Shown here piece by piece: positions 1-64,000 of a stretch of DNA of 64,000 bases. A program made the position numbers and the translations under genes. Every line of letters begins with the position of its first letter. Position 1 is the first letter of the stretch. The stretch covers positions 4,154,001 through 4,218,000 of the forward strand of contig NZ_CP042806.1 of assembly GCF_008000815.1 (NCBI RefSeq). The letters are read 5' to 3'. The stretch comes from Terriglobus albidus. Lineage in GTDB: Bacteria > Acidobacteriota > Terriglobia > Terriglobales > Acidobacteriaceae. The notes below the pieces were generated by a model that saw only the letters and a program-made list of their open reading frames with translations, was not told the DNA's origin and did not search any database.

Positions 1-305
1 TGAAGGGCAAATACGTCCTCTACCGTGATCGTCTCTCGCACGCTCCCTGGCTGTACGACGGGGATACATTTTTCACCTTTGAAGACGCCTCCTCGCTCAG
101 CTACAAGGCAGCATACGCCGCAAAACACAGCCTTGGAGGCGTGATGATCTGGGAGTTGAGCGGCGATACCTCCGATGGGGAGCTGTTGCATACCGTCCAT
201 CGCTCCCTGAACCGCCCGCCGGCCTGGTACACCTTTCCGCCAGATGCCTCTCCCACAGGCGGTCCACAACAGACAGTGCGAACTCGGTCAGCCGAAGCAC
301 CCTAA
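1..305 (+). CDS. GH18 chitinase-family protein, C-terminal fragment
   Basis: The reading frame is open from position 3 to the TAA at 303-305; the start lies outside the window. The last 100 or so residues match the end of a glycoside hydrolase family 18 barrel: a WLYDGDTFFTFED stretch, a lysine-containing helix (SYKAAYAA), then GGVMIWELSGD, the usual closing strand of GH18 chitinases, and a final leucine-rich helix. The short tail after PAWYTFPP is low complexity. The catalytic DxxDxE motif is upstream and cannot be seen, so activity is inferred from the family only. Confidence 0.75.
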   Translation, partial: KGKYVLYRDRLSHAPWLYDGDTFFTFEDASSLSYKAAYAAKHSLGGVMIWELSGDTSDGELLHTVHRSLNRPPAWYTFPPDASPTGGPQQTVRTRSAEAP

Positions 306-333
306 GCTTTGCTACACTGGCGGCTCAAGCACA

Positions 334-2007
334 ATGACCATGGCTGAGAGCACCTTTGTTCCCATGAAGATGCTGCTGGAAGATCGCGGCAACCGCGTTC
401 CCCGCACATTGGACCACGTGCCCTTCACCATCGGGCGTCTCACTGACCGCTCGCTTGTGCTGGACCACCCGTTCATCTCGCGCTCGCACGCACAGATCAA
501 CTTCATCGACGGGCAGTACTTCCTCGAGGATCTGAGGAGCACCCACGGCACCTATCTGAACGGCCGCCGTCTGGACCCGATGGCCGGTCCACAGCAGCTC
601 AATGCCGGAGACAAGCTTCGTTTTGGCTCCTCCGACGGCCCCCTGCTCCGCTTCGGCAAACCGGACCGTGACGTGGCCAGCCTGAAGGACCTGATGGGCC
701 AGATGCAGTCCATCGCGATGCCGAGCGAAGGCTCAGACCTGGAGAAGCTGCGCTGGTTCCTGGAGGCTGCCCGGAAGCTCAACGCCGTCGGCGCCGTACA
801 GGAGGTGCTGCAGTCGCTCGTCGAGATCACGCTCGATCTGACGCAGATGGAGCGCGGGTATGTCTATCTGCGCGACGCGGCGACCGGCGAGATGTCAATG
901 GCCGTCGGACTCACACTCGCCGGGGAAAAGCTTGCAGATGACCGCGGTGTGGCTCAGTCGGCCATCCAGCAGGCGACACGCACCGCCGCCGAATTCATCG
1001 TCACGGATACGCTCTCACTCGATGGCGGGATGTCCGACTCTATGGTTGCCGGCAGCATTCGCACCGTAATCTGCATCCCGTTGCGCAGCCGTCACGGTGA
1101 TTTTGGCAGCGACGAAGACAGCAAGCCGGAGCTCGGTGGAGAGGTTCGCGGCGTCCTCTATCTCGACAGTCGCCTGAAGGCGGGTGCTCTCAATGAGGTC
1201 GATAGCGGCCTGCTGGAGACGATCGCCGGCGAAGCAGCATCCCTGATTGAAAACGCATCGCTCGCGCGCGCGGAAGAAGCTGCCCGCCGTTATCGTGAGG
1301 AATTAAACATCGCGGCACAGATCCAGCAGGGCCTGATGACCGTGCAGATTCCGGACATCCCGTACGCCCGCATCAATGCCCGCAACGTACCGTGCAAAGA
1401 CGTCGGCGGAGACTTCTTCGATGTCGTGGTCGATGAAGACGGAGTCTCGCTCGTGATCACGGACGTCTCCGGCAAAGGCGTCTCTGCGGCGCTTCTAGCC
1501 TCTACCCTTCAGGGACTGGTGTACTCCCAGTTAGCTGCCCGCCAGCCGCTGGAGCAGGTCGCACGCATGTGCAATCGCTTCATCTGCGCCAAGGACATCG
1601 GCAAATACGCCACCATGATCGTGCTGAAGCTCACCAGGAGCGGCAACCTGCAATACATCAACTGCGGTCACGTCATGCCCCTCCTGGTGGGAGAGGGAGT
1701 CGTTGAGAAGCTCACCGCGACCAATCTTCCCGTCGGCCTGCTTCCCGATGCCGAATATGAGACCGCCTATCTGAAGATGCCGCAGAACAGCCGTCTCATC
1801 CTGGTAACGGACGGAGTCACGGAGGCCGAAAATCCCGAAGGTGAGTTCTTCGGCGATGACCGGCTTGAGGGCGCTGCATCTCAGTTTGAGTCCATGACAG
1901 AGATGTTCGACTCCGTGCAACGCTTTATGAACGGGGCTCCACCGACGGACGACTGCACGATGATCGAGCTGCGGTACCACGATCGCCGCACAGAGAGTCG
2001 CGCTTAA
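334..2007 (+). CDS. FHA-GAF-PP2C (SpoIIE/RsbU-type) serine phosphatase
   Basis: Predicted 557-aa cytoplasmic signalling phosphatase. An N-terminal FHA domain (about residues 20-95, with GR, SRSHAQI and STHGTYLNG motifs) should bind phosphothreonine. A GAF-like domain (about 130-310) follows, then a PP2C/SpoIIE catalytic domain with metal-binding aspartates in DVGGDFFD, ITDVSGKG, VTDGVTE and DDCTM. I use ATG 334 because upstream in-frame codons overlap the preceding chitinase; ATG 340 or 364 are alternatives. The stop (2005-2007) is directly followed by the stop of the convergent Ser/Thr kinase, so the two genes abut with no spacer. A kinase-phosphatase functional pair is plausible but inferred. 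Confidence 0.88.
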   Translation: MTMAESTFVPMKMLLEDRGNRVPRTLDHVPFTIGRLTDRSLVLDHPFISRSHAQINFIDGQYFLEDLRSTHGTYLNGRRLDPMAGPQQLNAGDKLRFGSSDGPLLRFGKPDRDVASLKDLMGQMQSIAMPSEGSDLEKLRWFLEAARKLNAVGAVQEVLQSLVEITLDLTQMERGYVYLRDAATGEMSMAVGLTLAGEKLADDRGVAQSAIQQATRTAAEFIVTDTLSLDGGMSDSMVAGSIRTVICIPLRSRHGDFGSDEDSKPELGGEVRGVLYLDSRLKAGALNEVDSGLLETIAGEAASLIENASLARAEEAARRYREELNIAAQIQQGLMTVQIPDIPYARINARNVPCKDVGGDFFDVVVDEDGVSLVITDVSGKGVSAALLASTLQGLVYSQLAARQPLEQVARMCNRFICAKDIGKYATMIVLKLTRSGNLQYINCGHVMPLLVGEGVVEKLTATNLPVGLLPDAEYETAYLKMPQNSRLILVTDGVTEAENPEGEFFGDDRLEGAASQFESMTEMFDSVQRFMNGAPPTDDCTMIELRYHDRRTESRA

Positions 2008-5000
2008 CTACCGTCCCTTAGCCTTCGCTTCCGTCAGCAGCGGTGAACCCGCATCAGCTTCCTTCCAGAGCGTCGCAAATGCTTTGTAAGCCATTGCGGC
2101 GTTGTTGTGATCTCCCATGGCATCGTAGGCATGTGCCAGGCCGATCTGCGCCGCTGGATAGACCGTACCGCCCGTGAGCAGCGACTGGCCGTGATGCTGC
2201 AACTGAACCTGGTGATCGATAAGCGCGACCTGAGGCTTACCGGTCGCAACCTGTGCCAGGCCGCGCAGGTAGGCTCCGATGGTTATCGTGTCATAGGCCT
2301 TAGCCTTCGATAACAACTCGAGCGCAGCCTCGGGCTGGCCCGTCTTCAACTGAATCGCCGCCGTAACCACAGGCGCGAAATACTCCTTCGCCGCCGTTCC
2401 CTGCTGGCTGTTCAATGCGCTGAGATGCTGTTGCGCTGCTGCTTCATCACCGCACATCGCCGCTGCCAGGCCCGCGTAGTACGCCGCTCTGGGAGCGATC
2501 GATGTTGTGACAGGAAGAAATGCCTTCGCGCCAACACAGTCAGAGAGCAGAGCTCGATTCAGCGCGGCCTGCCCGGCAAAGGTCGCCGCAACGGCCGCCA
2601 ACTTCGGATTCTGGGATACCGAGGTAATCGCCTGGCGCCATACGGCTGCTCCGGCCTGTAATCTTCCAGTGTTATCCAGATAGGTTGCATAGGCTGGAGC
2701 CACGGTCAACGCATCAGGGTGCTGCCTGGCCAGCTCAATCTGTGCGGCGAGAAGGTCGTCCTTCCCTTGAAGATAGGCCGCCAGCAACTCCTGATCGTTG
2801 TGCTTCGACCCCACCTTCACCGCCTGACGTTCCAGTTTCAGAGCCGCCTCATAACGGTTCTGTGCCGTCATTGCGACTTCCGCCTCCCGATACAGGCTGC
2901 CGTCTCCCGGGTTCAGTTTCAGGCCCCCCTGAGCGGCCTGCCCGGCTTCTGCCCAGCGTCCCATCTTTCGATCCACAACCGCCTGCAGGCGGAAGCCATC
3001 AGGGTCGCTTGCAAAGGCCGTGAGATACGCCTTTGCAAGTTCGGATGCCTTCGGCAGGTTGCCGGAGACGAAGAGCTCCTGGGCCAGTGCTGACAACGCA
3101 GCCAGGCGCTGCCCGCTCTTGGCTGCGTTCGCGGCGGCAGAACTTGCCGCCGTGCCGGCTGCATCGTGTGCGCCGACAGCTTCATACAACAGCGCCAGCT
3201 TCAACGCCGGCTGCACAAATGCCGGATCGGCGGCGACCGCACGTTCATAGGCCTGCATCGCCAGCGCCGGTTGCCACAGGCTGAGTGCGATCTCGCCGCG
3301 GGCGTATTCCCGCAAGGCTTCCTGTGAGGAGCTGGCCAGGCTGTTGAATGAAACACTCGTCTTTTGGATGTCAGCGTTCGACTCTCCTAGAGCTGCACGC
3401 AGCGGTTGGGCCAGGCGATCCAAGGTGACACCGATCTGTTCTTTGCTGACAGCCCTATCGGTGAACGTTGCCAACGTACGATTCGAAGCAGTTTCGTGAA
3501 GCGTCAGCTCAATGTCATAGCCGGCTCCGCCGCTGGAGATCCTGCCAAAGAGGAAGACCGGAACACCGGAGTTAGTCGCGACCTGCCGCGCTGTTACCTC
3601 ATCCACGGGCTGACTCACAGTGCCGTCCCCGCTGAGCTGGGCGCGGAAGGATTCAGGGCCGCGATAGGCGATCGACGGAGATTGCGACAGCTCCATCGCG
3701 ACAGCCGATGCAACCCAGTCATCCAGAGTGCTGTCACCAGTGTCGTTTTGAATGGCGGTCACCATCACCGCCTGCCCTGGAGTCATGACATCGGAGACCA
3801 CGCTCTTATTGCGGAACCTGAAGAATGCAAACGCTCCGGCAACAATCACTAAGACCGCGATAGCCACGAACAGCAGCATCTTACTGCCCTTCTTCTCCGG
3901 CTCGGCCTCAACATTGCTCTCGTACCCGGCACGTGGCCGTGCGGCTACAACACCCGAGCCCGACGCTGCCCGCCGTTGTGCTGACCTCTGTCCTGAGGCC
4001 ACCGCGACGGCTGCCGTTTTGTCTTCTGCATGATGGGAGGAGGTTTGTGACGAATGGGGAGCTGGAGGACGCCAGCCCGCCGCCGGAATATTGATCTCCG
4101 TTGCATCGGCCGGACCAGAGGTACGTGCCTGCTCCGGCGACGCCGGGACGCCCATCTTTGACGGAGGAATGAATGGCTGCGAAGCTCGCTCCGGAAGATC
4201 GTTCTCCCGCCTGCCGCCTGGTACGGGTGGGCTCGATGTCCGGCGAATCCGCCTGTCGACCGACCGGGGATCGCCTGGATCATTGACTGGTGCCTTGTTG
4301 CGCTGCATCCACGGAGCCTTCTTGCCTCCGTCCCGAATCTCCTCAAGCGCCGCGGCGACATCCCCGGCACTTTGGTACCGGTTCTTACGGTCTTTCGCCA
4401 GCAGCTTCAGGATGACCTTTTCCAGGTCCCTGGGAACATTCGCTCCGAAGCTCTTCATCGCCGGCGGATCGTGGCTCAGGATATTGACGAAGATCACGGC
4501 GCTGGTCGCCCCATCAAAGGGCACACATCCTGTCGCCATCTCATACAGAACCACGCCTAACGAAAAGAGATCGGATCGCGTATCCAGCTGTTCCCCGCGC
4601 GCCTGCTCGGGAGACATATACGCAACGGTACCGACCGTTGATCCTGTGACCGTCAGGTCCTGCGTGTGTTGCGAATGCCCGGTCAGACGCTCGATCTTAG
4701 CCAGACCGAAATCCAGAACCTTTGCCTGCCAGGCACCGCTGGGACGTGGAACCAGGAAAACATTTGCGGGCTTGATATCGCGGTGGACGATATTTTTGGC
4801 ATGCGCCGCAGCCAGCGCCTCAGCAACCTCAATGCCGTAAGCCAACACCTCTGCCACGGGCATAGGGCCACGGTCGATGGAGTCGCGCAACGTCTCACCA
4901 TCGAGCAGCTCCATCACCATGTAGGGATCGCCGTTGTGGTCCCCAATGTCGAAGATGGTACGAATATTCGGATGGTTCAGCGCCGACGCGGCACGCGCTT

Positions 5001-5175
5001 CGCGGAGGAAACGTTCATGCATCTCCGGCATGGAGAGGTCTTCATGCAGCACCTTCAACGCGACTTCGCGATGAAGACGGGTATCCAAAGCACGGAACAC
5101 CGAACCCATGCCGCCGCGTCCGAGGGACCCGAGTATCTGATACGGGCCAATAAAACTTCCTGTCTCAAAACTCAT
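2008..5175 (-). CDS. Serine/threonine protein kinase with TPR-rich C-terminal region
   Basis: About 1055 aa. The Hanks-type kinase domain occupies roughly residues 9-275: glycine loop GRGGMGSV, ALKV lysine, catalytic HRDIKPANV near residue 131, DFGLAK, and the SPEQARG activation-segment end. A proline/serine-rich juxtamembrane linker follows, then one transmembrane helix (MLLFVAIAVLVIVAGAF, about 432-452). The remaining 600 residues are probably outside the membrane: a region resembling periplasmic adenylate-cyclase/kinase sensors, then alanine-rich TPR-like helices. I chose ATG 5175 (MSFETGSF), just before the kinase fold; the open frame extends to 5397 but overlaps the divergent HAD gene. 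This kinase-TM-TPR form is frequent in Acidobacteriota. Confidence 0.9.
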   Translation of the reverse strand: MSFETGSFIGPYQILGSLGRGGMGSVFRALDTRLHREVALKVLHEDLSMPEMHERFLREARAASALNHPNIRTIFDIGDHNGDPYMVMELLDGETLRDSIDRGPMPVAEVLAYGIEVAEALAAAHAKNIVHRDIKPANVFLVPRPSGAWQAKVLDFGLAKIERLTGHSQHTQDLTVTGSTVGTVAYMSPEQARGEQLDTRSDLFSLGVVLYEMATGCVPFDGATSAVIFVNILSHDPPAMKSFGANVPRDLEKVILKLLAKDRKNRYQSAGDVAAALEEIRDGGKKAPWMQRNKAPVNDPGDPRSVDRRIRRTSSPPVPGGRRENDLPERASQPFIPPSKMGVPASPEQARTSGPADATEINIPAAGWRPPAPHSSQTSSHHAEDKTAAVAVASGQRSAQRRAASGSGVVAARPRAGYESNVEAEPEKKGSKMLLFVAIAVLVIVAGAFAFFRFRNKSVVSDVMTPGQAVMVTAIQNDTGDSTLDDWVASAVAMELSQSPSIAYRGPESFRAQLSGDGTVSQPVDEVTARQVATNSGVPVFLFGRISSGGAGYDIELTLHETASNRTLATFTDRAVSKEQIGVTLDRLAQPLRAALGESNADIQKTSVSFNSLASSSQEALREYARGEIALSLWQPALAMQAYERAVAADPAFVQPALKLALLYEAVGAHDAAGTAASSAAANAAKSGQRLAALSALAQELFVSGNLPKASELAKAYLTAFASDPDGFRLQAVVDRKMGRWAEAGQAAQGGLKLNPGDGSLYREAEVAMTAQNRYEAALKLERQAVKVGSKHNDQELLAAYLQGKDDLLAAQIELARQHPDALTVAPAYATYLDNTGRLQAGAAVWRQAITSVSQNPKLAAVAATFAGQAALNRALLSDCVGAKAFLPVTTSIAPRAAYYAGLAAAMCGDEAAAQQHLSALNSQQGTAAKEYFAPVVTAAIQLKTGQPEAALELLSKAKAYDTITIGAYLRGLAQVATGKPQVALIDHQVQLQHHGQSLLTGGTVYPAAQIGLAHAYDAMGDHNNAAMAYKAFATLWKEADAGSPLLTEAKAKGR

Positions 5176-5314
5176 ATCCAGAACATCGCAATCCGCGGCA
5201 CTTTCGGCAGAAACCACCAAACTAACTTGTGTGAAAGTGCGTCCATCATACCCCGTCTGTGCCGGGTGGCGAACAGCTTTTCCTCTCACTTTCCGCCGAT
5301 ACAATGAAAGGCGT

Positions 5315-6034
5315 ATGCCCGATACCTTCGTACAACGCGTGCCACTGGGCCAGACGCTGCTGATCGACGCCGATGACACCCTTTGGGAGAACAACATCTA
5401 CTTCGAACGGGCCATCGTAAGCTTCATCTCACTGCTCAACCATCACGCGTACAGCCCTGATGAGATACGCCATCACCTGAATGCGTGCGAGCGCGAGACC
5501 ATCCGCCAACGCGGCTATGGCTTGAAGAGCTTCCGGCAGTCCTTGGTGAACTGCTTTGAACAGCTCTCTCCGGAACCCGTCTCTCAGCAGACGCACGAAC
5601 AGATCTCCAGCTTTGCCGACGCCATTGCAACTCAGGAGATTGAACTCCTACCCGGCGTTGCCGATACTTTATCTACGCTGACGACACGCCATCGCATCAT
5701 TCTTGTCACCAAAGGCGACGATTGGGAACAGCGCGACAAGCTGGAACGCTCCGGCCTGAAGCCGTATTTTCATGAGATCGAAGTTCTACCTGAAAAACAC
5801 AGCGAAGCCTACTTGACATTGCGCGATCGCCATTGTTGCGAAGCAGCCTCCACATGGATGATTGGGAACTCACCCAAGAGCGACGTCAACCCTGCTCTTG
5901 AGGCGGGCTTGAATGCCATCTTCATTCCGCACGACAATACCTGGATGCTGGAGCACGAAGAGCTGCTTCCGCCTCCATCGAGCCAGGCGTTTCTGCAACT
6001 CCCCGCCTTCCCGCATCTGGCGCATTACTTCTAG
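5315..6034 (+). CDS. HAD-superfamily hydrolase
   Basis: 239-aa soluble HAD phosphatase. Motif I is DADDTLW with the nucleophile and acid aspartates, motif II the threonine in LVTKGD, motif III a lysine near LPEKHSE, and motif IV GNSPKSDVNPALEAG. A helical cap (about residues 30-110) lies between motifs I and II, as in the type I cap of 2-haloacid dehalogenase/phosphoglycolate phosphatase-like members. The start at ATG 5315 is divergent from the kinase start (139-bp gap). Substrate cannot be inferred. The gene ends before a strong bidirectional hairpin. Confidence 0.85.
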   Translation: MPDTFVQRVPLGQTLLIDADDTLWENNIYFERAIVSFISLLNHHAYSPDEIRHHLNACERETIRQRGYGLKSFRQSLVNCFEQLSPEPVSQQTHEQISSFADAIATQEIELLPGVADTLSTLTTRHRIILVTKGDDWEQRDKLERSGLKPYFHEIEVLPEKHSEAYLTLRDRHCCEAASTWMIGNSPKSDVNPALEAGLNAIFIPHDNTWMLEHEELLPPPSSQAFLQLPAFPHLAHYF

Positions 6035-6077
6035 AGCCCCAAGTAAAGCGCAAAAAAAGCCAATCGCTTAAACGCAA

Positions 6078-6104
6078 AAGAGCCCGCCTTCACAGCGGGC
6101 TCTT
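6078..6104. terminator. Bidirectional intrinsic terminator hairpin
   Basis: Ten-base-pair perfect stem (AAGAGCCCGC / GCGGGCTCTT) with a 7-nt loop. It lies between the convergent HAD hydrolase and trxA and is flanked by A-rich sequence on the left, so it gives a U-rich tail to transcripts coming from trxA. Confidence 0.75.
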
Positions 6105-6125
6105 AGCAACCTTATTGGAAGTGGC

Positions 6126-6452
6126 TTAGGCCAGGACCTTGGTCACGCTCTTGTCGATGGTGTCCTTCGGCACGTAACCGACAATCTGCTCGGCGACCTT
6201 GCCGTCCTTGAAGATTAACAGTGCCGGGATGCCGCGAATGCCGTAACGTGCAGGCGTTTGTGCATTCTGGTCCACATTCATCTTCATTACCTTCAACTGT
6301 CCGTTGTAAGTAGTGGCCACTTCATCAACGATGGGAGCAAGCGCTCGACAAGGACCACACCATGCGGCCCAAAAATCAACCATTACGGGTTGCTGCGACT
6401 GCAGCACCTCGCTCTCAAATGTCGCATCGCTTACATCTGTTACGTTTGCCAT
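6126..6452 (-). CDS. trxA: Thioredoxin
   Basis: 108-aa cytoplasmic disulfide reductase, the usual thioredoxin length. The active site is WCGPC within VDFWAAWCGPCRALAPI, the cis-proline is in RGIPALLIF, and the C-terminal GYVPKDTI replaces the common G-x-x-x-K helix. The start at 6452 is supported by a strong GGGAGG ribosome-binding site seven or so bases upstream. It is a single-gene unit, ending at the hairpin shared with the HAD gene. Confidence 0.96.
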   Translation of the reverse strand: MANVTDVSDATFESEVLQSQQPVMVDFWAAWCGPCRALAPIVDEVATTYNGQLKVMKMNVDQNAQTPARYGIRGIPALLIFKDGKVAEQIVGYVPKDTIDKSVTKVLA

Positions 6453-6560
6453 CGTTCCTCCCTTTTCTCTCCGCCATTATAGGATGCTGGAATCAGCGCC
6501 GCGATTCACAGCCCCCTATCCGGCCGGGAAACCTTCTTATTTTTCAGCTTAAAAGGAGAA

Positions 6561-6590
6561 GCGCCCGGATCTATAAAGATCAACGGGCGC
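6561..6590 (-). terminator. Probable terminator of thrC-thrB
   Basis: Inverted repeat GCGCCCG...CGGGCGC with an inner GATC...GATC extension and a 2-nt bulge. Read on the minus strand it is followed by TTCTCCTTTT, a U-rich tail, about 90 bp after the thrB stop. Nothing else is recognised in the 230-bp gap except the trxA upstream region. Confidence 0.5.
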
Positions 6591-6682
6591 CGGAGCAGCC
6601 CTCCCCCAGAACTGCCCACGAGATGACAGTATTGGTGAGATGAAAACTTGTAAAGCAATCTTCGGTAACTGGGAGTAATAGG

Positions 6683-7582
6683 TTACCTCTGAGAAGTACT
6701 GGCGCCCTCAGCCGCACAGGTGAGAACGACCTCGAGCTCGGGATCTTCGCTGCGCAGTCTTGCCCGCGCTATCACTTCTTCCGGATCGGTATTCTTGTCC
6801 AGCACCAGCAGGACCGACGGCCCGGCGCCGCTGAGTGCGACACCCAATACCCCATTCACTCCAGACAGGGGCAGTAGGGCCTTGAGCAGGGGGCAGGCCT
6901 CCATACGGTACGGCTGGTGCATTCTGTCCTGCATGGCCAGCCGCAGCAGGTCGCCCCGGCCTGCGGCGAAGGCGCCCATCAGAAGCGCACTGCGCTGCAC
7001 GTTAAAGATGGCGTCGGCTTTTGAGTACTCCGCCGGCAGCATGCCACGCGCTTTTGCCGTCGAGAGCGAGCTGCCTGGAATGGCCAGCAGAAACTGCCAG
7101 TCCGCAGGAGCAGCGATTTTAACCGCTGCTACTTCCCCATCCGCCTGCATGGCCGATGCCACAACCCCACCCAACAATGCCGCTGCGACGTTGTCAGGAT
7201 GTCCCTCAATCCGGGTGACTTCCCGCAGTAGACGGGCTTCGTTCCAACCCAATCCACCGATCTCATTGGCCAGAAGCACCGCAGCCACAATGGCCGCCGC
7301 TGATGAGCCGCAACCACGCCCTAACGGGATGTCGTTCCGAAGCGTCAGCTTGAGGCCTGGAACAGGGCGCCCCGAGGCCCGCAGAAGGTCGCCAATTGTT
7401 TCGAGGATCAGGTTATTCTCGAGCCGCCCACACAGATGCGCATCCCGGCCCGAAGCGGCTACGCAGGTCCGTTCGGAGATCTCCGCATCGACTTCCAGAT
7501 ACATGGCCAGCGCCATACCGAGGGCGTCGAACCCCGGTCCGAGGTTGGCAGAACTTGCCGGGACTCTTACAGATACGGTCAT
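6683..7582 (-). CDS. thrB: Homoserine kinase
   Basis: 299-aa GHMP-family kinase that phosphorylates L-homoserine to O-phosphohomoserine, the substrate of the ThrC protein encoded just upstream. The N-terminal VPASSANLGPGFDALGMAL and the ATP-binding GRGCGSSAAA loop are diagnostic, and the C-terminal GVALSGAGPSVLL strand is present. The ATG overlaps the thrC stop by 4 bp (ATGA), implying translational coupling. Length is typical of the family. Confidence 0.95.
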   Translation of the reverse strand: MTVSVRVPASSANLGPGFDALGMALAMYLEVDAEISERTCVAASGRDAHLCGRLENNLILETIGDLLRASGRPVPGLKLTLRNDIPLGRGCGSSAAAIVAAVLLANEIGGLGWNEARLLREVTRIEGHPDNVAAALLGGVVASAMQADGEVAAVKIAAPADWQFLLAIPGSSLSTAKARGMLPAEYSKADAIFNVQRSALLMGAFAAGRGDLLRLAMQDRMHQPYRMEACPLLKALLPLSGVNGVLGVALSGAGPSVLLVLDKNTDPEEVIARARLRSEDPELEVVLTCAAEGASTSQR

Positions 7583-8910
7583 AACTGAATGCTGCTCTCG
7601 AGCGCCTTGAGAACCGCGTCGGTCCGAGCTTCCAGCACGATCGGGGGCTTCCGTAACGAAGAAGCCTCCTGGTCCGAAAACAGAGTTCCACGATGAAAAT
7701 CGATGGTGTACTCGGGATCCTTCAGGGTGTGGCCGGTCAGCAGCAGGACAACCCGCTCCTCGCGTCCAATACGCCCGTCCCGGGTAAGCTTCTTCAGGCC
7801 CGCCAGGGTCACGGCGGAGGCCGGCTCACAACCGATCCCTTCAGCGCCAATCTCGGCCTTGGCCTGGGCGATCTCCTGCTCGGAGACCTCTTCCACCCAT
7901 CCACCGGTAGCGCGGATAATCCGCACGGCCTTCTTCCAGCTTGCCGGATTGCCGATGCGAATTGCGGTTGCCCGGGTATCGGCAACAACCGGCTCCAGCT
8001 GTTCCCCGCCACTCGCCTGCATTGCGCGATAGAGCGGATTTGCACCGTGGGCCTGGATCACTGAGATCTTCGGAACACGGCTGATGAGGCCCAGGCGCTT
8101 CATCTCTTCGAATCCCTTGCCGAGCGCGGAGCTATTGGCCAGGTTGCCACCGGGGACGATCACGTGCTCCGGCACCTGCCAGTCCATCTGCTCCACCATC
8201 TCGAGAGCGGGCGTCTTCTGGCCTTCGAGGCGATAGGGGTTCACCGAATTGAGCATGTAGATCGGCAGACGCTTGACCAGGTCATTCAGAACCCGGACGC
8301 AGCCGTCGAAATCGCTCTTGAGCTGGATGGTCAATGCGCCATAGTCCATAGACTGCGACAGCTTGCCCCAGGCGATTTTGCCCTCGGGAATAAATACAAT
8401 GCTGGTCAGGCCGGCGCGTGCGGCATAGGCTGCCATGGCGGCTGACGTATTTCCAGTAGAAGCGCACGCGACCACCTTGAAGCCCCGTTCAGCAGCGACC
8501 GACAGAGCGGCGGTCATACCGGTATCTTTGAAGCTGCCCGTTGGATTCATACCCTGGTGCTTGGCCAACAGCCAGTCCACGCCGGCAATCTTCCCGCAGC
8601 GAGGGAGCTCATACAAGGGCGTATTGCCCTCACGCAGGGTCACGGCATGGGATGGATCGTCAAGAATCGGCAGCAGGTCACGGAAACGCCAGACACCACT
8701 CTGGTCGATGGGGAGGGTGGAAGAGCGACGTTCCTGCCACAGCCAGCGGAGCGCGCCCGCATTAGGAAGGTTGGCGCCATCGGACGACCACGGGTAAACC
8801 ACTTCATACAGCTCACCGCACTGGGCACAGCGAAAGTTGGAGGTCGCATCCGTACCGGCAATGCGCGCACCGCACCCTGTGCATCTAAGCTCGTGTGACT
8901 TCTCTTTCAT
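7579..8910 (-). CDS. thrC: Threonine synthase
   Basis: 443-aa PLP enzyme converting O-phospho-L-homoserine to threonine. The PLP lysine is in NPTGSFKDTGM, and the phosphate-binding loop region ACASTGNTSAAMAAY is present. An N-terminal four-cysteine zinc ribbon (C10, C13, C28, C31) is seen, as in many long-form bacterial threonine synthases. It is the first gene of thrC-thrB. Only 32 bp separate its start from that of the divergent modA, so both promoters must sit in that gap or inside the coding regions. Confidence 0.95.
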   Translation of the reverse strand: MKEKSHELRCTGCGARIAGTDATSNFRCAQCGELYEVVYPWSSDGANLPNAGALRWLWQERRSSTLPIDQSGVWRFRDLLPILDDPSHAVTLREGNTPLYELPRCGKIAGVDWLLAKHQGMNPTGSFKDTGMTAALSVAAERGFKVVACASTGNTSAAMAAYAARAGLTSIVFIPEGKIAWGKLSQSMDYGALTIQLKSDFDGCVRVLNDLVKRLPIYMLNSVNPYRLEGQKTPALEMVEQMDWQVPEHVIVPGGNLANSSALGKGFEEMKRLGLISRVPKISVIQAHGANPLYRAMQASGGEQLEPVVADTRATAIRIGNPASWKKAVRIIRATGGWVEEVSEQEIAQAKAEIGAEGIGCEPASAVTLAGLKKLTRDGRIGREERVVLLLTGHTLKDPEYTIDFHRGTLFSDQEASSLRKPPIVLEARTDAVLKALESSIQL

Positions 8911-8942
8911 CGGTATCTCTAGGGTACCGTAAACTTTCTGCC

Positions 8943-9707
8943 ATGCTCAAAGCGCTGCTCCTCTTACTCCTGATTCCCCCAGCATTCGGGCAAACAAAAC
9001 CGGTAGAGTTGCGGATTGCGGCGGCAGCCGATCTACAGCCGGTGCTTGAGGCCGTGGGGCCAATCTATGAGAAGAAGGCCAACGTCCACCTGCTGGTTTC
9101 CTATGCAGCCTCTTCCATCCTGGCCAGCCAGATCATCTCCGCAGGTCCTGGAGGCCCCTTCGACGTGTTCATGGGTGCCGATTTCTACTTTCCGGAGAAG
9201 GTTGTCGCAGCCAACCTGGCAGATACGGGCAGCCCGATTCCCTATGCCAAGGGGACCCTGGTTTTATGGACACGGAATGGCTCTCCCTTCACCCCTCTCC
9301 AACTGTCGGCGCTGGAATCATCCGATCTCAAGTCCCTGGCCATCGCCGACCCGGAGCACGCACCGTATGGCCGTGCGGCAGTGGAGGCCTTGAAAGCCCT
9401 CAAACTCCAGGACAGGGTCAAGGATCACCTTGTGCGCGCTGAAAACGTAGGCCAGGCCGGCCAGTTTGCCTTCACCGGGAATGCCGAGCTTGCCATCATC
9501 TCGAAGACACTGGCGGTCTCCCCGAAGTTCAAACAGTCGGGGACGTTCGTGCTGTTCCCGTTCTCCAGCTATAACCCCATCACGCAGACAGCAGTCGTAT
9601 TGCGCAGCTCGGCGCAACGCGATGCGGCACACGCCTTCCTGAACTGGTTTCTCTCGAGCGAGGTTCAGCCGCACCTTCCGGACCTGGGGCTCACGCCGGT
9701 GAAGTGA
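8943..9707 (+). CDS. modA: Molybdate ABC transporter substrate-binding protein
   Basis: 254-aa periplasmic binding protein. A signal peptide (MLKALLLLLLIPPAFGQ) is followed by ELRIAAAADLQPVLEAV, the ModA-family first strand and oxyanion-binding segment. SYAASSILASQI and GPFDVFMGAD also match the ModA/WtpA fold. I chose ATG 8943 because it begins the signal peptide; the open frame extends to 8895 inside thrC. It heads modA-modB-modC and delivers molybdate (possibly tungstate) to the membrane permease. Confidence 0.9.
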   Translation: MLKALLLLLLIPPAFGQTKPVELRIAAAADLQPVLEAVGPIYEKKANVHLLVSYAASSILASQIISAGPGGPFDVFMGADFYFPEKVVAANLADTGSPIPYAKGTLVLWTRNGSPFTPLQLSALESSDLKSLAIADPEHAPYGRAAVEALKALKLQDRVKDHLVRAENVGQAGQFAFTGNAELAIISKTLAVSPKFKQSGTFVLFPFSSYNPITQTAVVLRSSAQRDAAHAFLNWFLSSEVQPHLPDLGLTPVK

Positions 9708-9749
9708 GTCCGGCCAGCCACAGAGTCCCCGGTACACTGTCCTTCATCG

Positions 9750-10418
9750 ATGGATCTCGACGCTCTGTGGCTGACATTTCGCCTGGCCCTCACCACGACC
9801 GCCATTCTGCTTTGCCTTGGACTCCCGCTGGCAGCATGGCTGGCCTACGGACAAAGCCGTTTGCGTCCGCTGGCGCAGGCGTTGGTTGCTCTGCCATTGG
9901 TACTGCCGCCGACCGTGCTGGGCTTTTACCTCCTGGTGCTGCTTGGCCCCACAACCGCAGTCGGACGCGTGATCACAACGACTCTCGGACATCCGCTTGC
10001 TTTCTCTTTTACCGGGCTACTGATAGGTTCCCTGCTGTACAGCCTTCCCTTTGCCGTACAGCCTCTGGTAAGCGGCATGATGGGGATCGGGCCGGAGCTG
10101 CGGGAAGCGGCAGCGACGCTGGGTGCACGGCCCTCCGTTGTCTTTGTGCGGGTTACCATGCCGCTGATACGTCCATCGCTGCTGACCGCGGGGATTCTGG
10201 CCTTTACCCATACAGTCGGCGAATTCGGAGTTGTGTTGATGCTGGGCGGCAATATTCCGGGCGCAACGCGGACTCTCTCCATCGCGCTCTACGATCAGGT
10301 TGCCGATTTCAACTTCGCCGCAGCCAATCGCACGGCTCTTCTGCTGCTGGCCTTTTCGTTTGTCTCGCTGTTGCTTGTGCACTGGCGAGCCGGACAAAGG
10401 AGCACGCGCCTTGTCTGA
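9750..10418 (+). CDS. modB: Molybdate ABC transporter permease
   Basis: 222-aa inner-membrane permease with about five or six hydrophobic helices. The coupling segment LREAAATLGARPSVVFVRVTMPL is the EAA-type loop of binding-protein-dependent permeases, and LPLVLPPTVLGFYLL and FTHTVGEFGVVLMLGGNIPG are typical of ModB. It lies 42 bp after modA and its last 8 bp overlap the modC start. Confidence 0.93.
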   Translation: MDLDALWLTFRLALTTTAILLCLGLPLAAWLAYGQSRLRPLAQALVALPLVLPPTVLGFYLLVLLGPTTAVGRVITTTLGHPLAFSFTGLLIGSLLYSLPFAVQPLVSGMMGIGPELREAAATLGARPSVVFVRVTMPLIRPSLLTAGILAFTHTVGEFGVVLMLGGNIPGATRTLSIALYDQVADFNFAAANRTALLLLAFSFVSLLLVHWRAGQRSTRLV

Positions 10419-11103
10419 GCCATTGCTGCACGAACACATCACCGCGAAGCTGGACTCCATCACGATCGACGTCACCGTGGCTTTGCGCTCGCCCTGGACG
10501 GTGCTCTTCGGGCCGTCAGGCTCCGGCAAGTCGACCATCCTTCGCAGCATCGCCGGATTACGCGGAGGCCCACCTGCCTGGAAACGGCATATCCCTCTCG
10601 CTTCGCAGAAGGCTGCGCTGTTTCCACATATGTCCGTCAAGGCGAATCTCGAGTTCGGCAGAGAACTCCCGACAGGAGACTCCAAGCGGGAACAGGAGCT
10701 CCATGCCGAACGGTTTCAGGATCTGGTTCGCCTGTTCCGTATTGGCGATCTGCTGGGTCGCTACCCGGCACAGCTCTCCGGTGGCCAGGCACAACGCGTC
10801 AGCGTAGCCCGCGCTCTGATGCCCAGGTACTCGCGCCTGGTGCTGCTGGATGAACCTTTTACCGGTCTGGAGCAGGCGTTGCGCGATGAGCTTCTGCTCG
10901 CGCTCAAACAATGGACGCGCGAACACAGACTCCCTGTCCTCTCCGTCACGCATGACGTTACTGAAGCGCTTCTTCTGGAGGCGGAAGTGATCAAGCTTCA
11001 TGAGGGACGCATCGTCGCTCAGGGCCCGGCGCAGGAGGTGCTTGCCGAGGAACGCCTTCAGCTCTTGCGCAGCCTTGATGGGTCACGAACCTTTACTCTG
11101 TAG
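10411..11103 (+). CDS. modC: Molybdate ABC transporter ATP-binding protein (short form)
   Basis: 230-aa ATPase with Walker [10 protein letters not shown]-loop glutamine in LASQKAALFP, signature LSGGQAQR, Walker B LVLLDEP and H-loop THD. The best start is TTG 10411, in frame with an AAAGGAG ribosome-binding site eight bases upstream inside the end of modB; no suitable ATG exists. The C-terminal TOBE (MOP) molybdate-sensing domain of classical ModC is missing, since the protein ends soon after the nucleotide-binding domain. Feedback inhibition by molybdate at this subunit is therefore unlikely. Confidence 0.9.
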   Translation: MSEPLLHEHITAKLDSITIDVTVALRSPWTVLFGPSGSGKSTILRSIAGLRGGPPAWKRHIPLASQKAALFPHMSVKANLEFGRELPTGDSKREQELHAERFQDLVRLFRIGDLLGRYPAQLSGGQAQRVSVARALMPRYSRLVLLDEPFTGLEQALRDELLLALKQWTREHRLPVLSVTHDVTEALLLEAEVIKLHEGRIVAQGPAQEVLAEERLQLLRSLDGSRTFTL

Positions 11104-11110
11104 TCTGTCC

Positions 11111-12121
11111 GTGCGTATCCAGCAGAACATTCCGCTCGCACCCTACACCACGTTGAAGGTCGGCGGTGCAGCTCGTCTCTTCGTCGAGGCAGGAGGCGAA
11201 ACCGAGATCCTTGATGCGCTGCGTTTCGCCCGGGAAGAGCGTATTCCGGTCTTTGTCCTGGGAGGCGGTTCCAATCTGCTTGTACATGACAGCGGCTTCG
11301 ATGGCCTGGTGATTCGGATTGCGCTGAAGGGGATCGCGCAGCAGGGCCACACGTTGACAGCAGCCGCGGGAGAAGAGTGGGATGCCCTGGTACAGCTTTC
11401 CGCTGAGCGGAACCTGCAAGGCATTGAGTGCCTCGCAGGAATTCCCGGGACCGTTGGTGGCACGCCAGTCCAGAATGTGGGCGCCTATGGGCAGGAGGTG
11501 GCGCAGACCATCACCCAGGTTCGCACTATCGATCGGGCAACTCTCACGCCGCTCACGTTTACCAATGCAGAATGTGGCTTTGCCTATCGTCGTTCTCGCT
11601 TCAACCATGAGGACATCGACCGGTATATCGTTACCGCGGTGAGCTTCCGGCTATTGCCCGGCGGCGCTCCGTCGCTGGCCTATGCCGATCTGCAGCGCGC
11701 GTTTCTCCGGAGTGAAACTCCTTCGCTAATGGAGGTTGCGACCAAGGTCCGGAAGATTCGCGCAACCAAAGGCATGGTCTTGATTCCCGGCGACGCGGAT
11801 ACCCAATCCGCTGGATCTTTCTTCAAGAATCCCGTGGTTCCACCAGCGGTCTACGAAGCGATCGCCGACGGCCGTGCAAGCGTGCCTCACTGGCCTGCTC
11901 CCGGAGGGGTGAAGCTCTCGGCTGCGTGGCTTCTGGAAGCCAGCGGCTTTCACAAAGGCTTTACTCTCGGCCAGGCTGGCCTCTCCACCAAGCATGCATT
12001 GGCCCTCACCAACCGTGGCGGAGCCACGGCGGCCGAGATTCTGGCCCTCCGCGACCATTTGCAGGCCGCTGTGGAAGCCCGCTTTGGCATTCGTCTGGAG
12101 CAGGAACCGGTCGAGCCCTAG
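11111..12121 (+). CDS. murB: UDP-N-acetylenolpyruvoylglucosamine reductase
   Basis: Peptidoglycan precursor enzyme that reduces UDP-GlcNAc-enolpyruvate to UDP-MurNAc with FAD and NADPH; about 336 aa. The family N-terminus (NIPLAPYTTLKVGGAARLF), FAD-binding GGGSNLLV, GIPGTVGGTPVQNVGAYGQE, the catalytic YRRSRF region and SAGSFFKNP are all visible. Start choice is uncertain: GTG 11111 fits the family N-terminus and follows modC by 7 bp, while ATG 11078 would overlap modC. Neither has a clear ribosome-binding site. Co-transcription with mod genes is possible but functionally unrelated. Confidence 0.93.
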   Translation: MRIQQNIPLAPYTTLKVGGAARLFVEAGGETEILDALRFAREERIPVFVLGGGSNLLVHDSGFDGLVIRIALKGIAQQGHTLTAAAGEEWDALVQLSAERNLQGIECLAGIPGTVGGTPVQNVGAYGQEVAQTITQVRTIDRATLTPLTFTNAECGFAYRRSRFNHEDIDRYIVTAVSFRLLPGGAPSLAYADLQRAFLRSETPSLMEVATKVRKIRATKGMVLIPGDADTQSAGSFFKNPVVPPAVYEAIADGRASVPHWPAPGGVKLSAAWLLEASGFHKGFTLGQAGLSTKHALALTNRGGATAAEILALRDHLQAAVEARFGIRLEQEPVEP

Positions 12122-12156
12122 ACCATTTACAATGGAACCTGGAGGAAATCCGAATA

Positions 12157-12582
12157 ATGTACCCAGAGATCATGGTCATCCCCATGCGCGAGGAGTTAAC
12201 CCGCGCAGGCATCGGAGAGGCTCGCACCGCGGCCGAAGTGGACGCAGCCCTGGCCAAGCCTGGCACCACCATGGTGGTAGTGAATTCGATCTGTGGCTGC
12301 GCCGCCGGTAAGATGCGTCCCGGCGTTCGCATGGCCCTGTCGAATCCCACACTCCCGGACCAGTCCATTACTGTCTTTGCCGGTCAGGACCGCGAAGCCA
12401 CCGAGAAGGCGCGCGGCTACTTTGGCGGACATCCGCCGACCTCGCCGTCGATCGCTATTCTGCGTGATGGACAGTTGGTGTACCTGATGCAGCGCTCGGC
12501 GATCGAGACATCGACTGCTCCCGCTATCGCCCAGGAGCTGCAGCGGGCTTTCGATACCTACTGCGCCAAGACCACAGCGTAA
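12157..12582 (+). CDS. BrxA/BrxB-family bacilliredoxin (YphP-like)
   Basis: 141-aa thioredoxin-fold protein. The SICGCAAGKMRPG segment carries the CGC active-site motif of bacilliredoxins, which in Firmicutes remove bacillithiol from S-bacillithiolated proteins. HPPTSPSIAILRDG supplies the cis-proline. The start at ATG 12157 has a GGAGG ribosome-binding site. It follows murB by 35 bp. Whether this organism makes bacillithiol cannot be judged here; a related thiol-disulfide role is the cautious call. Confidence 0.9.
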   Translation: MYPEIMVIPMREELTRAGIGEARTAAEVDAALAKPGTTMVVVNSICGCAAGKMRPGVRMALSNPTLPDQSITVFAGQDREATEKARGYFGGHPPTSPSIAILRDGQLVYLMQRSAIETSTAPAIAQELQRAFDTYCAKTTA

Positions 12583-12602
12583 GTTTAGAAAACTCTTTTG
12601 TT

Positions 12603-12660
12603 ACAGACATGGCTCACTTTTCCATTGGATTCGCCGATGGAGAAAGTGAGCCATGTCTGT
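12603..12660. repeat. 18-bp inverted repeat overlapping the start codon of the next gene
   Basis: Perfect 18-bp arms ACAGACATGGCTCACTTT (12603-12620) and its reverse complement (12643-12660) flank a 22-bp spacer; a TCCAT/ATGGA pair extends the symmetry inward. The right arm contains the ATG at 12653-12655 and the purine-rich AAAGTGAG just before it. In RNA the stem would bury the start site. As DNA it could be an operator for the encoded HTH protein. No U-run follows on either strand, so it is not an intrinsic terminator. Confidence 0.7.
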
Positions 12661-13480
12661 TATGGAATACATTCCCCAGCCCGGGTTCTTCGAGACGCTT
12701 GGCAGCAGTCCAGCAATGGAACGGCTGAGATTACAGCTCGAGCGTATCGGGCCACACTTCCGCACCATTTTGTTGACGGGTGAAACCGGCGTTGGCAAAG
12801 AGCTTGCTGCGCGTACCCTGCATCAACTCAGCCCTGCCGCGAATGAGCCTTTTCTGGTCTACGACCCTGCCACAACCATTGAAGAATCGTTGGAATCAGC
12901 CGCTCGTGGAACGCTGTTTCTGGATGAGGTTGGCGATACCTCATCCGCCGTTCAGGCGAAGCTGCTGCGTTTGATGCGCATGGTCGACACTCGCATTATC
13001 GCGGCTACGTATCGCAATCTGCGGCATCAGGCCGCCATCGGAGAGTTTCGCTCAGACCTGTATTACCGTCTCTCTACGGTCGAGATCGAGGTGCCACCGC
13101 TACGACAGCGCATGGAAGATTTGCCATTACTTGTGGAGCACATTCTCTCCCGCGCTGGAGAGCGCTATCACAAGCCCGCGATGGAGATCTCGAGCGAGGC
13201 AATGGAAATACTCCGCAGCTATTCGTGGCCTGGCAACATTCGCGAACTGGAAAGCGTGCTGAACAACGCCGCCATGCAACAGGAAGGAATTGTCATTCAT
13301 ACGATTTCGCTTCCAGAGCCTGAGTCTCCGGTTAAAGCAGATTCGTTACCGGTCCGTCTGGATGACCTGATCTCTCGCCATGTGCGTGGAGTGCTGGCAC
13401 AGTGCGAAGGCAATAAGGTACGTACAGCAGAGCTGCTCGGCATCAGCCGCTCGACGCTCTACCGCATGCTGGAAGCCTGA
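12653..13480 (+). CDS. Sigma-54-activator-like AAA+ regulator lacking GAFTGA
   Basis: 275-aa protein related to NtrC-family activators but shortened. It has Walker A GETGVGKE, Walker B GTLFLDEV, the arginine-finger stretch FRSDLYYRLS, the WPGNIRELE sensor region and a C-terminal Fis-type HTH (RTAELLGISRSTLYRMLEA). There is no N-terminal receiver or sensor domain. The segment that normally carries FGHEKGAFTGA is missing: NEPFLVYDPATTIEESLESAARGT runs straight to Walker B. Without GAFTGA it should not remodel sigma-54 holoenzyme, so it may act as a plain DNA-binding regulator. The frame is intact. The start is ATG 12653 inside the inverted repeat, or ATG 12662 just beyond it. Confidence 0.85.
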   Translation: MSVMEYIPQPGFFETLGSSPAMERLRLQLERIGPHFRTILLTGETGVGKELAARTLHQLSPAANEPFLVYDPATTIEESLESAARGTLFLDEVGDTSSAVQAKLLRLMRMVDTRIIAATYRNLRHQAAIGEFRSDLYYRLSTVEIEVPPLRQRMEDLPLLVEHILSRAGERYHKPAMEISSEAMEILRSYSWPGNIRELESVLNNAAMQQEGIVIHTISLPEPESPVKADSLPVRLDDLISRHVRGVLAQCEGNKVRTAELLGISRSTLYRMLEA

Positions 13481-13511
13481 GCGACGGATCGCTGTTTCTT
13501 TACAAGCACCC

Positions 13512-13616
13512 TAGAGCAATTCTCCTAATGGATAAATCTGCGGATGCCGTTTTCTTCGCAGGAAAACGGCGCAAACAGCCAAAACTCCGCTTTATACCTT
13601 TAGGAGATTTGCTCTA
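13512..13616. repeat. Dispersed TAGAGC element, copy 1 (divergent)
   Basis: 105-bp imperfect palindrome with ends TAGAGCAATTCTCCTAA and TTAGGAGATTTGCTCTA (16 of 17 pairs) and an internal GCCGTTTTC/GAAAACGGC pair. It belongs to the same family as the copies near 14.1, 36.6, 40.6, 45.8 and 51.3 kb but is more divergent outside the ends. It occupies most of the 248-bp gap between the regulator and the tRNA. Confidence 0.75.
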
Positions 13617-13728
13617 ATCGGCACCATGTTCTCAACAGGGTCGATTCGCCTTGCGCGTGATCTGTGCTATAGTCAATAAAGTGTTCAGCGCTGGCCAGCA
13701 CATCGGCGAGGGCTGAGAACAACCCATC

Positions 13729-13804
13729 GGACGCGTAGCTCAATTGGCAGAGCATTCGACTCTTAATCGACAGGTTGAAGGTTCGATTCCTTCCGCGTCC
13801 ACCA
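13729..13804 (+). tRNA. tRNA-Lys (anticodon CTT)
   Basis: 76-nt cloverleaf. The acceptor stem GGACGCG pairs with CGCGTCC, the D arm is GCTC...GAGC, the anticodon loop CTCTTAA gives anticodon CTT, and the T arm is GAAGGTTCGATTCCTTC. Discriminator A and the 3' CCA are encoded. The DNA immediately downstream holds recombinase and other gene remnants, consistent with past integration beside this tRNA. Confidence 0.95.
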
Positions 13805-13994
13805 TCCCATTCAGTATTAATAACTTTCCAAATATTAGCCCGTGCTGAAGGGACTGCTCATACGCCACTTATGAGGTTTTTCGGACACTCTCTGGCACTC
13901 TTTTGACACACCAGTTTTCAGTGACTCCTAAAGTCGAACTGCTCGCCCGGAAGCTGCGGCCTCATCGCCTTCAACTCGGCTTGATGCCGCGCCT

Positions 13995-14291
13995 TTAGGG
14001 ACGGTCGCGGCGACTTGAAACCCCATAGCTTTGGAAGAGTCGATAGGCCTGGATCTTTACGGTCTCTTCGTAGATTCCGAGGCTAGAGCATTTCTCCTGT
14101 AGGTGGAGTGCGGGGCTTGTGCATCTATGGGCGTTTTCCGCAATGAAAACGCCCATAGATGCACGCTCCTCCCGGGATACCCAGCAACATGAAAAATGCT
14201 CTAGACGGGATGTTACCGTTTGTGGGCCATCAAGGATGAGTTCCAGAACCTCCGGCTCCCGCACTGTAGGCGGAGAAATCTTCGGCGGCAT
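13995..14291 (-). pseudogene. LuxR-type HTH remnant interrupted by a repeat element
   Basis: Read on the minus strand, VREPEVLELILDG (upstream) and LGIYEETVKIQAYRLFQSYGVSSR (downstream) are the two halves of a LuxR/FixJ helix-turn-helix, like the family pattern REREVLELIAEG...LGISEETVK...LGVSSR. Repeat copy 2 (14084-14203) sits between them, in the turn region of the HTH. No receiver or sensor domain is found upstream, so only the DNA-binding tail survives. The 190 bp between the tRNA and this remnant show no recognisable gene. Confidence 0.7.
14084..14203. repeat. Dispersed TAGAGC element, copy 2 (inside luxR remnant)
   Basis: 120-bp element with ends TAGAGCATTTCTCCTG... and ...AAAAATGCTCTA. 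It has a perfect 20-bp central inverted repeat (14119-14138 with 14145-14164, 6-nt loop). TA borders both ends. The internal GGGATACCCAGCAAC block matches copies 3 to 6. Confidence 0.85.
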
Positions 14292-14365
14292 GTATTTTCT
14301 CCTGTTATTTTTTTGGTGGTGCGTGATAGGTTGATAGACCCTCCACGGAAAGAGCAGGCGTTGCA

Positions 14366-15508
14366 ATGCGCAGAGTTGCTGAGTTTCTTGTTGTGGCGAT
14401 ATGTACCCTTGCTTTTGCTTTTACTGCCATCGGAATATGCACGCTGCTGCTTACAGGAAATTCGGCGGGAAACCATGACTTCATCTCCTATTGGGCAGCT
14501 GGGCAGCAACTTATCCATCATCAAAATCCCTATGACGCTAATGCCATTTTGCGGATCGAACACTCTGCTGGTTTCCCGGTCGGCTACCAGGCTCTCATCA
14601 TGCGCAATCCGCCGTCGGCACTTCTGCTGACTCTTCCTCTCGGATTCGTGGGCTTGCGGACAGCCGCTCTGCTGTGGTCGCTTCTTTCGCTTTCCTGCTT
14701 GATAGTTTCCGTCCGGCTGCTCCGCCAAAAAGGTCGCCTGAGCTTTCTCGGCTACACCTTTGCTCCCGCCCTAGCCTGTCTGCTGGCTGGGCAAACCTCG
14801 CTTCTTGTGTTGCTAGGCTTCGTTCTCTTCCTGCGTCTCCATGAAACCCAACACTTCCTGGCCGGTTGCTCTCTCTGGCTATGTGCCCTCAAGCCGCACC
14901 TGTTCCTTCCGTTTGCAGTCGCGCTTATCCTGTCAAGCCTCATAAAGAGGCGCTATTCACTCCTCGCTGGCGCAGTCTTGGCGCTTGCAGTCAGCTCATC
15001 AGTTGCTCTGTACTTCGATCCTTCGGTATGGAACCACTACAGCCAAATGATGCACGGCCACGAACTGGAAGGCGAGTTCATCCCTTGCCTTAGTGTCGCC
15101 CTCCGATTCGCTTTGCAGTCGCCGTGGGTTCAATACTTACCCGCGTTGCTTGGCTCTATCTGGGCTGTCGTCTATTTCTCAAAGCACTCATGGACGGAAC
15201 ACGTGGGGCTCTTGCTTCTCGTCTCGGTTCTGCTCGCTCCCTACGCTTGGTTTACGGATCAAGCGGTTCTGATCGCGGCGTTGCTTCCGGCTGCCTATCT
15301 CACCTCCTCTCGCAGCATGATCGCCTTCCTTGCCCTCATCAGTGCTGCGATTGAGATTCAGACGCTTTTGGGAGTTTCGATGCACTCATGGACTTACCTC
15401 TGGACCGCTCCCGCCTGGATCACCTGGTACTTCTTCGCAAGCAGTTATGCGATGAAAGTGAATGACCCGCCAACGCTCGGTGCCGCAATCGCGATCGAGA
15501 ACGCCTGA
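14366..15508 (+). CDS. GT87-family (DUF2029) membrane glycosyltransferase-like protein
   Basis: 380-aa polytopic membrane protein with roughly nine or ten hydrophobic helices. NHDFISYWAAGQQLIHHQNPYD near residue 36 is the conserved loop after the first helix in GT87/DUF2029 proteins, where an acidic residue is probably catalytic. These enzymes resemble polyprenyl-phosphate mannosyltransferases, so a lipid-linked sugar donor is likely; acceptor unknown. The gene stands alone in a decayed region between a luxR remnant and integrase debris, suggesting it arrived with, or survived, an accessory insertion. Confidence 0.8.
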   Translation: MRRVAEFLVVAICTLAFAFTAIGICTLLLTGNSAGNHDFISYWAAGQQLIHHQNPYDANAILRIEHSAGFPVGYQALIMRNPPSALLLTLPLGFVGLRTAALLWSLLSLSCLIVSVRLLRQKGRLSFLGYTFAPALACLLAGQTSLLVLLGFVLFLRLHETQHFLAGCSLWLCALKPHLFLPFAVALILSSLIKRRYSLLAGAVLALAVSSSVALYFDPSVWNHYSQMMHGHELEGEFIPCLSVALRFALQSPWVQYLPALLGSIWAVVYFSKHSWTEHVGLLLLVSVLLAPYAWFTDQAVLIAALLPAAYLTSSRSMIAFLALISAAIEIQTLLGVSMHSWTYLWTAPAWITWYFFASSYAMKVNDPPTLGAAIAIENA

Positions 15509-15615
15509 CTGCCGGTGAAGCTGAGGGTATCTGTTACCTTGACCGTAAAGTTAAATAGTCCCGTAGCGGCGGGGGTACCGCTGATGACTGCGAAGGTCGA
15601 GGGTAAGCTTCCGCC
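15505..15615 (-). pseudogene. Fragment of a putative Ig-like (He_PIG) repeat protein
   Basis: A minus-strand frame reads GGSLPSTFAVISGTPAATG and then FNFTVKVTDTLSFTGSQAF. This is the pattern of the putative-Ig surface-protein repeat (SGTPTTAGTYNFTVTVTD). Only one repeat unit is present with no valid gene around it, so this is debris. It abuts the end of the GT87 gene and the integrase remnant. Confidence 0.55.
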
Positions 15616-15623
15616 CTGGTGAA

Positions 15624-15980
15624 GTGGTTCCATGTTCCTGGACCTACGCCAATCAGGCGCTGCGAACGCTCAAGGCGATGCCGGGCAAGACGGAAGAATG
15701 GAAATTGCTTGAGCGCGTTCCGATTATCACCAGCCTTAAGGCGGATGGTCGCGACCGGCTTGTCGATGCCGAGAGCGAATCAAAGTTTCATGAGGCTCAC
15801 CATCAACCCATGAACGACATCCGTCGGCTGCGCGAGCAGGCTTGTCTCTTTCTCGTCATCCTTCAGGAGACTGGAATGCGGCCAGATGAGGTCTGGTGCA
15901 GTGGACGCAAGGGTTGGGTATTCCCTTCCCTTCGATGCCTCGCGCTCTACACCTTTAGGAGGAATGCTGTAGTCAACTAG
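15624..15980 (+). pseudogene. Tyrosine recombinase (phage integrase) remnant
   Basis: The frame reads YANQALRTLKAMPGKTEEW, later LLERVPIITSLK, and LVILQETGMRPDEVW. This matches the end of the core-binding domain and the first catalytic box (TGMRPxEV, which carries the catalytic arginine) of tyrosine recombinases. The frame then ends without the downstream H-x-x-R and catalytic tyrosine boxes, so the gene is truncated. A half copy of the TAGAGC repeat lies at its 3' end. It is about 1.8 kb from tRNA-Lys, a usual type of attachment site. Confidence 0.65.
15945..15971. repeat. Half copy of the TAGAGC element
   Basis: CTCTACACCTTTAGGAGG followed by AATGCTGTA aligns with about 21 of 27 positions of the right end of copy 5 (CTCTACACCTACAGG...CTCTA). 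The other half is absent, so it is a degraded or truncated copy at the junction between the integrase remnant and the DUF1275 gene. Confidence 0.4.
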
Positions 15981-16723
15981 GATGCGAGGTATTTGCTTCT
16001 CACCAACACGACCCTTACCAGCACGACCAGCAGGAAGAAACATTCACCCCAAAGTGCATGGTTATGAAAACGTGGAGTGCTGAACGCTCCGAGCACAGCT
16101 CCCAGAAAGAACATTGCGCAGATTTGAGCAAAGACCTTTGCCTGTTGCAGGTCTTCTGCCGCTCGGCCGGTAACGAGCCACGCAAGCCAGCTCCTCACCA
16201 TCGTGTGCAGATTTCCCGTCGTAAATGTTGAGCTATAACTCTGTTTGTTAACCTGCCGGAACGTCGCCACCTGAAGCGAAGCGGCAAATGCGATTGCCAT
16301 GGATATCCCAAGAGACGCACCGTAGCTTGTAGAAAAGCTCAGACACATCAGGATTGCGATCTCTAACACCAGTACAGCAGCTTCCGGAAGGCGAACGGCG
16401 GTGGCAATGTACTCATGCTGCATCAGCCTTGCTGCTGGAATACCAAGCAGGAACATCACCAGCACCAGGAAGTGACGACCGGCATCCTGCCAGGCGACGG
16501 TCACCAGATCAATCGCGAGCAGGATGACATTCCCGGTCATTGCATTCGCGAAGACATGGCCATGCCCGATATAAGTAAATGCGTCTAGGTAGCCGCCGGC
16601 AAACGCCAGCAGAGCGTGTGTCGATACTCCCACTTTCGTATCGGTGTCGGCGACAGGGCTCGTTGTCACCAATCGATCCTTCCCTCCCGCACTGATCATA
16701 CTGCTACTCTGCCGTCGCACCAT
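15977..16723 (-). CDS. DUF1275 (YoaK-family) membrane protein
   Basis: 248-aa inner-membrane protein with about six helices. LLAFAGGYLDAFTYIGHGHVFANAMTGNVILLA is the conserved first hairpin of the DUF1275/YoaK family, and FRQVNKQSYSSTFTTGNLHTM is the second conserved loop with its TGNL motif. Function is unknown. The start is ATG 16723 (upstream TTAGG) or ATG 16699. A second DUF1275 gene in this window (31758-32531) is diverged, so they are not recent duplicates. This gene closes the decayed region beginning at tRNA-Lys. Confidence 0.88.
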   Translation of the reverse strand: MVRRQSSSMISAGGKDRLVTTSPVADTDTKVGVSTHALLAFAGGYLDAFTYIGHGHVFANAMTGNVILLAIDLVTVAWQDAGRHFLVLVMFLLGIPAARLMQHEYIATAVRLPEAAVLVLEIAILMCLSFSTSYGASLGISMAIAFAASLQVATFRQVNKQSYSSTFTTGNLHTMVRSWLAWLVTGRAAEDLQQAKVFAQICAMFFLGAVLGAFSTPRFHNHALWGECFFLLVVLVRVVLVRSKYLAS

Positions 16724-16784
16724 CTAGAAACCTAATTCGCCTGAATCTAAAGTTCGCGATATAAATCATGAACGGCTATCGCCA

Positions 16785-16834
16785 TCCGAAGCGTTGAAAA
16801 AGCAGGTCCTTCACTACGTTCAGGATGACAACAT
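16785..16834. repeat. Second dispersed repeat family, short copy
   Basis: TCCGAAGCGTTGAAAAAGCA... continuing GGTCCTTCACT then CGTTCAGGATGACAACAT. It matches 22828-22915, which carries an extra ~38 bp in the middle. On the minus strand it reads GTCATCCTGAACGTAGTGAA and continues GGACCTGCTTTTT. It lies 20 bp 3' of the histidine kinase stop. From memory, similar GTCATTCTGAGCGAAGCGAA-type strings are scattered in many soil bacterial genomes. Confidence 0.7.
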
Positions 16835-16854
16835 CTGTGGCATATCGAGGCAAC

Positions 16855-18402
16855 TCAGGCTTGGCTACGCACAAAAGGAATAAAGATGGAACAGGTTGTT
16901 CCATGATGAGCCGGCCGCATGCTGCTGCGTATATTCAGATCACCATGGTGCTTTGCCAGGAGCTCTGAAACGACCCACATGCCAAGGCCGGTGCCTGTCT
17001 CTTCTTTCGTGGTGAAAAACGGCTCAAGCATATGCCGATAGACTGCAGCCGGCATACCGCAACCTGAGTCCGCAATCGTAATGCGAACTCCGCGAAGCGT
17101 CCGTTCCTTCCAATGACAAGATGGACGTACTCTGGCGCGAAGTCGTCCTCCTTGCGGCATTGCTTCAATAGAGTTGTTGATGAGATTCGTAAATACCTGT
17201 TGTAACTCACCAGGAGAACCAAGAACCTCCGCGTTCCCCTCAGTCTCAGTATCGAACGCGATCTTAGCGAGATGCAGCTTTGGGGAAAGCAAACGCATCG
17301 TTGCGCTGACAAGTTCCGCCGGCTTTACTGCAATAAACTTTGAAGTGCTCCGCGACATCTGAAGCGTCTGCCGCGTAATCTCCACAACCCGTTCGAGCTG
17401 TTGTCCGGTCTCTTCAACATATTGAGTCTGTTCCTGGCTGAGCCCGCTGTCTTTCAGCAAAAACAACAATCCCATAGCGGCGTTCAGCGGATTGTTAATC
17501 TCATGAGCGATCGCGGCAGACAAACGGCCGGCAACAGCGAGTTTTTCGGTTCTCAAAAGAGCTTGATCGGTCAGCCTTCGTCTAGTTACATCTCCGCAGT
17601 ATCCTGTGATTCCACGCACCTCTCCGGCGTCATCAAGCTGTGTGACTCCCTGACAAGCAATCCATCGGATAGTGCCGTCTGGAAGAACGACTCTGTATTC
17701 GGTATAGCAGGAGTCTTTCCGCTGGACGGCAAGCTCGAGTTCCCGTTCGGCCTGGTCCACATCGTCAGGATGAACACTACGCCGCCAGAGTTCATTACCG
17801 GCTTGCAGCGATGGATCGATACCATGTAGACGATAGAAGCCAGTCGACCATATCTCATGATTGGACTGGATATCCCATTCCCACACACCGGCATTCGCAC
17901 CATCGAGCGCCATCTCGATGCGAACCTGATTCTCTCGGGCTAACTCGCTGGCGCGGGCGTGCTCCTGCGCAAGATAGCTTTCCGTCCGCGAGAGTGTCAG
18001 TTCATGTTCCAGTTTTACCGTCTTCGCTTCTTCACGCTCCCGCGCTGCAATACGCGTGAGGCTACCTACGAAGATTGACCCAACGATAAAGACGGACTCG
18101 CGGAAGAACCATCCACTGGAGTCAGGGGCCAGATTGATGTGATGCGTCGCAAAGATGAAATACTCAATCGCACATCCTGAGACGACAGCACAGGCTATCG
18201 CACCTGATAGACCAAGCACCCAGGCACTCAGAATCACTGCCGGATATGACAGCAGGTAAGGGGATCGATGGTTGGGAGCCATGATCAGACTCAGGCCAAA
18301 TGGAATACATGCAACCAGAGCTCCGAGAGCCACTTCAGTCCAAAAAGATAACCGGAGGGGGAGGTTGCCAAGCGCGTTGAAGACCCTATGCAGCACCATC
18401 AA
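16855..18402 (-). CDS. PAS-domain sensor histidine kinase with DUF4118-like membrane input
   Basis: 515 aa. Three or four hydrophobic helices (residues 15-120), including SPYLLSYPAVILSAWVLG, resemble the KdpD-type DUF4118 sensor segment. A coiled-coil linker and a PAS_3 fold follow (GVWEWDIQSNHEIWSTGFYRLHGI ... VHPDDVDQ). The HisKA helix has phospho-acceptor SAAIAHEINNPL, and the HATPase has NLINNSIEAM, DSGCGM and TGTGLGMWV. No receiver or cognate regulator is adjacent, so it is an orphan kinase. A dispersed repeat lies in its 3' flank. Start is ATG 18402 or the next codon, ATG 18399. Confidence 0.92.
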   Translation of the reverse strand: MMVLHRVFNALGNLPLRLSFWTEVALGALVACIPFGLSLIMAPNHRSPYLLSYPAVILSAWVLGLSGAIACAVVSGCAIEYFIFATHHINLAPDSSGWFFRESVFIVGSIFVGSLTRIAAREREEAKTVKLEHELTLSRTESYLAQEHARASELARENQVRIEMALDGANAGVWEWDIQSNHEIWSTGFYRLHGIDPSLQAGNELWRRSVHPDDVDQAERELELAVQRKDSCYTEYRVVLPDGTIRWIACQGVTQLDDAGEVRGITGYCGDVTRRRLTDQALLRTEKLAVAGRLSAAIAHEINNPLNAAMGLLFLLKDSGLSQEQTQYVEETGQQLERVVEITRQTLQMSRSTSKFIAVKPAELVSATMRLLSPKLHLAKIAFDTETEGNAEVLGSPGELQQVFTNLINNSIEAMPQGGRLRARVRPSCHWKERTLRGVRITIADSGCGMPAAVYRHMLEPFFTTKEETGTGLGMWVVSELLAKHHGDLNIRSSMRPAHHGTTCSIFIPFVRSQA

Positions 18403-18488
18403 TCCTGTCTATGGCTCTTGAGTATACCCCGCGCCTGTTCGGAAATAGGCCGCCCTAATCTCGCGGCTCGCTATCAACGATGGCACCT

Positions 18489-21062
18489 CTAAGGAATCAC
18501 TCTCACGTTGTACGCCTTCGCTGGAGGCATCATGGCAGTGACTGCGCAGAGCTGAACCTTGACTGTATCGGGTGCAATCACTGCAGCAGACAGAAGGATC
18601 ATCGGCGGAGGAAGACTGCCATCTGTGGCGGAGACCGCGACCGGTTGCCCAGGAACAGCGCCCGGAACATTTGCATTTCCCGTGGCACACGCGCCCGCGG
18701 CGAGAGAAGCCCCTCCTATGGTCTGAGTAGCTCCTCTAAGTGCGGCCTGAAGGTTTGGCGCCGTAACAGGCTCTGAAAAAGAGATCCTGCCATTCGACTC
18801 CACTCTCATCACATCGCTATTGCGTGCTACATCGTGCAACGACCAGGATCTCCCGCCATCTCCCAATTGCATTGTCCAGCCCGAGTTATGTCCGCTATCG
18901 AGGAAAAAGCTATTGTTGCTAATAATGGTTCCCACAAACCTGGATGTTCCACTGAATGTCCACGAGGGCACGGTCGGACTTCCAAATGCCGAAGGAGATG
19001 CTGTGATCGTGCCGTCACCTTTGTAGCCGCGTAACCATGCGACTTGGTAGTCCGGCTCGTTCGGGCTTCCCTGAGGATATTCAATGGAATGTCCTGCATA
19101 AAGAATGGTCCTCGGTGCAACCGCTGAATCGAGCATCTTCCCGATCGGCCCTTTCCATAAAAGAAAATCAGGCAGCGGCTGCCATCCGCCAAGTCCGGCG
19201 TAGTGGTTTGCAGGTACGGCGTTTGCTAAACAGATCACACAGCCCGATGCCGTTCCGCGCACGGAAGCGGTCAAAATGGCTCCGCTACCGGTGGACCCGT
19301 TGCCAGGTGTCAGTTGCGTCTGGTCGATGTGAAACACGGACCCGTTGTAAGACTCTGAATGCCCAACCTTGGCAAGGTGCCCGGGTTGCCAGGGAATTCT
19401 ATTCTGCTCAACCTGTATATATCCACTTGCTCCGTTGCCAGGTGCATCGGGGTTACTCGTAGAGGTGATCTCGGCCCCGTAGTAGAGCACGTAAGCATTT
19501 GCGCCCACGATATTCAAAACCGCGGAATTGCAGGTACCCGCCGATTTCGTCGCGCTTTGATAAGTGAGACTTAAAGAATCTGCCGAAGCAATTGGATTGC
19601 CGACCACCTCATTGAATGATGCATCCTGACATCCACTGACGCTCACATGAGGATTATGTGCAAAGTTGCGGAGTTCCATTCCGCCGTCTCTTCCAGTCAC
19701 AACCACAGTGCCATCTGGTGCACGTTTCAATGCAACCCCTCGCTCCTGTACCGGAAGCACGAGAGCAGATTCAGCTGCACTGCCCTTCACATCAAACGGA
19801 GGGTGAACCTGAGCGCGACTTCCATGGCTGTAAAACGCCCAGGCAAGGTGGCCCTCATCCACGGGCACAGCAAAGTACCCCGCCGGCCAGCCGGTCTGCT
19901 GTTCTTCGGCAACAGGGCTTAGTTGTCCGCATGCCGGAGCTTTATAGATAAAGTGAGGCGATCCCTTACCTTCCGGCTTACGTAGTGACAATGTAATTGT
20001 CTGTGTTTCGCCTGCACGAGGCGTTGCTGACACTACAGTCGAGTTCTCTGGAAATCCGTTGCCCATGAAACACACGGCGTCGCCAGCCTGAAAGCCGGCG
20101 CCACGCACAATAGTCACGGTAAGATTTCCTGTCGGCTTCGCGACGTTTGCTGCACCTGACGTCGGAATCTCCTGCGCTGCGGAAATATATCCCCAGGTGG
20201 AAACAGGAGTAAGGTTCGCAGGCTGCACGGTCAGCAAGGCGGGAGCGTTGTCTGACTCCATCGTTGCCGACATCAGTTTCCCCTGCGCAATAGGGGCGCT
20301 GCTGTCGATCAGATATTCGCCCTGGCCATAGCAATAGCGATTCCCCTGACTTGCCGGGTTATAACAAACGCCATTCTTTGCATCGAAATCGGGAAATACC
20401 GTCTGGCCAGTAATAGTTCCCCGCATAAACTTTCCCGAAAAGTATTGGCTGTATTGACCACCGATTGAACTCCAATGAGCACATCCTTCATCGGATCCGG
20501 CTGTTGTTCCTCCCGCGCAAAAAGGGTATCCATAGACCATGGAGCTATCGCCAACTCCGCTATGCATATGTTCCATCGTCACAGCCTGCGAGATGCCCGC
20601 AAAGGAGGTAAAGTTCGTCAGGTGCAATAGACCGGTGCTCATCCACCCGCCAAGATTTCCGAGGCTCATACCCGTCTGATCACCAAGGTTGAACAGCGCA
20701 TTACAGTAATATTTACCGACTCCGGTGTCAGTCGTCGCATCCTGCACGCAACGCCGCATCTCACCATAACCGACGTTTTGCCCAACGGCGAATATCCCAG
20801 GAACGCTATACGGGACATCGTGCATCTCGTGCGCCTCGGTTCCCTGACCGCGAGCCACAACATGAGTCTGCTGGAAGCGGCGGATATTGGCCGCACTGAT
20901 CGCGCTACCCGCATCCACCTGCACGGTCTGTCCATTACCCGTCAGGCTGGCCGACGGCTGCGCGGCCTGTACTCGCTGGGCATCCTGTTGAGGCTGCTGC
21001 CCCTCTAAGGCAGGAAGCAATAGTAAAAGCATTGCAACAAGTAGACGAATACTCAGGTTCAC
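18489..21062 (-). CDS. Large secreted protein of unknown function
   Basis: 857 aa with a clear signal peptide (MNLSIRLLVAMLLLLLPALEGQQ). I do not recognise a catalytic family. The mature part is rich in Gly, Ser, Asn and Thr and has scattered cysteines, some closely spaced (CVICLANAV). It resembles surface or tail-fibre-like beta-rich proteins, with a C-terminal section of the kind seen in acidobacterial secreted proteins (GATQTIGGASLAAGACATG). There is no transmembrane anchor or autotransporter barrel. It stands alone between the histidine kinase and gnd. A structural or host/substrate-contact role is a guess only. Confidence 0.75.
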   Translation of the reverse strand: MNLSIRLLVAMLLLLLPALEGQQPQQDAQRVQAAQPSASLTGNGQTVQVDAGSAISAANIRRFQQTHVVARGQGTEAHEMHDVPYSVPGIFAVGQNVGYGEMRRCVQDATTDTGVGKYYCNALFNLGDQTGMSLGNLGGWMSTGLLHLTNFTSFAGISQAVTMEHMHSGVGDSSMVYGYPFCAGGTTAGSDEGCAHWSSIGGQYSQYFSGKFMRGTITGQTVFPDFDAKNGVCYNPASQGNRYCYGQGEYLIDSSAPIAQGKLMSATMESDNAPALLTVQPANLTPVSTWGYISAAQEIPTSGAANVAKPTGNLTVTIVRGAGFQAGDAVCFMGNGFPENSTVVSATPRAGETQTITLSLRKPEGKGSPHFIYKAPACGQLSPVAEEQQTGWPAGYFAVPVDEGHLAWAFYSHGSRAQVHPPFDVKGSAAESALVLPVQERGVALKRAPDGTVVVTGRDGGMELRNFAHNPHVSVSGCQDASFNEVVGNPIASADSLSLTYQSATKSAGTCNSAVLNIVGANAYVLYYGAEITSTSNPDAPGNGASGYIQVEQNRIPWQPGHLAKVGHSESYNGSVFHIDQTQLTPGNGSTGSGAILTASVRGTASGCVICLANAVPANHYAGLGGWQPLPDFLLWKGPIGKMLDSAVAPRTILYAGHSIEYPQGSPNEPDYQVAWLRGYKGDGTITASPSAFGSPTVPSWTFSGTSRFVGTIISNNSFFLDSGHNSGWTMQLGDGGRSWSLHDVARNSDVMRVESNGRISFSEPVTAPNLQAALRGATQTIGGASLAAGACATGNANVPGAVPGQPVAVSATDGSLPPPMILLSAAVIAPDTVKVQLCAVTAMMPPAKAYNVRVIP

Positions 21063-21280
21063 TGGGGATGCTCCTCTAAGGGGTTCTTTGACTGAGACGC
21101 TAATCGCACCAGTGGGTTGTGGCTATTTCTGATAAAAAAAGCGCTTCGCAATCGATAACGCAATGTCTGAACATCCTTCTTTCATACACTTTTCGGCCAG
21201 AAATAGCGCCTTTCGACTATGCTTGTATGCAATAACCATCCCCCGCACACAGAAGCGATCTGAAAGGGTTTTAGAAGAAA

Positions 21281-22741
<1,461 letters not shown>

Positions 22742-22754
22742 TCTTCAGGTACGT

Positions 22755-22795
22755 AAAGATAAAGGGCGAGGCCAGCGGCCTCGCCCTTTATCTTT
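22755..22795 (+). terminator. Intrinsic terminator of gnd
   Basis: A 19-bp perfect stem (AAAGATAAAGGGCGAGGCC with its complement) and a 3-nt loop, starting 13 bp after the gnd stop and ending in ATCTTT. The stem is symmetrical in A/T at both ends, so it may work in both directions. Confidence 0.8.
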
Positions 22796-22827
22796 CGTGA
22801 ACAGACAGAGCTTGAAGAGATTTGCCG

Positions 22828-22915
22828 TCCGAAGCATTGAAAAAGCAGGTCCTTCACTTCACCACCCCAACCAGCGAAGCTGGCTGAGGACCCCGTTCGT
22901 TCAGGAGGACAACAT
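22828..22915. repeat. Second dispersed repeat family, long copy
   Basis: Starts TCCGAAGCATTGAAAAAGCA and continues GGTCCTTCACTTC, ending CGTTCAGGAGGACAACAT. It matches 16785-16834 at both ends but has a ~38-bp internal insertion containing a CCAGC-GAA-GCTGG hairpin. It lies 26 bp 3' of the stop of the minus-strand beta-barrel gene, the same position relative to its neighbour as the other copy. Confidence 0.7.
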
Positions 22916-22941
22916 TTACGACAGGAATTAGATTCTGGAGA

Positions 22942-24702
22942 CTAGAAGGTAAACGCGAGCCCGGCTTGAAGCATGCGCGGCGACTGCGCCAGATAAAGGG
23001 TTCTGCCGTCGGAGGAGAGGTACGGCTGATAGCCCTGCTCCAGCAGGTTAGTGACGTCGAGGAACGCCTCCATATTCTCGAGCCGGAGGCGGCGAATGCG
23101 AAGCGGCTGCCGTACAGACAAGCTCAGGTAGGGCTGACGGCTCATGGCCGAGAAGAGGTTCACAGGGGTGACCGTCTGCTCATTCTGCCAGCGATAGCTT
23201 GTGCGAAGTTGTGTCCCCGAAGCTGGCAGGAGTGCCTTAACTCCCACTGCGGCCGATTTCGTGCGGCCCGCACGGAACCTGGTGGCCGTCGGAGACGCCG
23301 TTTGGGGAGCGTTGACTACCGACAAGGCATCGCCGGTGTTCAGTTCGACTGTCGTCCAGACGTTCTGCCCGAGCTGTTCGCTGGCAAAAACACTCCAACC
23401 GACGGAGGTATACGCATCTCCCATCATTCGGGAGGTTCCGGTCGTTGCATCCGCCAGCATGGTTCCATGCGCCAACTGGGAACCGGTAACAGGCCCGGTA
23501 CCGGCCACCATGGGCCGATCGATCGAATCCCGGTAGTATGCCGTACGGATACTTCCCTTACCGTTCCGGAGCGTCGCGGCAAATTGCTGGTGGGTACCAC
23601 GCTCCTGTAGCATGCGGTCTCCCTGTAGCACGGCGACCGGAAGAGGAGCATCGGCTGCATCAATATCGTCCGCGCTCTGCGTCTCGCGAGAGCGAGCCAT
23701 GCGATAACTCAGCACCAGCATATCGCTGGGACGCATCGCCAGCTTTACGAATGGACGGGCCTCAACAGAGGCTGCCCCCATACGCACAGCGCGCAGAGAG
23801 CTACCGACTTCCAGGGAAAGCATGTCGCCGAAGTTCATCACTTCAGCGGAGTCAATCGTATATGCCTGGTATCCGCTCGCGCCCCCTTGTCCCATCATTT
23901 CGGGGTGGTCCTGGAATGAGACACGGGTGCGGGTATAGCCGAACATGCCGGCCGGCTGCTGATAGACCACAGACCCTTCCGTGGCCGCACCCATCGCATA
24001 GGGTCCACTCACAACGCTGCTGCCGGCTCGGACAAGAGTGCCGTGCCCGTCGCTGCTGGCAGTGCCGTAGGTGACGGCATTCTTAACTCCGCCGCCGCCA
24101 AAACCGTCTCCGCTGGCCGCTTCAACCCGCGTATGGCTGACGCGCCGCGGTGTCTCCGGTCCAGGAGAGATCAACACCACGTCCTGATCGCCTGCCAGGC
24201 GCAGGATCGGTCTGTTTGCTGCCGTACGCAGTGACCAGGTCCACTCATCGGCCGGCTCGTCCGGCTGGCGACGCTCAGCAGGGAGCCAGCGGCTCTCCTC
24301 GAAGAGGGTCGTCAGCGTCAGGTTAACGATGGCCTGAGCACCGGCGCGAAGACGAAGATCGCCTCGCATCGACGGCAGAAACAGAGCCGCACTTGCGCGT
24401 ACCTGATATTTTCCAGGAGTGAGATTCCGGATAACGTAGTGACCCTTCAGGTCTGTCACTGCCATTCCGGCAGGAGTGGCGTCCGGCAGAAGTGCCTGTA
24501 CGAGGGCGCCCATCTGGGGAATCCCCTGGGCATCACGCACGATACCTGACACATCAGCCCCTTTGGGCTGCGCGACGGCAACGCCAATCGCCACTGGCAT
24601 CAATACCAGAAGCAACGATACGGATTGGAGTCGGACTCGCTTCACTGCGCTTGCACACGAAACACTGCGCCAGCCAATTCCAGAAAATCCGCGGCCCTGC
24701 AT
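22942..24702 (-). CDS. Carboxypeptidase-regulatory-like / TonB-receptor-type outer-membrane protein
   Basis: About 586 aa. A signal peptide (SLLLVLMPVAIGVAVAQ) precedes a transthyretin-like carboxypeptidase regulatory domain (GADVSGIVRDAQGIPQMGALVQA ... GHYVIRNLTPGKYQVRA). The rest is rich in alternating strands and ends in AQSPRMLQAGLAFTF, with the terminal aromatic typical of outer-membrane beta-barrels. A standard plug domain and TonB box are not apparent and the protein is shorter than most acidobacterial TonB-dependent oar-like receptors. I chose ATG 24702; the open frame reaches 24789. It follows the GWxTD gene by 89 bp, probably in one operon. Confidence 0.75.
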   Translation of the reverse strand: MQGRGFSGIGWRSVSCASAVKRVRLQSVSLLLVLMPVAIGVAVAQPKGADVSGIVRDAQGIPQMGALVQALLPDATPAGMAVTDLKGHYVIRNLTPGKYQVRASAALFLPSMRGDLRLRAGAQAIVNLTLTTLFEESRWLPAERRQPDEPADEWTWSLRTAANRPILRLAGDQDVVLISPGPETPRRVSHTRVEAASGDGFGGGGVKNAVTYGTASSDGHGTLVRAGSSVVSGPYAMGAATEGSVVYQQPAGMFGYTRTRVSFQDHPEMMGQGGASGYQAYTIDSAEVMNFGDMLSLEVGSSLRAVRMGAASVEARPFVKLAMRPSDMLVLSYRMARSRETQSADDIDAADAPLPVAVLQGDRMLQERGTHQQFAATLRNGKGSIRTAYYRDSIDRPMVAGTGPVTGSQLAHGTMLADATTGTSRMMGDAYTSVGWSVFASEQLGQNVWTTVELNTGDALSVVNAPQTASPTATRFRAGRTKSAAVGVKALLPASGTQLRTSYRWQNEQTVTPVNLFSAMSRQPYLSLSVRQPLRIRRLRLENMEAFLDVTNLLEQGYQPYLSSDGRTLYLAQSPRMLQAGLAFTF

Positions 24703-24791
24703 AACAGCCTGGACAGCGTTTTCAGGTTGCCTCTGCCGCTGGTGCTCCTTTGGCCCAGCTATGCAGCTTTCCGGCTTCCTGACCTGCAATC

Positions 24792-26525
24792 TTACTCCAC
24801 AACAAACGGTGCTGACTCAGCAATTTGCTGCTTTGAGACGCCGTCATCCACCTTGATGGTTACCTGGTACTTGCCAGGCTGCAAGCTGGCAAGCGGGACA
24901 CTTTTCTCCAACGTTACCTGGTCGGCATGCGGATTCAGCTTCGCTGTCTCCTCTGTCGCATCCAGAAGTGCTTTGTTATTTGATAGATCGGTGATCTGAT
25001 ACTCGATCTTGGCGCTGTTGACTTTGCTCTTTTCGTCGATGCCGAGGTTGTAGACCTGCATCCAGAAGTTCAGGCTCTGCTCGCGCTTGAAGGTAACCGG
25101 AACTCCGGAACCAGCCGAGACACGCGGGCGGATACGGGTATTCCCGATCACAAAGTTGCCGGTGCTGATCTCGTGGGTGCTGACCCGCTCCATCTTGTCG
25201 GCCAGAATCAGGCTGGAAGCCGCCAAACGGTCGTCATCGAACTTCGGCACGTTTACGCTGCGCTTCCAGGTGCCGATGTGGTCAGGATTATTGACATCCT
25301 TAATCGCGATGTCCACCTTATATAGTCCCGGCTTCAGCGGCAGAGACTTCCAGTACACCGAAACGTTGTCCTGCGTCTTCGGCAGGAGCTCGCTCGGGAC
25401 CTGGATGCTGACCGTATCTTCGAAGGTCTGCACCACCTTGTGGTTCAGGTTGGTTACGCGGCCAAGAATGTTGACCGTACCCGTCGAAACGCCATCCTTA
25501 TTAGAGAAGGTTACGTCGCGGTTCTTTACCTGAAGCGTCAGGGGAACAAGCACCGTCTCGTTCGTTACCTTCACGTAATCCGTACGGACATCGAAGAGGA
25601 ACGGCGGGCCATTCAGAATGGTCGACTTGGTCAGATACTGTTCCAGATCTTTGAACTTGATCTGCGGAGCCGCCATCAGCTTCGCATACGTATTCAGACG
25701 GTCGAACTGCTTGGACTGATTCATGGAGCTACGGGGTCCAAGACCGAGCTGCTCCATACCGCCCTGCGTAAAGCGGTCAGTCTTGCTTCCCTGCCCCCAC
25801 TGCTCGTAGAGCGTGAGACCGGCGCCGGGAACCATCTTCAGGGCGTCCTTTTCAGAACGGTCGATGGTCATGTGGTAGTCGCCGCACATGCAGGTGTCAA
25901 CAAATTCGATATCGATGTTGTCGCCGACACCTTCGAGATAGCGGTAGTGCCAGGTCTCAAACGGATAGGTTGAGGTGGAACCGCCGCCCTCGTCGATGGG
26001 GCGTTCATACTGTCCGCCCGAGGGGTGCGAATCGATGCTGTCCGGCTTGCCGTAAGCAATATAGATATGGCCGCGGTCAGTCTTCCAGCCGGGCTTACCG
26101 GCGGCGAAGTGTTCATTCGCGTAAGCGATGCGCTGGTAGTGCTCTTCGCGGTACTCGTTGTCGGGCGAATCCGGGTTCGGATTCCGGCGCTGCCAGAAGG
26201 CTTCGATAAATGCGTCGCGCTCCTCGTCGTTCGAGAGCTGCTTGAACGCCTGCAGTTCCTCGTCCGTGATGATCCAGACGACGTCCTGATCGAGCCACTT
26301 CTTGTATTCGCCCTTGATTTCTTTCTTGAGGTCCTTCTGCTGCTGAATGCGCTCGCGGTCAGAGAGACGACGCTTCAATGGGTCGGGATGCTCCACGACC
26401 TGCGGCTTGGCAGCAGGGCTATTGCTGTCACCGGACTGAGCGTCCTGTCCATAGGCGACTGCTCCTCCGACTGTCGCAGAAAAAACTAAACTCGCGCCGA
26501 GCAGAAGGAAACCACAGGTCTTCAT
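24792..26525 (-). CDS. GWxTD domain-containing secreted protein
   Basis: 577 aa with signal peptide MKTCGFLLLGASLVFSATVGG. The defining motif is PGWKTDRGHIYIAYGKPD near residue 145, preceded by the conserved FWQRRNPNPDSPDNEYREEHYQRI helix. The C-terminal third is beta-rich and resembles Ig-like modules (NFVIGNTRIRPRV; LQPGKYQVTIKVDD). The domain is common in Acidobacteriota and Bacteroidota and has no settled function. It is the first gene of a likely two-gene unit with the beta-barrel protein, suggesting a cell-envelope role. Confidence 0.9.
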   Translation of the reverse strand: MKTCGFLLLGASLVFSATVGGAVAYGQDAQSGDSNSPAAKPQVVEHPDPLKRRLSDRERIQQQKDLKKEIKGEYKKWLDQDVVWIITDEELQAFKQLSNDEERDAFIEAFWQRRNPNPDSPDNEYREEHYQRIAYANEHFAAGKPGWKTDRGHIYIAYGKPDSIDSHPSGGQYERPIDEGGGSTSTYPFETWHYRYLEGVGDNIDIEFVDTCMCGDYHMTIDRSEKDALKMVPGAGLTLYEQWGQGSKTDRFTQGGMEQLGLGPRSSMNQSKQFDRLNTYAKLMAAPQIKFKDLEQYLTKSTILNGPPFLFDVRTDYVKVTNETVLVPLTLQVKNRDVTFSNKDGVSTGTVNILGRVTNLNHKVVQTFEDTVSIQVPSELLPKTQDNVSVYWKSLPLKPGLYKVDIAIKDVNNPDHIGTWKRSVNVPKFDDDRLAASSLILADKMERVSTHEISTGNFVIGNTRIRPRVSAGSGVPVTFKREQSLNFWMQVYNLGIDEKSKVNSAKIEYQITDLSNNKALLDATEETAKLNPHADQVTLEKSVPLASLQPGKYQVTIKVDDGVSKQQIAESAPFVVE

Positions 26526-26745
26526 AACGATGACAACACTCCGAGAGTTGTACGCCTCATTTTAGTGCGGTTTTCGACCGAACTCAACCTGGAAGGAGTA
26601 CATAGGTTTGACGCCCCGCTGGTATGATGGTCACCATCCTTACCGGCAACGCGATTTGTGCATGGAGCTTTTTTAGAAACCATGAAACCAATCCGCATCC
26701 GGTTGCGTACTGAAGCTCTGCAGAGGTTCCCGCGAAAAATCGCCC

Positions 26746-28131
26746 ATGAGCACAAAAAAAATCGTTATCACCCTTGCTGTTGTCCTTATTCTTGCGATTG
26801 TCGTCGTCGCTTCCATTGCGAAAAGCCGTTCCGGTGTTACACCGGTAGCAACAGCGAAGGTCACCCGCCAGGAGCTTGTCTCCATCGTGAGCGGCACGGG
26901 CCAGATCAAACCGAAGACCTATGTCAATGTCGGCGCGACCGCCTTCGGCCGCATTACGCATCTCTACGTGAAAGAAGGCGATCACGTGAAGAAGGGCCAG
27001 ACGCTGGCGGCCATCGAGAGCGTTCAGCCCGAGTCGGCTGTGGCTGCCCAAACCGCGAACATTGCCGCGGCCAAAACCGATCTCAACTCCTCGCAGGCCG
27101 CAATTAAGACCGCTGAGGCCAACGTGATCCAGGCGAAAGCCGATCTGACTCAGAAACGTTTTGATTACAACCGTTATGAGCAGCTCTACCAGGAAAAACT
27201 CATCTCCAAGCAGGACTACGACGCCAAAAAGGCTGCCTACGAGGTCGCCGTTGCGACCGTGGCACAGCGCGAAGCCTCCCTGAACCAGTCGAAGGCCCAG
27301 GCAGACTCTTCCGCCAGCAAAATTCAGCAGGCGGTCGCCAACCAGCGCGCCAACTTCGACACGCTGGATAAGACCATCTCCCGTGCGCCCTTTGATGCCC
27401 TTGTCACCAATGTTCCGGTTCGTGAGGGCGAGACCATGGTTACCGGTATTCAGAACGCCCTTGGTTCCACGCTGATGACTCTGGCTGACATGTCGGTCAT
27501 CACCGCGGAGGTTAAGGTCGATGAGACCGACATCGTGAACGTCAAGATGGACCAGACCGTGAATGTGACGATCGATGCCCTGCCCGGCCGCAGCTTTAAA
27601 GGTCACGTTACCGAGGTGGGCGACCAGGCGCTGCTGCGCACCACCGGCATTGCCACATCGCAGTCGACCACCGGCACCGAAGAAGCCAAGGACTTCAAGG
27701 TGGTCGTCACCCTCGACGAAGGCTCCGACGATCTGAAGCCCGGTCTCTCCTGCACCGCCAAGATCACAACGGCGAAGGTGGAAAACGCCCTCAGCCTGCC
27801 GATCCAGGCCCTGGTACAGCGCGACCCGGCCATTGAGAACATCTACGCCGCCACAAAGAAGACCACCGAGGCGGCAACCAAAGCAGCAGGCATCAAAGCC
27901 AATCCGATCCAGGGGGTCTACCTTCTGGAGCCCAAGAACGGCAAGCCGGCTGTGCGCTTTGTTCCAGTCGCTACCGGAGTTACCGGCGCAACCGAGATTC
28001 AGGTACTCTCTGGCCTGAAGGAAGGGCAGGAGATTGTGATTGGGCGCTTCAAAGTACTGCGAACTCTTAAGTCAGGCATGACCGTAAAGCGAGACAATAC
28101 TCCAGAGACGGCCACTGAGAGCGCCTCGTAG
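26746..28131 (+). CDS. HlyD/MacA-type periplasmic adaptor (membrane fusion protein)
   Basis: 461 aa. It has an N-terminal membrane anchor (KIVITLAVVLILAIVVVASIA), a lipoyl/biotinyl-like half (GTGQIKPKTYVNVGATAFGRI ... VKEGDHVKKGQTLAAIES), a long alanine/lysine/glutamine-rich coiled-coil hairpin (about 110-215), the second lipoyl half and a beta-barrel domain. The family bridges an inner-membrane ABC or RND pump to an outer-membrane channel. It is followed 81 bp later by a MacB/LolD-type ATPase gene. No permease or TolC-like gene is adjacent. The 220-bp upstream gap contains no convincing promoter. Confidence 0.9.
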   Translation: MSTKKIVITLAVVLILAIVVVASIAKSRSGVTPVATAKVTRQELVSIVSGTGQIKPKTYVNVGATAFGRITHLYVKEGDHVKKGQTLAAIESVQPESAVAAQTANIAAAKTDLNSSQAAIKTAEANVIQAKADLTQKRFDYNRYEQLYQEKLISKQDYDAKKAAYEVAVATVAQREASLNQSKAQADSSASKIQQAVANQRANFDTLDKTISRAPFDALVTNVPVREGETMVTGIQNALGSTLMTLADMSVITAEVKVDETDIVNVKMDQTVNVTIDALPGRSFKGHVTEVGDQALLRTTGIATSQSTTGTEEAKDFKVVVTLDEGSDDLKPGLSCTAKITTAKVENALSLPIQALVQRDPAIENIYAATKKTTEAATKAAGIKANPIQGVYLLEPKNGKPAVRFVPVATGVTGATEIQVLSGLKEGQEIVIGRFKVLRTLKSGMTVKRDNTPETATESAS

Positions 28132-28212
28132 GTAACTCGTAGGTAAATTGGGGGGAACCATTCCCCTCTTGCCAGCGTACAACCACGCATACGACGATTG
28201 GAGAGTAACCAC

Positions 28213-28965
28213 ATGCTCACGGAGACCCAAGTGGAACCCACCCTGACCCCGAACGCCGACGGTCCGCACGACGGCGAAGTCATCGTTACCGACGACCTGT
28301 GGAAGACCTACGTCATGGGTGAGCAGGAAGTTCATGCCTTGCGCGGCGTCAATCTCCGCATCCGTCACAACGAATACGTTGCGATTATGGGTCCCTCCGG
28401 TTCCGGCAAGTCGACCTTCATGAATCTGATCGGCTGTCTGGACTCGCCGACGCAAGGCCGATACTGGTTGAACGGACATGACGTCTCCCAGCTCGACGAT
28501 GATGAACTGGCACGCATCCGCAATAAAGAGATTGGGTTCGTCTTTCAGACCTTCAACCTGCTGGCCCGCGCCACGGCGCTCCATAATGTCGAGCTGCCGC
28601 TGATCTATAACGGTACCCCGGCGGCGGAACGCATCGAACGTGCCAAGCAGGTGCTGGAATCCGTAGGCCTGGGAACGCGCATGGAGCATAAGCCGAACGA
28701 GATGTCCGGCGGTCAGCGCCAGCGTGTGGCCATCGCACGAGCCCTGGTCAATTCGCCCTCCATCATTCTGGCCGACGAGCCGACCGGCAACCTCGATTCA
28801 AAGACCGGCGACGAGATCATGGCGCTCCTCGATGAGCTGCATGCCCGCGGCAATACCATCGTCCTGGTTACACACGAACCGGATATCGCCGACTTCGCGC
28901 ATCGTATCGTCACCATCCGCGACGGTCAGATCGCCAGCGACAACGAGAGCAGCCGCGTTCGCTAG
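28213..28965 (+). CDS. MacB/LolD-type ABC transporter ATP-binding protein
   Basis: 250-aa soluble ATPase with Walker [28 protein letters not shown]-loop FVFQTFNLL, signature [15 protein letters not shown], Walker [13 protein letters not shown] and H-loop VTHE. GCLDxPTxG and [10 protein letters not shown] are typical of the MacB/LolD/FtsE group. I chose ATG 28213 because GGAGAG lies about 8 bp upstream; ATG 28198 is an alternative. The partner FtsX-like permease is not encoded next to it, since the next gene is convergent cytochrome oxidase. Confidence 0.9.
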
Positions 28966-28984
28966 GACGTAAGCGTTTTTCAGG

Positions 28985-29017
28985 ACAAAGGGGTGACCCC
29001 ATGGGTCACCCCTTTGT
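28985..29017. terminator. Bidirectional intrinsic terminator
   Basis: 15-bp perfect stem (ACAAAGGGGTGACCC with complement) and a 3-nt loop, followed by TGTTG. It lies between the convergent ABC ATPase and cytochrome oxidase genes. Confidence 0.75.
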
Positions 29018-29098
29018 TGTTCCCTGCTCGCGCTCGATGATCCCACATAGCTTCGCGGATCCTCTCCCCATGGGGTGCGGTGAAGTCGCCGATACACT

Positions 29099-30760
29099 CT
29101 AGACCGTCACCGCAGCTTTCTCCTCTTGAGCGGCCAACCACTCGTAGTCGTATGCCTCCTGCTTCACTACTGGAACCTCGGTGAAGTTCTCCACGTGGGG
29201 CGGAGACGGAATCTGCCACTCCAGGCCAGTCGCATGCCAAGGGTTGGAACCGGCGATCCGGCCGTACTTCAACGACCATGTGAAGTAGATTACGGGCATC
29301 AGATAGCCCACTCCAAGCACGGAGGCTCCGGCCGTAGAGAGCACATTCAGCACCTGAAACTCCGGCGGGTAGAAGTGATACCGCCTCGGCATGCCCAGAT
29401 AGCCCAGAACGAACTGAGGCATGAAGGTCAGGATGAATCCAAGGAAGGTGGTTACTGCCGCCAGCCTGGAGGCGCTCTCCGGGTACATGCGTCCGGTCAT
29501 CTTGGGCCACCAAAAGTGCAGTCCCGAGAGAAACGCCATCAGCATGCCGCCCACCATCACAAAGTGGAAGTGCGCTACGAGGAAGTAGGTCTCGGTGAGC
29601 TGAACGTCCATGCCCATCGATCCAAGAAAGACGCCGGTCAGTCCTCCGATGGTGAATAAACCGATGAAGCCAAGCGCATACAGCATCGGCGTTTCGAAGG
29701 TGATGGACCCTTTGTAGAGGGTCGTTGCCCAATTGAAGACCTTAATGGCCGAGGGTACCGCGACCAGCATGGTGAGCAGGCTGAAGATCAGCGCGGAGTA
29801 GTTGGAGACACCCATGATGAACATGTGATGTTCCCAGACGAAGAAACCGAAGACTGCAATGCTGACCGAACTGAACGCCACAGCCGTGTAGCCGAAGATA
29901 CGTTTCCGGCTGAAAGTGGAGATTACCTCGCTAATCACTCCCATGCCGGGAAGGATCATGATGTAGACCGCCGGATGCGAGTAGAACCAGAACAGGTGTT
30001 CAAAGAGCAGTGGATCGCCTCCCTTTGCCGGATCGAAGATACCGAAGTTCAGAAGGCGCTCAATCGCCACCAGAACGACGGCAATGGCGAGTACCGGCGT
30101 AGCTAACACCATGATGATGCTGGCCGCGTAGTTGGCCCAGACAAAGAGCGGAAGGCGGAACCATGTCATCCCCGGCGCACGCATGCGATGAACGGTGACT
30201 ATGAAGTTCAGGCCGGTAAAGATAGAGCTGAAGCCCGCGATGAAGATCGCGACGCCGGTCATGATGACGTTGGTATTCAGGTAGTGCGTCGAGAGCGGAG
30301 CGACAAAGGTCCATCCGGTATCGACGCCGCCGTTGACCATTGCGGTCAGCGTGCACAGGCCACCGATGAGATAGAGATACCAGCTCAACAGATTGATCCG
30401 CGGAAAGGCGAGATCTCGTGCGCCGATCATGATAGGCACAAGAAAGTTTCCCAGCGTCGCAGGAACACTCGGCACCAGGAAGAGAAAAACCATGATGACG
30501 CCATGCATGGTGAACAGCTTGTTGTAGGTGTCAGAGGCCACCAGATCAGGCTGCGGCGTCAGCAGTTCCAGACGGATCATTCCGGCAAAAAAGCCGCCTA
30601 CCAGGAAGAAAAAGCTCAGCGAAATCAGATAGAGCCAGGCGATGCGCTTGTGGTCCTGGGTCAACAGCCAGCTCTTCAGACCGTGCTCGCGGTTGAGGTA
30701 GTGGTCGTTCGGCAGTGCGGCTGTCTCCGCCGGCGGCAAGGTAAGAATCGTAGCACCCAT
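29099..30760 (-). CDS. ctaD: Heme-copper cytochrome c oxidase subunit I (A2-type)
   Basis: 553 aa with about 12 transmembrane helices. It is the catalytic subunit reducing O2 to water while pumping protons. Heme and copper histidines are visible in [23 protein letters not shown] and [15 protein letters not shown] in place of GHPEVY marks the A2 subgroup, where Tyr-Ser replaces the D-channel glutamate. Two positions look unusual: QLTETYF where most A-type enzymes have LHDTYF, and FETPM where proteobacterial enzymes have the K-channel FKTPM. No subunit II, III or assembly gene is adjacent, so it must use partners encoded elsewhere. Confidence 0.93.
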
Positions 30761-30817
30761 CTCAGGCTCCAGGTCGCGAGATCGCGATACAGCCTGAGCG
30801 TAGAGTCCGGATGTCGT

Positions 30818-31681
30818 CTAAGGCTTGGAAGAAATTGCTGCGACTCGTGCCGGAGTGACACCGGCATACCGGCGCATGGTGCGCGTCAGATGTGCCTGGT
30901 CAAAGAAGCCGCATTCAACGGCGGTATCCTTCGCGGCGGCCCCTTCAAAGAGCATCTGCTTCGCTCGCTGCACCCGTAGTTGCAACTGAAAGGCGTGGGG
31001 AGCGAGGCCGTACTGACGACGGAAGCTCCGTAATAGGTGGAAGCGGCTAAGACCTGCAACTGCGCCGAGGTCTTCCAGAGGCACCGCATCCATCCAGTGC
31101 GCTTCGAGGTACTGCCGGACACGGTCCAGAGCCACGGAGGGAGATATTTCTCCGGTTTCGAGCGCAGCACCTGAGACCTCGGGAGCAAGGGATTCTATCA
31201 GCCCGGTGAGCGCCGTACTGCGTTCCAGAAGTGTTCCCTGCTCTTCCAACGTACGATGCAGTGCGATCAGACGGCGCCACAAAGAGGCCTCGGACGAGAC
31301 GGCATGACGAAACGCGAGCCGTTCGCGCTCCGACACCAGGTTGAGAATCGTCCGCGGAAGAAAGAAGACACGATAGTGCCAGCGTTCTGCCTCACTGATT
31401 CCAACAGCGTCGTGCACATCTCCCGGGTTGAGCAGCACCGTGCTCCCCGGCACGATCTCCGCCAGACCGGCCTCGTGGCGCAGGCGCACGCCGCCGCGCT
31501 CCACCGTCGCCAACATATAGGTATCGTGCCAATGCGGGAGAAAGGCGTGACGGCGAAAGTCGCCGGTTAATACCTCGAGACCGTCGAGGTCATCCCATCG
31601 CGCAAGAGCAGCATGCTCTCCTGGGGCACGCCCGGAGAGCGTCTTCCCGGAAACCGAGGCGGCTTCGCAGCAGAGGTTCAC
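30818..31681 (-). CDS. AraC-family transcriptional regulator
   Basis: 287 aa. The N-terminal cupin-like ligand domain (FLPHWHDTYMLATVERGGVRLRH ... GSTVLLNPGDVHDA) is followed by a C-terminal double HTH (VPLEDLGAVAGLSRFHLLRSFRRQYGLAPHAFQLQLRVQRAKQML ... AVECGFFDQAHLTRTMRRYAGVTPARV). It lies downstream of a DUF1275 gene on the same strand and upstream of ctaD. The usual targets of such regulators are neighbouring transporter genes, so the DUF1275 gene is the best candidate; this is inference. Confidence 0.92.
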   Translation of the reverse strand: MNLCCEAASVSGKTLSGRAPGEHAALARWDDLDGLEVLTGDFRRHAFLPHWHDTYMLATVERGGVRLRHEAGLAEIVPGSTVLLNPGDVHDAVGISEAERWHYRVFFLPRTILNLVSERERLAFRHAVSSEASLWRRLIALHRTLEEQGTLLERSTALTGLIESLAPEVSGAALETGEISPSVALDRVRQYLEAHWMDAVPLEDLGAVAGLSRFHLLRSFRRQYGLAPHAFQLQLRVQRAKQMLFEGAAAKDTAVECGFFDQAHLTRTMRRYAGVTPARVAAISSKP

Positions 31682-31757
31682 CGTTCCAGTATCTGCCTTT
31701 TTACAGGGGTGCGTTTTGTAAGAAATTGCGGTCCCAATACCCGGCTCATACTTTTAT

Positions 31758-32531
31758 CTAGCGCATCCGCTCCCGCAGATCATCCGTGATCGGCACCACT
31801 GCCAGAAGCACCAGGACAAAAGCAAGCGGAAGCGTCGAGATATAGCCCACGTGCTGAAACGAGACCGCTCCTGCCAAACCACCCAGGAAAAATAGACCCA
31901 CGAGTCCGACAAGAATCCGAAGTTTGGCCGCGTCGCCGGTGACGGGATCGTCTTTATGCCGGCTCCAGTAGAGGAACTTCCCCAACTCGATGCCGGCATC
32001 GGTCACCATGCCGGTGACATGCGTCGTACGAATCTCCGCCCGCGAGAGCTTGGTGATGATCGCGTTCTGCAGTCCCATGATGAAGCACAGGAGGACGACC
32101 GTTCCGGAGACAAAGAACCATTCATGCCGTACCAGGCGATTACCCATAATGCCGAAGCACAGCAGCAGCATGGCTTCAAGCATGAGGGGAAAGGCATATT
32201 GGCTGTGCAGATTGCGCCGCCGTCCCCAGTTGACCAGCAGCGCCGTACAGGCCGCTCCCATGAGGAACGAGGTCAACGACCCCAGCCCGGCTAACGCCAG
32301 TCTCACCTGATGGATGGCAAGGTTATCGGCAATCGACGAAACGATGCCCGACATATGCGAAGTGTACTGACCGACCGCAAAGAGTCCACCGGCATTGGTG
32401 GCGCCGGCGACAAATGCCAGCAGGAAGGCGAGCCTGAGATTGAAGACTCGATCCCGATCCTTCCCTGTCAGCCGCCTGAGATATGGTATTGGCACCTTGC
32501 GATTTTCCCTGCTTCTATTATCGCAACACAC
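31758..32531 (-). CDS. DUF1275 (YoaK-family) membrane protein
   Basis: 257-aa polytopic protein. LAFLLAFVAGATNAGGLFAVGQYTSHMSGIVSS is the conserved first hairpin, and MGLQNAIITKLSRAEIRTTHVTGMVTDAGIELG the second conserved loop. Function of the family is unknown. The open frame starts at GTG 32531, but GTG 32495 (VPIPYLRR) is also possible; neither has a strong ribosome-binding site. The AraC gene follows after 76 bp on the same strand. Confidence 0.86.
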   Translation of the reverse strand: MCCDNRSRENRKVPIPYLRRLTGKDRDRVFNLRLAFLLAFVAGATNAGGLFAVGQYTSHMSGIVSSIADNLAIHQVRLALAGLGSLTSFLMGAACTALLVNWGRRRNLHSQYAFPLMLEAMLLLCFGIMGNRLVRHEWFFVSGTVVLLCFIMGLQNAIITKLSRAEIRTTHVTGMVTDAGIELGKFLYWSRHKDDPVTGDAAKLRILVGLVGLFFLGGLAGAVSFQHVGYISTLPLAFVLVLLAVVPITDDLRERMR

Positions 32532-32671
32532 CGTTCTAAGTTGTGATGCGAAGCTGCGGAGACATTACAAGGTTGTTGCGAAACTCGTAATGTCTCCGCT
32601 CCCGTTCCAAACGGACCAGTTTTCGGAAAGACGACTTCTGAGCTTACAGGGACTTCGTTTGTGTGAAACGG

Positions 32672-33304
32672 TCACTGTGAGTCAACCACACGCTGTTTTC
32701 CCCTATAGCGTCTCGCCTTGATCCGATTACCGCAGAGCTTCATGTCACACCACCGTCGCGCCTTGTTCTTGCTGCCGTCAAGGAACAACCAGCGACATTC
32801 TTGGTTTGAACAAGCGCGCAGTTGGTCAATTTCCCCGGAAGTAAGCAACTCCAGAGCGGTCGACACCAGCCTTCTGAGCGGGACGTCCGAAGCGCACACC
32901 CGATCTCCGCCTGCCTTCCACTGCAAACGGAAATCGCGCCATTCAAGATCCTCTGATTTCCGCATCGTCCGCGCAAAGGCGGATAGAGTTCTCACGCTAT
33001 CGATCGGAGGAACTTGCCCGTCAGCAATGGGATACAGAATCGATGCCAGACACTCGCGGAGTCTCTTCGTGGAAGACAAGCTCCTTCGCTTTCTGACAGG
33101 ATCGCTTGTCGCGAGCTTTTGAATCTCTGATGACTTCATAAGCCCACTCTGCTCCGTGAAGCGCAAAAGGTCCGCGTAGTTGTTCAGAAGTTCCTCCGAT
33201 CCAGATGGCCGAAACCTCCAGTCCAGAGTATTGACAAGATCCAGCGCGGGATGGCCAGCCACAAGCTTGAAGGGTACTGAGCCGGGCTCCTTCGGAATCT
33301 GCAT
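32672..33304 (-). CDS. ABATE/CGNR zinc-finger regulator
   Basis: About 210 aa. The N-terminal ABATE region (VPFKLVAGHPALDLVNTLDWR) and a C-terminal treble-clef CGNR finger (CSNQECRWLFLDGSKNKARRWCDMKLCGNRIKARRYR) are both complete, with four cysteines in C-x4-C...C-x4-C spacing. These proteins are regarded as stress or antibiotic-response transcription factors; targets are unknown. I prefer ATG 33304 (MQIPKEPG, preceded by AGGG). The frame extends to ATG 33355, only 24 bp from the divergent GNAT start. Confidence 0.82.
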   Translation of the reverse strand: MQIPKEPGSVPFKLVAGHPALDLVNTLDWRFRPSGSEELLNNYADLLRFTEQSGLMKSSEIQKLATSDPVRKRRSLSSTKRLRECLASILYPIADGQVPPIDSVRTLSAFARTMRKSEDLEWRDFRLQWKAGGDRVCASDVPLRRLVSTALELLTSGEIDQLRACSNQECRWLFLDGSKNKARRWCDMKLCGNRIKARRYRGKQRVVDSQ

Positions 33305-33379
33305 CACCCTGATTTTAGTCGAGACCGTATCCCCTTCATCACCATCAAAAGTCATTATGATGGTGACGGAGGTATTTTC

Positions 33380-33985
33380 TTGTCAGTCGATCCTTCATCC
33401 TTGCCGGTCCTTCCGCGATTCTCTGCTCGTCTGGCATTCCGGAGCTGGACCATGAACGATACAGCGCTCGCTGAATCCTTATGGTGTGATCCCGAGGTTA
33501 CTCATTTCTTCGGTGGTGCTATGACCCCAACACAAGCACGGGAACGGCTCCAAGCAGAATGCCAACGCGAGGATCTGCTCGGGATGCAGTACTGGCCGAT
33601 GTTCTTACGAGAGACTGGTGAGTTTGCAGGGTGTGCTGGACTGCGCCCATGGTCGATGGATTCCAAAACGATTGAGGTGGGCGTACATCTCATGCGGTCT
33701 GCCTGGGGACTGCGCTTGGGTGAGGAGGCCTTGCGAGCGGTGCTCACTCATGGATTCGACACGCTAAGCCTGCCAGTAATCGTCGCAGGACATGGAATCG
33801 CACACGACAACTCGCGGAGGTTGCTTGAGCGCGTCGGTTTCAAGTACACGCATAACATCCTTTGGGGCCCGAAAGAGATCGAGGTATGCATGTGGGCGAT
33901 CACTGCGGAGACGTGGTCTGTGACAGGAAGTATCCGACTAACCACCAACTGGAATAAGGAGCGCCATGGGCTTCATCGAAGGTGA
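33380..33985 (+). CDS. GNAT-family N-acetyltransferase (RimJ/RimL-like)
   Basis: 201 aa. RLAFRSWTMNDTALAESLWCDPEVTHFFGG is the RimJ/L-type opening. IEVGVHLMRSAWGLRLGEEALRAVL corresponds to the acetyl-CoA-binding strand and helix (a degenerate RxxGxG/A: RLGEEA), and HDNSRRLLERVGFKY is the conserved motif B end. TTG 33380 is favoured because GGAGG sits 8 bp upstream and no early ATG is well placed. It is divergent from the CGNR regulator, which may control it. Substrate unknown. Confidence 0.85.
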   Translation: MSVDPSSLPVLPRFSARLAFRSWTMNDTALAESLWCDPEVTHFFGGAMTPTQARERLQAECQREDLLGMQYWPMFLRETGEFAGCAGLRPWSMDSKTIEVGVHLMRSAWGLRLGEEALRAVLTHGFDTLSLPVIVAGHGIAHDNSRRLLERVGFKYTHNILWGPKEIEVCMWAITAETWSVTGSIRLTTNWNKERHGLHRR

Positions 33986-34049
33986 GGGGCGGCATCTAGC
34001 CACTCCTTGTGATGATCCCAAAACATCTCAGAGTTTCGTAACGACCTCA

Positions 34050-36530
34050 TCAGCGGCGCGCGCGCTCGGGCGGAACCGGATACGCAGGTGGAGCCCCGGT
34101 GAAACTTAGCGCCACATGTTCAATGACTACCCCTGGATCGCCTGCATAGCGAATGCGTACGATATGGCGCCCTGCCTTCAACTTCGGCAAAGCGATCGTC
34201 TGTTCTGCAAAACCACGAAGCACATTCGTCTTCCACGCTGAGATACCAGGCCGCTCTACCTCAGTTCCCGAAGCATCCTGAGACATCCATGCGCCATCGT
34301 CCACCTGCACCTCATAACGAAGCGTATGGTCTGAATCCACGGGAAAATCCGGCAACAAGTCGATCGCCAGCGTCGCATCTCCAGTTGCAGCAACATGCAA
34401 CGCATACTGCGCCGCGCCGCCTTCCTGCAGTTCCAGCGAGCCACCCGAAACCCCCAGATCAGGCAGAATGCGAACCCCGCCTGTCTTCGACACGGCGTGC
34501 GCGCCATTCACCGCAGAGACCAATGCCTCTTTCCCCTCGCCCCATGTCACAGGTAGCGCTACGTTATTCTCCATGGAAATCGCCGGCATCTCGAAGACAT
34601 GGCGTTCACGCGGATGCGAGGACATCATGCCCGCCCACTTGCCACCTTCCAGGCTGTTGTACTCCTCGGTCAAGTGCTGGACAGAGTCATACGCCGCATG
34701 AGATTTCGCGGCCGCATCCTGTGCTTTAGCCGCAGCTCCCTCATGAGCATCGAGGACCGCGCGATCGGCCCAGAGGAACTTCGCGTTCTGTGCAGCAGCG
34801 CCCTCAATCGGGTACTGCACCAATTCAAACCACGCCGGCTTTAACGAGGCGGGCAATACAACCGCCTGTTCGCGCCTCACCAGAGCATCCCAGACATGCA
34901 TCCGCTGTACATTCTCATCTCCCCATGCAAGCGGGTTGAACGCAGTGCGGTTAACACCGTCATCGTATCCATTGAAGCCCATGAACTCGGGACGCCGAAT
35001 AAAGTTCAGCCGGTAGGATTCCGCCACCAGGTCTGCAGCGGGTTTCGCCATAGCGACGCCGAACTGCTCCCGCATCCACCGCTCCAGAAAAGCTGCCTGG
35101 CTCTCCTTTGCGATCGCCGGTTCATCCCAGGCAAGCTGCAGGAAATAGTCCATCTGGACTTCGCTCGGCTTGAGGTCGCCAACATTCAAAACCCACAGCT
35201 TACGAACTTCATGCTCGTAGGCCTTCGTCAGCTCTTCCTGCATCAACGAGAGCGGCGTTGTCGCCAGCCACAGATGATCGTGCGGAAAGCCCCAATACGA
35301 AACGTGGTAGTAGAGAGCCGATCCGCCGGCACGTTTGCGCTCCTCAGCGTTCGGCATCTGACGAATGTACCCATAGTTGTCGTCTGTCCAACCAAGAGTC
35401 ACATCGACAGGTATCTTCATGCCGACGCGATACAGATCGATCGACTCCTTGTATAGCCAGTCCACCTGCGGAGCATCAGAGTGTCCGTGTTTCCGCAGGA
35501 TCTCCTGTTGTGAGGCGATGACGCTCTCCACCAGGCGGGCCTTTACCTCTTTCGTTCCTGTGGCTTCGAGTCCGGTATCGTGCACACCGCGCATGCCAAC
35601 CGTATAGAAGTTTTCGTACGCTCCGTTCTCGGCAATACGCTTGTCCCAATAGGTATCGATCGCGGGCTTGTTCACCTGGTAGTTCCAGGGACCATCGTGC
35701 TTCTCGTCCCACTCTCCGACGTTGTTACGTAACATTGCCTCGGAGTGCGAAGCACCCATGACGATGCCCCAGCGGTCAGCGAGCTTTGCATTCTCTGGAA
35801 CTGCGTTGAAGGCGAGTGTCCCCGGATGCATCGCCGGCCACAGCAGATTGGCCCGCAGCCGCAGCAACAACTCGAAGATGTGCTCATAGGTGCGAGGGCC
35901 GATGTTGTTCAGCTCGGGGTCCATCTTCCTCGCGGCCCATGGGCGCAGGCCCCAGTCCTCGTCATTTAGAAAGATTCCCCGATACTTCACCGTCGGTTCG
36001 TTCGTCGTCCAGCCTTGGCGAACGCTTACGGACCGATGCTTCTGCACCGGCACATCAGCCCACCAGTACCAGGGAGAGACTCCCATCGCCCGAGAGATCC
36101 CCAACAACTCATATGCCGTTCCACGGCGGTCGCTTCCTGCAACCACCAGCAGCTTCCGGTTGTTGTTCGGCACAAGGAAGACTGCGCCACTTTCCCATTT
36201 GCCGCGTAATGCTGACAAAGCGTTCTCCTGGTGCAGGCTGTTCAATACGGGAGAGTGATCCACTGTCCCGATGACCACCGCATCTCCATCAGCCGGGACG
36301 GAGTCCACCACTTGAGGCTTCACACCGGTCACGCGCTCAAGGTCGTCCGCGAAGAGCTTCACTGCCAGGCGGGCCGTCTCAGGATCCTCTTGAGAAACCA
36401 CGAGACTGGCACTCTTCCCGCCCCTGACCAGATCGAATTCCCGCGGAGTCTTCGGCGTATCCGTAACCACCTGCGCGCCGGAGACAGCACACAGCATCCC
36501 TAAAGGCAGAACCCATCCCAAAATTCGCAT
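34050..36530 (-). CDS. GH115 xylan alpha-(4-O-methyl)glucuronidase
   Basis: 826 aa, exported (signal peptide MRILGWVLPLGMLCAVSGAQ). The family fold is seen in order: an N-terminal carbohydrate-binding-like section (AGSDRRGTAYELLGISRAMGVSPWYWWADVPV), then the barrel with KYRGIFLNDEDWGLRPWA, LLRLRANLLWPAMHPG, MGASHSEAML and GWTDDNYGYIRQMP, and a C-terminal beta domain. GH115 enzymes release glucuronic acid side chains from xylan. ATG 36530 starts the signal peptide; the open frame upstream runs into repeat copy 3. It stands alone, suggesting a dispersed hemicellulose-degrading system. Confidence 0.92.
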   Translation of the reverse strand: MRILGWVLPLGMLCAVSGAQVVTDTPKTPREFDLVRGGKSASLVVSQEDPETARLAVKLFADDLERVTGVKPQVVDSVPADGDAVVIGTVDHSPVLNSLHQENALSALRGKWESGAVFLVPNNNRKLLVVAGSDRRGTAYELLGISRAMGVSPWYWWADVPVQKHRSVSVRQGWTTNEPTVKYRGIFLNDEDWGLRPWAARKMDPELNNIGPRTYEHIFELLLRLRANLLWPAMHPGTLAFNAVPENAKLADRWGIVMGASHSEAMLRNNVGEWDEKHDGPWNYQVNKPAIDTYWDKRIAENGAYENFYTVGMRGVHDTGLEATGTKEVKARLVESVIASQQEILRKHGHSDAPQVDWLYKESIDLYRVGMKIPVDVTLGWTDDNYGYIRQMPNAEERKRAGGSALYYHVSYWGFPHDHLWLATTPLSLMQEELTKAYEHEVRKLWVLNVGDLKPSEVQMDYFLQLAWDEPAIAKESQAAFLERWMREQFGVAMAKPAADLVAESYRLNFIRRPEFMGFNGYDDGVNRTAFNPLAWGDENVQRMHVWDALVRREQAVVLPASLKPAWFELVQYPIEGAAAQNAKFLWADRAVLDAHEGAAAKAQDAAAKSHAAYDSVQHLTEEYNSLEGGKWAGMMSSHPRERHVFEMPAISMENNVALPVTWGEGKEALVSAVNGAHAVSKTGGVRILPDLGVSGGSLELQEGGAAQYALHVAATGDATLAIDLLPDFPVDSDHTLRYEVQVDDGAWMSQDASGTEVERPGISAWKTNVLRGFAEQTIALPKLKAGRHIVRIRYAGDPGVVIEHVALSFTGAPPAYPVPPERARR

Positions 36531-36542
36531 GACTGCTTCCAC

Positions 36543-36658
36543 TAAAGCATTTTCCCTGTTGCTGGGTAGCCCGGCAAGGAAGTACAGCGGCATTTTCATT
36601 GCGGAAAACGCCCAAAGATTCGGAAGCCCTACTCCACACCTACAGGGAAAACGCTCTA
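36543..36658. repeat. Dispersed TAGAGC element, copy 3
   Basis: 116-bp element in the inverted orientation (left end TAAAGCATTTTCCCTGTTGC, right end CTACAGGGAAAACGCTCTA). It carries the GGGTAGCCC block and central CATTTTCATTGCGGAAAACG. TA is at both borders. It fills the space between GH115 and lpxD, starting 12 bp upstream of the GH115 start codon and ending 34 bp before lpxD, so it must overlap or lie beside both promoters. Confidence 0.85.
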
Positions 36659-36692
36659 TCCAACTTTTCGCCTAACTTCTACAATTTCCAGC

Positions 36693-37712
36693 ATGAAACT
36701 CTCAGCCATTGCAGAGGCGCTTAACGCCACGCTTGTCGGTGATGGTGATGTCGAGATCACCGGTCTGGCAGGAATTGAAGAAGCCGGTCCTGGAGATCTG
36801 ACCTTTGTCGCCAACCCGAAGTATGCGTCCGCCGCCCGCACCACCAGCGCCTCTGCCGTGCTGGTGGATCCCAAGTTTCCGGAGATCGAAGCAGCCACAC
36901 TGCGGACAGCAAATCCGTATTATGCCTTCGCCCGCGCGATCGAGCTCTTTTACACCCCTCCCCGGTATGTTCCGGGAGTTCACCCTACAGCCGTCGTCGA
37001 TCCAACCGCAACCATCGGCGAAGGAGCGCATATCGGCGCCTACGTGGTTGTCTCGGCCGATGTGACCATCGGCGACTACGCCACGCTGCTGCCCCATACG
37101 GTGATCTATCCGGGGGTAACGATCGGTGACCACTTTTTTGCCCATGCCCACGCCATCGTACGGGAGCATTGTGTCCTGGGAGACCATGTAACCCTGCAAA
37201 ACGGCGTCGTTCTGGGTGCCGACGGCTTTGGATTCGCGAAAGACAGCGCCGGCAACTGGCACAAAATTCTGCAGTCCGGCCCGGCAGTCGTGGAGGACTA
37301 CGTCGAAATCCAGGCAAATGCGACGGTTGACCGCGCCTCGATTGGTGAAACCCGCATTAAAACCGGAGCCAAGATCGACAACCTGGTACAGGTAGGCCAT
37401 GGTTCCTCGGTCGGAGAGCACACATTGCTATGTGCGCAGGTCGGTCTTGCAGGCTCCACCACGGTTGGGAAAAATGTCATTCTTGCCGGACAAGTAGGTG
37501 TTGCAGGTCATCTCCATGTGGGCGACAATGTCATCGCTACAGCACAGACCGGTATTCCGAGCGATGTGCCGGCGGGTAAAGTGGTCTCCGGATATCCAGC
37601 CATCGATAACCGGCAATGGCTGAAGTCTGCCGCGATCTTCAACAAACTCCCCGAAATTATTCGAGAACTAAGGGGAAAGAAAGAACTTTCCGATACCTCC
37701 GGCAACCAGTAA
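36693..37712 (+). CDS. lpxD: UDP-3-O-acylglucosamine N-acyltransferase
   Basis: 339-aa trimeric left-handed beta-helix enzyme adding the second acyl chain in lipid A synthesis. The N-terminal uridine-binding domain ([39 protein letters not shown]) is followed by about ten hexapeptide repeats ([21 protein letters not shown]...). The catalytic-histidine region is [17 protein letters not shown], and a C-terminal helix follows. It is isolated from other lpx genes. It implies an LPS-bearing outer membrane. Confidence 0.96.
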
Positions 37713-37745
37713 GCAACACCGGGTCTCTAAGGAAGGGAGACACCG

Positions 37746-38558
37746 ATGGCCAACGACACAATGGACGAACTCCAGCAGGAAGTTTCCGCGCCCACGCTGG
37801 TACGCGTGCTTTTGCTGGATGACGAACCGGCAAACCTGCTGCTGCGTACCGCTATTCTTCGCAAGAACGGGTACCACTGCCTTCCTGCCTCAACGGTAGA
37901 GGAGGCCAACGAGCTCCTGGACCAGATTGACGTCGCGGTACTGGACTACCACCTCGGCCATGGCAAATTTGGCACCGAGGTCGCAATTGAGCTGCGGCGG
38001 CGGCGGCCCGAAGTTCCAATTGTCATCCTCTCGGCCACACTGGAACACCGCTTCGGCGGACCGGAGGATATGCATCTACTCAAGGGCTACTCCTCTGTCG
38101 ACGACCTTTTACATGCTCTTGCGTCCTTTTCAGCAAAGCGCCGGGGAAAGCCCGTCGTGGTGGATGCGCGTGACTTCTTTTACGAACGCATCTCCATGGC
38201 TTTGGGCGATGACATCCTGGTGCAGATTCTGGACGCCGATGGGACCTGGCAGTACGTCAACGAAGCAGCGGCAGACTATCTGGCCCATCCGCGAGAGTGG
38301 TTTCCGGGCCGCAACATGTTTGTCGAGATGCCCAATCTGCTGCGCGATTGGCGCAGAGTGATTGCGACGGTCTCAACCACACGCGAGACCTACATCGACC
38401 GCACACGCCGGGGGCTGCTTTCTGTTCCGAAACCTGACGAGCGACCGGGAACGTGGTCCATTCTTGCCTTCCCCATGACCCTCCATTCGGGAGAGACCGG
38501 TGTGGTTTTAACGGCGCGAGTCCTGGAACGGACCACGATCTCCAACGGCGTCGCCTGA
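37746..38558 (+). CDS. Response-regulator receiver protein with PAS-like output
   Basis: 270 aa. The receiver domain occupies about residues 18-130, with acidic pocket LLLDDEP, phospho-acceptor VAVLDYHLG, and the conserved serine in VILSATL. The usual lysine in the last strand appears as MHLLKGYSSVDDLL. The second half (ILVQILDADGTWQYVNEAAADYLAHPREWF...) is PAS-like, so output is probably by protein interaction, not DNA binding. It follows lpxD by 33 bp and has a GGAAGGGAG ribosome-binding region. No partner kinase is adjacent. Confidence 0.85.
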   Translation: MANDTMDELQQEVSAPTLVRVLLLDDEPANLLLRTAILRKNGYHCLPASTVEEANELLDQIDVAVLDYHLGHGKFGTEVAIELRRRRPEVPIVILSATLEHRFGGPEDMHLLKGYSSVDDLLHALASFSAKRRGKPVVVDARDFFYERISMALGDDILVQILDADGTWQYVNEAAADYLAHPREWFPGRNMFVEMPNLLRDWRRVIATVSTTRETYIDRTRRGLLSVPKPDERPGTWSILAFPMTLHSGETGVVLTARVLERTTISNGVA

Positions 38559-38607
38559 GCCGAGAAACCATCTGAGACCAAGCTGTATGCTCGTGCATCC
38601 CATGGGC

Positions 38608-39615
38608 ATGAAGGCATGGCGACTGACCGGGTTCGGACTCGACTCTCTCAAGCTGCAGGACGTACCCGATCCCTCACCCGGTGAGGGCGAAGTCCTTGTG
38701 CAAGTCCATGCGGTTGCACTGAATTACCGCGACAAACTGCTTGTGGATGGCGACTATAACCCTCGCCTGGAGTTCCCCATCACCCAGGGAGCTGACGCCT
38801 GCGGCAGAGTGGTTGGGCTTGGACATGGGACCTCCCGATTTCGCCTTGGAGATCGCGTTCTGACGCACTATGCAACCCACTGGGTCGACGGCCCTGCCCA
38901 GGGCAAGGAATCACTCTACAGCCTGGGCAACGTCTACCAGGGAGCTTTGGCGAAGTATCTTGTTCTGCGCGAACAGGCTCTGGTTAACGCACCTGCGCAT
39001 CTATCTGACGAAGAAGCGGCGACACTGCCTTGCGCCGGCGTAACAGCATGGCAGGCACTGGTCGAAAAAGGGAACCTGCAGCCAAACGATACGGTGCTGC
39101 TACAGGGAACGGGCGGAGTCTCTCTCTTCGGCCTGCAGATCGCCCACGCCATGGGTGCGACCACCATTGTCACCTCCAGCTCAGAGATCAAACTCCAGGG
39201 CGCCCAGGGTCTTGGAGCCGATTCCACCGTCAATTACCGACGCACACCCGACTGGGAAAAAGAGGTTCTTGCACTCACGCAGAAACGCGGCGTCGACCAG
39301 ATCCTCGAAGTCGTCGGCGGGGAGAATCTTGCCCGCTCCGTGCGCGCTCTGCGGCCAGAAGGACAAATCTCCATCATCGGTGTTCTGGAGGCTGCCGACG
39401 CACGTCTTCCGCTGTTCACCACGATTCAAAAACTTGCCGTCATTCGCGGCATCTCTACTGGCCCCCGGGTTGCCCTGGAGCGATTTATCCGCCACTACGA
39501 AGATTGGGGACTGCATCCGGTCGTCGATGCTATCTACGAGTTCAACGACACGGTAGCAGCCTATCGTCACCTCGAACAGGGTCCCCTTGGGAAAGTCGTC
39601 ATCCGCATAGCGTAA
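38608..39615 (+). CDS. Zinc-type alcohol dehydrogenase / quinone oxidoreductase family protein
   Basis: 335-aa medium-chain dehydrogenase/reductase. The N-terminal GroES-like part has VALNYRDKLLVDGDY, GADACGRVVGLG and GDRV. The nucleotide-binding Rossmann part contains LLQGTGGVSLFGLQIAHAMGATTIVTSSS. Classical catalytic zinc ligands are not evident, since NYRD replaces the C-x-x-D pattern; zinc-free NAD(P)H:quinone-reductase-like activity is more likely. ATG 38608 (MKAWRLTGFG) matches the family start; ATG 38587 is possible. It probably heads a short unit with the dioxygenase 17 bp downstream. Confidence 0.85.
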   Translation: MKAWRLTGFGLDSLKLQDVPDPSPGEGEVLVQVHAVALNYRDKLLVDGDYNPRLEFPITQGADACGRVVGLGHGTSRFRLGDRVLTHYATHWVDGPAQGKESLYSLGNVYQGALAKYLVLREQALVNAPAHLSDEEAATLPCAGVTAWQALVEKGNLQPNDTVLLQGTGGVSLFGLQIAHAMGATTIVTSSSEIKLQGAQGLGADSTVNYRRTPDWEKEVLALTQKRGVDQILEVVGGENLARSVRALRPEGQISIIGVLEAADARLPLFTTIQKLAVIRGISTGPRVALERFIRHYEDWGLHPVVDAIYEFNDTVAAYRHLEQGPLGKVVIRIA

Positions 39616-39632
39616 AACCCGTCTCAAGAGGC

Positions 39633-40520
39633 ATGAAGCTTTCGCATCGCCTCTGGAGCCGTCGGCGACTACTCTTCACCGCAGCCACTGCCTCTGTCGC
39701 AAGGCTCTTGCGCCCCAGCCGTCTTCTCGCAACAGCGAACACTGCCTGCCATCTCACTCCTGAATTGACGGTCGGCCCTTACTATGTCGACTACGAGCTG
39801 CTCCGCACTGACATTCGGGAGAATAGGCCTGGCCTGCCGCTGCATCTCTCCATCGTTCTTCTGAACGCGCGCACTTGCAAGCCGCTCTCCAATGCCGCAG
39901 TAGACATCTGGCATTGCGACGCAGCCGGCATTTACTCCGGCTATACCAAAATGAATCCTGACAAGATGGACTTTGGTCCAGGTCGACCTGGTGGATTTGA
40001 TGGCCCGCCGCCTCCTCCACCAACGGGAACCTTACCGCAAGGGCCGCCGAAAGATGGGGACCATCACGCCCCACTGCAGATGCACACGACGGACAACGAA
40101 ACATTCCTGCGCGGCGTACAAATCACCGGGAAGGACGGAACAGCGAAGTTCCTCACCATCTATCCCGGATGGTACGTAAGCCGGGATACACACATCCATC
40201 TGAAGGTCCACACCGGCGGCCATGACGATCATGGGAAGTACACCTCTGGGCACGTCCGCCACATCGGGCAGATCGCCTTTTCCGATGCACTCTCAGATCA
40301 GGTCGCCCAGCTGGAGCCGTACGTCAGCCACAAAGTACCCCGCACGCATCTCGCAGACGATACCGTCTTCCATGGAGATCTGTCCGGGATCATGCTGCAC
40401 ACCACCCAGGTCAACCCGGCCCGTCTGGCCGATGGCCTGTATGGAACAATTACTTTTACAGTCGATCCGGAAGCTGAACCCGGACCTGAGGGCTTTAGAG
40501 GTCCGCCGCCGTCCCAGTAG
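39633..40520 (+). CDS. Tat-exported intradiol ring-cleavage dioxygenase-like protein
   Basis: 295 aa. SRRRLLFTAATA fits a twin-arginine signal. ELTVGPYYVDYELLRTDI, DIWHCDAAGIYSGY and YPGWYVSRDTHIHLKV align with the protocatechuate 3,4-dioxygenase fold, including the tyrosine and histidine ligands for non-heme iron. A proline/glycine-rich insertion (about residues 110-145) is unusual. Export makes a role in extracytoplasmic aromatic (lignin/humic) oxidation plausible but untested. The open frame upstream of ATG 39633 is a shadow of the dehydrogenase. The TAG stop is the left border of repeat copy 4. Confidence 0.88.
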   Translation: MKLSHRLWSRRRLLFTAATASVARLLRPSRLLATANTACHLTPELTVGPYYVDYELLRTDIRENRPGLPLHLSIVLLNARTCKPLSNAAVDIWHCDAAGIYSGYTKMNPDKMDFGPGRPGGFDGPPPPPPTGTLPQGPPKDGDHHAPLQMHTTDNETFLRGVQITGKDGTAKFLTIYPGWYVSRDTHIHLKVHTGGHDDHGKYTSGHVRHIGQIAFSDALSDQVAQLEPYVSHKVPRTHLADDTVFHGDLSGIMLHTTQVNPARLADGLYGTITFTVDPEAEPGPEGFRGPPPSQ

Positions 40521-40632
40521 AGCATTTTTACTGTGGGTGTGATGTAGGGCTGCAGCATCTATGGCGTTCTCGGTAATGAAAACGCCACTGCACGCCCTTT
40601 CCGGAATACCCAGCAACAGGGAAAATGCTCTA
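40518..40632. repeat. Dispersed TAGAGC element, copy 4 (supplies a stop codon)
   Basis: 115-bp element with ends TAGAGCATTTTTACTG and CAGGGAAAATGCTCTA, the central GCGTTCTCGGTAATGAAAACGC hairpin region (about 40563-40584) and the GGAATACCCAGCAAC block. Its first three bases are the TAG stop of the dioxygenase. It ends 17 bp before the lipoprotein start. Confidence 0.88.
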
Positions 40633-40649
40633 GTAGCTATACTCAACCC

Positions 40650-41006
40650 ATGCAGTTTCAGAAAGCCGCAGCCCTTTTCCTTCTTCTCATCGCCCTCGCA
40701 GGCTGCCGCTCTCGCTACATCGCAACCACCATTACGAATGACACAGCAAGTCCTGTCAGTGTCGTACAGGTTGACTACCCTTCGGCCAGCTTCGGTACGC
40801 AGTCACTCGCTCCGGGACAGACATTCAGTTATCGCTTTAAGATTCAGGGTTCCGGTCTGGTGAAGATGACATGGCTGACTGCCGACCGGAAGGAGATGCA
40901 CGCCAACGGCCCCACACTCTCAGAGGGCCAGGAGGGGCAGCTCGCCATCCACCTTCGGGCAAATGCCGACCCTACCTTTGCCTTTACCTCAATCAACGGA
41001 CGCTAG
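40650..41006 (+). CDS. Small lipoprotein of unknown function
   Basis: 118 aa. MQFQKAAALFLLLIALAGCRS is a lipoprotein signal with lipobox LALAGC, cleaved before Cys 19. The mature part is a short beta-rich domain (TTITNDTASPVSVVQVDYPSASFGTQSLAPGQTFSYRFKIQG), like small cupredoxin-like or FixG-like Ig folds, but I do not recognise a family. The start is close to the right end of repeat copy 4, so its promoter may lie in the repeat. Confidence 0.78.
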   Translation: MQFQKAAALFLLLIALAGCRSRYIATTITNDTASPVSVVQVDYPSASFGTQSLAPGQTFSYRFKIQGSGLVKMTWLTADRKEMHANGPTLSEGQEGQLAIHLRANADPTFAFTSINGR

Positions 41007-41009
41007 TTA

Positions 41010-41039
41010 GACCTTGTGTCCATTGACCTTGTGTCCATT
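41010..41039. repeat. 15-bp tandem duplication
   Basis: GACCTTGTGTCCATT occurs twice in direct succession (41010-41024 and 41025-41039) just after the lipoprotein stop. The second unit contributes the TAA stop (read on the minus strand) of the 52-aa ORF. Confidence 0.85.
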
Positions 41040-41196
41040 AGACCTCACGTCCGTGCGCCCGCGGCCGCCGGTTCCGCTGGTGAATTCCTGCGCTGCCACT
41101 CATCTTCGGATGGTCGCTCTGCTTACTCATGTACACGTACAGCAGGAAAAGCACCACTATCAGCGGAAGCATCATAAAGAAGCCATAAAAAATCAT
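41038..41196 (-). CDS. Small 52-aa single-pass membrane protein
   Basis: Minus-strand ORF of 52 codons. MIFYGFFMMLPLIVVLFLLYVYM forms one strong transmembrane helix, followed by a basic tail (SKQSDHPKMSG ... HQRNRRPRAHGRE). A GGGGAGG ribosome-binding site lies 7 bp upstream of the ATG, which is the main support. Family not recognised. It lies convergent to the lipoprotein and divergent from the porin-like gene. No gene is seen in the remaining 160 bp up to 41356. Confidence 0.6.
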   Translation of the reverse strand: MIFYGFFMMLPLIVVLFLLYVYMSKQSDHPKMSGSAGIHQRNRRPRAHGREV

Positions 41197-41356
41197 GGCA
41201 ACACCTCCCCATAATCATCCCTATCTATAAGACTCGCCCCACCGCACCGTCGTTGCTTTCTAAGAAAATTCGTTCCCCCGCCTGACGCCGCTGTACTCCT
41301 GCCTTGCCGATTCGCGGTCTTACTGTGTACCTCGCTGTAAAGGACACACGCGTATC

Positions 41357-42016
41357 TTGCTGACGCTCCACCGTCTTGCTCTTTTTCTCAATCTCTTTAT
41401 CGCCGGCATGGCACTCACAACGTCTTCTTCAGCACAGGCAGCCGCCGCGGCGTCCGCGACCTCGAACCTTGAGCTCTTCGGCGGGGTTTCCAAGGTGTAT
41501 ACCGGCGTGCAAGGCCAGAACACAAGCTTCACCGCCGGTGGAGATTTCATACTCGGCCGTTTCGCCGGGCTTGTACCCTCCGCCGAAGTCCGAGGCACGT
41601 ACGCCTTCAGGAAAGGCAACGTCGCCGCTGAGAAAAATATCCTCGGTGGGATCAAGCTTACGCGGGAGTTAGGTTCCGTCCGCCCGTACGTAAACTTCCT
41701 CGCGGGGCGAGGCTCCATCGACTTTCCCAATAACTACACCTACGGCAGTACCACGTACGAGTACGTTTCCGGCACAGTACTTTCGCCAGGAGCCGGCATC
41801 GACTTTTCCGTCAACTCACACTGGTCGGCCAAACTGGACTTTCAGTACCAACGCTGGGCTGTTCCGGTCACCGGTTCCGGATCGATCTACTCCAAATCCG
41901 CCACAGCCGGCGTAGCGTACCGCTTTAACTTTGAGTCGCTTGGCCGCCGCCACAAAAAGGCCCGCGACTACAGCGACTATAAGACCGCAACCAGTCAGAA
42001 GGACGATCACCAGTAG
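41357..42016 (+). CDS. Outer-membrane beta-barrel protein (porin/OmpA-barrel-like)
   Basis: 219 aa with a signal peptide (LTLHRLALFLNLFIAGMALTTSSSAQA). Alternating strands follow (NLELFGGVSKVYTG, SFTAGGDFILGRF, PSAEVRGTYAF, KNILGGIKLTREL, RPYVNFLAGRGSI, GAGIDFSVNSHWSAKLDFQYQRW, SATAGVAYRFNF), consistent with an 8-stranded barrel. A charged tail of about 30 residues follows. The start is TTG 41357 with AAAGGA upstream; no ATG is available. Function unknown. Confidence 0.78.
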   Translation: MLTLHRLALFLNLFIAGMALTTSSSAQAAAAASATSNLELFGGVSKVYTGVQGQNTSFTAGGDFILGRFAGLVPSAEVRGTYAFRKGNVAAEKNILGGIKLTRELGSVRPYVNFLAGRGSIDFPNNYTYGSTTYEYVSGTVLSPGAGIDFSVNSHWSAKLDFQYQRWAVPVTGSGSIYSKSATAGVAYRFNFESLGRRHKKARDYSDYKTATSQKDDHQ

Positions 42017-42061
42017 GCACTCGTCGCAGTATGTTTTTACGGAATCGAATACACTTGCCCC

Positions 42062-42703
42062 ATGCCGCGCGGCTTTTTTATCACCTTTGAGGGGCTGGAC
42101 GGCTCCGGAAAAACAACGCAACTCCGGCTGTTACATAAATGGATGGCCGAGCAGGGCCATACTGTCACAACCCTGCGCCAGCCCGGAGGGACAAAACTCG
42201 GCGAAGGCATTCGCGAGCTGATCGTCAGTTCCAAGGGCGAGGCGGCAGTCGGCCCCATCGACTCCTTCACGGAGCTCGCCTTGATGTTCGCGGACCGAGC
42301 CCAGTCCATCGCTGAGATCATCCGCCCGGCTCTAGACCGCGGCGAGATTGTGCTCTGCGACCGTTACACCGATTCCTCCGAGGCGTACCAAGGTGGCGGA
42401 CGAGGGCTTGGCAGCGAGACCATCCTCGGTCTGCATCGTTTGCTCTGCGGCAACCTGCAGCCGGATCTTACCGTTCTGCTGTTACCGGATTTCAACGCTT
42501 CCCTTGCCCGGGCGCGGCGCCGCGACGGAGATGAGTCCCGCTTCGAGCAGGAGCACAACGACTTCTTCCAACGTGTCTGGGATGCCTACAAGGTCATCGC
42601 CGCCCGCGAGTCCGGGCGTGTCGTCCTGATCGAAGGAAATGCCTCCATCGATGAGGTACATGCGACTATCGTTGAGGAAGTCTCGACCCGGCTTTTTTCC
42701 TGA
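42062..42703 (+). CDS. tmk: Thymidylate kinase
   Basis: 213-aa essential enzyme phosphorylating dTMP to dTDP. P-loop FEGLDGSGKTTQ, the DR(Y/H) motif LCDRYTDSSEAYQGGGRGLG and a C-terminal LID region with RARRRDGDESRFE are visible. Arginine in the LID and a glycine P-loop put it in the E. coli-type class II kinases. The P450 gene begins 5 bp after its stop, implying co-transcription with P450 and holB. Confidence 0.95.
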   Translation: MPRGFFITFEGLDGSGKTTQLRLLHKWMAEQGHTVTTLRQPGGTKLGEGIRELIVSSKGEAAVGPIDSFTELALMFADRAQSIAEIIRPALDRGEIVLCDRYTDSSEAYQGGGRGLGSETILGLHRLLCGNLQPDLTVLLLPDFNASLARARRRDGDESRFEQEHNDFFQRVWDAYKVIAARESGRVVLIEGNASIDEVHATIVEEVSTRLFS

Positions 42704-42708
42704 TCCAG

Positions 42709-44085
42709 ATGAACGGTCCGGCCACACTCTCGATTGTCGAACGCGGAGAGTATCGTTTCCCTCCGGGCCTGCGTCATAATCTGCCTTTTTACATGGGTCG
42801 CAAGCCGTGGGCGAGGATCGGACGCCCCATTCTGCTCTTCGAGCATCTGGCAAAGACCTACGGCCCTGCGACCCACTATCGCATGATGGGCACTGACATC
42901 CTCTTCCTCAATCATCCGGACTTCGTCCAGGAGGTGCTCGTCACTCAGAGCGGCAATTTCATCCGCGAGCGCACGCTGCGCCGCATGAAGATTCTGCTGG
43001 GTGAGGGCCTGCTTACCAGTAACGATCCGGTTCACATGCAACACCGCCGAATCGTCGCACCTGCTTTCCATCGCCAGCGGATTGCGGCCTACGCCGATGA
43101 GATCGTACGTTCGGCCGCTGCGATGGCTGAGCGATGGAAATCAGGTCAGGCGATCGATATCGGGGCAGCCATGATGGAGCTCTCGCTTTCGATTGTTGCC
43201 CGAACGCTGTTCGCCAGCGAGGTCACAGAGGACATCCGAGCCATCAACCATGAGACCCATGCCATTATGCGTCTCTACAACCTGCTGGTAATCCTGCCCA
43301 GGCTCGAAAGCTACCTGCATTGGCCTCTGCCTGGCGTGACCCGTTTCCGGAAGGCACGGGCGCACCTTGATTCGGTTGCCTACCGCATCATCCGTGAACG
43401 CCGTGAAGATCCCGTAGATCGCCATGATCTTCTTTCCATGCTGCTGCTTTCACGGGACGAGGATGGCAATTCCCTCTCCGATGAACAGGTGCGCGATGAG
43501 ATGCTGACGATCTTCCTCGCCGGCTACGAGACCACAGCGAACGCACTCACATGGACCTGGTATCTGCTCTCACAGAATCCGGACGCCCGCGAGCAGATGC
43601 ATGCTGAACTGGATCGAGTCCTGGCAGGCCGCACGCCTACCCTGGCTGATTACGCGAATCTCACCTACACGCAGCAGGTCTTCTCCGAGTCCATGCGCCT
43701 CTACCCGCCGGCCTGGGCTATGGGGCGGGAAGCCGCTATCGATGTCGAACTCGGGCCTTATCGTATTCCGGCTGGATCACATGTCTTCTTCTCCCAATGG
43801 ATCATCCACCGGAGTCCGGAGTTCTTTCCCGATCCATTGCGGTTCGATCCGTCGCGACACACGGATGCGGCCAAAGCAGCGCGTCCCCGGTTTGCCTACT
43901 TTCCGTTCGGCGGAGGCTCCCGTCAGTGCATCGGTGAAAGCTTCGCCTGGATGGAAGGGACCCTTGCCCTGGCTTCCATTGCACAACAATGGAAGCTGAA
44001 CCTCGTGCCGAACCAACGCATCGACGTGCAGGAGAAGATCACGCTGCGGCCCAGATATCCGATTCTGATGACACCGCGACTGTAA
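42709..44085 (+). CDS. Cytochrome P450
   Basis: 458-aa heme monooxygenase without a membrane anchor. The I-helix oxygen-binding motif is LAGYETTANAL, the K-helix ExxR is ESMRLYPP, and the heme-binding loop FPFGGGSRQCIGESFAWME contains the proximal cysteine. The N-terminal region (FPPGLRHNLPFYMG) resembles fatty-acid or terpenoid hydroxylases, but substrate cannot be assigned. It sits between tmk (5 bp) and holB (35 bp), two essential replication-related genes commonly adjacent to each other, so it seems inserted into a housekeeping operon. Redox partners are not nearby. Confidence 0.95.
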   Translation: MNGPATLSIVERGEYRFPPGLRHNLPFYMGRKPWARIGRPILLFEHLAKTYGPATHYRMMGTDILFLNHPDFVQEVLVTQSGNFIRERTLRRMKILLGEGLLTSNDPVHMQHRRIVAPAFHRQRIAAYADEIVRSAAAMAERWKSGQAIDIGAAMMELSLSIVARTLFASEVTEDIRAINHETHAIMRLYNLLVILPRLESYLHWPLPGVTRFRKARAHLDSVAYRIIRERREDPVDRHDLLSMLLLSRDEDGNSLSDEQVRDEMLTIFLAGYETTANALTWTWYLLSQNPDAREQMHAELDRVLAGRTPTLADYANLTYTQQVFSESMRLYPPAWAMGREAAIDVELGPYRIPAGSHVFFSQWIIHRSPEFFPDPLRFDPSRHTDAAKAARPRFAYFPFGGGSRQCIGESFAWMEGTLALASIAQQWKLNLVPNQRIDVQEKITLRPRYPILMTPRL

Positions 44086-44120
44086 GATTTTTCTGTCACA
44101 GAAGACGGTAAAATCTGACA

Positions 44121-45233
44121 GTGGACTTCGCTAGCTTTATTGGAAATGCACCGGCTGTCGATCAGCTTCGCTCTGCTATCGCCGCAGGCCGCCTTCCACA
44201 TTCCATGATCCTGTCCGGGCCGAAAGGCGCCGGGAAGTATACGCTTGCCATTCTGTTGACGCAGGCATTGCTTTGCCAGAACCAACCCCGCGAAACTCTT
44301 GCCAACGGTCAGGAGGCAGCGCTCGCGTGCGGAACCTGTGCCAACTGCACCCGCATCGCCGCAGCGATGCCCCTCGATACTCTGGTCGACGAAGCCGTAG
44401 CGGCCCGGGAAGAGCTGCGCGAGACAGATAAGAAAGAGACGCGCGTTCTGATTCAGACGCACCCGGACGTGCTCATCATTCCTCCGGATCCTCCTCAGTT
44501 AATGATCAAGGTCGGTCAGATCCGCACGCTGATCCATTCCGCATACCGCGCTCCCGGTGAAGCCAAGCGTAAGGTCTTTATCCTTACGGCCTCCAGCTTT
44601 ATGAAAGAGGCGGCGAATTCGCTTCTGAAAGTTCTGGAGGAGCCGCCTGCTTACGCGCATCTGATTCTGCTGGCCGATAACCCGGGCGAGCTTCTGCCTA
44701 CGATCCGGTCTCGTTGCGCGATGGTACGCCTCGGAGCCCTACCTCCCCACGAGATCGAAGGTCTGCTGGCCGCCGAACATCCGGACTGGAAGCCTGCGCA
44801 GCGCCAGCTCGTCGCCCGTCTGGCACAGGGAGCCGCCGGCCGTGCCCTCAACTTTGATCTTGGCGCCTTCACCGCCGCGCGCCAGGATGCGCTCGTTGTT
44901 CTGCGGAATGCCGTAGGCGACCCCGACCACACGGCTCTCTTCAAAATGACGGAAACCTATCGTGCCGGTGCAGAGGGCCAGCAAAAGACACAGGATCTGC
45001 TCGGCGCCCTGTCTTCGCTGCTGGAAGACCTGCTGTTGCTCCAGGCAGGAACGCCGGAGATGATTCGCAATGTCGATCTGATCGCCGAACTGGAACGGAC
45101 TGCCACGGCCGTTCCTTTCGAATGGATCGAAGCAGCCTCTCGCGCGCTTGACCAGGTACAGTCCGGCATGCGGCGAAACTTGCTGCGTTCGCTCTCACTG
45201 GACGCCTTCGCGGGACAACTGGTGGTACGGTAA
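44121..45233 (+). CDS. holB: DNA polymerase III subunit delta'
   Basis: 370-aa clamp-loader subunit. FASFIGNAPAVDQLRSAIAAGRLPHSMILSGPKGAGKYT contains a degenerate Walker A (GKYT), normal for the non-hydrolysing delta'. A zinc module with CGTCANC, the LLKVLEEPPAYAHLILLADNP segment and the SRC motif (TIRSRCAMVRL) follow. The C-terminal oligomerisation helices are present. The start is GTG 44121. A 50-residue insertion between the zinc module and KVGQIRTL (rich in Glu/Lys) is longer than in E. coli. Confidence 0.92.
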   Translation: MDFASFIGNAPAVDQLRSAIAAGRLPHSMILSGPKGAGKYTLAILLTQALLCQNQPRETLANGQEAALACGTCANCTRIAAAMPLDTLVDEAVAAREELRETDKKETRVLIQTHPDVLIIPPDPPQLMIKVGQIRTLIHSAYRAPGEAKRKVFILTASSFMKEAANSLLKVLEEPPAYAHLILLADNPGELLPTIRSRCAMVRLGALPPHEIEGLLAAEHPDWKPAQRQLVARLAQGAAGRALNFDLGAFTAARQDALVVLRNAVGDPDHTALFKMTETYRAGAEGQQKTQDLLGALSSLLEDLLLLQAGTPEMIRNVDLIAELERTATAVPFEWIEAASRALDQVQSGMRRNLLRSLSLDAFAGQLVVR

Positions 45234-45381
45234 CGTACAAAAAAATCGCCAACCCATGCGACCTTCGTTAGACTGGACGCATCCCTATCTTTAAGAGCTC
45301 CACTTTAGTCGTTTCTCTTGCGCGCGGACGCGCTGAACCGTTGGGGGTTCGCTCTGCTGTATTTCTGGAATCTGCTGCTTC

Positions 45382-45765
45382 ATGAGTGATCAAACCACCA
45401 TCTCGACCGTCGATCAGACCTTCAATGGCAATCGCAAGCTGATACGTCCTTCCCTTGTAGGCCGTATGCTGCGCCGCGGCAACGTGCGTCATGAAGAACC
45501 GCTCTCGAATGCGGCGCTGCAGGAGAATCATCATCCCGGCGAAAGCAGTCACGCCGAAGCCTTCTACTTCCAGAAGCAGATTCAGCAGAAGACCGAGATG
45601 GTCGTCGTACTCGAAGACGGCGAACGGCTGGATGGACAGATTGAGTGGTACGACCGTGGCGTCATCAAGCTCTGTACCACATCACGGCAGCGGGTGCTGA
45701 TCTACAAGTCATCGGTCAAGTACATCTATAAAGCCAGCGAAGTCCCTACATCGACCCTGCTCTAG
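45382..45765 (+). CDS. Hfq/Sm-like domain protein with N-terminal extension
   Basis: 127 aa. Residues 60-120 (EAFYFQKQIQQKTEMVVVLEDGERLDGQIEWYDRGVIKLCTTSRQRVLIYKSSVKYIYKA) match the Hfq pattern: N-terminal helix, Sm1 strands (VLEDGERLDGQIEWYD) and Sm2 (RQRVLIYKSSVKYI, like the canonical YKHAIS). The first 58 residues are basic then His/Glu-rich and have no counterpart in Hfq. It may be a divergent RNA chaperone. The TAG stop is the border of repeat copy 5. It is convergent to tsaC and begins 148 bp after holB. Confidence 0.82.
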   Translation: MSDQTTISTVDQTFNGNRKLIRPSLVGRMLRRGNVRHEEPLSNAALQENHHPGESSHAEAFYFQKQIQQKTEMVVVLEDGERLDGQIEWYDRGVIKLCTTSRQRVLIYKSSVKYIYKASEVPTSTLL

Positions 45766-45879
45766 GACGAGCCTCCTGTTGCTGGGTATCCCAGGGGGGG
45801 ATTGCAGCGGCCTTTTCATTTGCGGAAAACGCCGATAGATGAGGAAGCCCTACTCTACACCTACAGGAAAAATCCTCTA
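45763..45879. repeat. Dispersed TAGAGC element, copy 5 (supplies two stop codons)
   Basis: 117-bp element in inverted orientation, left end TAGGACGAGCCTCCTGTTGC then TGGGTATCCC, right end CTACAGGAAAAATCCTCTA. Its first TAG is the stop of the Hfq-like gene and its last CTA is the stop of tsaC on the minus strand. The element is therefore the whole intergenic region between the two convergent genes and may serve as a hairpin terminator for both. Confidence 0.88.
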
Positions 45880-46875
45880 ACTGACCCGGGCTGCCTTCCG
45901 CAGCCTGTCCAGAAGAGCCGCGCCGACTCCATGTTCCGGCGGCAGAGGACAGACGATGGAGGTCACCCCGCGGGCATCCAGGTCGCGCAGGCCGGCAAAG
46001 AGCCGCTGCGCCATCTCCTCCGGTGTGCTTCCCCAATCGAACGTCTGCCCCTCGGACGTCCATCCCGTGGGTAACAACACTCCCGTCCGCTCCGGTTTCA
46101 GAGAGGCCACCGTCTCCTGCAGCTCCGCTTGATCCCTGACCAGCACGACCCTGGCCCGAGGAGCGTAGTGCCGGATGCCCACCCCCGGGGAGGGCAGACT
46201 CTCAGGGCTTTGGGTCGTCGCCGGAGGCTCATAGCGCACGGCGGGACCAACAGTCTCCTCAAGCATTTGTAGCGTCACAGCGCCTGGCCGATAGACCACC
46301 ATCGGAGTTTGACAGGGGTCGACGACCGTCGATTCCACCCCAACTTCAGTTGCGCCACCGTCGAGAACGGCGTCGATACGGCCCTCCAGATCCTCCAGAA
46401 CGTGCGCGGCGTTCGTCGGGCTGGTTCTTCCGAAGCGATTGGCGCTGGGAGCCGCTACGGGGACTCCTGCCTCCCGAATCACCTGCAACATCACGGGATG
46501 ACGCGGCATCCGCACCCCCACCAGAGACCGACCGGCTGTCACCAGGTCCGGAACAGCATCAGACTTCGGCAACAGCAGCGTTAGCGGGCCGGGCCAGAAC
46601 GCCTTCATCAACCGAACCGCCGCAGGGGGGATCTCCCGAACGACAAGCCGCAACATCGCCTCATCGGCCACATGGACGATCAGGGGATCCCATCCCGGAC
46701 GTTCCTTGGCCGTAAAAATCCTTGCAACAGCCTTTGGATCGAGAGCGTTCGCCCCCAGCCCATAAACCGTCTCGGTCGGCAAAGCGACCGTTCCACCCTG
46801 CCGCAGGATCTCCGCTGCCCGGGCAATTCCGTTGGCGGTTTCCTGAAGCCGTTCTGTTGTTCCTACAAAATCCAC
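45877..46875 (-). CDS. tsaC: L-threonylcarbamoyladenylate synthase (Sua5 type)
   Basis: 332 aa: a YrdC domain plus the C-terminal Sua5 domain, as in long-form Sua5. GGTVALPTETVYGLGANALD, KERPGWDPLIVHV, FWPGPLTLLLPK, VGVRMPRHP and APSANRFGRTSPT form the substrate and ATP-binding cleft. The Sua5 part has the SPGVGIRHYAPRARVVLV linker. It makes threonylcarbamoyl-AMP for t6A37 modification of tRNAs reading ANN codons, including the tRNA-Lys in this window. The stop codon is the right border of repeat copy 5. Confidence 0.93.
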   Translation of the reverse strand: MDFVGTTERLQETANGIARAAEILRQGGTVALPTETVYGLGANALDPKAVARIFTAKERPGWDPLIVHVADEAMLRLVVREIPPAAVRLMKAFWPGPLTLLLPKSDAVPDLVTAGRSLVGVRMPRHPVMLQVIREAGVPVAAPSANRFGRTSPTNAAHVLEDLEGRIDAVLDGGATEVGVESTVVDPCQTPMVVYRPGAVTLQMLEETVGPAVRYEPPATTQSPESLPSPGVGIRHYAPRARVVLVRDQAELQETVASLKPERTGVLLPTGWTSEGQTFDWGSTPEEMAQRLFAGLRDLDARGVTSIVCPLPPEHGVGAALLDRLRKAARVS

Positions 46876-46921
46876 CTCTTCATCCTAGCGTCGGGCGGAC
46901 AAACAGGCCTATACTTCCACC

Positions 46922-47521
46922 ATGTCCTCAGCCGAGATCGAGCTGAAGTTTGCTGTCCGTTCTTCGGATAAGCTCCGTTCCCAACTTCCTTCTCTCGGCC
47001 TTACGCTGCTTACTCCCCGCACGCTTGAGCAGAATACGCTTTATGACACACCAGATCGTTCGCTGCGTGAGCAGAAGCAGATTCTCCGTATTCGCAGCTA
47101 TGACGGTCGATGGACGCTGACCTACAAACGCCCTCCGACCGATGAAACCCTGCTCGATCTGCGCTTCAAACTGCGCTATGAGACGGAAACCGAGGTGGCC
47201 AATGGCCCCGCTCTCGGTGAGGTCTTTGAGCACCTGGGATATCTGCCCGCCTTCCGGTACGAGAAATACCGAGAAGAATGGCTGCATGCAGAGAGCGAAG
47301 GTCATGTGGTGATCGATGAGACTCCGATCGGCACCTGGGCGGAACTCGAGGGCTCTCCCGATTGGATCGACGCCATGCTCGCCGGCCTGGGGATTCCCTC
47401 AGAGGATTCGACCACGGAGAGCTACGGCCGACTGTTTCTCTCATGGAAAGAACAGACCGGGCATCCAGCGGAAAACCTCACCTTTGAAGAGATTGCCCTC
47501 GATACAGTCCCGGCCCGTTGA
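46922..47521 (+). CDS. CYTH-domain triphosphatase / class IV adenylate cyclase-like protein
   Basis: 199-aa triphosphate tunnel protein. EIELKF near the N-terminus is the ExExK signature. Charged strand residues continue (LREQKQILRIRSYDGRWTLTYKRP, YEKYREEWLHAESEGHVVIDETPIGTWAELEG), forming the tunnel that binds triphosphate with Mg2+. Such proteins are either tripolyphosphatases/thiamine-triphosphatases or cyclases; the sequence alone does not decide. It is divergent from tsaC (46-bp gap) and lies 48 bp upstream of a nucleotidyltransferase gene, possibly co-transcribed. Confidence 0.88.
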   Translation: MSSAEIELKFAVRSSDKLRSQLPSLGLTLLTPRTLEQNTLYDTPDRSLREQKQILRIRSYDGRWTLTYKRPPTDETLLDLRFKLRYETETEVANGPALGEVFEHLGYLPAFRYEKYREEWLHAESEGHVVIDETPIGTWAELEGSPDWIDAMLAGLGIPSEDSTTESYGRLFLSWKEQTGHPAENLTFEEIALDTVPAR

Positions 47522-47569
47522 CCTCTTCGCCGACCCTCAATCGAAACTTGCCCCACTAAAATAGGCATT

Positions 47570-48760
47570 GTGTCAGGTAACAAGGGCCATTTGCAGCCGA
47601 AAGCGACGTTTCTACAGCAACAGACCGCGGCATTCCAACTGGCGGTAGCCTGTTGTACCTGGCCGCTCGATATGCCACTCATCGAGCAGACCGCGGACGC
47701 ACAGACGGATTGGTTTGAGTTTCTTGCGATGGTTAAACGCCATCGGATTCCTGGCTTGGCTCATCGTGCGCTGAAGCACGTAAGCGGAATTCCGGAAGAG
47801 GTTCGCCAGGCACTTTCATCCAAGGCTCATACCAGCATTCTGGGAAATCTACGTTGCATTGCGCTTCTTTCGCAATTGGACACACAGTTCAAAAGTCGTG
47901 GCATACCGTATGCGGTCCTCAAGGGAATCCCTCTGAGCCAGCAGCTTTACGGCGAACCTTCACTCCGTCAAACCCGCGACATTGATCTTCTGGTAGCCCC
48001 TCATGATTTCGAGGCCGCGGAGAACATCTTGTTGCAAGCAGGTCTGAGGCGCAAGGAACCAGAGGGAGAACTGACACCGCAATTACGCAGGTTATGGTTT
48101 GACCTGCGGCATCACTTCTCTTACGTCTATCCTCAACATGGAATCACGCTGGAACTTCACTGGCGATTGTTTGACAATAGCGCCATTGATCCGGGACCTT
48201 GCGTCTTTCAAGAACTCGATCGGGTAGAAGTTTCGCGAGGCATTTCTCTTCCCGTGTTGCGCCGCGAATACCTCCTGTCACATCTAATCGTGCACGGTGC
48301 AAGCCATGCATGGTGCCGCCTCAAGTGGTTATCCGATGTTGCGGCCCTGCTCACCGACTATTCTGCAAACGATCGCAAACATCTTCTTCAGCAGGCCCGA
48401 GACCAGGGAGTTGAGCCGGCTTTCCGACAGGCGATAGCGGTATGTGAGTCCCTTGAGCTGTTACCGTTCTACGATCTGCCTCCAGCACCTGCCTCTGTAC
48501 GCTGGTTGATCTCTGTCGCCCTTCACGGCCTGCTTGAAGAAGAACCTGACCGCGGTTATTTCCAGGCCCGTCACCTAATGCTTTCGCGATTTACATTGAG
48601 TCCGCGGCGCTCGTATCGCCTGCAGGAACTTAGGGTGCAGTTGTTCTCTGTTGACGACTGGGAGATGTTTCCTCTGCCCCGGTGGCTTACCTTTACATAT
48701 CCTCTACTTCGAGCACCGTTGTGGCTCATCCGCCGTTCCCTCTACGCACTCCGAGGCTAG
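47570..48760 (+). CDS. Nucleotidyltransferase family protein (NTP_transf_5-like)
   Basis: 396 aa. LKGIPLSQQLYGEPSLRQTRDIDLLVAPHDFEAAENIL carries the K-G and DIDLLV metal-binding motif of the uncharacterised nucleotidyltransferase family often found in polysaccharide or peptide-natural-product loci. HFSYVYPQHGITLELHWRLFD and LSHLIVHGASHAWCRLKWLSDVAALL are further family blocks. The start is GTG 47570. The target is unknown. Here the neighbours are CYTH and a purine permease, not a biosynthetic cluster. Confidence 0.82.
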   Translation: MSGNKGHLQPKATFLQQQTAAFQLAVACCTWPLDMPLIEQTADAQTDWFEFLAMVKRHRIPGLAHRALKHVSGIPEEVRQALSSKAHTSILGNLRCIALLSQLDTQFKSRGIPYAVLKGIPLSQQLYGEPSLRQTRDIDLLVAPHDFEAAENILLQAGLRRKEPEGELTPQLRRLWFDLRHHFSYVYPQHGITLELHWRLFDNSAIDPGPCVFQELDRVEVSRGISLPVLRREYLLSHLIVHGASHAWCRLKWLSDVAALLTDYSANDRKHLLQQARDQGVEPAFRQAIAVCESLELLPFYDLPPAPASVRWLISVALHGLLEEEPDRGYFQARHLMLSRFTLSPRRSYRLQELRVQLFSVDDWEMFPLPRWLTFTYPLLRAPLWLIRRSLYALRG

Positions 48761-48912
48761 GGCGTGAAGGATATAGAGCATATCGATGAGTTCGTGCGTT
48801 GTGGATCAGCGCATCGCACAACCGAAAGCGCTGTGGTGTCTGCCGCGCGTGCGTCCGATATGATGAACGCATCGCACCATCGACCTTTCTTTCAAGAGGT
48901 ACCGCCGCCCGC

Positions 48913-50220
48913 ATGCGAGCTGCGCTCGAACGCTACTTTCAGTTTCATGAGCTGGGGACCGACTGGCGCACGGAGATTCTGGCCGGTGTGACGACCTTCG
49001 TCACCATGGCCTATATCATCTTCGTGAACCCGTCGATTCTGTCGCAGACCGGCATGCCTATTGCGGCAGTGACCATCGCCACCTGCCTCTGCGCGTCCTT
49101 TGGTTCCATCCTGATGGGGGCACTGGCCCGCTATCCGCTGGCGCTGGCGCCCGGTATGGGGTTGAATGCCTATTTCACCTATACCGTCTGCCTGAAGATG
49201 CACGTGCCATGGCAGACGGCCCTTGGCGCGGTCTTTCTCTCCGGTATCATCTTCCTTCTGCTCACACTTGGCGGCATTCGCCAGTTGCTTATCTCCGCGA
49301 TTCCCCGCGAGCTGCACGCAGCCGTCGCTGGAGGGATCGGTCTGTTTATCGCTTTTATCGGGCTGCGTAATGCCGGCATTATCGTCAGCGATCCAGCAAC
49401 AGCAGTCACGCTCGGCAATCTGCGCTCCCCGCAGACAGCACTCTCGCTCTTCGGTCTGATTCTGATTGCGGTGCTGCAGGTACTGCGCGTCCGTGCATCG
49501 ATCCTGATCGGCATCGCCGGAACCATGCTCACCGGGTTCATCTTCCACCAGGTGCACTGGCAACCCGGTCACGCAAGCCTCTCCGCCATTCGTCAGACGG
49601 CCCTTCATCTCGATATTCCCGGAGCATTGAAGCTCAGCGGCGTCGAGATCGTCTTTGTATTTCTCTTTGTCGATCTCTTTGACAACATCGGCACCCTGCT
49701 TGCCGTTACGCAGAAGACAGGCCTGATTCCTGCTTCCGGTGTGATTCCGCGGGTACAGCGTATCTTCTTCGCCGATGCCATCTCCACCGTGGCAGGTTCA
49801 CTGGCCGGAACCTCCACCGTCTGCTCCTACATCGAATCCAGCGCGGGGGTTGCCGCCGGAGGCCGTACAGGTATAACCGCCATTACGACCGGGCTGCTGT
49901 TCTTCCTATCCATATTTGTCGCTCCGCTGGTGGGGGCAATTCCTGTTTCCGCCACCTCACCGGCGCTCATCATCGTAGGCGCACTCATGCTCGGCAGCAT
50001 CGGGGAGCTCGACTGGCATGATCCGCTGGTCGCAATTCCCGCATTTCTCACGCTCATTACCATCCCGCTGACCTATTCCATTGCCACTGGACTTGGATTC
50101 GGCGTCATTGCCTTTGCCGCACTACGATTGTTTAGCGGTCGCGCGAAGAAGGCGGATTGGTTACTTTACCTCCTGGCGACCGTCTTTCTAGTCAGGTTTA
50201 TTTATCTCGCCGCGGGTTGA
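48913..50220 (+). CDS. NCS2-family purine permease (AzgA-like)
   Basis: 435-aa, about 12-14-helix proton symporter for adenine, guanine or hypoxanthine. TEILAGVTTFVTMAYIIFVNPSIL, ALAPGMGLNAYFTYTVC, VFLFVDLFDNIGTLLAVTQ and STVCSYIESSAGVAAGGRTGITAITTGLLF are the AzgA/PbuG-type signatures. I chose ATG 48913; the frame upstream to 48799 lacks conservation. No purine riboswitch fold was recognised in the 152-bp upstream gap. Confidence 0.92.
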   Translation: MRAALERYFQFHELGTDWRTEILAGVTTFVTMAYIIFVNPSILSQTGMPIAAVTIATCLCASFGSILMGALARYPLALAPGMGLNAYFTYTVCLKMHVPWQTALGAVFLSGIIFLLLTLGGIRQLLISAIPRELHAAVAGGIGLFIAFIGLRNAGIIVSDPATAVTLGNLRSPQTALSLFGLILIAVLQVLRVRASILIGIAGTMLTGFIFHQVHWQPGHASLSAIRQTALHLDIPGALKLSGVEIVFVFLFVDLFDNIGTLLAVTQKTGLIPASGVIPRVQRIFFADAISTVAGSLAGTSTVCSYIESSAGVAAGGRTGITAITTGLLFFLSIFVAPLVGAIPVSATSPALIIVGALMLGSIGELDWHDPLVAIPAFLTLITIPLTYSIATGLGFGVIAFAALRLFSGRAKKADWLLYLLATVFLVRFIYLAAG

Positions 50221-50253
50221 GGTGTTGACAAGCGGTCTATACTGACCATAATC

Positions 50254-50628
50254 ATGCGCTTAACCTCCGATCGAGCAGCATCGAAAGCCGCGAAACCCGC
50301 CTTACGGGTTTCATGGGCCTTCGCATTGCTTTGTCTTGTTGTGATTGTGGCGGTATTTGCATGGGGAACGGCTTATAAGATTTCGCTTTACCGCACACTT
50401 GACGGTCCAACATTTCCGCATGTGAAGATGGGCACCACCTCCGACGGCCCGATGAAACGGGCTATTGGCACGGCTGTTCTTGCCCTCGCTGTTCTTCCCT
50501 GGCTGGCAGCGCTGAAACCTCCCAGGCAGATGCAGCGCGTGGCCCGTAATTGGATTACTCCACCGCGTCCAGCTACCATCGCGAAACAGCCTCAGCTTTT
50601 CTTTCGACCTCCTCCTCGGGTCCGCTAG
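50254..50628 (+). CDS. Hypothetical small membrane protein
   Basis: 124 aa with two hydrophobic segments (WAFALLCLVVIVAVFAWGTAYKI and AIGTAVLALAVLPWLAAL) and a basic, proline-rich tail. No family recognised. It starts 33 bp after the purine permease and precedes the ECF sigma gene by 74 bp. Similar hydrophobic two-helix ORFs are often found before sigma factors as anti-sigma proteins, but this one lacks recognisable anti-sigma motifs. Confidence 0.5.
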   Translation: MRLTSDRAASKAAKPALRVSWAFALLCLVVIVAVFAWGTAYKISLYRTLDGPTFPHVKMGTTSDGPMKRAIGTAVLALAVLPWLAALKPPRQMQRVARNWITPPRPATIAKQPQLFFRPPPRVR

Positions 50629-50702
50629 CTCATCCTCGCTCATGCTTTATGAGCGCTTCCATGGCTGCGATGCCTTGGTGTCGCCTTCACTGGAGAAGCT
50701 AG

Positions 50703-51278
50703 ATGGATCAGCATCATACCCCCTGTCCAACGGGGCGCATCGTCGCACTCACGGAACTGTTTCTTAACCGCCGCTCACTTTTAAAGGGCATCGCCCACTC
50801 GATTCTGAGGAACGAAGCCGACGCTGAAGACGCGCTGCAGGAGGCCTACTACAAGGCTATGAACCGCATCGAGCAGCTGGCCGATGAGCACGCACTGCTC
50901 GGCTGGCTCTGCATGATCGTTCGCAACCACTCCCTGCAGATGCTGCGCAGCCGCCGGGTTCGCCAGGCCGGCTCGATCGACACCGAACCGGAGATGCGGT
51001 TTGCGGTCGAATCGCTTACCACCACCGAGGACGAGTCTCCGGAACACATCTGCATTGAACGCGAGATGTTCCAGCGCACCATGGCCCGGCTCGACCTTCT
51101 GCCAGCCAATATGAAGGCGACCGTCACGATGCACTATCTCTCGGAGATGAGTCTGAGTGAGATTGCAGAGCGGCAGGGACATACCATCCCGGCACTCAAA
51201 AGCTATCTCTACCGGGGCCGGAAAATACTGCGGGGAGGGCCACTGCCCTCCCCACGTGAAGAAACCGTCTGCGCCTAG
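50703..51278 (+). CDS. ECF-type RNA polymerase sigma factor
   Basis: 191 aa. Region 2 has ILRNEADAEDALQEAYYKAMNRI and LLGWLCMIVRNHSLQMLRSRR. Region 4 has LDLLPANMKATVTMHYLSEMSLSEIAERQGHTIPALKSYLYRGRKIL, with the helix-turn-helix that reads the -35 element. There is no zinc anti-sigma gene downstream, where copy 6 of the dispersed repeat begins. The TAG stop is the first three bases of that repeat. Confidence 0.92.
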   Translation: MDQHHTPCPTGRIVALTELFLNRRSLLKGIAHSILRNEADAEDALQEAYYKAMNRIEQLADEHALLGWLCMIVRNHSLQMLRSRRVRQAGSIDTEPEMRFAVESLTTTEDESPEHICIEREMFQRTMARLDLLPANMKATVTMHYLSEMSLSEIAERQGHTIPALKSYLYRGRKILRGGPLPSPREETVCA

Positions 51279-51388
51279 AGCATTTTCCCTGTAGGTGTCG
51301 TGTAGGGCTTCCGCATTTATGGGCGTTTTGCGCAATGAAAACTCCGCTGCACGCTCTTTCGGGATACCCAGCAACAGGGAAAATGCTA
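51276..51388. repeat. Dispersed TAGAGC element, copy 6 (supplies a stop codon)
   Basis: 113-bp element. The left end TAGAGCATTTTCCCTGTAGG includes the sigma-factor stop; the right end CAACAGGGAAAATGCTA lacks the last TC pair of other copies. The central GGGCGTTTTGCGCAATGAAAAC hairpin and GGGATACCCAGCAAC block are present. It separates the convergent sigma and DsbA-like genes. Confidence 0.88.
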
Positions 51389-51394
51389 TGACGT

Positions 51395-52354
51395 TTACTT
51401 GGACGGTGTTCCTGCCGGAACGCCGTCCTGCACCGCCTGGAATGCGACGATCTGCTTCAGGACTTCATACGGGACATTCCCGAGGGGAATCAGATGTCCG
51501 TTGACGGAGATCATCGGTGTCTGGTCGACTCCGGAATCTTCCGCCAGCTTGATCTGTGCATCCACCTTCGCCTTTGTCGCCGGCGTTGACGCACAGGCAG
51601 TGATCGCTGCAGGATCCTGCCCGGCGGCCGTAGCCGCGGCAGCCAGAGTCTGGTCACCAGCCTCAGGGGTCAGCGCCTCCTGCTTTGCGAAGACCTCATG
51701 CAGGAAGGTGAAGAAAGCATCGTTGCTCTTCTGGGCTACGCAAACTCCGTAAGAAGCTGCTTTATAGGCGTACGGATGAATCTCTGTCAGAGGATAGTTC
51801 TGAAACACAACACGCGCATTCGGGAAGTCCGTCACCAGTTGATCGAAGATCTTCTCGGACTCCTTGCAGTGCGGGCATTGCATGTCGGCGAACTCGACCA
51901 GCAGAAGATCCTTCCCCGCTGCACCCTTGGCAGGACCGTCGGCCCTTTGCTGCAGCGTTGACCGCAGCGCCGCGAACGGCTTTTCTCCGAATGGCATCAC
52001 CTGGTCACCAGCCAGCGCGAACTTACCATCAGGTGTGGTCAGGAACTGCAAAGACTGCGGCTGCTGGTTTGTCTGCCCCTTTTGCGCGATGAAGACCACA
52101 ATGCGGCTTATCCCTGGCGCCATGGTCTTCTGGATTGCCATGACACGCCAGATACGATTTGCGTCATAACCCCACTGCGCCTTCAAAAACGCATTCACAG
52201 TCGCAACCGTTGGCGTCTCAGCGGTAAAGAACTTCGGATTGGGCTGCGGCAACGGATCAGCCTGTGCCGCGGGAGGGGCGCCCGCAGTCTGCGCCATGGC
52301 TGCGCCGCCAGTAAGCGCCGCCGCGAGAACGAAACCAAGTATTTTCTTATTCAA
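51395..52354 (-). CDS. DsbA-family thiol-disulfide oxidoreductase
   Basis: 319 aa, exported (MNKKILGFVLAAALTGGAAMA). The second half is a DsbA/DsbG-like thioredoxin fold with active site CPHC in VEFADMQCPHCKESEKIF and the cis-proline in VDQTPMISVNGHLI. An N-terminal domain of about 130 residues (VNAFLKAQWGYDANRIWRVMAIQ) precedes it, a layout common in Acidobacteriota. It begins 12 bp after the nadE stop, so the two are probably co-transcribed. Confidence 0.88.
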   Translation of the reverse strand: MNKKILGFVLAAALTGGAAMAQTAGAPPAAQADPLPQPNPKFFTAETPTVATVNAFLKAQWGYDANRIWRVMAIQKTMAPGISRIVVFIAQKGQTNQQPQSLQFLTTPDGKFALAGDQVMPFGEKPFAALRSTLQQRADGPAKGAAGKDLLLVEFADMQCPHCKESEKIFDQLVTDFPNARVVFQNYPLTEIHPYAYKAASYGVCVAQKSNDAFFTFLHEVFAKQEALTPEAGDQTLAAAATAAGQDPAAITACASTPATKAKVDAQIKLAEDSGVDQTPMISVNGHLIPLGNVPYEVLKQIVAFQAVQDGVPAGTPSK

Positions 52355-52366
52355 TGAGTGACCTTT

Positions 52367-54028
52367 CTAAACTTGAACCTTTACCGCAATGGGGAACCTG
52401 CGTCCGTTGCCGAAAGATTTGCGCGTCACCTTCAGCACCGGCGCGGCCTGTTGCCGCTTGTATTCACTGCGCTCGACTAACCGTAAGACCTGTTCCACCA
52501 AAGAACGGTCAACGCCCTGTGTCCTTGCAATCTGCTCAGCGCTTTCGTAGCGCTCCACATAGGCTTCAAGGATCGGATCGAGAATATCGTACGGCGGCAG
52601 CGAGTCGGTATCCAGTTGTCCCGGCCGCAGCTCCGCTGACGGTGGTTTCTCAATCGTTGCCACAGGAATGATCTCGCGCTCGCGATTGACGTAACGGCTC
52701 AACTCATAGACGCTTGTCTTGGCCACATCCCCTATCACCGCCAGACCGCCGACCATATCACCGTACAGCGTGCAGTAGCCGACCGCCATCTCGCTCTTAT
52801 TGCCGGTTGTCAGCACCAGCGCGCCAAACTTATTCGATAGCGCCATCAGCAGCGTTCCACGGATGCGTGGCTGAATGTTCTCCTCGGCAAGTCCGAACGA
52901 TGTTCCCTGGAAGAGCGGATGCAGCACCTTGGTGAACTGGTCGTAGATCTCGCGGATGGCCAGGAGCTCGAAGCGAATCCCCAGGTTCTGAGCCAGAGCT
53001 CGTGCATCCTCCACCGAATGAGATGACGAGAACTCGCTGGGCATGCCAATGCCGATCACATTGTCCGCTCCAAATGCCTCCGTAGCGATTGCTGCAACCA
53101 GCGCCGAATCGATCCCTCCGCTCAGGCCGACCAGGACCTTTGAAAATCCGCATTTGCGCACGTAGTCGCGTGTGCCCATCACCAGTGCCTGCCAGGCTCC
53201 AGCCACCTCATCATCCTGCGCGACGGGTACACAGGGAGTACTGCGATCAGCGGTGTCAAAGAGCACCAGGTCTTCTTCGAACGATTTTGCCTGGGCGATC
53301 ACACAACCTTCAGGGTCAAATGCGATCGAAGTCCCGTCGAACAGAAGGCTGTCATTACCGCCGACCTGATTGCACATGGCAACCACCGCATGGTGACGGC
53401 ACGCCAGTGCAGCCAGCATCTCGCTGCGCACCTGCCGCTTCTCTTTCCAATAGGGAGATGCTGAGATGTTCAGAATGATGCGTGGTGCATCGCTCTGCTG
53501 CGGCCATTTCTTCATCAGCTCTCCGACCGGATCTACCGGATAAAACCGGCGCGGCCAGTACAGCTTGTCATTCCACGCATCCTCGCAGACGGTGATAGCG
53601 ATCGGCTGGCCCTTCAACGTGACAATGGTCTGCTGCTGTGCCGGCTCGAAGTAGCGTTGCTCATCGAAGACGTCATAGAACGGCAGCAGCATCTTCTGCT
53701 GTAGAAAGCTCACACGTCCTTCGGTTAACAACGCAGCAACATTGCGCACATGCTTGCCCGTAATGACTCCGGACGGCAGCACCGCGCCACACAGTACAGA
53801 GGTATAGGCGGTCTGTTCCGCGATCTTTGCCAGGGTTTCGCTCGCACGAGCGATAAAGACATCTTTTTCCAGGAAGTCAGCAGGCAGGTAGCCGCAGACT
53901 GCGAGCTCCGGAAAGACGGTCAGGTCAGCCCCGGCGTCGACAGCTCGCCGGGTGAAGTCCAGAATTTTCTTGAGGTTGCCGGAGAAGTCCCCGATCGTAG
54001 GGTTGATCTGCGCCAGAGCAATCTTCAC
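52367..54028 (-). CDS. nadE: NAD+ synthase (glutamine-hydrolysing)
   Basis: 553 aa, two domains. The nitrilase-like glutaminase has Glu in FPELAVCGY, Lys in KMLLPFYD and Cys in TVCEDAWN. The NAD synthetase has PP-loop GLSGGIDSALVAAI, ALSNKFGALVLTTGNKSEMAVGYCTLYGDM and a C-terminal tail with KQQAAPVLKV-like residues. It converts deamido-NAD to NAD with glutamine as nitrogen donor. It is upstream of, and nearly contiguous with, the DsbA-like gene. Confidence 0.96.
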   Translation of the reverse strand: MKIALAQINPTIGDFSGNLKKILDFTRRAVDAGADLTVFPELAVCGYLPADFLEKDVFIARASETLAKIAEQTAYTSVLCGAVLPSGVITGKHVRNVAALLTEGRVSFLQQKMLLPFYDVFDEQRYFEPAQQQTIVTLKGQPIAITVCEDAWNDKLYWPRRFYPVDPVGELMKKWPQQSDAPRIILNISASPYWKEKRQVRSEMLAALACRHHAVVAMCNQVGGNDSLLFDGTSIAFDPEGCVIAQAKSFEEDLVLFDTADRSTPCVPVAQDDEVAGAWQALVMGTRDYVRKCGFSKVLVGLSGGIDSALVAAIATEAFGADNVIGIGMPSEFSSSHSVEDARALAQNLGIRFELLAIREIYDQFTKVLHPLFQGTSFGLAEENIQPRIRGTLLMALSNKFGALVLTTGNKSEMAVGYCTLYGDMVGGLAVIGDVAKTSVYELSRYVNREREIIPVATIEKPPSAELRPGQLDTDSLPPYDILDPILEAYVERYESAEQIARTQGVDRSLVEQVLRLVERSEYKRQQAAPVLKVTRKSFGNGRRFPIAVKVQV

Positions 54029-54054
54029 AGATCCAGTGTACCGCTAACGAATAC

Positions 54055-55560
54055 TTAGGTACCGGTACCGGTGAAGACCACGCTGATGGTGCGGATCAGA
54101 ATCTTGAGATCCAGACCAAAGGTCCAATTCTCCACGTATGCCGTATCGAGGGAGATGTAGTTGTCGAACGATGGATCCTGACGCGCTTCCACCTGCCAAA
54201 GCCCCGTAATTCCCGGCAGTACATCAAGACGGCGGAGATGCGAGATATCGTAACGCTCGACCTCAGCAGCGAGCGGTGGCCGCGGGCCAACCAGGCTCAT
54301 ATCGCCGCGAAGTACGTTCCACAACTGCGGCAGCTCATCCAGGGAGTACTTCCGTAGGATGCGGCCCACACGCGTGATGCGGGGATCCTGCTTGATCTTG
54401 AAGAGAATGCCATCACGCTCATTCATATGAGCCAGCTTCTTCTTCAGCTCGTCGGCATTCGGCACCATCGTGCGGAACTTGAAGCACCCAAACTTACGCC
54501 CCTTGCGACCAATACGTTCCGCGCGATAGAAGATGGGCCCCTTCGAATCCAGCCGGACCATGATGGCAATCAGAAGCATTAGCGGTGACAGCAGGGTAAG
54601 AGCCAGCGTCGAGATAACCAGATCCAGGATTCTCTTCGCCATAAAAGCCCCGACCGGGAACTCGCGACGATGCAGGGGGATGGTTGGGAACTGACCGATA
54701 TACTCTACCGGTGCGTTCCAGGCCAGGCCGTCATACAGGTCAGGCACGACACGGACATCGATGCCCGCAGATCGCGCTTCTTCTACGACGCCGATGACAA
54801 TACTCCGTTCTGCTGGTACCGAAAAGAAAACCTCATCGACAAACAAGCTGCGTGCCAGCGGAACAATATTGCGGAGATCGCCCACGACCTCCTGGTTCGA
54901 ATTCAGCGCATCCTGCGGTGTCAACGAGACAAAGCCTTTGAAACGGAACCCGAAATGTTGCAGCGTCTCAAGATGGTTACGTAGTGCCTGGGCCACACGG
55001 CCTGTTCCGATAATGAGAACGTTGCGGACCTCAAGCCCCTCGCGATAACGCGAGTACACCATCCTGCGCCATGCAGCACGACGAATCGAGAGCGCTACCT
55101 GGGTAAAGGCTACCGTCAGCAGCACCACAACCCGCGAGATGCTCTCGCCGTGCGTGAGATACAGGAATCCGCAAAACAGAAGCCCGGCTGTCAGCACAGA
55201 CTCGAATGTCACTCGCTGTTCATGCAGCCCGCTATGATGCTGGATCGGGGCGTACAGCCCATGAAGCCGCGAAAAGAAGACCACGCAAAATGCGAATGAG
55301 AGCAGGTACAAGAGAAACTGCTGCTGCATCGCCTGGAGCAACATCTCGTGATAGAGAATGGTGCTGGGAATGCCAGTTCCCTGGAATCGCATTCGGAATG
55401 CGATCACGCCGCACAAAACAGCGGTCAAACAATCAACAGATGCCCACATCAGCGCAGGCGCGGAACTACTCAGCACAGCGCCCCGGCCGGTTCGGTGCGC
55501 AGCAGAACGCCCGCGCTTGCCAGCTACTACCGCCTGTTGCAGATATTCAGGTGCTGCCAT
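54055..55560 (-). CDS. Polyprenyl-phosphate sugar-1-phosphate transferase (WcaJ/ExoY type)
   Basis: 501 aa. The N-terminal half has four hydrophobic helices and a Rossmann-like CoA-binding-type fold ([21 protein letters not shown]). A further membrane-entering helix ([26 protein letters not shown]) leads into the catalytic bacterial sugar transferase domain with [51 protein letters not shown] and the terminal [14 protein letters not shown]. It initiates exopolysaccharide repeat units on undecaprenyl phosphate. No polysaccharide gene cluster surrounds it. The 237-bp gap to 55798 shows nothing firm. Confidence 0.93.
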
Positions 55561-55797
55561 CGAAAAACTCGCCTAATCCTGGCTAAACAAAAAGTTTTGT
55601 GAGCCTTCAGTGCATCGATACCGTCTGCACAATATCGCCCTCTGAAGGTGAAGTGACAGATTGCGTCTGGATCTTGGTCCTTTGTTGACAGGATAACCTT
55701 GCGGCATCTCTTAGAACAACCCCTAAGATGCTGCCACGTACCATTACTAAGCCCAGTTTTCTCTGTCAGATAACACGCTTCGGCGACGAAGGTTGCT

Positions 55798-56712
55798 TTA
55801 CACGGGTAAAACTAGTTCGTCGAGCGCCAGGAACTCCCGCAGGACTGGATCGTTGGTTCGCTCCATCTCCTCAATCGTTCCAAAGAACTGCGCTTTTCCT
55901 TCGTGAAGGAATACCACGCGATCTGCCAGTTTTTTGGCAAACCTCATGTCATGTGTCACAACGATACTGGTTAGGTGAAGTTGACGCTTTAGGCGTTCGA
56001 TCAGGTTGCCCAACAGTTGTCCCATCAATGGGTCCACCATGGTTGTGGGCTCATCATACAAAATTGCCTCCGGCTGCGATGCCAATGCCCGGGCAATCGC
56101 CACGGACCGCTTCATCCCGGTAGACAGGTCCGATGGAAGAAGGTCTTCCATCCCTGCTACTCCAACCATCTCAAGCAATCCTTTGACCACTTGGCTGATC
56201 TGCTCCTCGCCAAGATCACCTCGCTCACGCAATGGAAAGGCAACATTCTCGCCCACGGTAATCGAATCGAACAGAGCTCCATTCTGAAAGACCATCGTGA
56301 CCTTACGCCGGATCCCCTGCATCTCACGCTCTGTGAACCCGCAGATGTCCTCCCCGGCCACGCGTACCTTGCCGGAGTCAGCCTTCAGAAATCCCATCAA
56401 AATCTGCAGGGAAACCGACTTTCCGACGCCGCTTCGGCCAAGAATACAAAGGGTCTCGCCTGGCAGTACGCAGAAGCTGACTTGCTGCAGAACATGAGCA
56501 TCTCCAAACGACTTTGAGACCTTCTCAAATGAGATATAGGGCAAGGGCTTGCCCGGAACAACAGCCGATTCCTTCGCCGCCTCGTTCTGCTCAGCAGCTT
56601 CCGTCATGAACTCTTCCACGACATCGGCCACTTCCGGGGAGACATCCGCCGTCAAAGGCGAGTCTTCTCCAGGAATCTGCTCAGGTACGTCCGGTTCCCT
56701 TTCACGCATCAT
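55798..56712 (-). CDS. mlaF: MlaF-like ABC transporter ATP-binding protein
   Basis: About 304 aa. The ATPase has Walker A GRSGVGKSVSLQIL, Q-loop MVFQNGALFDSITVGENVAFPL, signature LSTGMKRSVAIARAL, Walker B AILYDEPTTMVDP and THDMRFA. FQNGALFDSxTVxENVAFPL is characteristic of the MlaF/Ttg2A group in outer-membrane lipid trafficking. An acidic ~55-residue N-terminal extension is extra. Start ATG 56712 overlaps the mobA stop by 4 bp and has GGGAGG upstream. The permease (mlaE) and substrate-binding protein are not adjacent. Confidence 0.88.
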   Translation of the reverse strand: MMREREPDVPEQIPGEDSPLTADVSPEVADVVEEFMTEAAEQNEAAKESAVVPGKPLPYISFEKVSKSFGDAHVLQQVSFCVLPGETLCILGRSGVGKSVSLQILMGFLKADSGKVRVAGEDICGFTEREMQGIRRKVTMVFQNGALFDSITVGENVAFPLRERGDLGEEQISQVVKGLLEMVGVAGMEDLLPSDLSTGMKRSVAIARALASQPEAILYDEPTTMVDPLMGQLLGNLIERLKRQLHLTSIVVTHDMRFAKKLADRVVFLHEGKAQFFGTIEEMERTNDPVLREFLALDELVLPV

Positions 56713-57302
56713 CTCTCTGCCTCCCACGAGATGTCGAAGCCCAGCCGGCGAAGGTCAGAAAGTTCCTCAGGAGTATTCAAATTGCGAAACTGTCCGGAAA
56801 ATTCTTCCCCTGCTTCTATCCACTGCACCGGCGAGACAAGAGCAGCCATCACCTTATATTGTCCCACCTCAACCGCACACCGCAGCTCAGGCAGCACACT
56901 TCGCCGATATGCTGCAACCAGAGGCTGAGGACCTTCCGGAGTCCTGGTCACGATCGCTATTGCATTAGACGTGACTGTCATCTGAGCCAGGTTACGCATC
57001 CATGCCTCCGGGACCAGAGGCATATCCACTGGAAGAAATAACATCCACTCCGCTTCGGATGCTTCGAGAGCCGTCACGATGCCACCCACGGGGCCGCACG
57101 AATACGGATCTTTCAATACGATAGAGCGCCGTTCTTCCGGATCGACACGCTCCCCAGAGGTGTACAGCAGGGTCGTACATACCGCCAGCTTATCCAGCGC
57201 GAGAGCATGCAGCGTTCTGCCATTGATCCGAAGTAAGGCCTTGTCACGCCCCATCCGCGTGCTGCGGCCGCCGGCCAGCACACATCCTGCAAGCCGTTCC
57301 AC
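56709..57302 (-). CDS. mobA: Molybdenum cofactor guanylyltransferase
   Basis: 197 aa. GCVLAGGRSTRMGRDKALL is the N-terminal nucleotide-binding motif, and LPVDMPLVP and FRNLNTPEEL are the other family blocks. MobA adds GMP to molybdopterin, making the bis-MGD cofactor of DMSO-reductase-type enzymes. The start is GTG 57302, 3 bp after the dipeptidase stop; the end couples into mlaF. It fits with the molybdate importer encoded at 8.9-11.1 kb. Confidence 0.9.
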   Translation of the reverse strand: MERLAGCVLAGGRSTRMGRDKALLRINGRTLHALALDKLAVCTTLLYTSGERVDPEERRSIVLKDPYSCGPVGGIVTALEASEAEWMLFLPVDMPLVPEAWMRNLAQMTVTSNAIAIVTRTPEGPQPLVAAYRRSVLPELRCAVEVGQYKVMAALVSPVQWIEAGEEFSGQFRNLNTPEELSDLRRLGFDISWEAER

Positions 57303-57305
57303 GCG

Positions 57306-58679
57306 CTATGCCCCGCAGCTCTCCAGAAACAAAATGATGGAATCGATTCCCCGATAGAAGTTCGCGATATGAAACTTCTCATTTGGCGCATGCAGATTGT
57401 CGTCCGGCAGACCGAAGCCCATCAGAATCACCGGCACCTTAAGGTGGCGCTCGAACTCTCCGACAATCGGAATCGAGCCGCCGCCGCGAACAAAGACAGT
57501 GTCCTTCTGCCAGATCTCGTGCATTGCATTGACAGCTTTCTGCACGAAGGGATTGTCCGTACCGATCACCACCGGTTCCCCCGAGTGGATCAGGCGGGTC
57601 TCCACAGTGACCCCTCTGGGCGCAATCTGCTGGACATAAGCGGCGTACTTCTCATACGCACCGGCTGAGGTCATATTCGGTACGAGCCGCATACTAACCT
57701 TGGCCAAGGCCTTGGCCGGAATCACGGTCTTCGCTCCAGCTCCCGTAAATCCTCCCGGCATTCCGTGCACATCCAGCGTAGGCCTGGCTGAGACGCGTTC
57801 AATGACGGAATACCCCTTCTCCCCGATCAACTCCGGGGACCCGACCTCGGTCTGACGGTAATGTTCTTCGTCAAACGGAAGACGCTTCCATGCGGCGAGC
57901 TCGTCCTCTGTAGGCGGCTGAATGTCGTCATAAAAGCCCGGAATGCGAATATGGTCATCGGCATCCTTCAAGCCGGCAATGATCTGCGCCAGGGCCACAA
58001 ACGGATTCGGCGCTGCGCCGCCATAGATTCCCGAATGCAGGTCTGTTTTGGCTCCACGGACTTCGATCTCGGTATAGATCATGCCGCGCAGGCCAACGCA
58101 GAGAGTGGGCAGCTCCGGCTCGAACATTTCGGTGTCGCATACCAGCGCCACATCCGCCTTCAACGCGTCAGGATGCTGCTGTACGTACTCGGCAATTCCC
58201 TCGCCCCCGACCTCTTCTTCCCCTTCGCAGAGAACCCTTACATTCACCGGCAGCTTGCCGCCGTACTCCTGGAAGAGAGCCTCCAGAGCCTTTACCTGCA
58301 TCCAAAGCTGTCCTTTGTCATCCACGGCTCCGCGCGCATAGATGTTGCCATTACGCTCTACCGGTTCAAAGGGAGGCGACAGCCACTCATCCAGAGGATC
58401 TGGCGGTTGTACGTCATAGTGCCCGTAGCACAGGACTGTGGATTTTCCTGGAGCACCCAGCCAGTCGCCGTAGACCAGCGGATGGCCCGAGGTCTCAATC
58501 AGACGCACATTCTCCAGCCCGATCCGCTTCAACTCATCGGCAAGAAATACGGCAGCCTTGCGTACATCCTCGGCATGGTCCGGCAAGGTAGAGATGGAAG
58601 GAATGCGCAGGAACTCCTTGAGCTCCGCTAGCGCTTTCCCCTGGTTTTTCGCTGCAAACTCTAACGCTTTCTTCGACAT
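57306..58679 (-). CDS. M20-family dipeptidase
   Basis: 457-aa zinc peptidase. Metal ligands are seen in CYGHYDVQPP, GAVDDKGQ, CEGEEEVG and VCDTE, with the dimerisation (lid) domain between GLRGMIYTEIEV and the C-terminal LHAPNEKFHIANF histidine. This is the PepV/CNDP-like dipeptidase branch, cytoplasmic. ATG 58679 is chosen; the open frame extends to 58877 over the upstream regulatory region. It heads dipeptidase-mobA-mlaF. Confidence 0.93.
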   Translation of the reverse strand: MSKKALEFAAKNQGKALAELKEFLRIPSISTLPDHAEDVRKAAVFLADELKRIGLENVRLIETSGHPLVYGDWLGAPGKSTVLCYGHYDVQPPDPLDEWLSPPFEPVERNGNIYARGAVDDKGQLWMQVKALEALFQEYGGKLPVNVRVLCEGEEEVGGEGIAEYVQQHPDALKADVALVCDTEMFEPELPTLCVGLRGMIYTEIEVRGAKTDLHSGIYGGAAPNPFVALAQIIAGLKDADDHIRIPGFYDDIQPPTEDELAAWKRLPFDEEHYRQTEVGSPELIGEKGYSVIERVSARPTLDVHGMPGGFTGAGAKTVIPAKALAKVSMRLVPNMTSAGAYEKYAAYVQQIAPRGVTVETRLIHSGEPVVIGTDNPFVQKAVNAMHEIWQKDTVFVRGGGSIPIVGEFERHLKVPVILMGFGLPDDNLHAPNEKFHIANFYRGIDSIILFLESCGA

Positions 58680-58769
58680 ACGTGTGACCGTCCTGATCCT
58701 TCCCGATCCAGGGATGCCTTTGGAGGGCGTTCCCGAAAGGTCAATCATATACACGGCCGAAGTTCGGTG

Positions 58770-58799
58770 TTGACATAAGTGAACTAAACCGTTCAGTAT
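58770..58799 (+). promoter_or_regulatory. Candidate promoter with TetR-like operator
   Basis: TTGACA (58770-58775) is followed by a palindrome TGAAC-N6-GTTCA (58780-58795), then CAGTAT at about -10 spacing (18 bp). The palindrome lies between -35 and -10, the standard repressor position, upstream of an ABC exporter whose operon ends in a TetR gene. The -10 match is weak. Confidence 0.5.
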
Positions 58800-58824
58800 T
58801 GAAAAACCGAAGGGAGTGATCTGC

Positions 58825-59610
58825 ATGATCAGTGTCCGTAACCTCGTCCGGCGATTTGGAGATTTCACCGCAGTCAAGGAGATCTCCTTCGATGTCGCTC
58901 AGGGCGAGATCTTTGCCTTCCTTGGCCCTAACGGGGCAGGTAAATCCACCACCATCAAAATGCTGACTACCCTGCTGCGGCCAACCAGCGGCTCCATTCA
59001 ACTCGACGGCATGGACCCCAATGTCCATCAGAAGGAAGCTCGACAGCGTTTTGGCATCGTTTTTCAAGACCCCAGCCTCGACCAGGAGCAGACTGCCTGG
59101 GAAAACATGGAGCTCCACGGCATCCTTTACCACGTGCCTCGCAAGGTACGGGCAACACGCATTGAGTTTCTTCTGAAGACCTTTGAGCTCTGGGACCGTA
59201 AGGACTCACTGGTTAAGACCTTTTCCGGCGGCATGAAGCGGCGGCTTGAGATCGCACGCGGACTGCTGCATACGCCAAAGATCCTCTTCCTGGACGAACC
59301 CACACTCGGCCTTGACCCACAGAGCCGCAATCAGCTCTGGACTCACGTGAAGGCGTTGAACGAAACCGAAAAGACGACTGTCTTCCTGACGACACACTAC
59401 ATGGACGAGGCCGAAAAAATAGCCCATCGCATCGCCATCATGGATCACGGCGCCATCATCGCGCAGGGCACCTCGGCTGAGCTCAAACAGCAGACATCCA
59501 TGGACTCACTTGAGGCCGCATTCCTCGCGCTGACGGGCTCGTCTCTGCGTGATGAAAGCGCCGATGCAAAAGCAGGGCTGCGCCAGATGGCGCAGATGTG
59601 GAGGCGATAG
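58825..59610 (+). CDS. ABC-2 type exporter, ATP-binding protein (DrrA-like)
   Basis: 261 aa with Walker A GPNGAGKSTTIKML, Q-loop IVFQDPSLDQEQTAWENMELHG, signature FSGGMKRRLEIARGL, Walker B ILFLDEPTLGLDPQSR and H-loop TTHYMDEAE. The GGMKRRLE signature is typical of drug or lipid exporters of the DrrA/ABC-2 group. ATG 58825 has GGGAG about 8 bp upstream. It is followed 2 bp later by the permease gene. Confidence 0.92.
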   Translation: MISVRNLVRRFGDFTAVKEISFDVAQGEIFAFLGPNGAGKSTTIKMLTTLLRPTSGSIQLDGMDPNVHQKEARQRFGIVFQDPSLDQEQTAWENMELHGILYHVPRKVRATRIEFLLKTFELWDRKDSLVKTFSGGMKRRLEIARGLLHTPKILFLDEPTLGLDPQSRNQLWTHVKALNETEKTTVFLTTHYMDEAEKIAHRIAIMDHGAIIAQGTSAELKQQTSMDSLEAAFLALTGSSLRDESADAKAGLRQMAQMWRR

Positions 59611-59612
59611 CA

Positions 59613-60359
59613 ATGGGAGCAATCTACATTCTCTGGCTACGCGAACTGAAGCGGTATGTCCGCTCCCGGGTACAGGTTGCCGCCTCGTTGGCGCAACCGT
59701 GTCTGTACCTGTTCGCGTTCGGCTTTGGTTTTGGCGCTGTCTTCCGGCAGGCAGGCCGCGGCAGTTATCTGCAATTTATGGCTCCGGGAGTCGTCGCTAT
59801 GACGGTGCTCTTCTCTGCCGTCTTTTCAGGAATCGCTATGTTATGGGACCGACAATTCGGCTTCCTGAAAGAGACTCTCGTGGCTCCTGTTTCACGGCTA
59901 CAGATCATGATCGGCCGCACGCTTGGAGGTGCGACGGTGGCTATCATTCAGGGGACAATCGTTCTTGGCGTCTGCCTGCTGGCCGGCTTCCGGCCGCAAA
60001 GCTGGCTGGCGCTGCCAGGTGCATTTCTCTTCCTCTTTCTTATCGCTCTTGTCTTTGCCGCGCTGGGCACAGCTCTCGGCTCGGCGATCAAAGACATGCA
60101 GGGATTTCAGATTGTGATGAACTTTCTGGTTATGCCTATCTACTTTTTGTCGGGAGCATTGTTTCCGCTCGACAACCAGAAGATCGGCATGCGGATCGCC
60201 AATCAGATCGATCCCCTGTCCTATGGAGTGGATGGGCTGAGAGGAACACTCACCAATGTGTGGCACTTCGCACCATCCACCAATCTCACGGTTCTGACGG
60301 TGGTCGCGGGGGCCTTCCTGTTGCTGGGCGCCTACTTGTTTTCTAAGATCGAAGCTTAA
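59613..60359 (+). CDS. ABC-2 type exporter, permease (DrrB-like)
   Basis: 248 aa with six hydrophobic helices. IYILWLRELKRYVRSRVQVAASLAQPCLYLFAFGFGF and FLVMPIYFLSGALFPLDN are ABC-2 permease signatures, and RGTLTNVWHFAPSTNLTVL precedes the last helix. ATG 59613 has GGAGG 8 bp upstream. It forms the membrane part of an exporter with the ATPase upstream. The TetR gene starts at the base directly after its stop. Confidence 0.9.
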   Translation: MGAIYILWLRELKRYVRSRVQVAASLAQPCLYLFAFGFGFGAVFRQAGRGSYLQFMAPGVVAMTVLFSAVFSGIAMLWDRQFGFLKETLVAPVSRLQIMIGRTLGGATVAIIQGTIVLGVCLLAGFRPQSWLALPGAFLFLFLIALVFAALGTALGSAIKDMQGFQIVMNFLVMPIYFLSGALFPLDNQKIGMRIANQIDPLSYGVDGLRGTLTNVWHFAPSTNLTVLTVVAGAFLLLGAYLFSKIEA

Positions 60360-60974
60360 GTGGCCCGCACGCGAAGTCAAGTAGCTCACCAAAAGGTCAT
60401 CGAGGCCGCAATCTCGCTCTTTGCTGAGCGCGGCCTCGATGCCACCAGCATGGACACCATCGCCGAGGTCTCAGGCGTCAGCAAAGCAACCATCTACAAG
60501 CACTGGCCGAATAAAGATGCTCTGTGCCTGGAAGCCCTAAGTTATCTCGTCGGGAGCGATATCAGGGTTCCTGTACCAGATACCGGCGATCTGCGCGCTG
60601 ACCTCATTGCACGCCTGAGCTATCAAGCCGCTCCGGACCGCGCCTTTCTACGCGAGCGCATTATGCCCCATGTGCTTGCTTATGCTTCCAGGAACCTGGA
60701 ATTCGGCAAGGCATGGCGGGCGCGTGCCATGTCGCCTGTCATCACGGCGCTGAAGGAATGGATACAACGCGAACAGCAACGCGGAACACTGGTCCAGACG
60801 ATTGATGTAGAGTCGGCGATTTCTCTGCTTATGGGGCCACTGCTCTATCGCAATATCTTCCACAAGCGCGAAGCCGGCGCCCAGGTTCAATTTGCACCTC
60901 ACCTGGAGCGGCATATCGCTGAGGCGTTTCTCGCCCTGTATGCAGTCCCAAGACGTCAGGGTGTGTCACTCTAG
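60360..60974 (+). CDS. TetR-family transcriptional regulator
   Basis: 204 aa. The N-terminal HTH is VIEAAISLFAERGLDATSMDTIAEVSGVSKATIYKHWPNKDAL, the standard TetR fold, followed by an all-helical ligand-binding domain. The start GTG 60360 directly follows the permease TAA, so it is translationally linked to the exporter. It probably represses its own operon by binding near 58780. Ligand unknown. Confidence 0.92.
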   Translation: MARTRSQVAHQKVIEAAISLFAERGLDATSMDTIAEVSGVSKATIYKHWPNKDALCLEALSYLVGSDIRVPVPDTGDLRADLIARLSYQAAPDRAFLRERIMPHVLAYASRNLEFGKAWRARAMSPVITALKEWIQREQQRGTLVQTIDVESAISLLMGPLLYRNIFHKREAGAQVQFAPHLERHIAEAFLALYAVPRRQGVSL

Positions 60975-60993
60975 GATTTGGGAATCACACGCT

Positions 60994-61317
60994 CTAATAC
61001 CGCGGGATAGCAGGATCAACTTCGCGCGACCAAGCGTCGATTCCCCCGGCAATCGACTGCACGCTCTCGAATCCCTCACGGCGAAGCCAGGCCGTTACTG
61101 AAAGCGAGCGTGCTCCGTGATGGCAGAGCACCACGATATGCGCGTCCGGGTCCAGTTCCTGGTGCGCACGAGCCTTTACCTCGCCCATCGGCATCCGGAC
61201 CGCACCTTCGATGCTGGCAAGCTGTACTTCAAGCGGCTCACGCACGTCTACCAGAACAGGAGCTGCCGGCTGTTGTTTTAACCTGGCGTACTCGCTGACG
61301 GAAATCTCCCAGTCCAT
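60994..61317 (-). CDS. Rhodanese-like domain protein
   Basis: 107 aa, a single rhodanese domain (PVLVDVREPLEVQLASIEGAVRMPMGEV ... HIVVLCHHGARSLSVTAWLRREGFESVQSIAGGIDAWS). The active-site loop is CHHGARS, with cysteine as the persulfide carrier. Likely roles are sulfur transfer or cyanide/thiosulfate handling. ATG 61317 (MDWEISVSEYARL) is preferred; the frame reaches 61383. Convergent to the TetR gene with a 19-bp gap. Confidence 0.9.
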   Translation of the reverse strand: MDWEISVSEYARLKQQPAAPVLVDVREPLEVQLASIEGAVRMPMGEVKARAHQELDPDAHIVVLCHHGARSLSVTAWLRREGFESVQSIAGGIDAWSREVDPAIPRY

Positions 61318-61421
61318 ACCAAAAGGATACCCTGTGCCTGCATTTCCTGCTCTGCCGCGCCTGCAATAATGAACATTTTGCATCTAAACGCTCGTACACT
61401 TTTAGCTAGGATAGTTTTTTT

Positions 61422-62858
61422 GTGAATAAGGTTCTTATTGTTGAAGACGAGCCAAACGCTCGCACAGGACTCGCGGAATTGGTAGCCAGCTGGGGTTACC
61501 GTACGGACGTAGCCGGGGATGGTCTGGAAGGGCTGGAGAAGATCCAGCAGTGGGCTCCTTCCATCGTCATCACCGATCTGCGTATGCCGCGCATGGATGG
61601 TCTAGAGTTACTAGATCGCATTTCGGAACTGCAAACAAAGGTCGCCGTCATTATGGTGACGGCGCAGGGATCGATCGAGTCGGCTGTTGAAGCCATGCGC
61701 ATCGGCGCCTATGACTTCATCCAAAAGCCGATCGACCCTGTTCGCTTGCGTACCATTCTGCAAAACGCAAGCCGCCAGGTGGGCGCGGACCTCGAGCTGG
61801 AAATCACACGCCGTCGCCTGAAGGAGACCGGTGTGCTTGGCCCGCTCATCGGTTCTTCGACCAGCATGAAAGATATCTTCGAGCTGATCGAGCGCATTGC
61901 CCCTTCCAATGTCTCGGTTCTCATTACGGGCGAGAGCGGAACTGGCAAGGAGCTGGCTGCCCGGGCCTTGCATGACCTTAGCCCCCGTAGAACCAAACCT
62001 TTTGTGGCGGTCAACTGTGCCGCCATTCCGGAGACGCTAATCGAGAGCGAGATCTTCGGCCACGAAAAAGGCGCATTCACCGGAGCGCAGGAACGCCGCG
62101 CCGGTTGCTTTGAGCTGGCAGAGGAAGGCACGCTCCTGCTCGATGAGATCGGCGAGATGCCGGCGGCAACCCAGGCCAAGCTGCTGCGTGTCCTGGAAGA
62201 CCGCAAACTCCGCCGCCTGGGCGCAAAGGCAGAGACACCGGTCGACGTCCGTGTTATCGCGGCGACCAACAAAAACCCGCAGACGGCAGTCGGCGCCGGC
62301 GAGCTGCGAGGCGATCTCTACTATCGTCTGAATGTCTTCAACATCCACATGCCTCCCCTGCGCGACCACCTCAGCGATATTCCATCGATCGCGCAATCGA
62401 TGATCGAGGACATGAACCATCGTCACCACTGCACTGTCTCCGGCCTGACGGATACGCTCATGGCCCGGCTGATGCACTATCCCTGGCCCGGCAACGTCCG
62501 CGAACTCCGCAATACGATTGAGCGTGCAGTGATTCTTGCCGGCAGCGGAGCTCTGGATATGAAGCATCTGCCCGCGAACTTCGGAGAGCACGGCTTTATT
62601 CCTCCAAGTCATACGGCATTCCAAAGGCCCGTACCGCAGGTTCCGCCGGCATTCCGGGAATCCGCCTCCGGGGCAGGAAACGATATCGTAGAACTAGAGG
62701 TCGGCACGACGGTTGATGAAGCCGAGCGCCAACTTATCCTGAAGACACTGGAGTCAACGAACAACAATAAGACCCGCGCCGCCGAGATTCTTGGTATCAG
62801 CTCAAAGACATTGCAGAACAAGCTGAAGGAATACGCCAGCGCGGGCGATGAGGCGTAA
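61422..62858 (+). CDS. NtrC-family sigma-54-dependent response regulator
   Basis: 478 aa. The receiver has VEDE, phospho-acceptor ITDLRMP, MVTAQG and lysine in IQKPID. The AAA+ domain has GESGTGKE, an intact FGHEKGAFTGAQERR loop, GTLLLDEIGEMP and LRGDLYYRL. The C-terminal HTH is KTRAAEILGISSKTLQNKLKEY. The start is GTG 61422. It contrasts with the shortened relative at 12653-13480. The partner kinase follows after 18 bp. Confidence 0.95.
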   Translation: MNKVLIVEDEPNARTGLAELVASWGYRTDVAGDGLEGLEKIQQWAPSIVITDLRMPRMDGLELLDRISELQTKVAVIMVTAQGSIESAVEAMRIGAYDFIQKPIDPVRLRTILQNASRQVGADLELEITRRRLKETGVLGPLIGSSTSMKDIFELIERIAPSNVSVLITGESGTGKELAARALHDLSPRRTKPFVAVNCAAIPETLIESEIFGHEKGAFTGAQERRAGCFELAEEGTLLLDEIGEMPAATQAKLLRVLEDRKLRRLGAKAETPVDVRVIAATNKNPQTAVGAGELRGDLYYRLNVFNIHMPPLRDHLSDIPSIAQSMIEDMNHRHHCTVSGLTDTLMARLMHYPWPGNVRELRNTIERAVILAGSGALDMKHLPANFGEHGFIPPSHTAFQRPVPQVPPAFRESASGAGNDIVELEVGTTVDEAERQLILKTLESTNNNKTRAAEILGISSKTLQNKLKEYASAGDEA

Positions 62859-62876
62859 CCCCCTCCCCCGATCGAC

Positions 62877-64000
62877 ATGCGCCTGAAAACCAAGCTCGTT
62901 CTCGCGTTTACCGCGCTTACTTTCGCCGTCGTGCTGGTGTTATGCCTGGTTTTTCTGGGCGAACTGCTGCGCCAGCGCATCTCCCAGACGGGCGACAGCA
63001 ATGACGTGTTGGTACGCGAGGTCACCCTCAGCACCCGCCAGGCACTCGTGAGCGGCCTGCGGGAGCATCCCCCTGCCGACAACTCCGACGATGCGTTTCA
63101 GAGTGCTGTGGCCAATGCCATTCGCGGATACCAACCGCTCGCCGACGAGATGAATGCCATTGTGCGTTACTCTCCCCCGGTACAGGACGTCACTGTCACC
63201 GGCGCCCATGGCGTCGTTCTCTCGTCGACGGATCCGACACTGCTGGATCAGCAATTTCCTTATCGCTCGCCCTTCAGCCGCATTAGTGGAGGTGGCGTAC
63301 TGGAACAGGCACGGGCCGTCTTTGGCCGTCCACAGGTGCTGGATGTCACTCTTCCTCTGGATCGCAACGGTCAGCCGTTCCTCACGATCCACCTGGGGGT
63401 TCGTTCGACCTTTCTGCGCAGCAGCTATGCACCATGGTTGAAGGCCGCGGTTATCTTTGCACTGGTGGCGCTTGCCGCCTGCGTCTTGATCGCTGCCCTG
63501 CTCTCCAGTCTTGCCCTTCACCCCATCGAGCGCATCAACCAGCAGCTTGAACAACTCATGCTGGCAAACTCGTCGACACCACTGATCGAAGGTCCGCGCG
63601 ATCAACCTGACGCCGTCGTCCGTGCCTCGCAGAGCATCGCCAAACTCGGAGAAAAGATTCGCACCACGGAGCAGATCTATTCTGCCTTACAGACGAACCT
63701 GAACCAGATGCTGGAGACCCTGCGCGACGGAGTCATCCTTTTCACCGCCGACCGGCGTGCCGTCATGGTCTCTGAAGCTGTTGAAGGATTTCTCGGGCGC
63801 GATCGTGACGCCATTCTGGGCAGCACCGCCGAAGACATCTTCCATCGCGGAACGGTGCTGGGACAGGCCGTCCGCGATTGCTTCGCCATGCATACCAATC
63901 TGATTGAAGAGCCGGTGGTCCTGGAAGATGGCCGTGAAGCGAAGGTCTCTCTTCAGTTCATCCACGGCGAGCAGACCGGCAGCGGAGAACGTCTGGGAGC
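62877..64000 (+). CDS. Sensor histidine kinase, N-terminal part (runs off the window)
   Basis: The first ~374 residues are visible. A transmembrane helix (KLVLAFTALTFAVVLVLCLVFL) is followed by an extracytoplasmic sensor region of about 150 residues (DVTVTGAHGVVLSSTDPTLLDQQF resembles a dCACHE-like fold). A second helix (AAVIFALVALAACVLIAALLSSLAL), a HAMP-like linker (HPIERINQQLEQLM) and a PAS-like section (LETLRDGVILFTADRRAVMVSEAVEGFLG) follow. The HisKA/HATPase lies beyond 64000. It is the obvious partner of the NtrC-type regulator upstream. Confidence 0.85.
   Translation, partial: MRLKTKLVLAFTALTFAVVLVLCLVFLGELLRQRISQTGDSNDVLVREVTLSTRQALVSGLREHPPADNSDDAFQSAVANAIRGYQPLADEMNAIVRYSPPVQDVTVTGAHGVVLSSTDPTLLDQQFPYRSPFSRISGGGVLEQARAVFGRPQVLDVTLPLDRNGQPFLTIHLGVRSTFLRSSYAPWLKAAVIFALVALAACVLIAALLSSLALHPIERINQQLEQLMLANSSTPLIEGPRDQPDAVVRASQSIAKLGEKIRTTEQIYSALQTNLNQMLETLRDGVILFTADRRAVMVSEAVEGFLGRDRDAILGSTAEDIFHRGTVLGQAVRDCFAMHTNLIEEPVVLEDGREAKVSLQFIHGEQTGSGERLG

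Follow-up and report, generated by a model that had tools for sequence, protein, structure and literature searches.

Main findings

The borders of a short, high-copy repeat in this Terriglobus genome coincide to the base with the stop codons of neighboring genes: the distance between border and stop is exactly 0 in 50 of the 121 gene 3' ends that face the element (109 copies, 2.06 Mb), and about 46% of the sampled copies sit on stop codons. Such coincidences had been pointed out in an earlier note on the window, by which we mean the whole 64,000-nucleotide stretch of DNA analysed. The observation is confirmed, and the excess over random placement claimed there holds in the count over the 2.06 Mb sample. 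We consider it very probable that the repeat is a non-autonomous, TA-inserting MITE whose preferred target, where it falls in frame, is a stop codon that is rebuilt as TAG, copies elsewhere having probably been purged. The note had placed four gene ends on the borders of three of the six copies in the window, and all these coordinates are borne out; the copies and the genes concerned are:

13512..13616, minus strand: repeat copy, degenerate (29 bits), away from stop codons
14084..14203, plus strand: repeat copy, away from stop codons
36543..36658, minus strand: repeat copy, away from stop codons; the relative L201 has a copy too
39765..40520, plus strand: dioxygenase-like gene (PF00775, E=1e-8), stop TAG 40518-40520 on the element border
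40518..40632, plus strand: repeat copy, left border TAG is the dioxygenase stop; right border CTA, then G
45382..45765, plus strand: Hfq-related gene (PF21979 and PF17209), stop TAG 45763-45765 on the element border
45763..45879, minus strand: repeat copy between convergent genes, both borders being stops (TAG of the Hfq-like gene; TAG of tsaC on the minus strand)
45877..46875, minus strand: tsaC/Sua5-type threonylcarbamoyl-AMP synthase gene (PF01300 and PF03481), stop CTA 45877-45879 on the element border
50703..51278, plus strand: ECF-type sigma factor gene (PF04542 and PF08281), stop TAG 51276-51278 on the element border
51276..51388, plus strand: repeat copy, left border TAG is the ECF sigma stop; right border mutated (GCTATG)

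The borders of the copy at 40518..40632 agree with TAGAGCATTTT and AAAATGCTCTA without mismatch, and the left border of the copy at 45763..45879 is mutated.

The repeat is a MITE

The repeat is about 112 bp long, or about 116 bp counting the TA at each border, and has 15-bp terminal inverted repeats, GAGCATTTTCCCTGT and ACAGGGAAAATGCTC. A profile search of the window and 100 stretches of 20 kb taken at intervals along the chromosome, together 2.06 Mb of the 6.4 Mb single-contig genome, recovered 110 copies, 92 of them 113-118 bp in length. Scaled by proportion from this sample the whole genome would hold some 330-340 copies, and the end pattern has 423 matches in it at up to 2 mismatches. TA is present at both borders in 57 of 88 clean elements and is followed by A or G in 76 of the 88; read in the orientation of the element, the empty site prefers G-C-TA-A/G-A, and the target preference can be written C/T-TA-A/G. 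Being short, present in many copies, bounded by inverted ends and associated with a TA duplication at empty sites, the element is a MITE (non-autonomous mini-transposon), and since 116 bp leaves no room for a transposase gene it carries none. Tandem copies with a common TA occur, as expected if the border of the element is itself a target. Extra end-like sequence at L038, L047 and L118 of the sample represents interrupted, deleted or fragmentary copies, a reading of these loci having ruled them out as insertion sequences. Counting that of the window, 15 of 120 genomes of the family contain at least one end with no more than 1 mismatch, and the distant genomes G089 and G116 have variant ends. 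Within the genus, 4 of 19 genomes hold hundreds of ends and the other 15 background numbers only, which suggests one amplification in this Terriglobus clade.

Genes in the sample were called by a script (1703 genes, 87% coding), and the distance was measured from each border to the stop of the closest gene reading towards it. One element lay too near a stretch end and was left out; 90 of the remaining 109 have at least one facing gene end. With both sides pooled, the next commonest distance after 0 is 1 nt, with 4 gene ends, and no other distance is shared by more than 4. The figure of 50 errs on the low side: the Hfq end was scored as distance 4 because its border is mutated, and two more cases in interrupted or deleted copies were missed. 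The border stops read TAG in 46 cases and TAA in 4. The same pattern is seen in 400 kb of the relative Terriglobus albidus DSM 26559 (G120), whose Hfq-like protein is 97% identical to that of the window: 14 of 40 copies have a border stop, corresponding to 14 of 41 facing gene ends.

Border stops are mostly old stops

The earlier note offered two readings, insertion at the TA of an existing stop codon with duplication of the TA, or the creation of new, earlier stops by the element. The empty site was reconstructed by removing the element and one TA, and the resulting codon is TAA or TAG at 45 of the 50 border stops (21 TAA, 24 TAG); as an in-frame TAA or TAG is a stop, these 45 genes ended at the site before the insertion. 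With a far border ending in TA the proportion is 32 of 33; without one, which makes the join less sure, it is 13 of 17. Among the 5 that reconstruct to no stop, 1 is clean (L104:5794, TAC); in the other 4 the far border is degraded or out of place, as in the 45763 copy, which yields TAA from its true border.

A comparison with relatives showed that: 1) The site between the Hfq-like gene and tsaC is empty in two of them (L200 and L201; G126 and G128), where the flanks enclose exactly TA and neither stop is missing: the sequence reads GCTC-TAA, with the TAG of tsaC on the other strand. DSM 26559 has a copy at this site, the right end of which shows the unusual AATCC of the window copy and then 7 further bases, and the two may be the same old insertion. 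2) A copy of DSM 26559 (C28:292889) has an empty counterpart in the genome of the window: the gene there ends in TAG, and the flanks enclose nothing but TA. 3) The site of the copy L076:3152 is empty in DSM 26559, with a TAG stop in place. 4) For L202:447, a copy between genes in DSM 26559, the empty-site flanks are separated by TA only, one base before the TA being different. 5) A further copy of that genome (C28:73303) has a duplication of CA, not TA. 6) The ECF site is empty in G120, G126, G128 (stop TGA) and G135 (stop TAA), the stop being at the same codon and the length unchanged; as these relatives end in TGA or TAA, the site is not a clean example of the TA step. 7) The dioxygenase orthologue of G135 ends in CAG TAG, and its last residues align poorly. 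The reconstructed and empty sites thus uphold insertion at the TA of an existing stop; at the ECF gene this step is not seen.

If the border TAG were instead a new and earlier stop, acquired when the element inserted in the 3' part of a gene, the C-termini of element-free orthologues should be longer. The comparison was run at some loci, and it found the stop kept at Hfq/tsaC, C28:292889 and L076:3152, and one truncation in DSM 26559, where a remnant (L202:6598) occupies a position at which the window gene 41357-42016 has TAT and the protein is about a dozen residues shorter. Together with the clean reconstruction to TAC at L104:5794, this remnant speaks for truncation at single loci, and it stands against the 45 of 50 codons that reconstruct to stops, a proportion which rises to near completeness where the far border is intact. 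The reading frames point the same way: of the gene ends that read past a border, only 4 do so in one of the two other frames, and 2 share the frame of the border. These figures come from a count that also took in ends lying more than 60 nt within an element, and that gained 1 by doing so. About 100 other-frame ends would be needed to match the 50 in frame, and 50 against 4 gives P=9e-20 against equal frames. Truncation as the main explanation is refuted, and we rate it as very unlikely; of the two readings in the note, the existing stop with TA duplication stands and the new, earlier stop is largely rejected.

The same frame test bears on the suspicion of an artefact, due either to gene calling or to a TAG that the border contains by chance. 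Any gene that enters the element in frame will stop at its TAG, and the gene calls are script-made, but random borders would give twice as many ends in the other frames as in this one, and the stops are present in relatives that lack the element. These two lines of evidence refute the artefact, the chance of which we regard as negligible.

In the mechanism that we favor, the element inserts at a TA and duplicates it, as seen at the empty sites, with a preference for C/T before and A/G after the TA that is apparent from its flanks. A preferred site lying in frame, TA-A/G, is a stop codon by definition. The left TA and the first base of the element, G, make TAG, from whichever end the gene approaches, and as the element begins with G, TAA and TAG stops are both rebuilt as TAG. 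As the sequences show, the gene keeps its stop at the same codon whether this was formerly TAA or TAG, and it is left with a predicted hairpin right after it. Copies elsewhere in genes, and many intergenic ones, would probably have been lost by selection.

Target preference, purging and the question of targeting

Chance expectations were computed for a clean set of 91 of the 109 copies, the others having been dropped because an end had over 3 mismatches or the copy lay inside a gene call, and the flank preference was learned from 45 copies away from stops. Observed at stops are 46 of the 91 clean copies (44 of 86 with the window left out), against 9.6 expected from TA counts alone and 14.2 with a flank preference of 2 nt on each side (P about 1e-14); across flank widths the expectation ranges from 13 to 15 and P from 6e-16 to 2e-13. 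Over TA counts and flank preference combined there remains an excess of about 3-fold, which probably represents the loss of harmful copies. When the comparison is confined to TA sites no more than 50 nt after a stop, the excess shrinks to about 1.5-fold (46 of 63 observed, about 31 expected, P 3e-5 to 2e-4). The "landing rule that avoids damage" of the earlier note is too strong, the pattern being due in part to target preference and in part probably to loss of harmful copies. Non-stop copies have A or G after the TA in 40 of 46 cases, which rules out the frequency of this base as proof of a former stop; it discriminates only at border stops, because there it is in frame.

Alternatively, the element might be actively targeted to gene 3' ends, its machinery being attracted by the termination of translation or transcription or by DNA exposed there, with the TA setting only the exact base. 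The distribution over gap types (n=87 clean copies) provides an argument for this: in convergent gaps 21 of 25 clean copies are at a stop, 4 are within 15 nt and 0 are farther, despite 67% of the preference-weighted TA sites lying more than 15 nt from a stop. With unclean copies included the concentration persists, 22 of 31 being at a stop and 5 within 15 nt, with 2 farther (16 and 65 nt) and 2 with a gene ending inside. Further, the share at stops is much the same in copies near to and diverged from the consensus (14/35, 20/35 and 16/37 by consensus score, without clear difference), and hence there is no sign of a bias that grows with age; such an age-independent share is compatible both with targeting and with fast purging and proves neither. 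Against active targeting are the only 1.5-fold excess over sequence preference close to stops, the possibility that unannotated genes and regulatory DNA lie hidden in long gaps and lose their copies by purging, and the divergent gaps, where 15 clean copies are observed against 21 expected, so that copies far from any stop are not rare. In tandem gaps, 24 of 47 clean copies are at a stop. Taken together, the chance tests and gap-type counts indicate that sequence preference, an avoidance of distant intergenic sites and a smaller residual all contribute, and we hold active targeting of 3' ends to be unlikely. We are equally doubtful of a bacterial DNA transposon that actively seeks out reading-frame ends, inserts into their stop codons, restores these with its own first base and so spreads nearly free of cost in a dense genome.

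A third possibility is that the copies are useful where they are, being kept at 3' ends by selection as terminators or as protection for the RNA. For each strand of the consensus a long hairpin is predicted (-54.6 kcal/mol with z -7.0, and -51.0 kcal/mol with z -6.2), which places a predicted hairpin directly after the stop of each border-stop gene, as the earlier note had supposed, and the density of copies per kb of gap falls from 0.72 in convergent through 0.48 in tandem to 0.25 in divergent gaps. A long stem is, however, what the inverted repeats needed for transposition itself would form, and the consensus lacks a run of T after the stem, while 15 of the 19 genomes of the genus do with background numbers of ends. 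Selection for such a predicted function thus appears quite improbable as the cause of the pattern. In the window, Rfam covariance models at their gathering scores detect only one tRNA, and the repeat matches no known RNA family.

Relationship to known repeats and significance

Several small repeats of other bacteria share individual features with this MITE, going by passages of the cited accounts. The BOX repeats of Streptococcus pneumoniae overlap 58 annotated genes and encode the stop codon in 36 of them, without strong evidence of truncation (PMC3049150). Like the element described here they are dispersed small repeats that supply stop codons, but they are modular and of other sequence, and the passages on BOX contain no TA-in-stop mechanism, base-exact border or test of target preference (PMC3049150). 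Repeats that supply stop codons are accordingly not new, given the 36 pneumococcal stops encoded by BOX. RUP, also from S. pneumoniae, is a 107-bp MITE with TA at its ends that inserts at TA, for which IS630-Spn1 has been proposed as mover and IS elements as favored target (PMC2229807, PMC3049150). It resembles our element in being a small MITE with TA ends, TA insertion and a proposed IS630-type mover, and differs in sequence, with landing on stop codons going unmentioned in the passages on it (PMC2229807, PMC3049150). Shigella IS630 itself, according to the title of Tenzen and Ohtsubo 1991 (via PMC2170065), prefers the TA in CTAG, a target resembling C/T-TA-A/G, although IS630 is a full insertion sequence and stop codons do not figure in that title. 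MITEPsy1 of Pseudomonas syringae, a 100-nt MITE, has CTAG or YTAA as its described target and thereby the core motif in common with our element, but its duplication is 4 nt and its inverted repeats are unrelated (PMC3189936). Correia/NEMIS, ERIC/RU-1 and QMITE2 are likewise small, with inverted ends, TA at the ends of most of them and stable hairpins, in other hosts and with other sequences (PMC2229807, PMC2759123, PMC5896051). In the passages on the 107-bp Correia element, RU-1 and enhC with QMITE2, reading frames run into the repeat, unlike the genes described here, which end at its border; an indel in one Coxiella strain places a stop immediately ahead of QMITE2 (PMC2229807, PMC2759123, PMC5896051).

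Searches of the open-access literature, judged by title and start of abstract among the matches listed, returned no paper on a MITE landing on stop codons, and in the parts of that literature seen we found no base-exact landing on the TA of a stop that is then rebuilt, measured against target preference. The matches listed for the element end as letters were all unrelated by title, nothing related was found for Terriglobus combined with MITE, and the consensus gave one weak 26-nt match among plasmids, which we judged irrelevant. What the element offers is a base-exact rule for a high-copy repeat in a compact genome, in which a TA target and a terminal G turn a stop codon into a safe landing place, restored by the insertion itself. 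The element also rewrites stop codons, 21 of the 50 border stops in the sampled third of the genome being TAA on reconstruction, and adds a predicted hairpin after the stops of many genes. It further provides a clean test case for separating targeting from selection.

Candidate mobiliser

Its TA duplication and C/T-TA-A/G target fit the IS630 family, and the most likely mover of the MITE is a transposase of IS630 type (Tc1/mariner-like), as far as sequence features can tell. The search of the window's genome for an autonomous partner covered the DDE_3 copies and, among DDE_Tnp_1 copies of 361, 451 and 403 aa, the 361-aa family. Within 1.5 kb of the two DDE_3 copies the ends of the element are absent, and the insertion sequence of the 361-aa family has other ends, which rules out both as the partner. 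A DUF4096 transposase, which we take to belong to the IS5 family, IS427 type, is absent from G000, G120, G126 and G135 and present once in G128, in a 2.3-kb locus without element ends; it was likewise rejected as mobiliser, no DUF4096 locus with element ends having been found in these five genomes.

A search for DDE_3 in 8 relatives yielded 12 loci from 5 of them, and 2 of the 12 have a matching element end, both being incomplete with one end each. At the first (L219, in G104) an IS630 transposase (NF033545, 102.5 bits; cut-off 100) has the right end GAAAATGCTCTA, which overlaps its stop codon (TGA-AAATGCTCTA). The second (L213, in G089) is an IS630-like relic that scores 72.3 bits with NF033545, below the cut-off of 100, and 70 bits with PF13358, above the cut-off of that model. 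G089 also holds 13 ends TAGATCATTTTCCCTGT of small elements. The relic begins with the left end TAGATCAATTTCCCTCT, the TAG of which is also the exact end of a response-regulator gene.

Stop codons and element borders

In the sample of the window's genome comprising the window and 100 stretches of 20 kb, TAG was the most frequent of the 1623 stop codons (565 TAG, 549 TAA and 509 TGA), and 46 of the TAG stops are due to elements bordering on genes. The tally of distances between element borders and the stops of the nearest facing genes leaves out two further cases from this sample, namely an interrupted copy (L038:13744-14118), on whose left border TAG a gene ends and which is split by a different repeat, about 250 bp long, whose inverted ends read GAGGGTGTGTCATCAAACTC, and a remnant of about 24 bp that retains the element ends (L047:9458-9481), where the stops of two convergent genes, which we take to be cysS-like and HAD-like, are both located. 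At the T. albidus ECF gene locus (L146), a tandem repeat with three full copies of an 18-bp unit, TGACGCTTACTCTGCGCC, lies directly 3' of the gene and opens with its stop codon. In the window, the longest ORF of an 849-aa gene (34050-36599) begins within the repeat copy at 36543-36658; the true start is probably downstream, outside the copy.

Adjoining, divergent and partial copies

Copies were also found in adjoining pairs, which look as if one had inserted into the border of the other, and a divergent member was recovered from C28 of G120, the genome identified with T. albidus DSM 26559; the site of the latter is empty in the window's genome.

Adjoining and divergent elements
L062:16377-16606 (sample stretch of the window's genome), paired copies, TA shared or abutting
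G120 C28:325486-325715, paired copies, TA shared or abutting
G120 C28:301895-302126, paired copies, TA shared or abutting
G120 C28:73303-73418, divergent element with ends GAGCATTTCTCC, CA duplicated

In matching loci from two relatives (L200:4845-4961 and L201:5613-5728) the dioxygenase gene is absent and the right end of the element alone is left, so that one endpoint of a deletion seems to lie inside the element.
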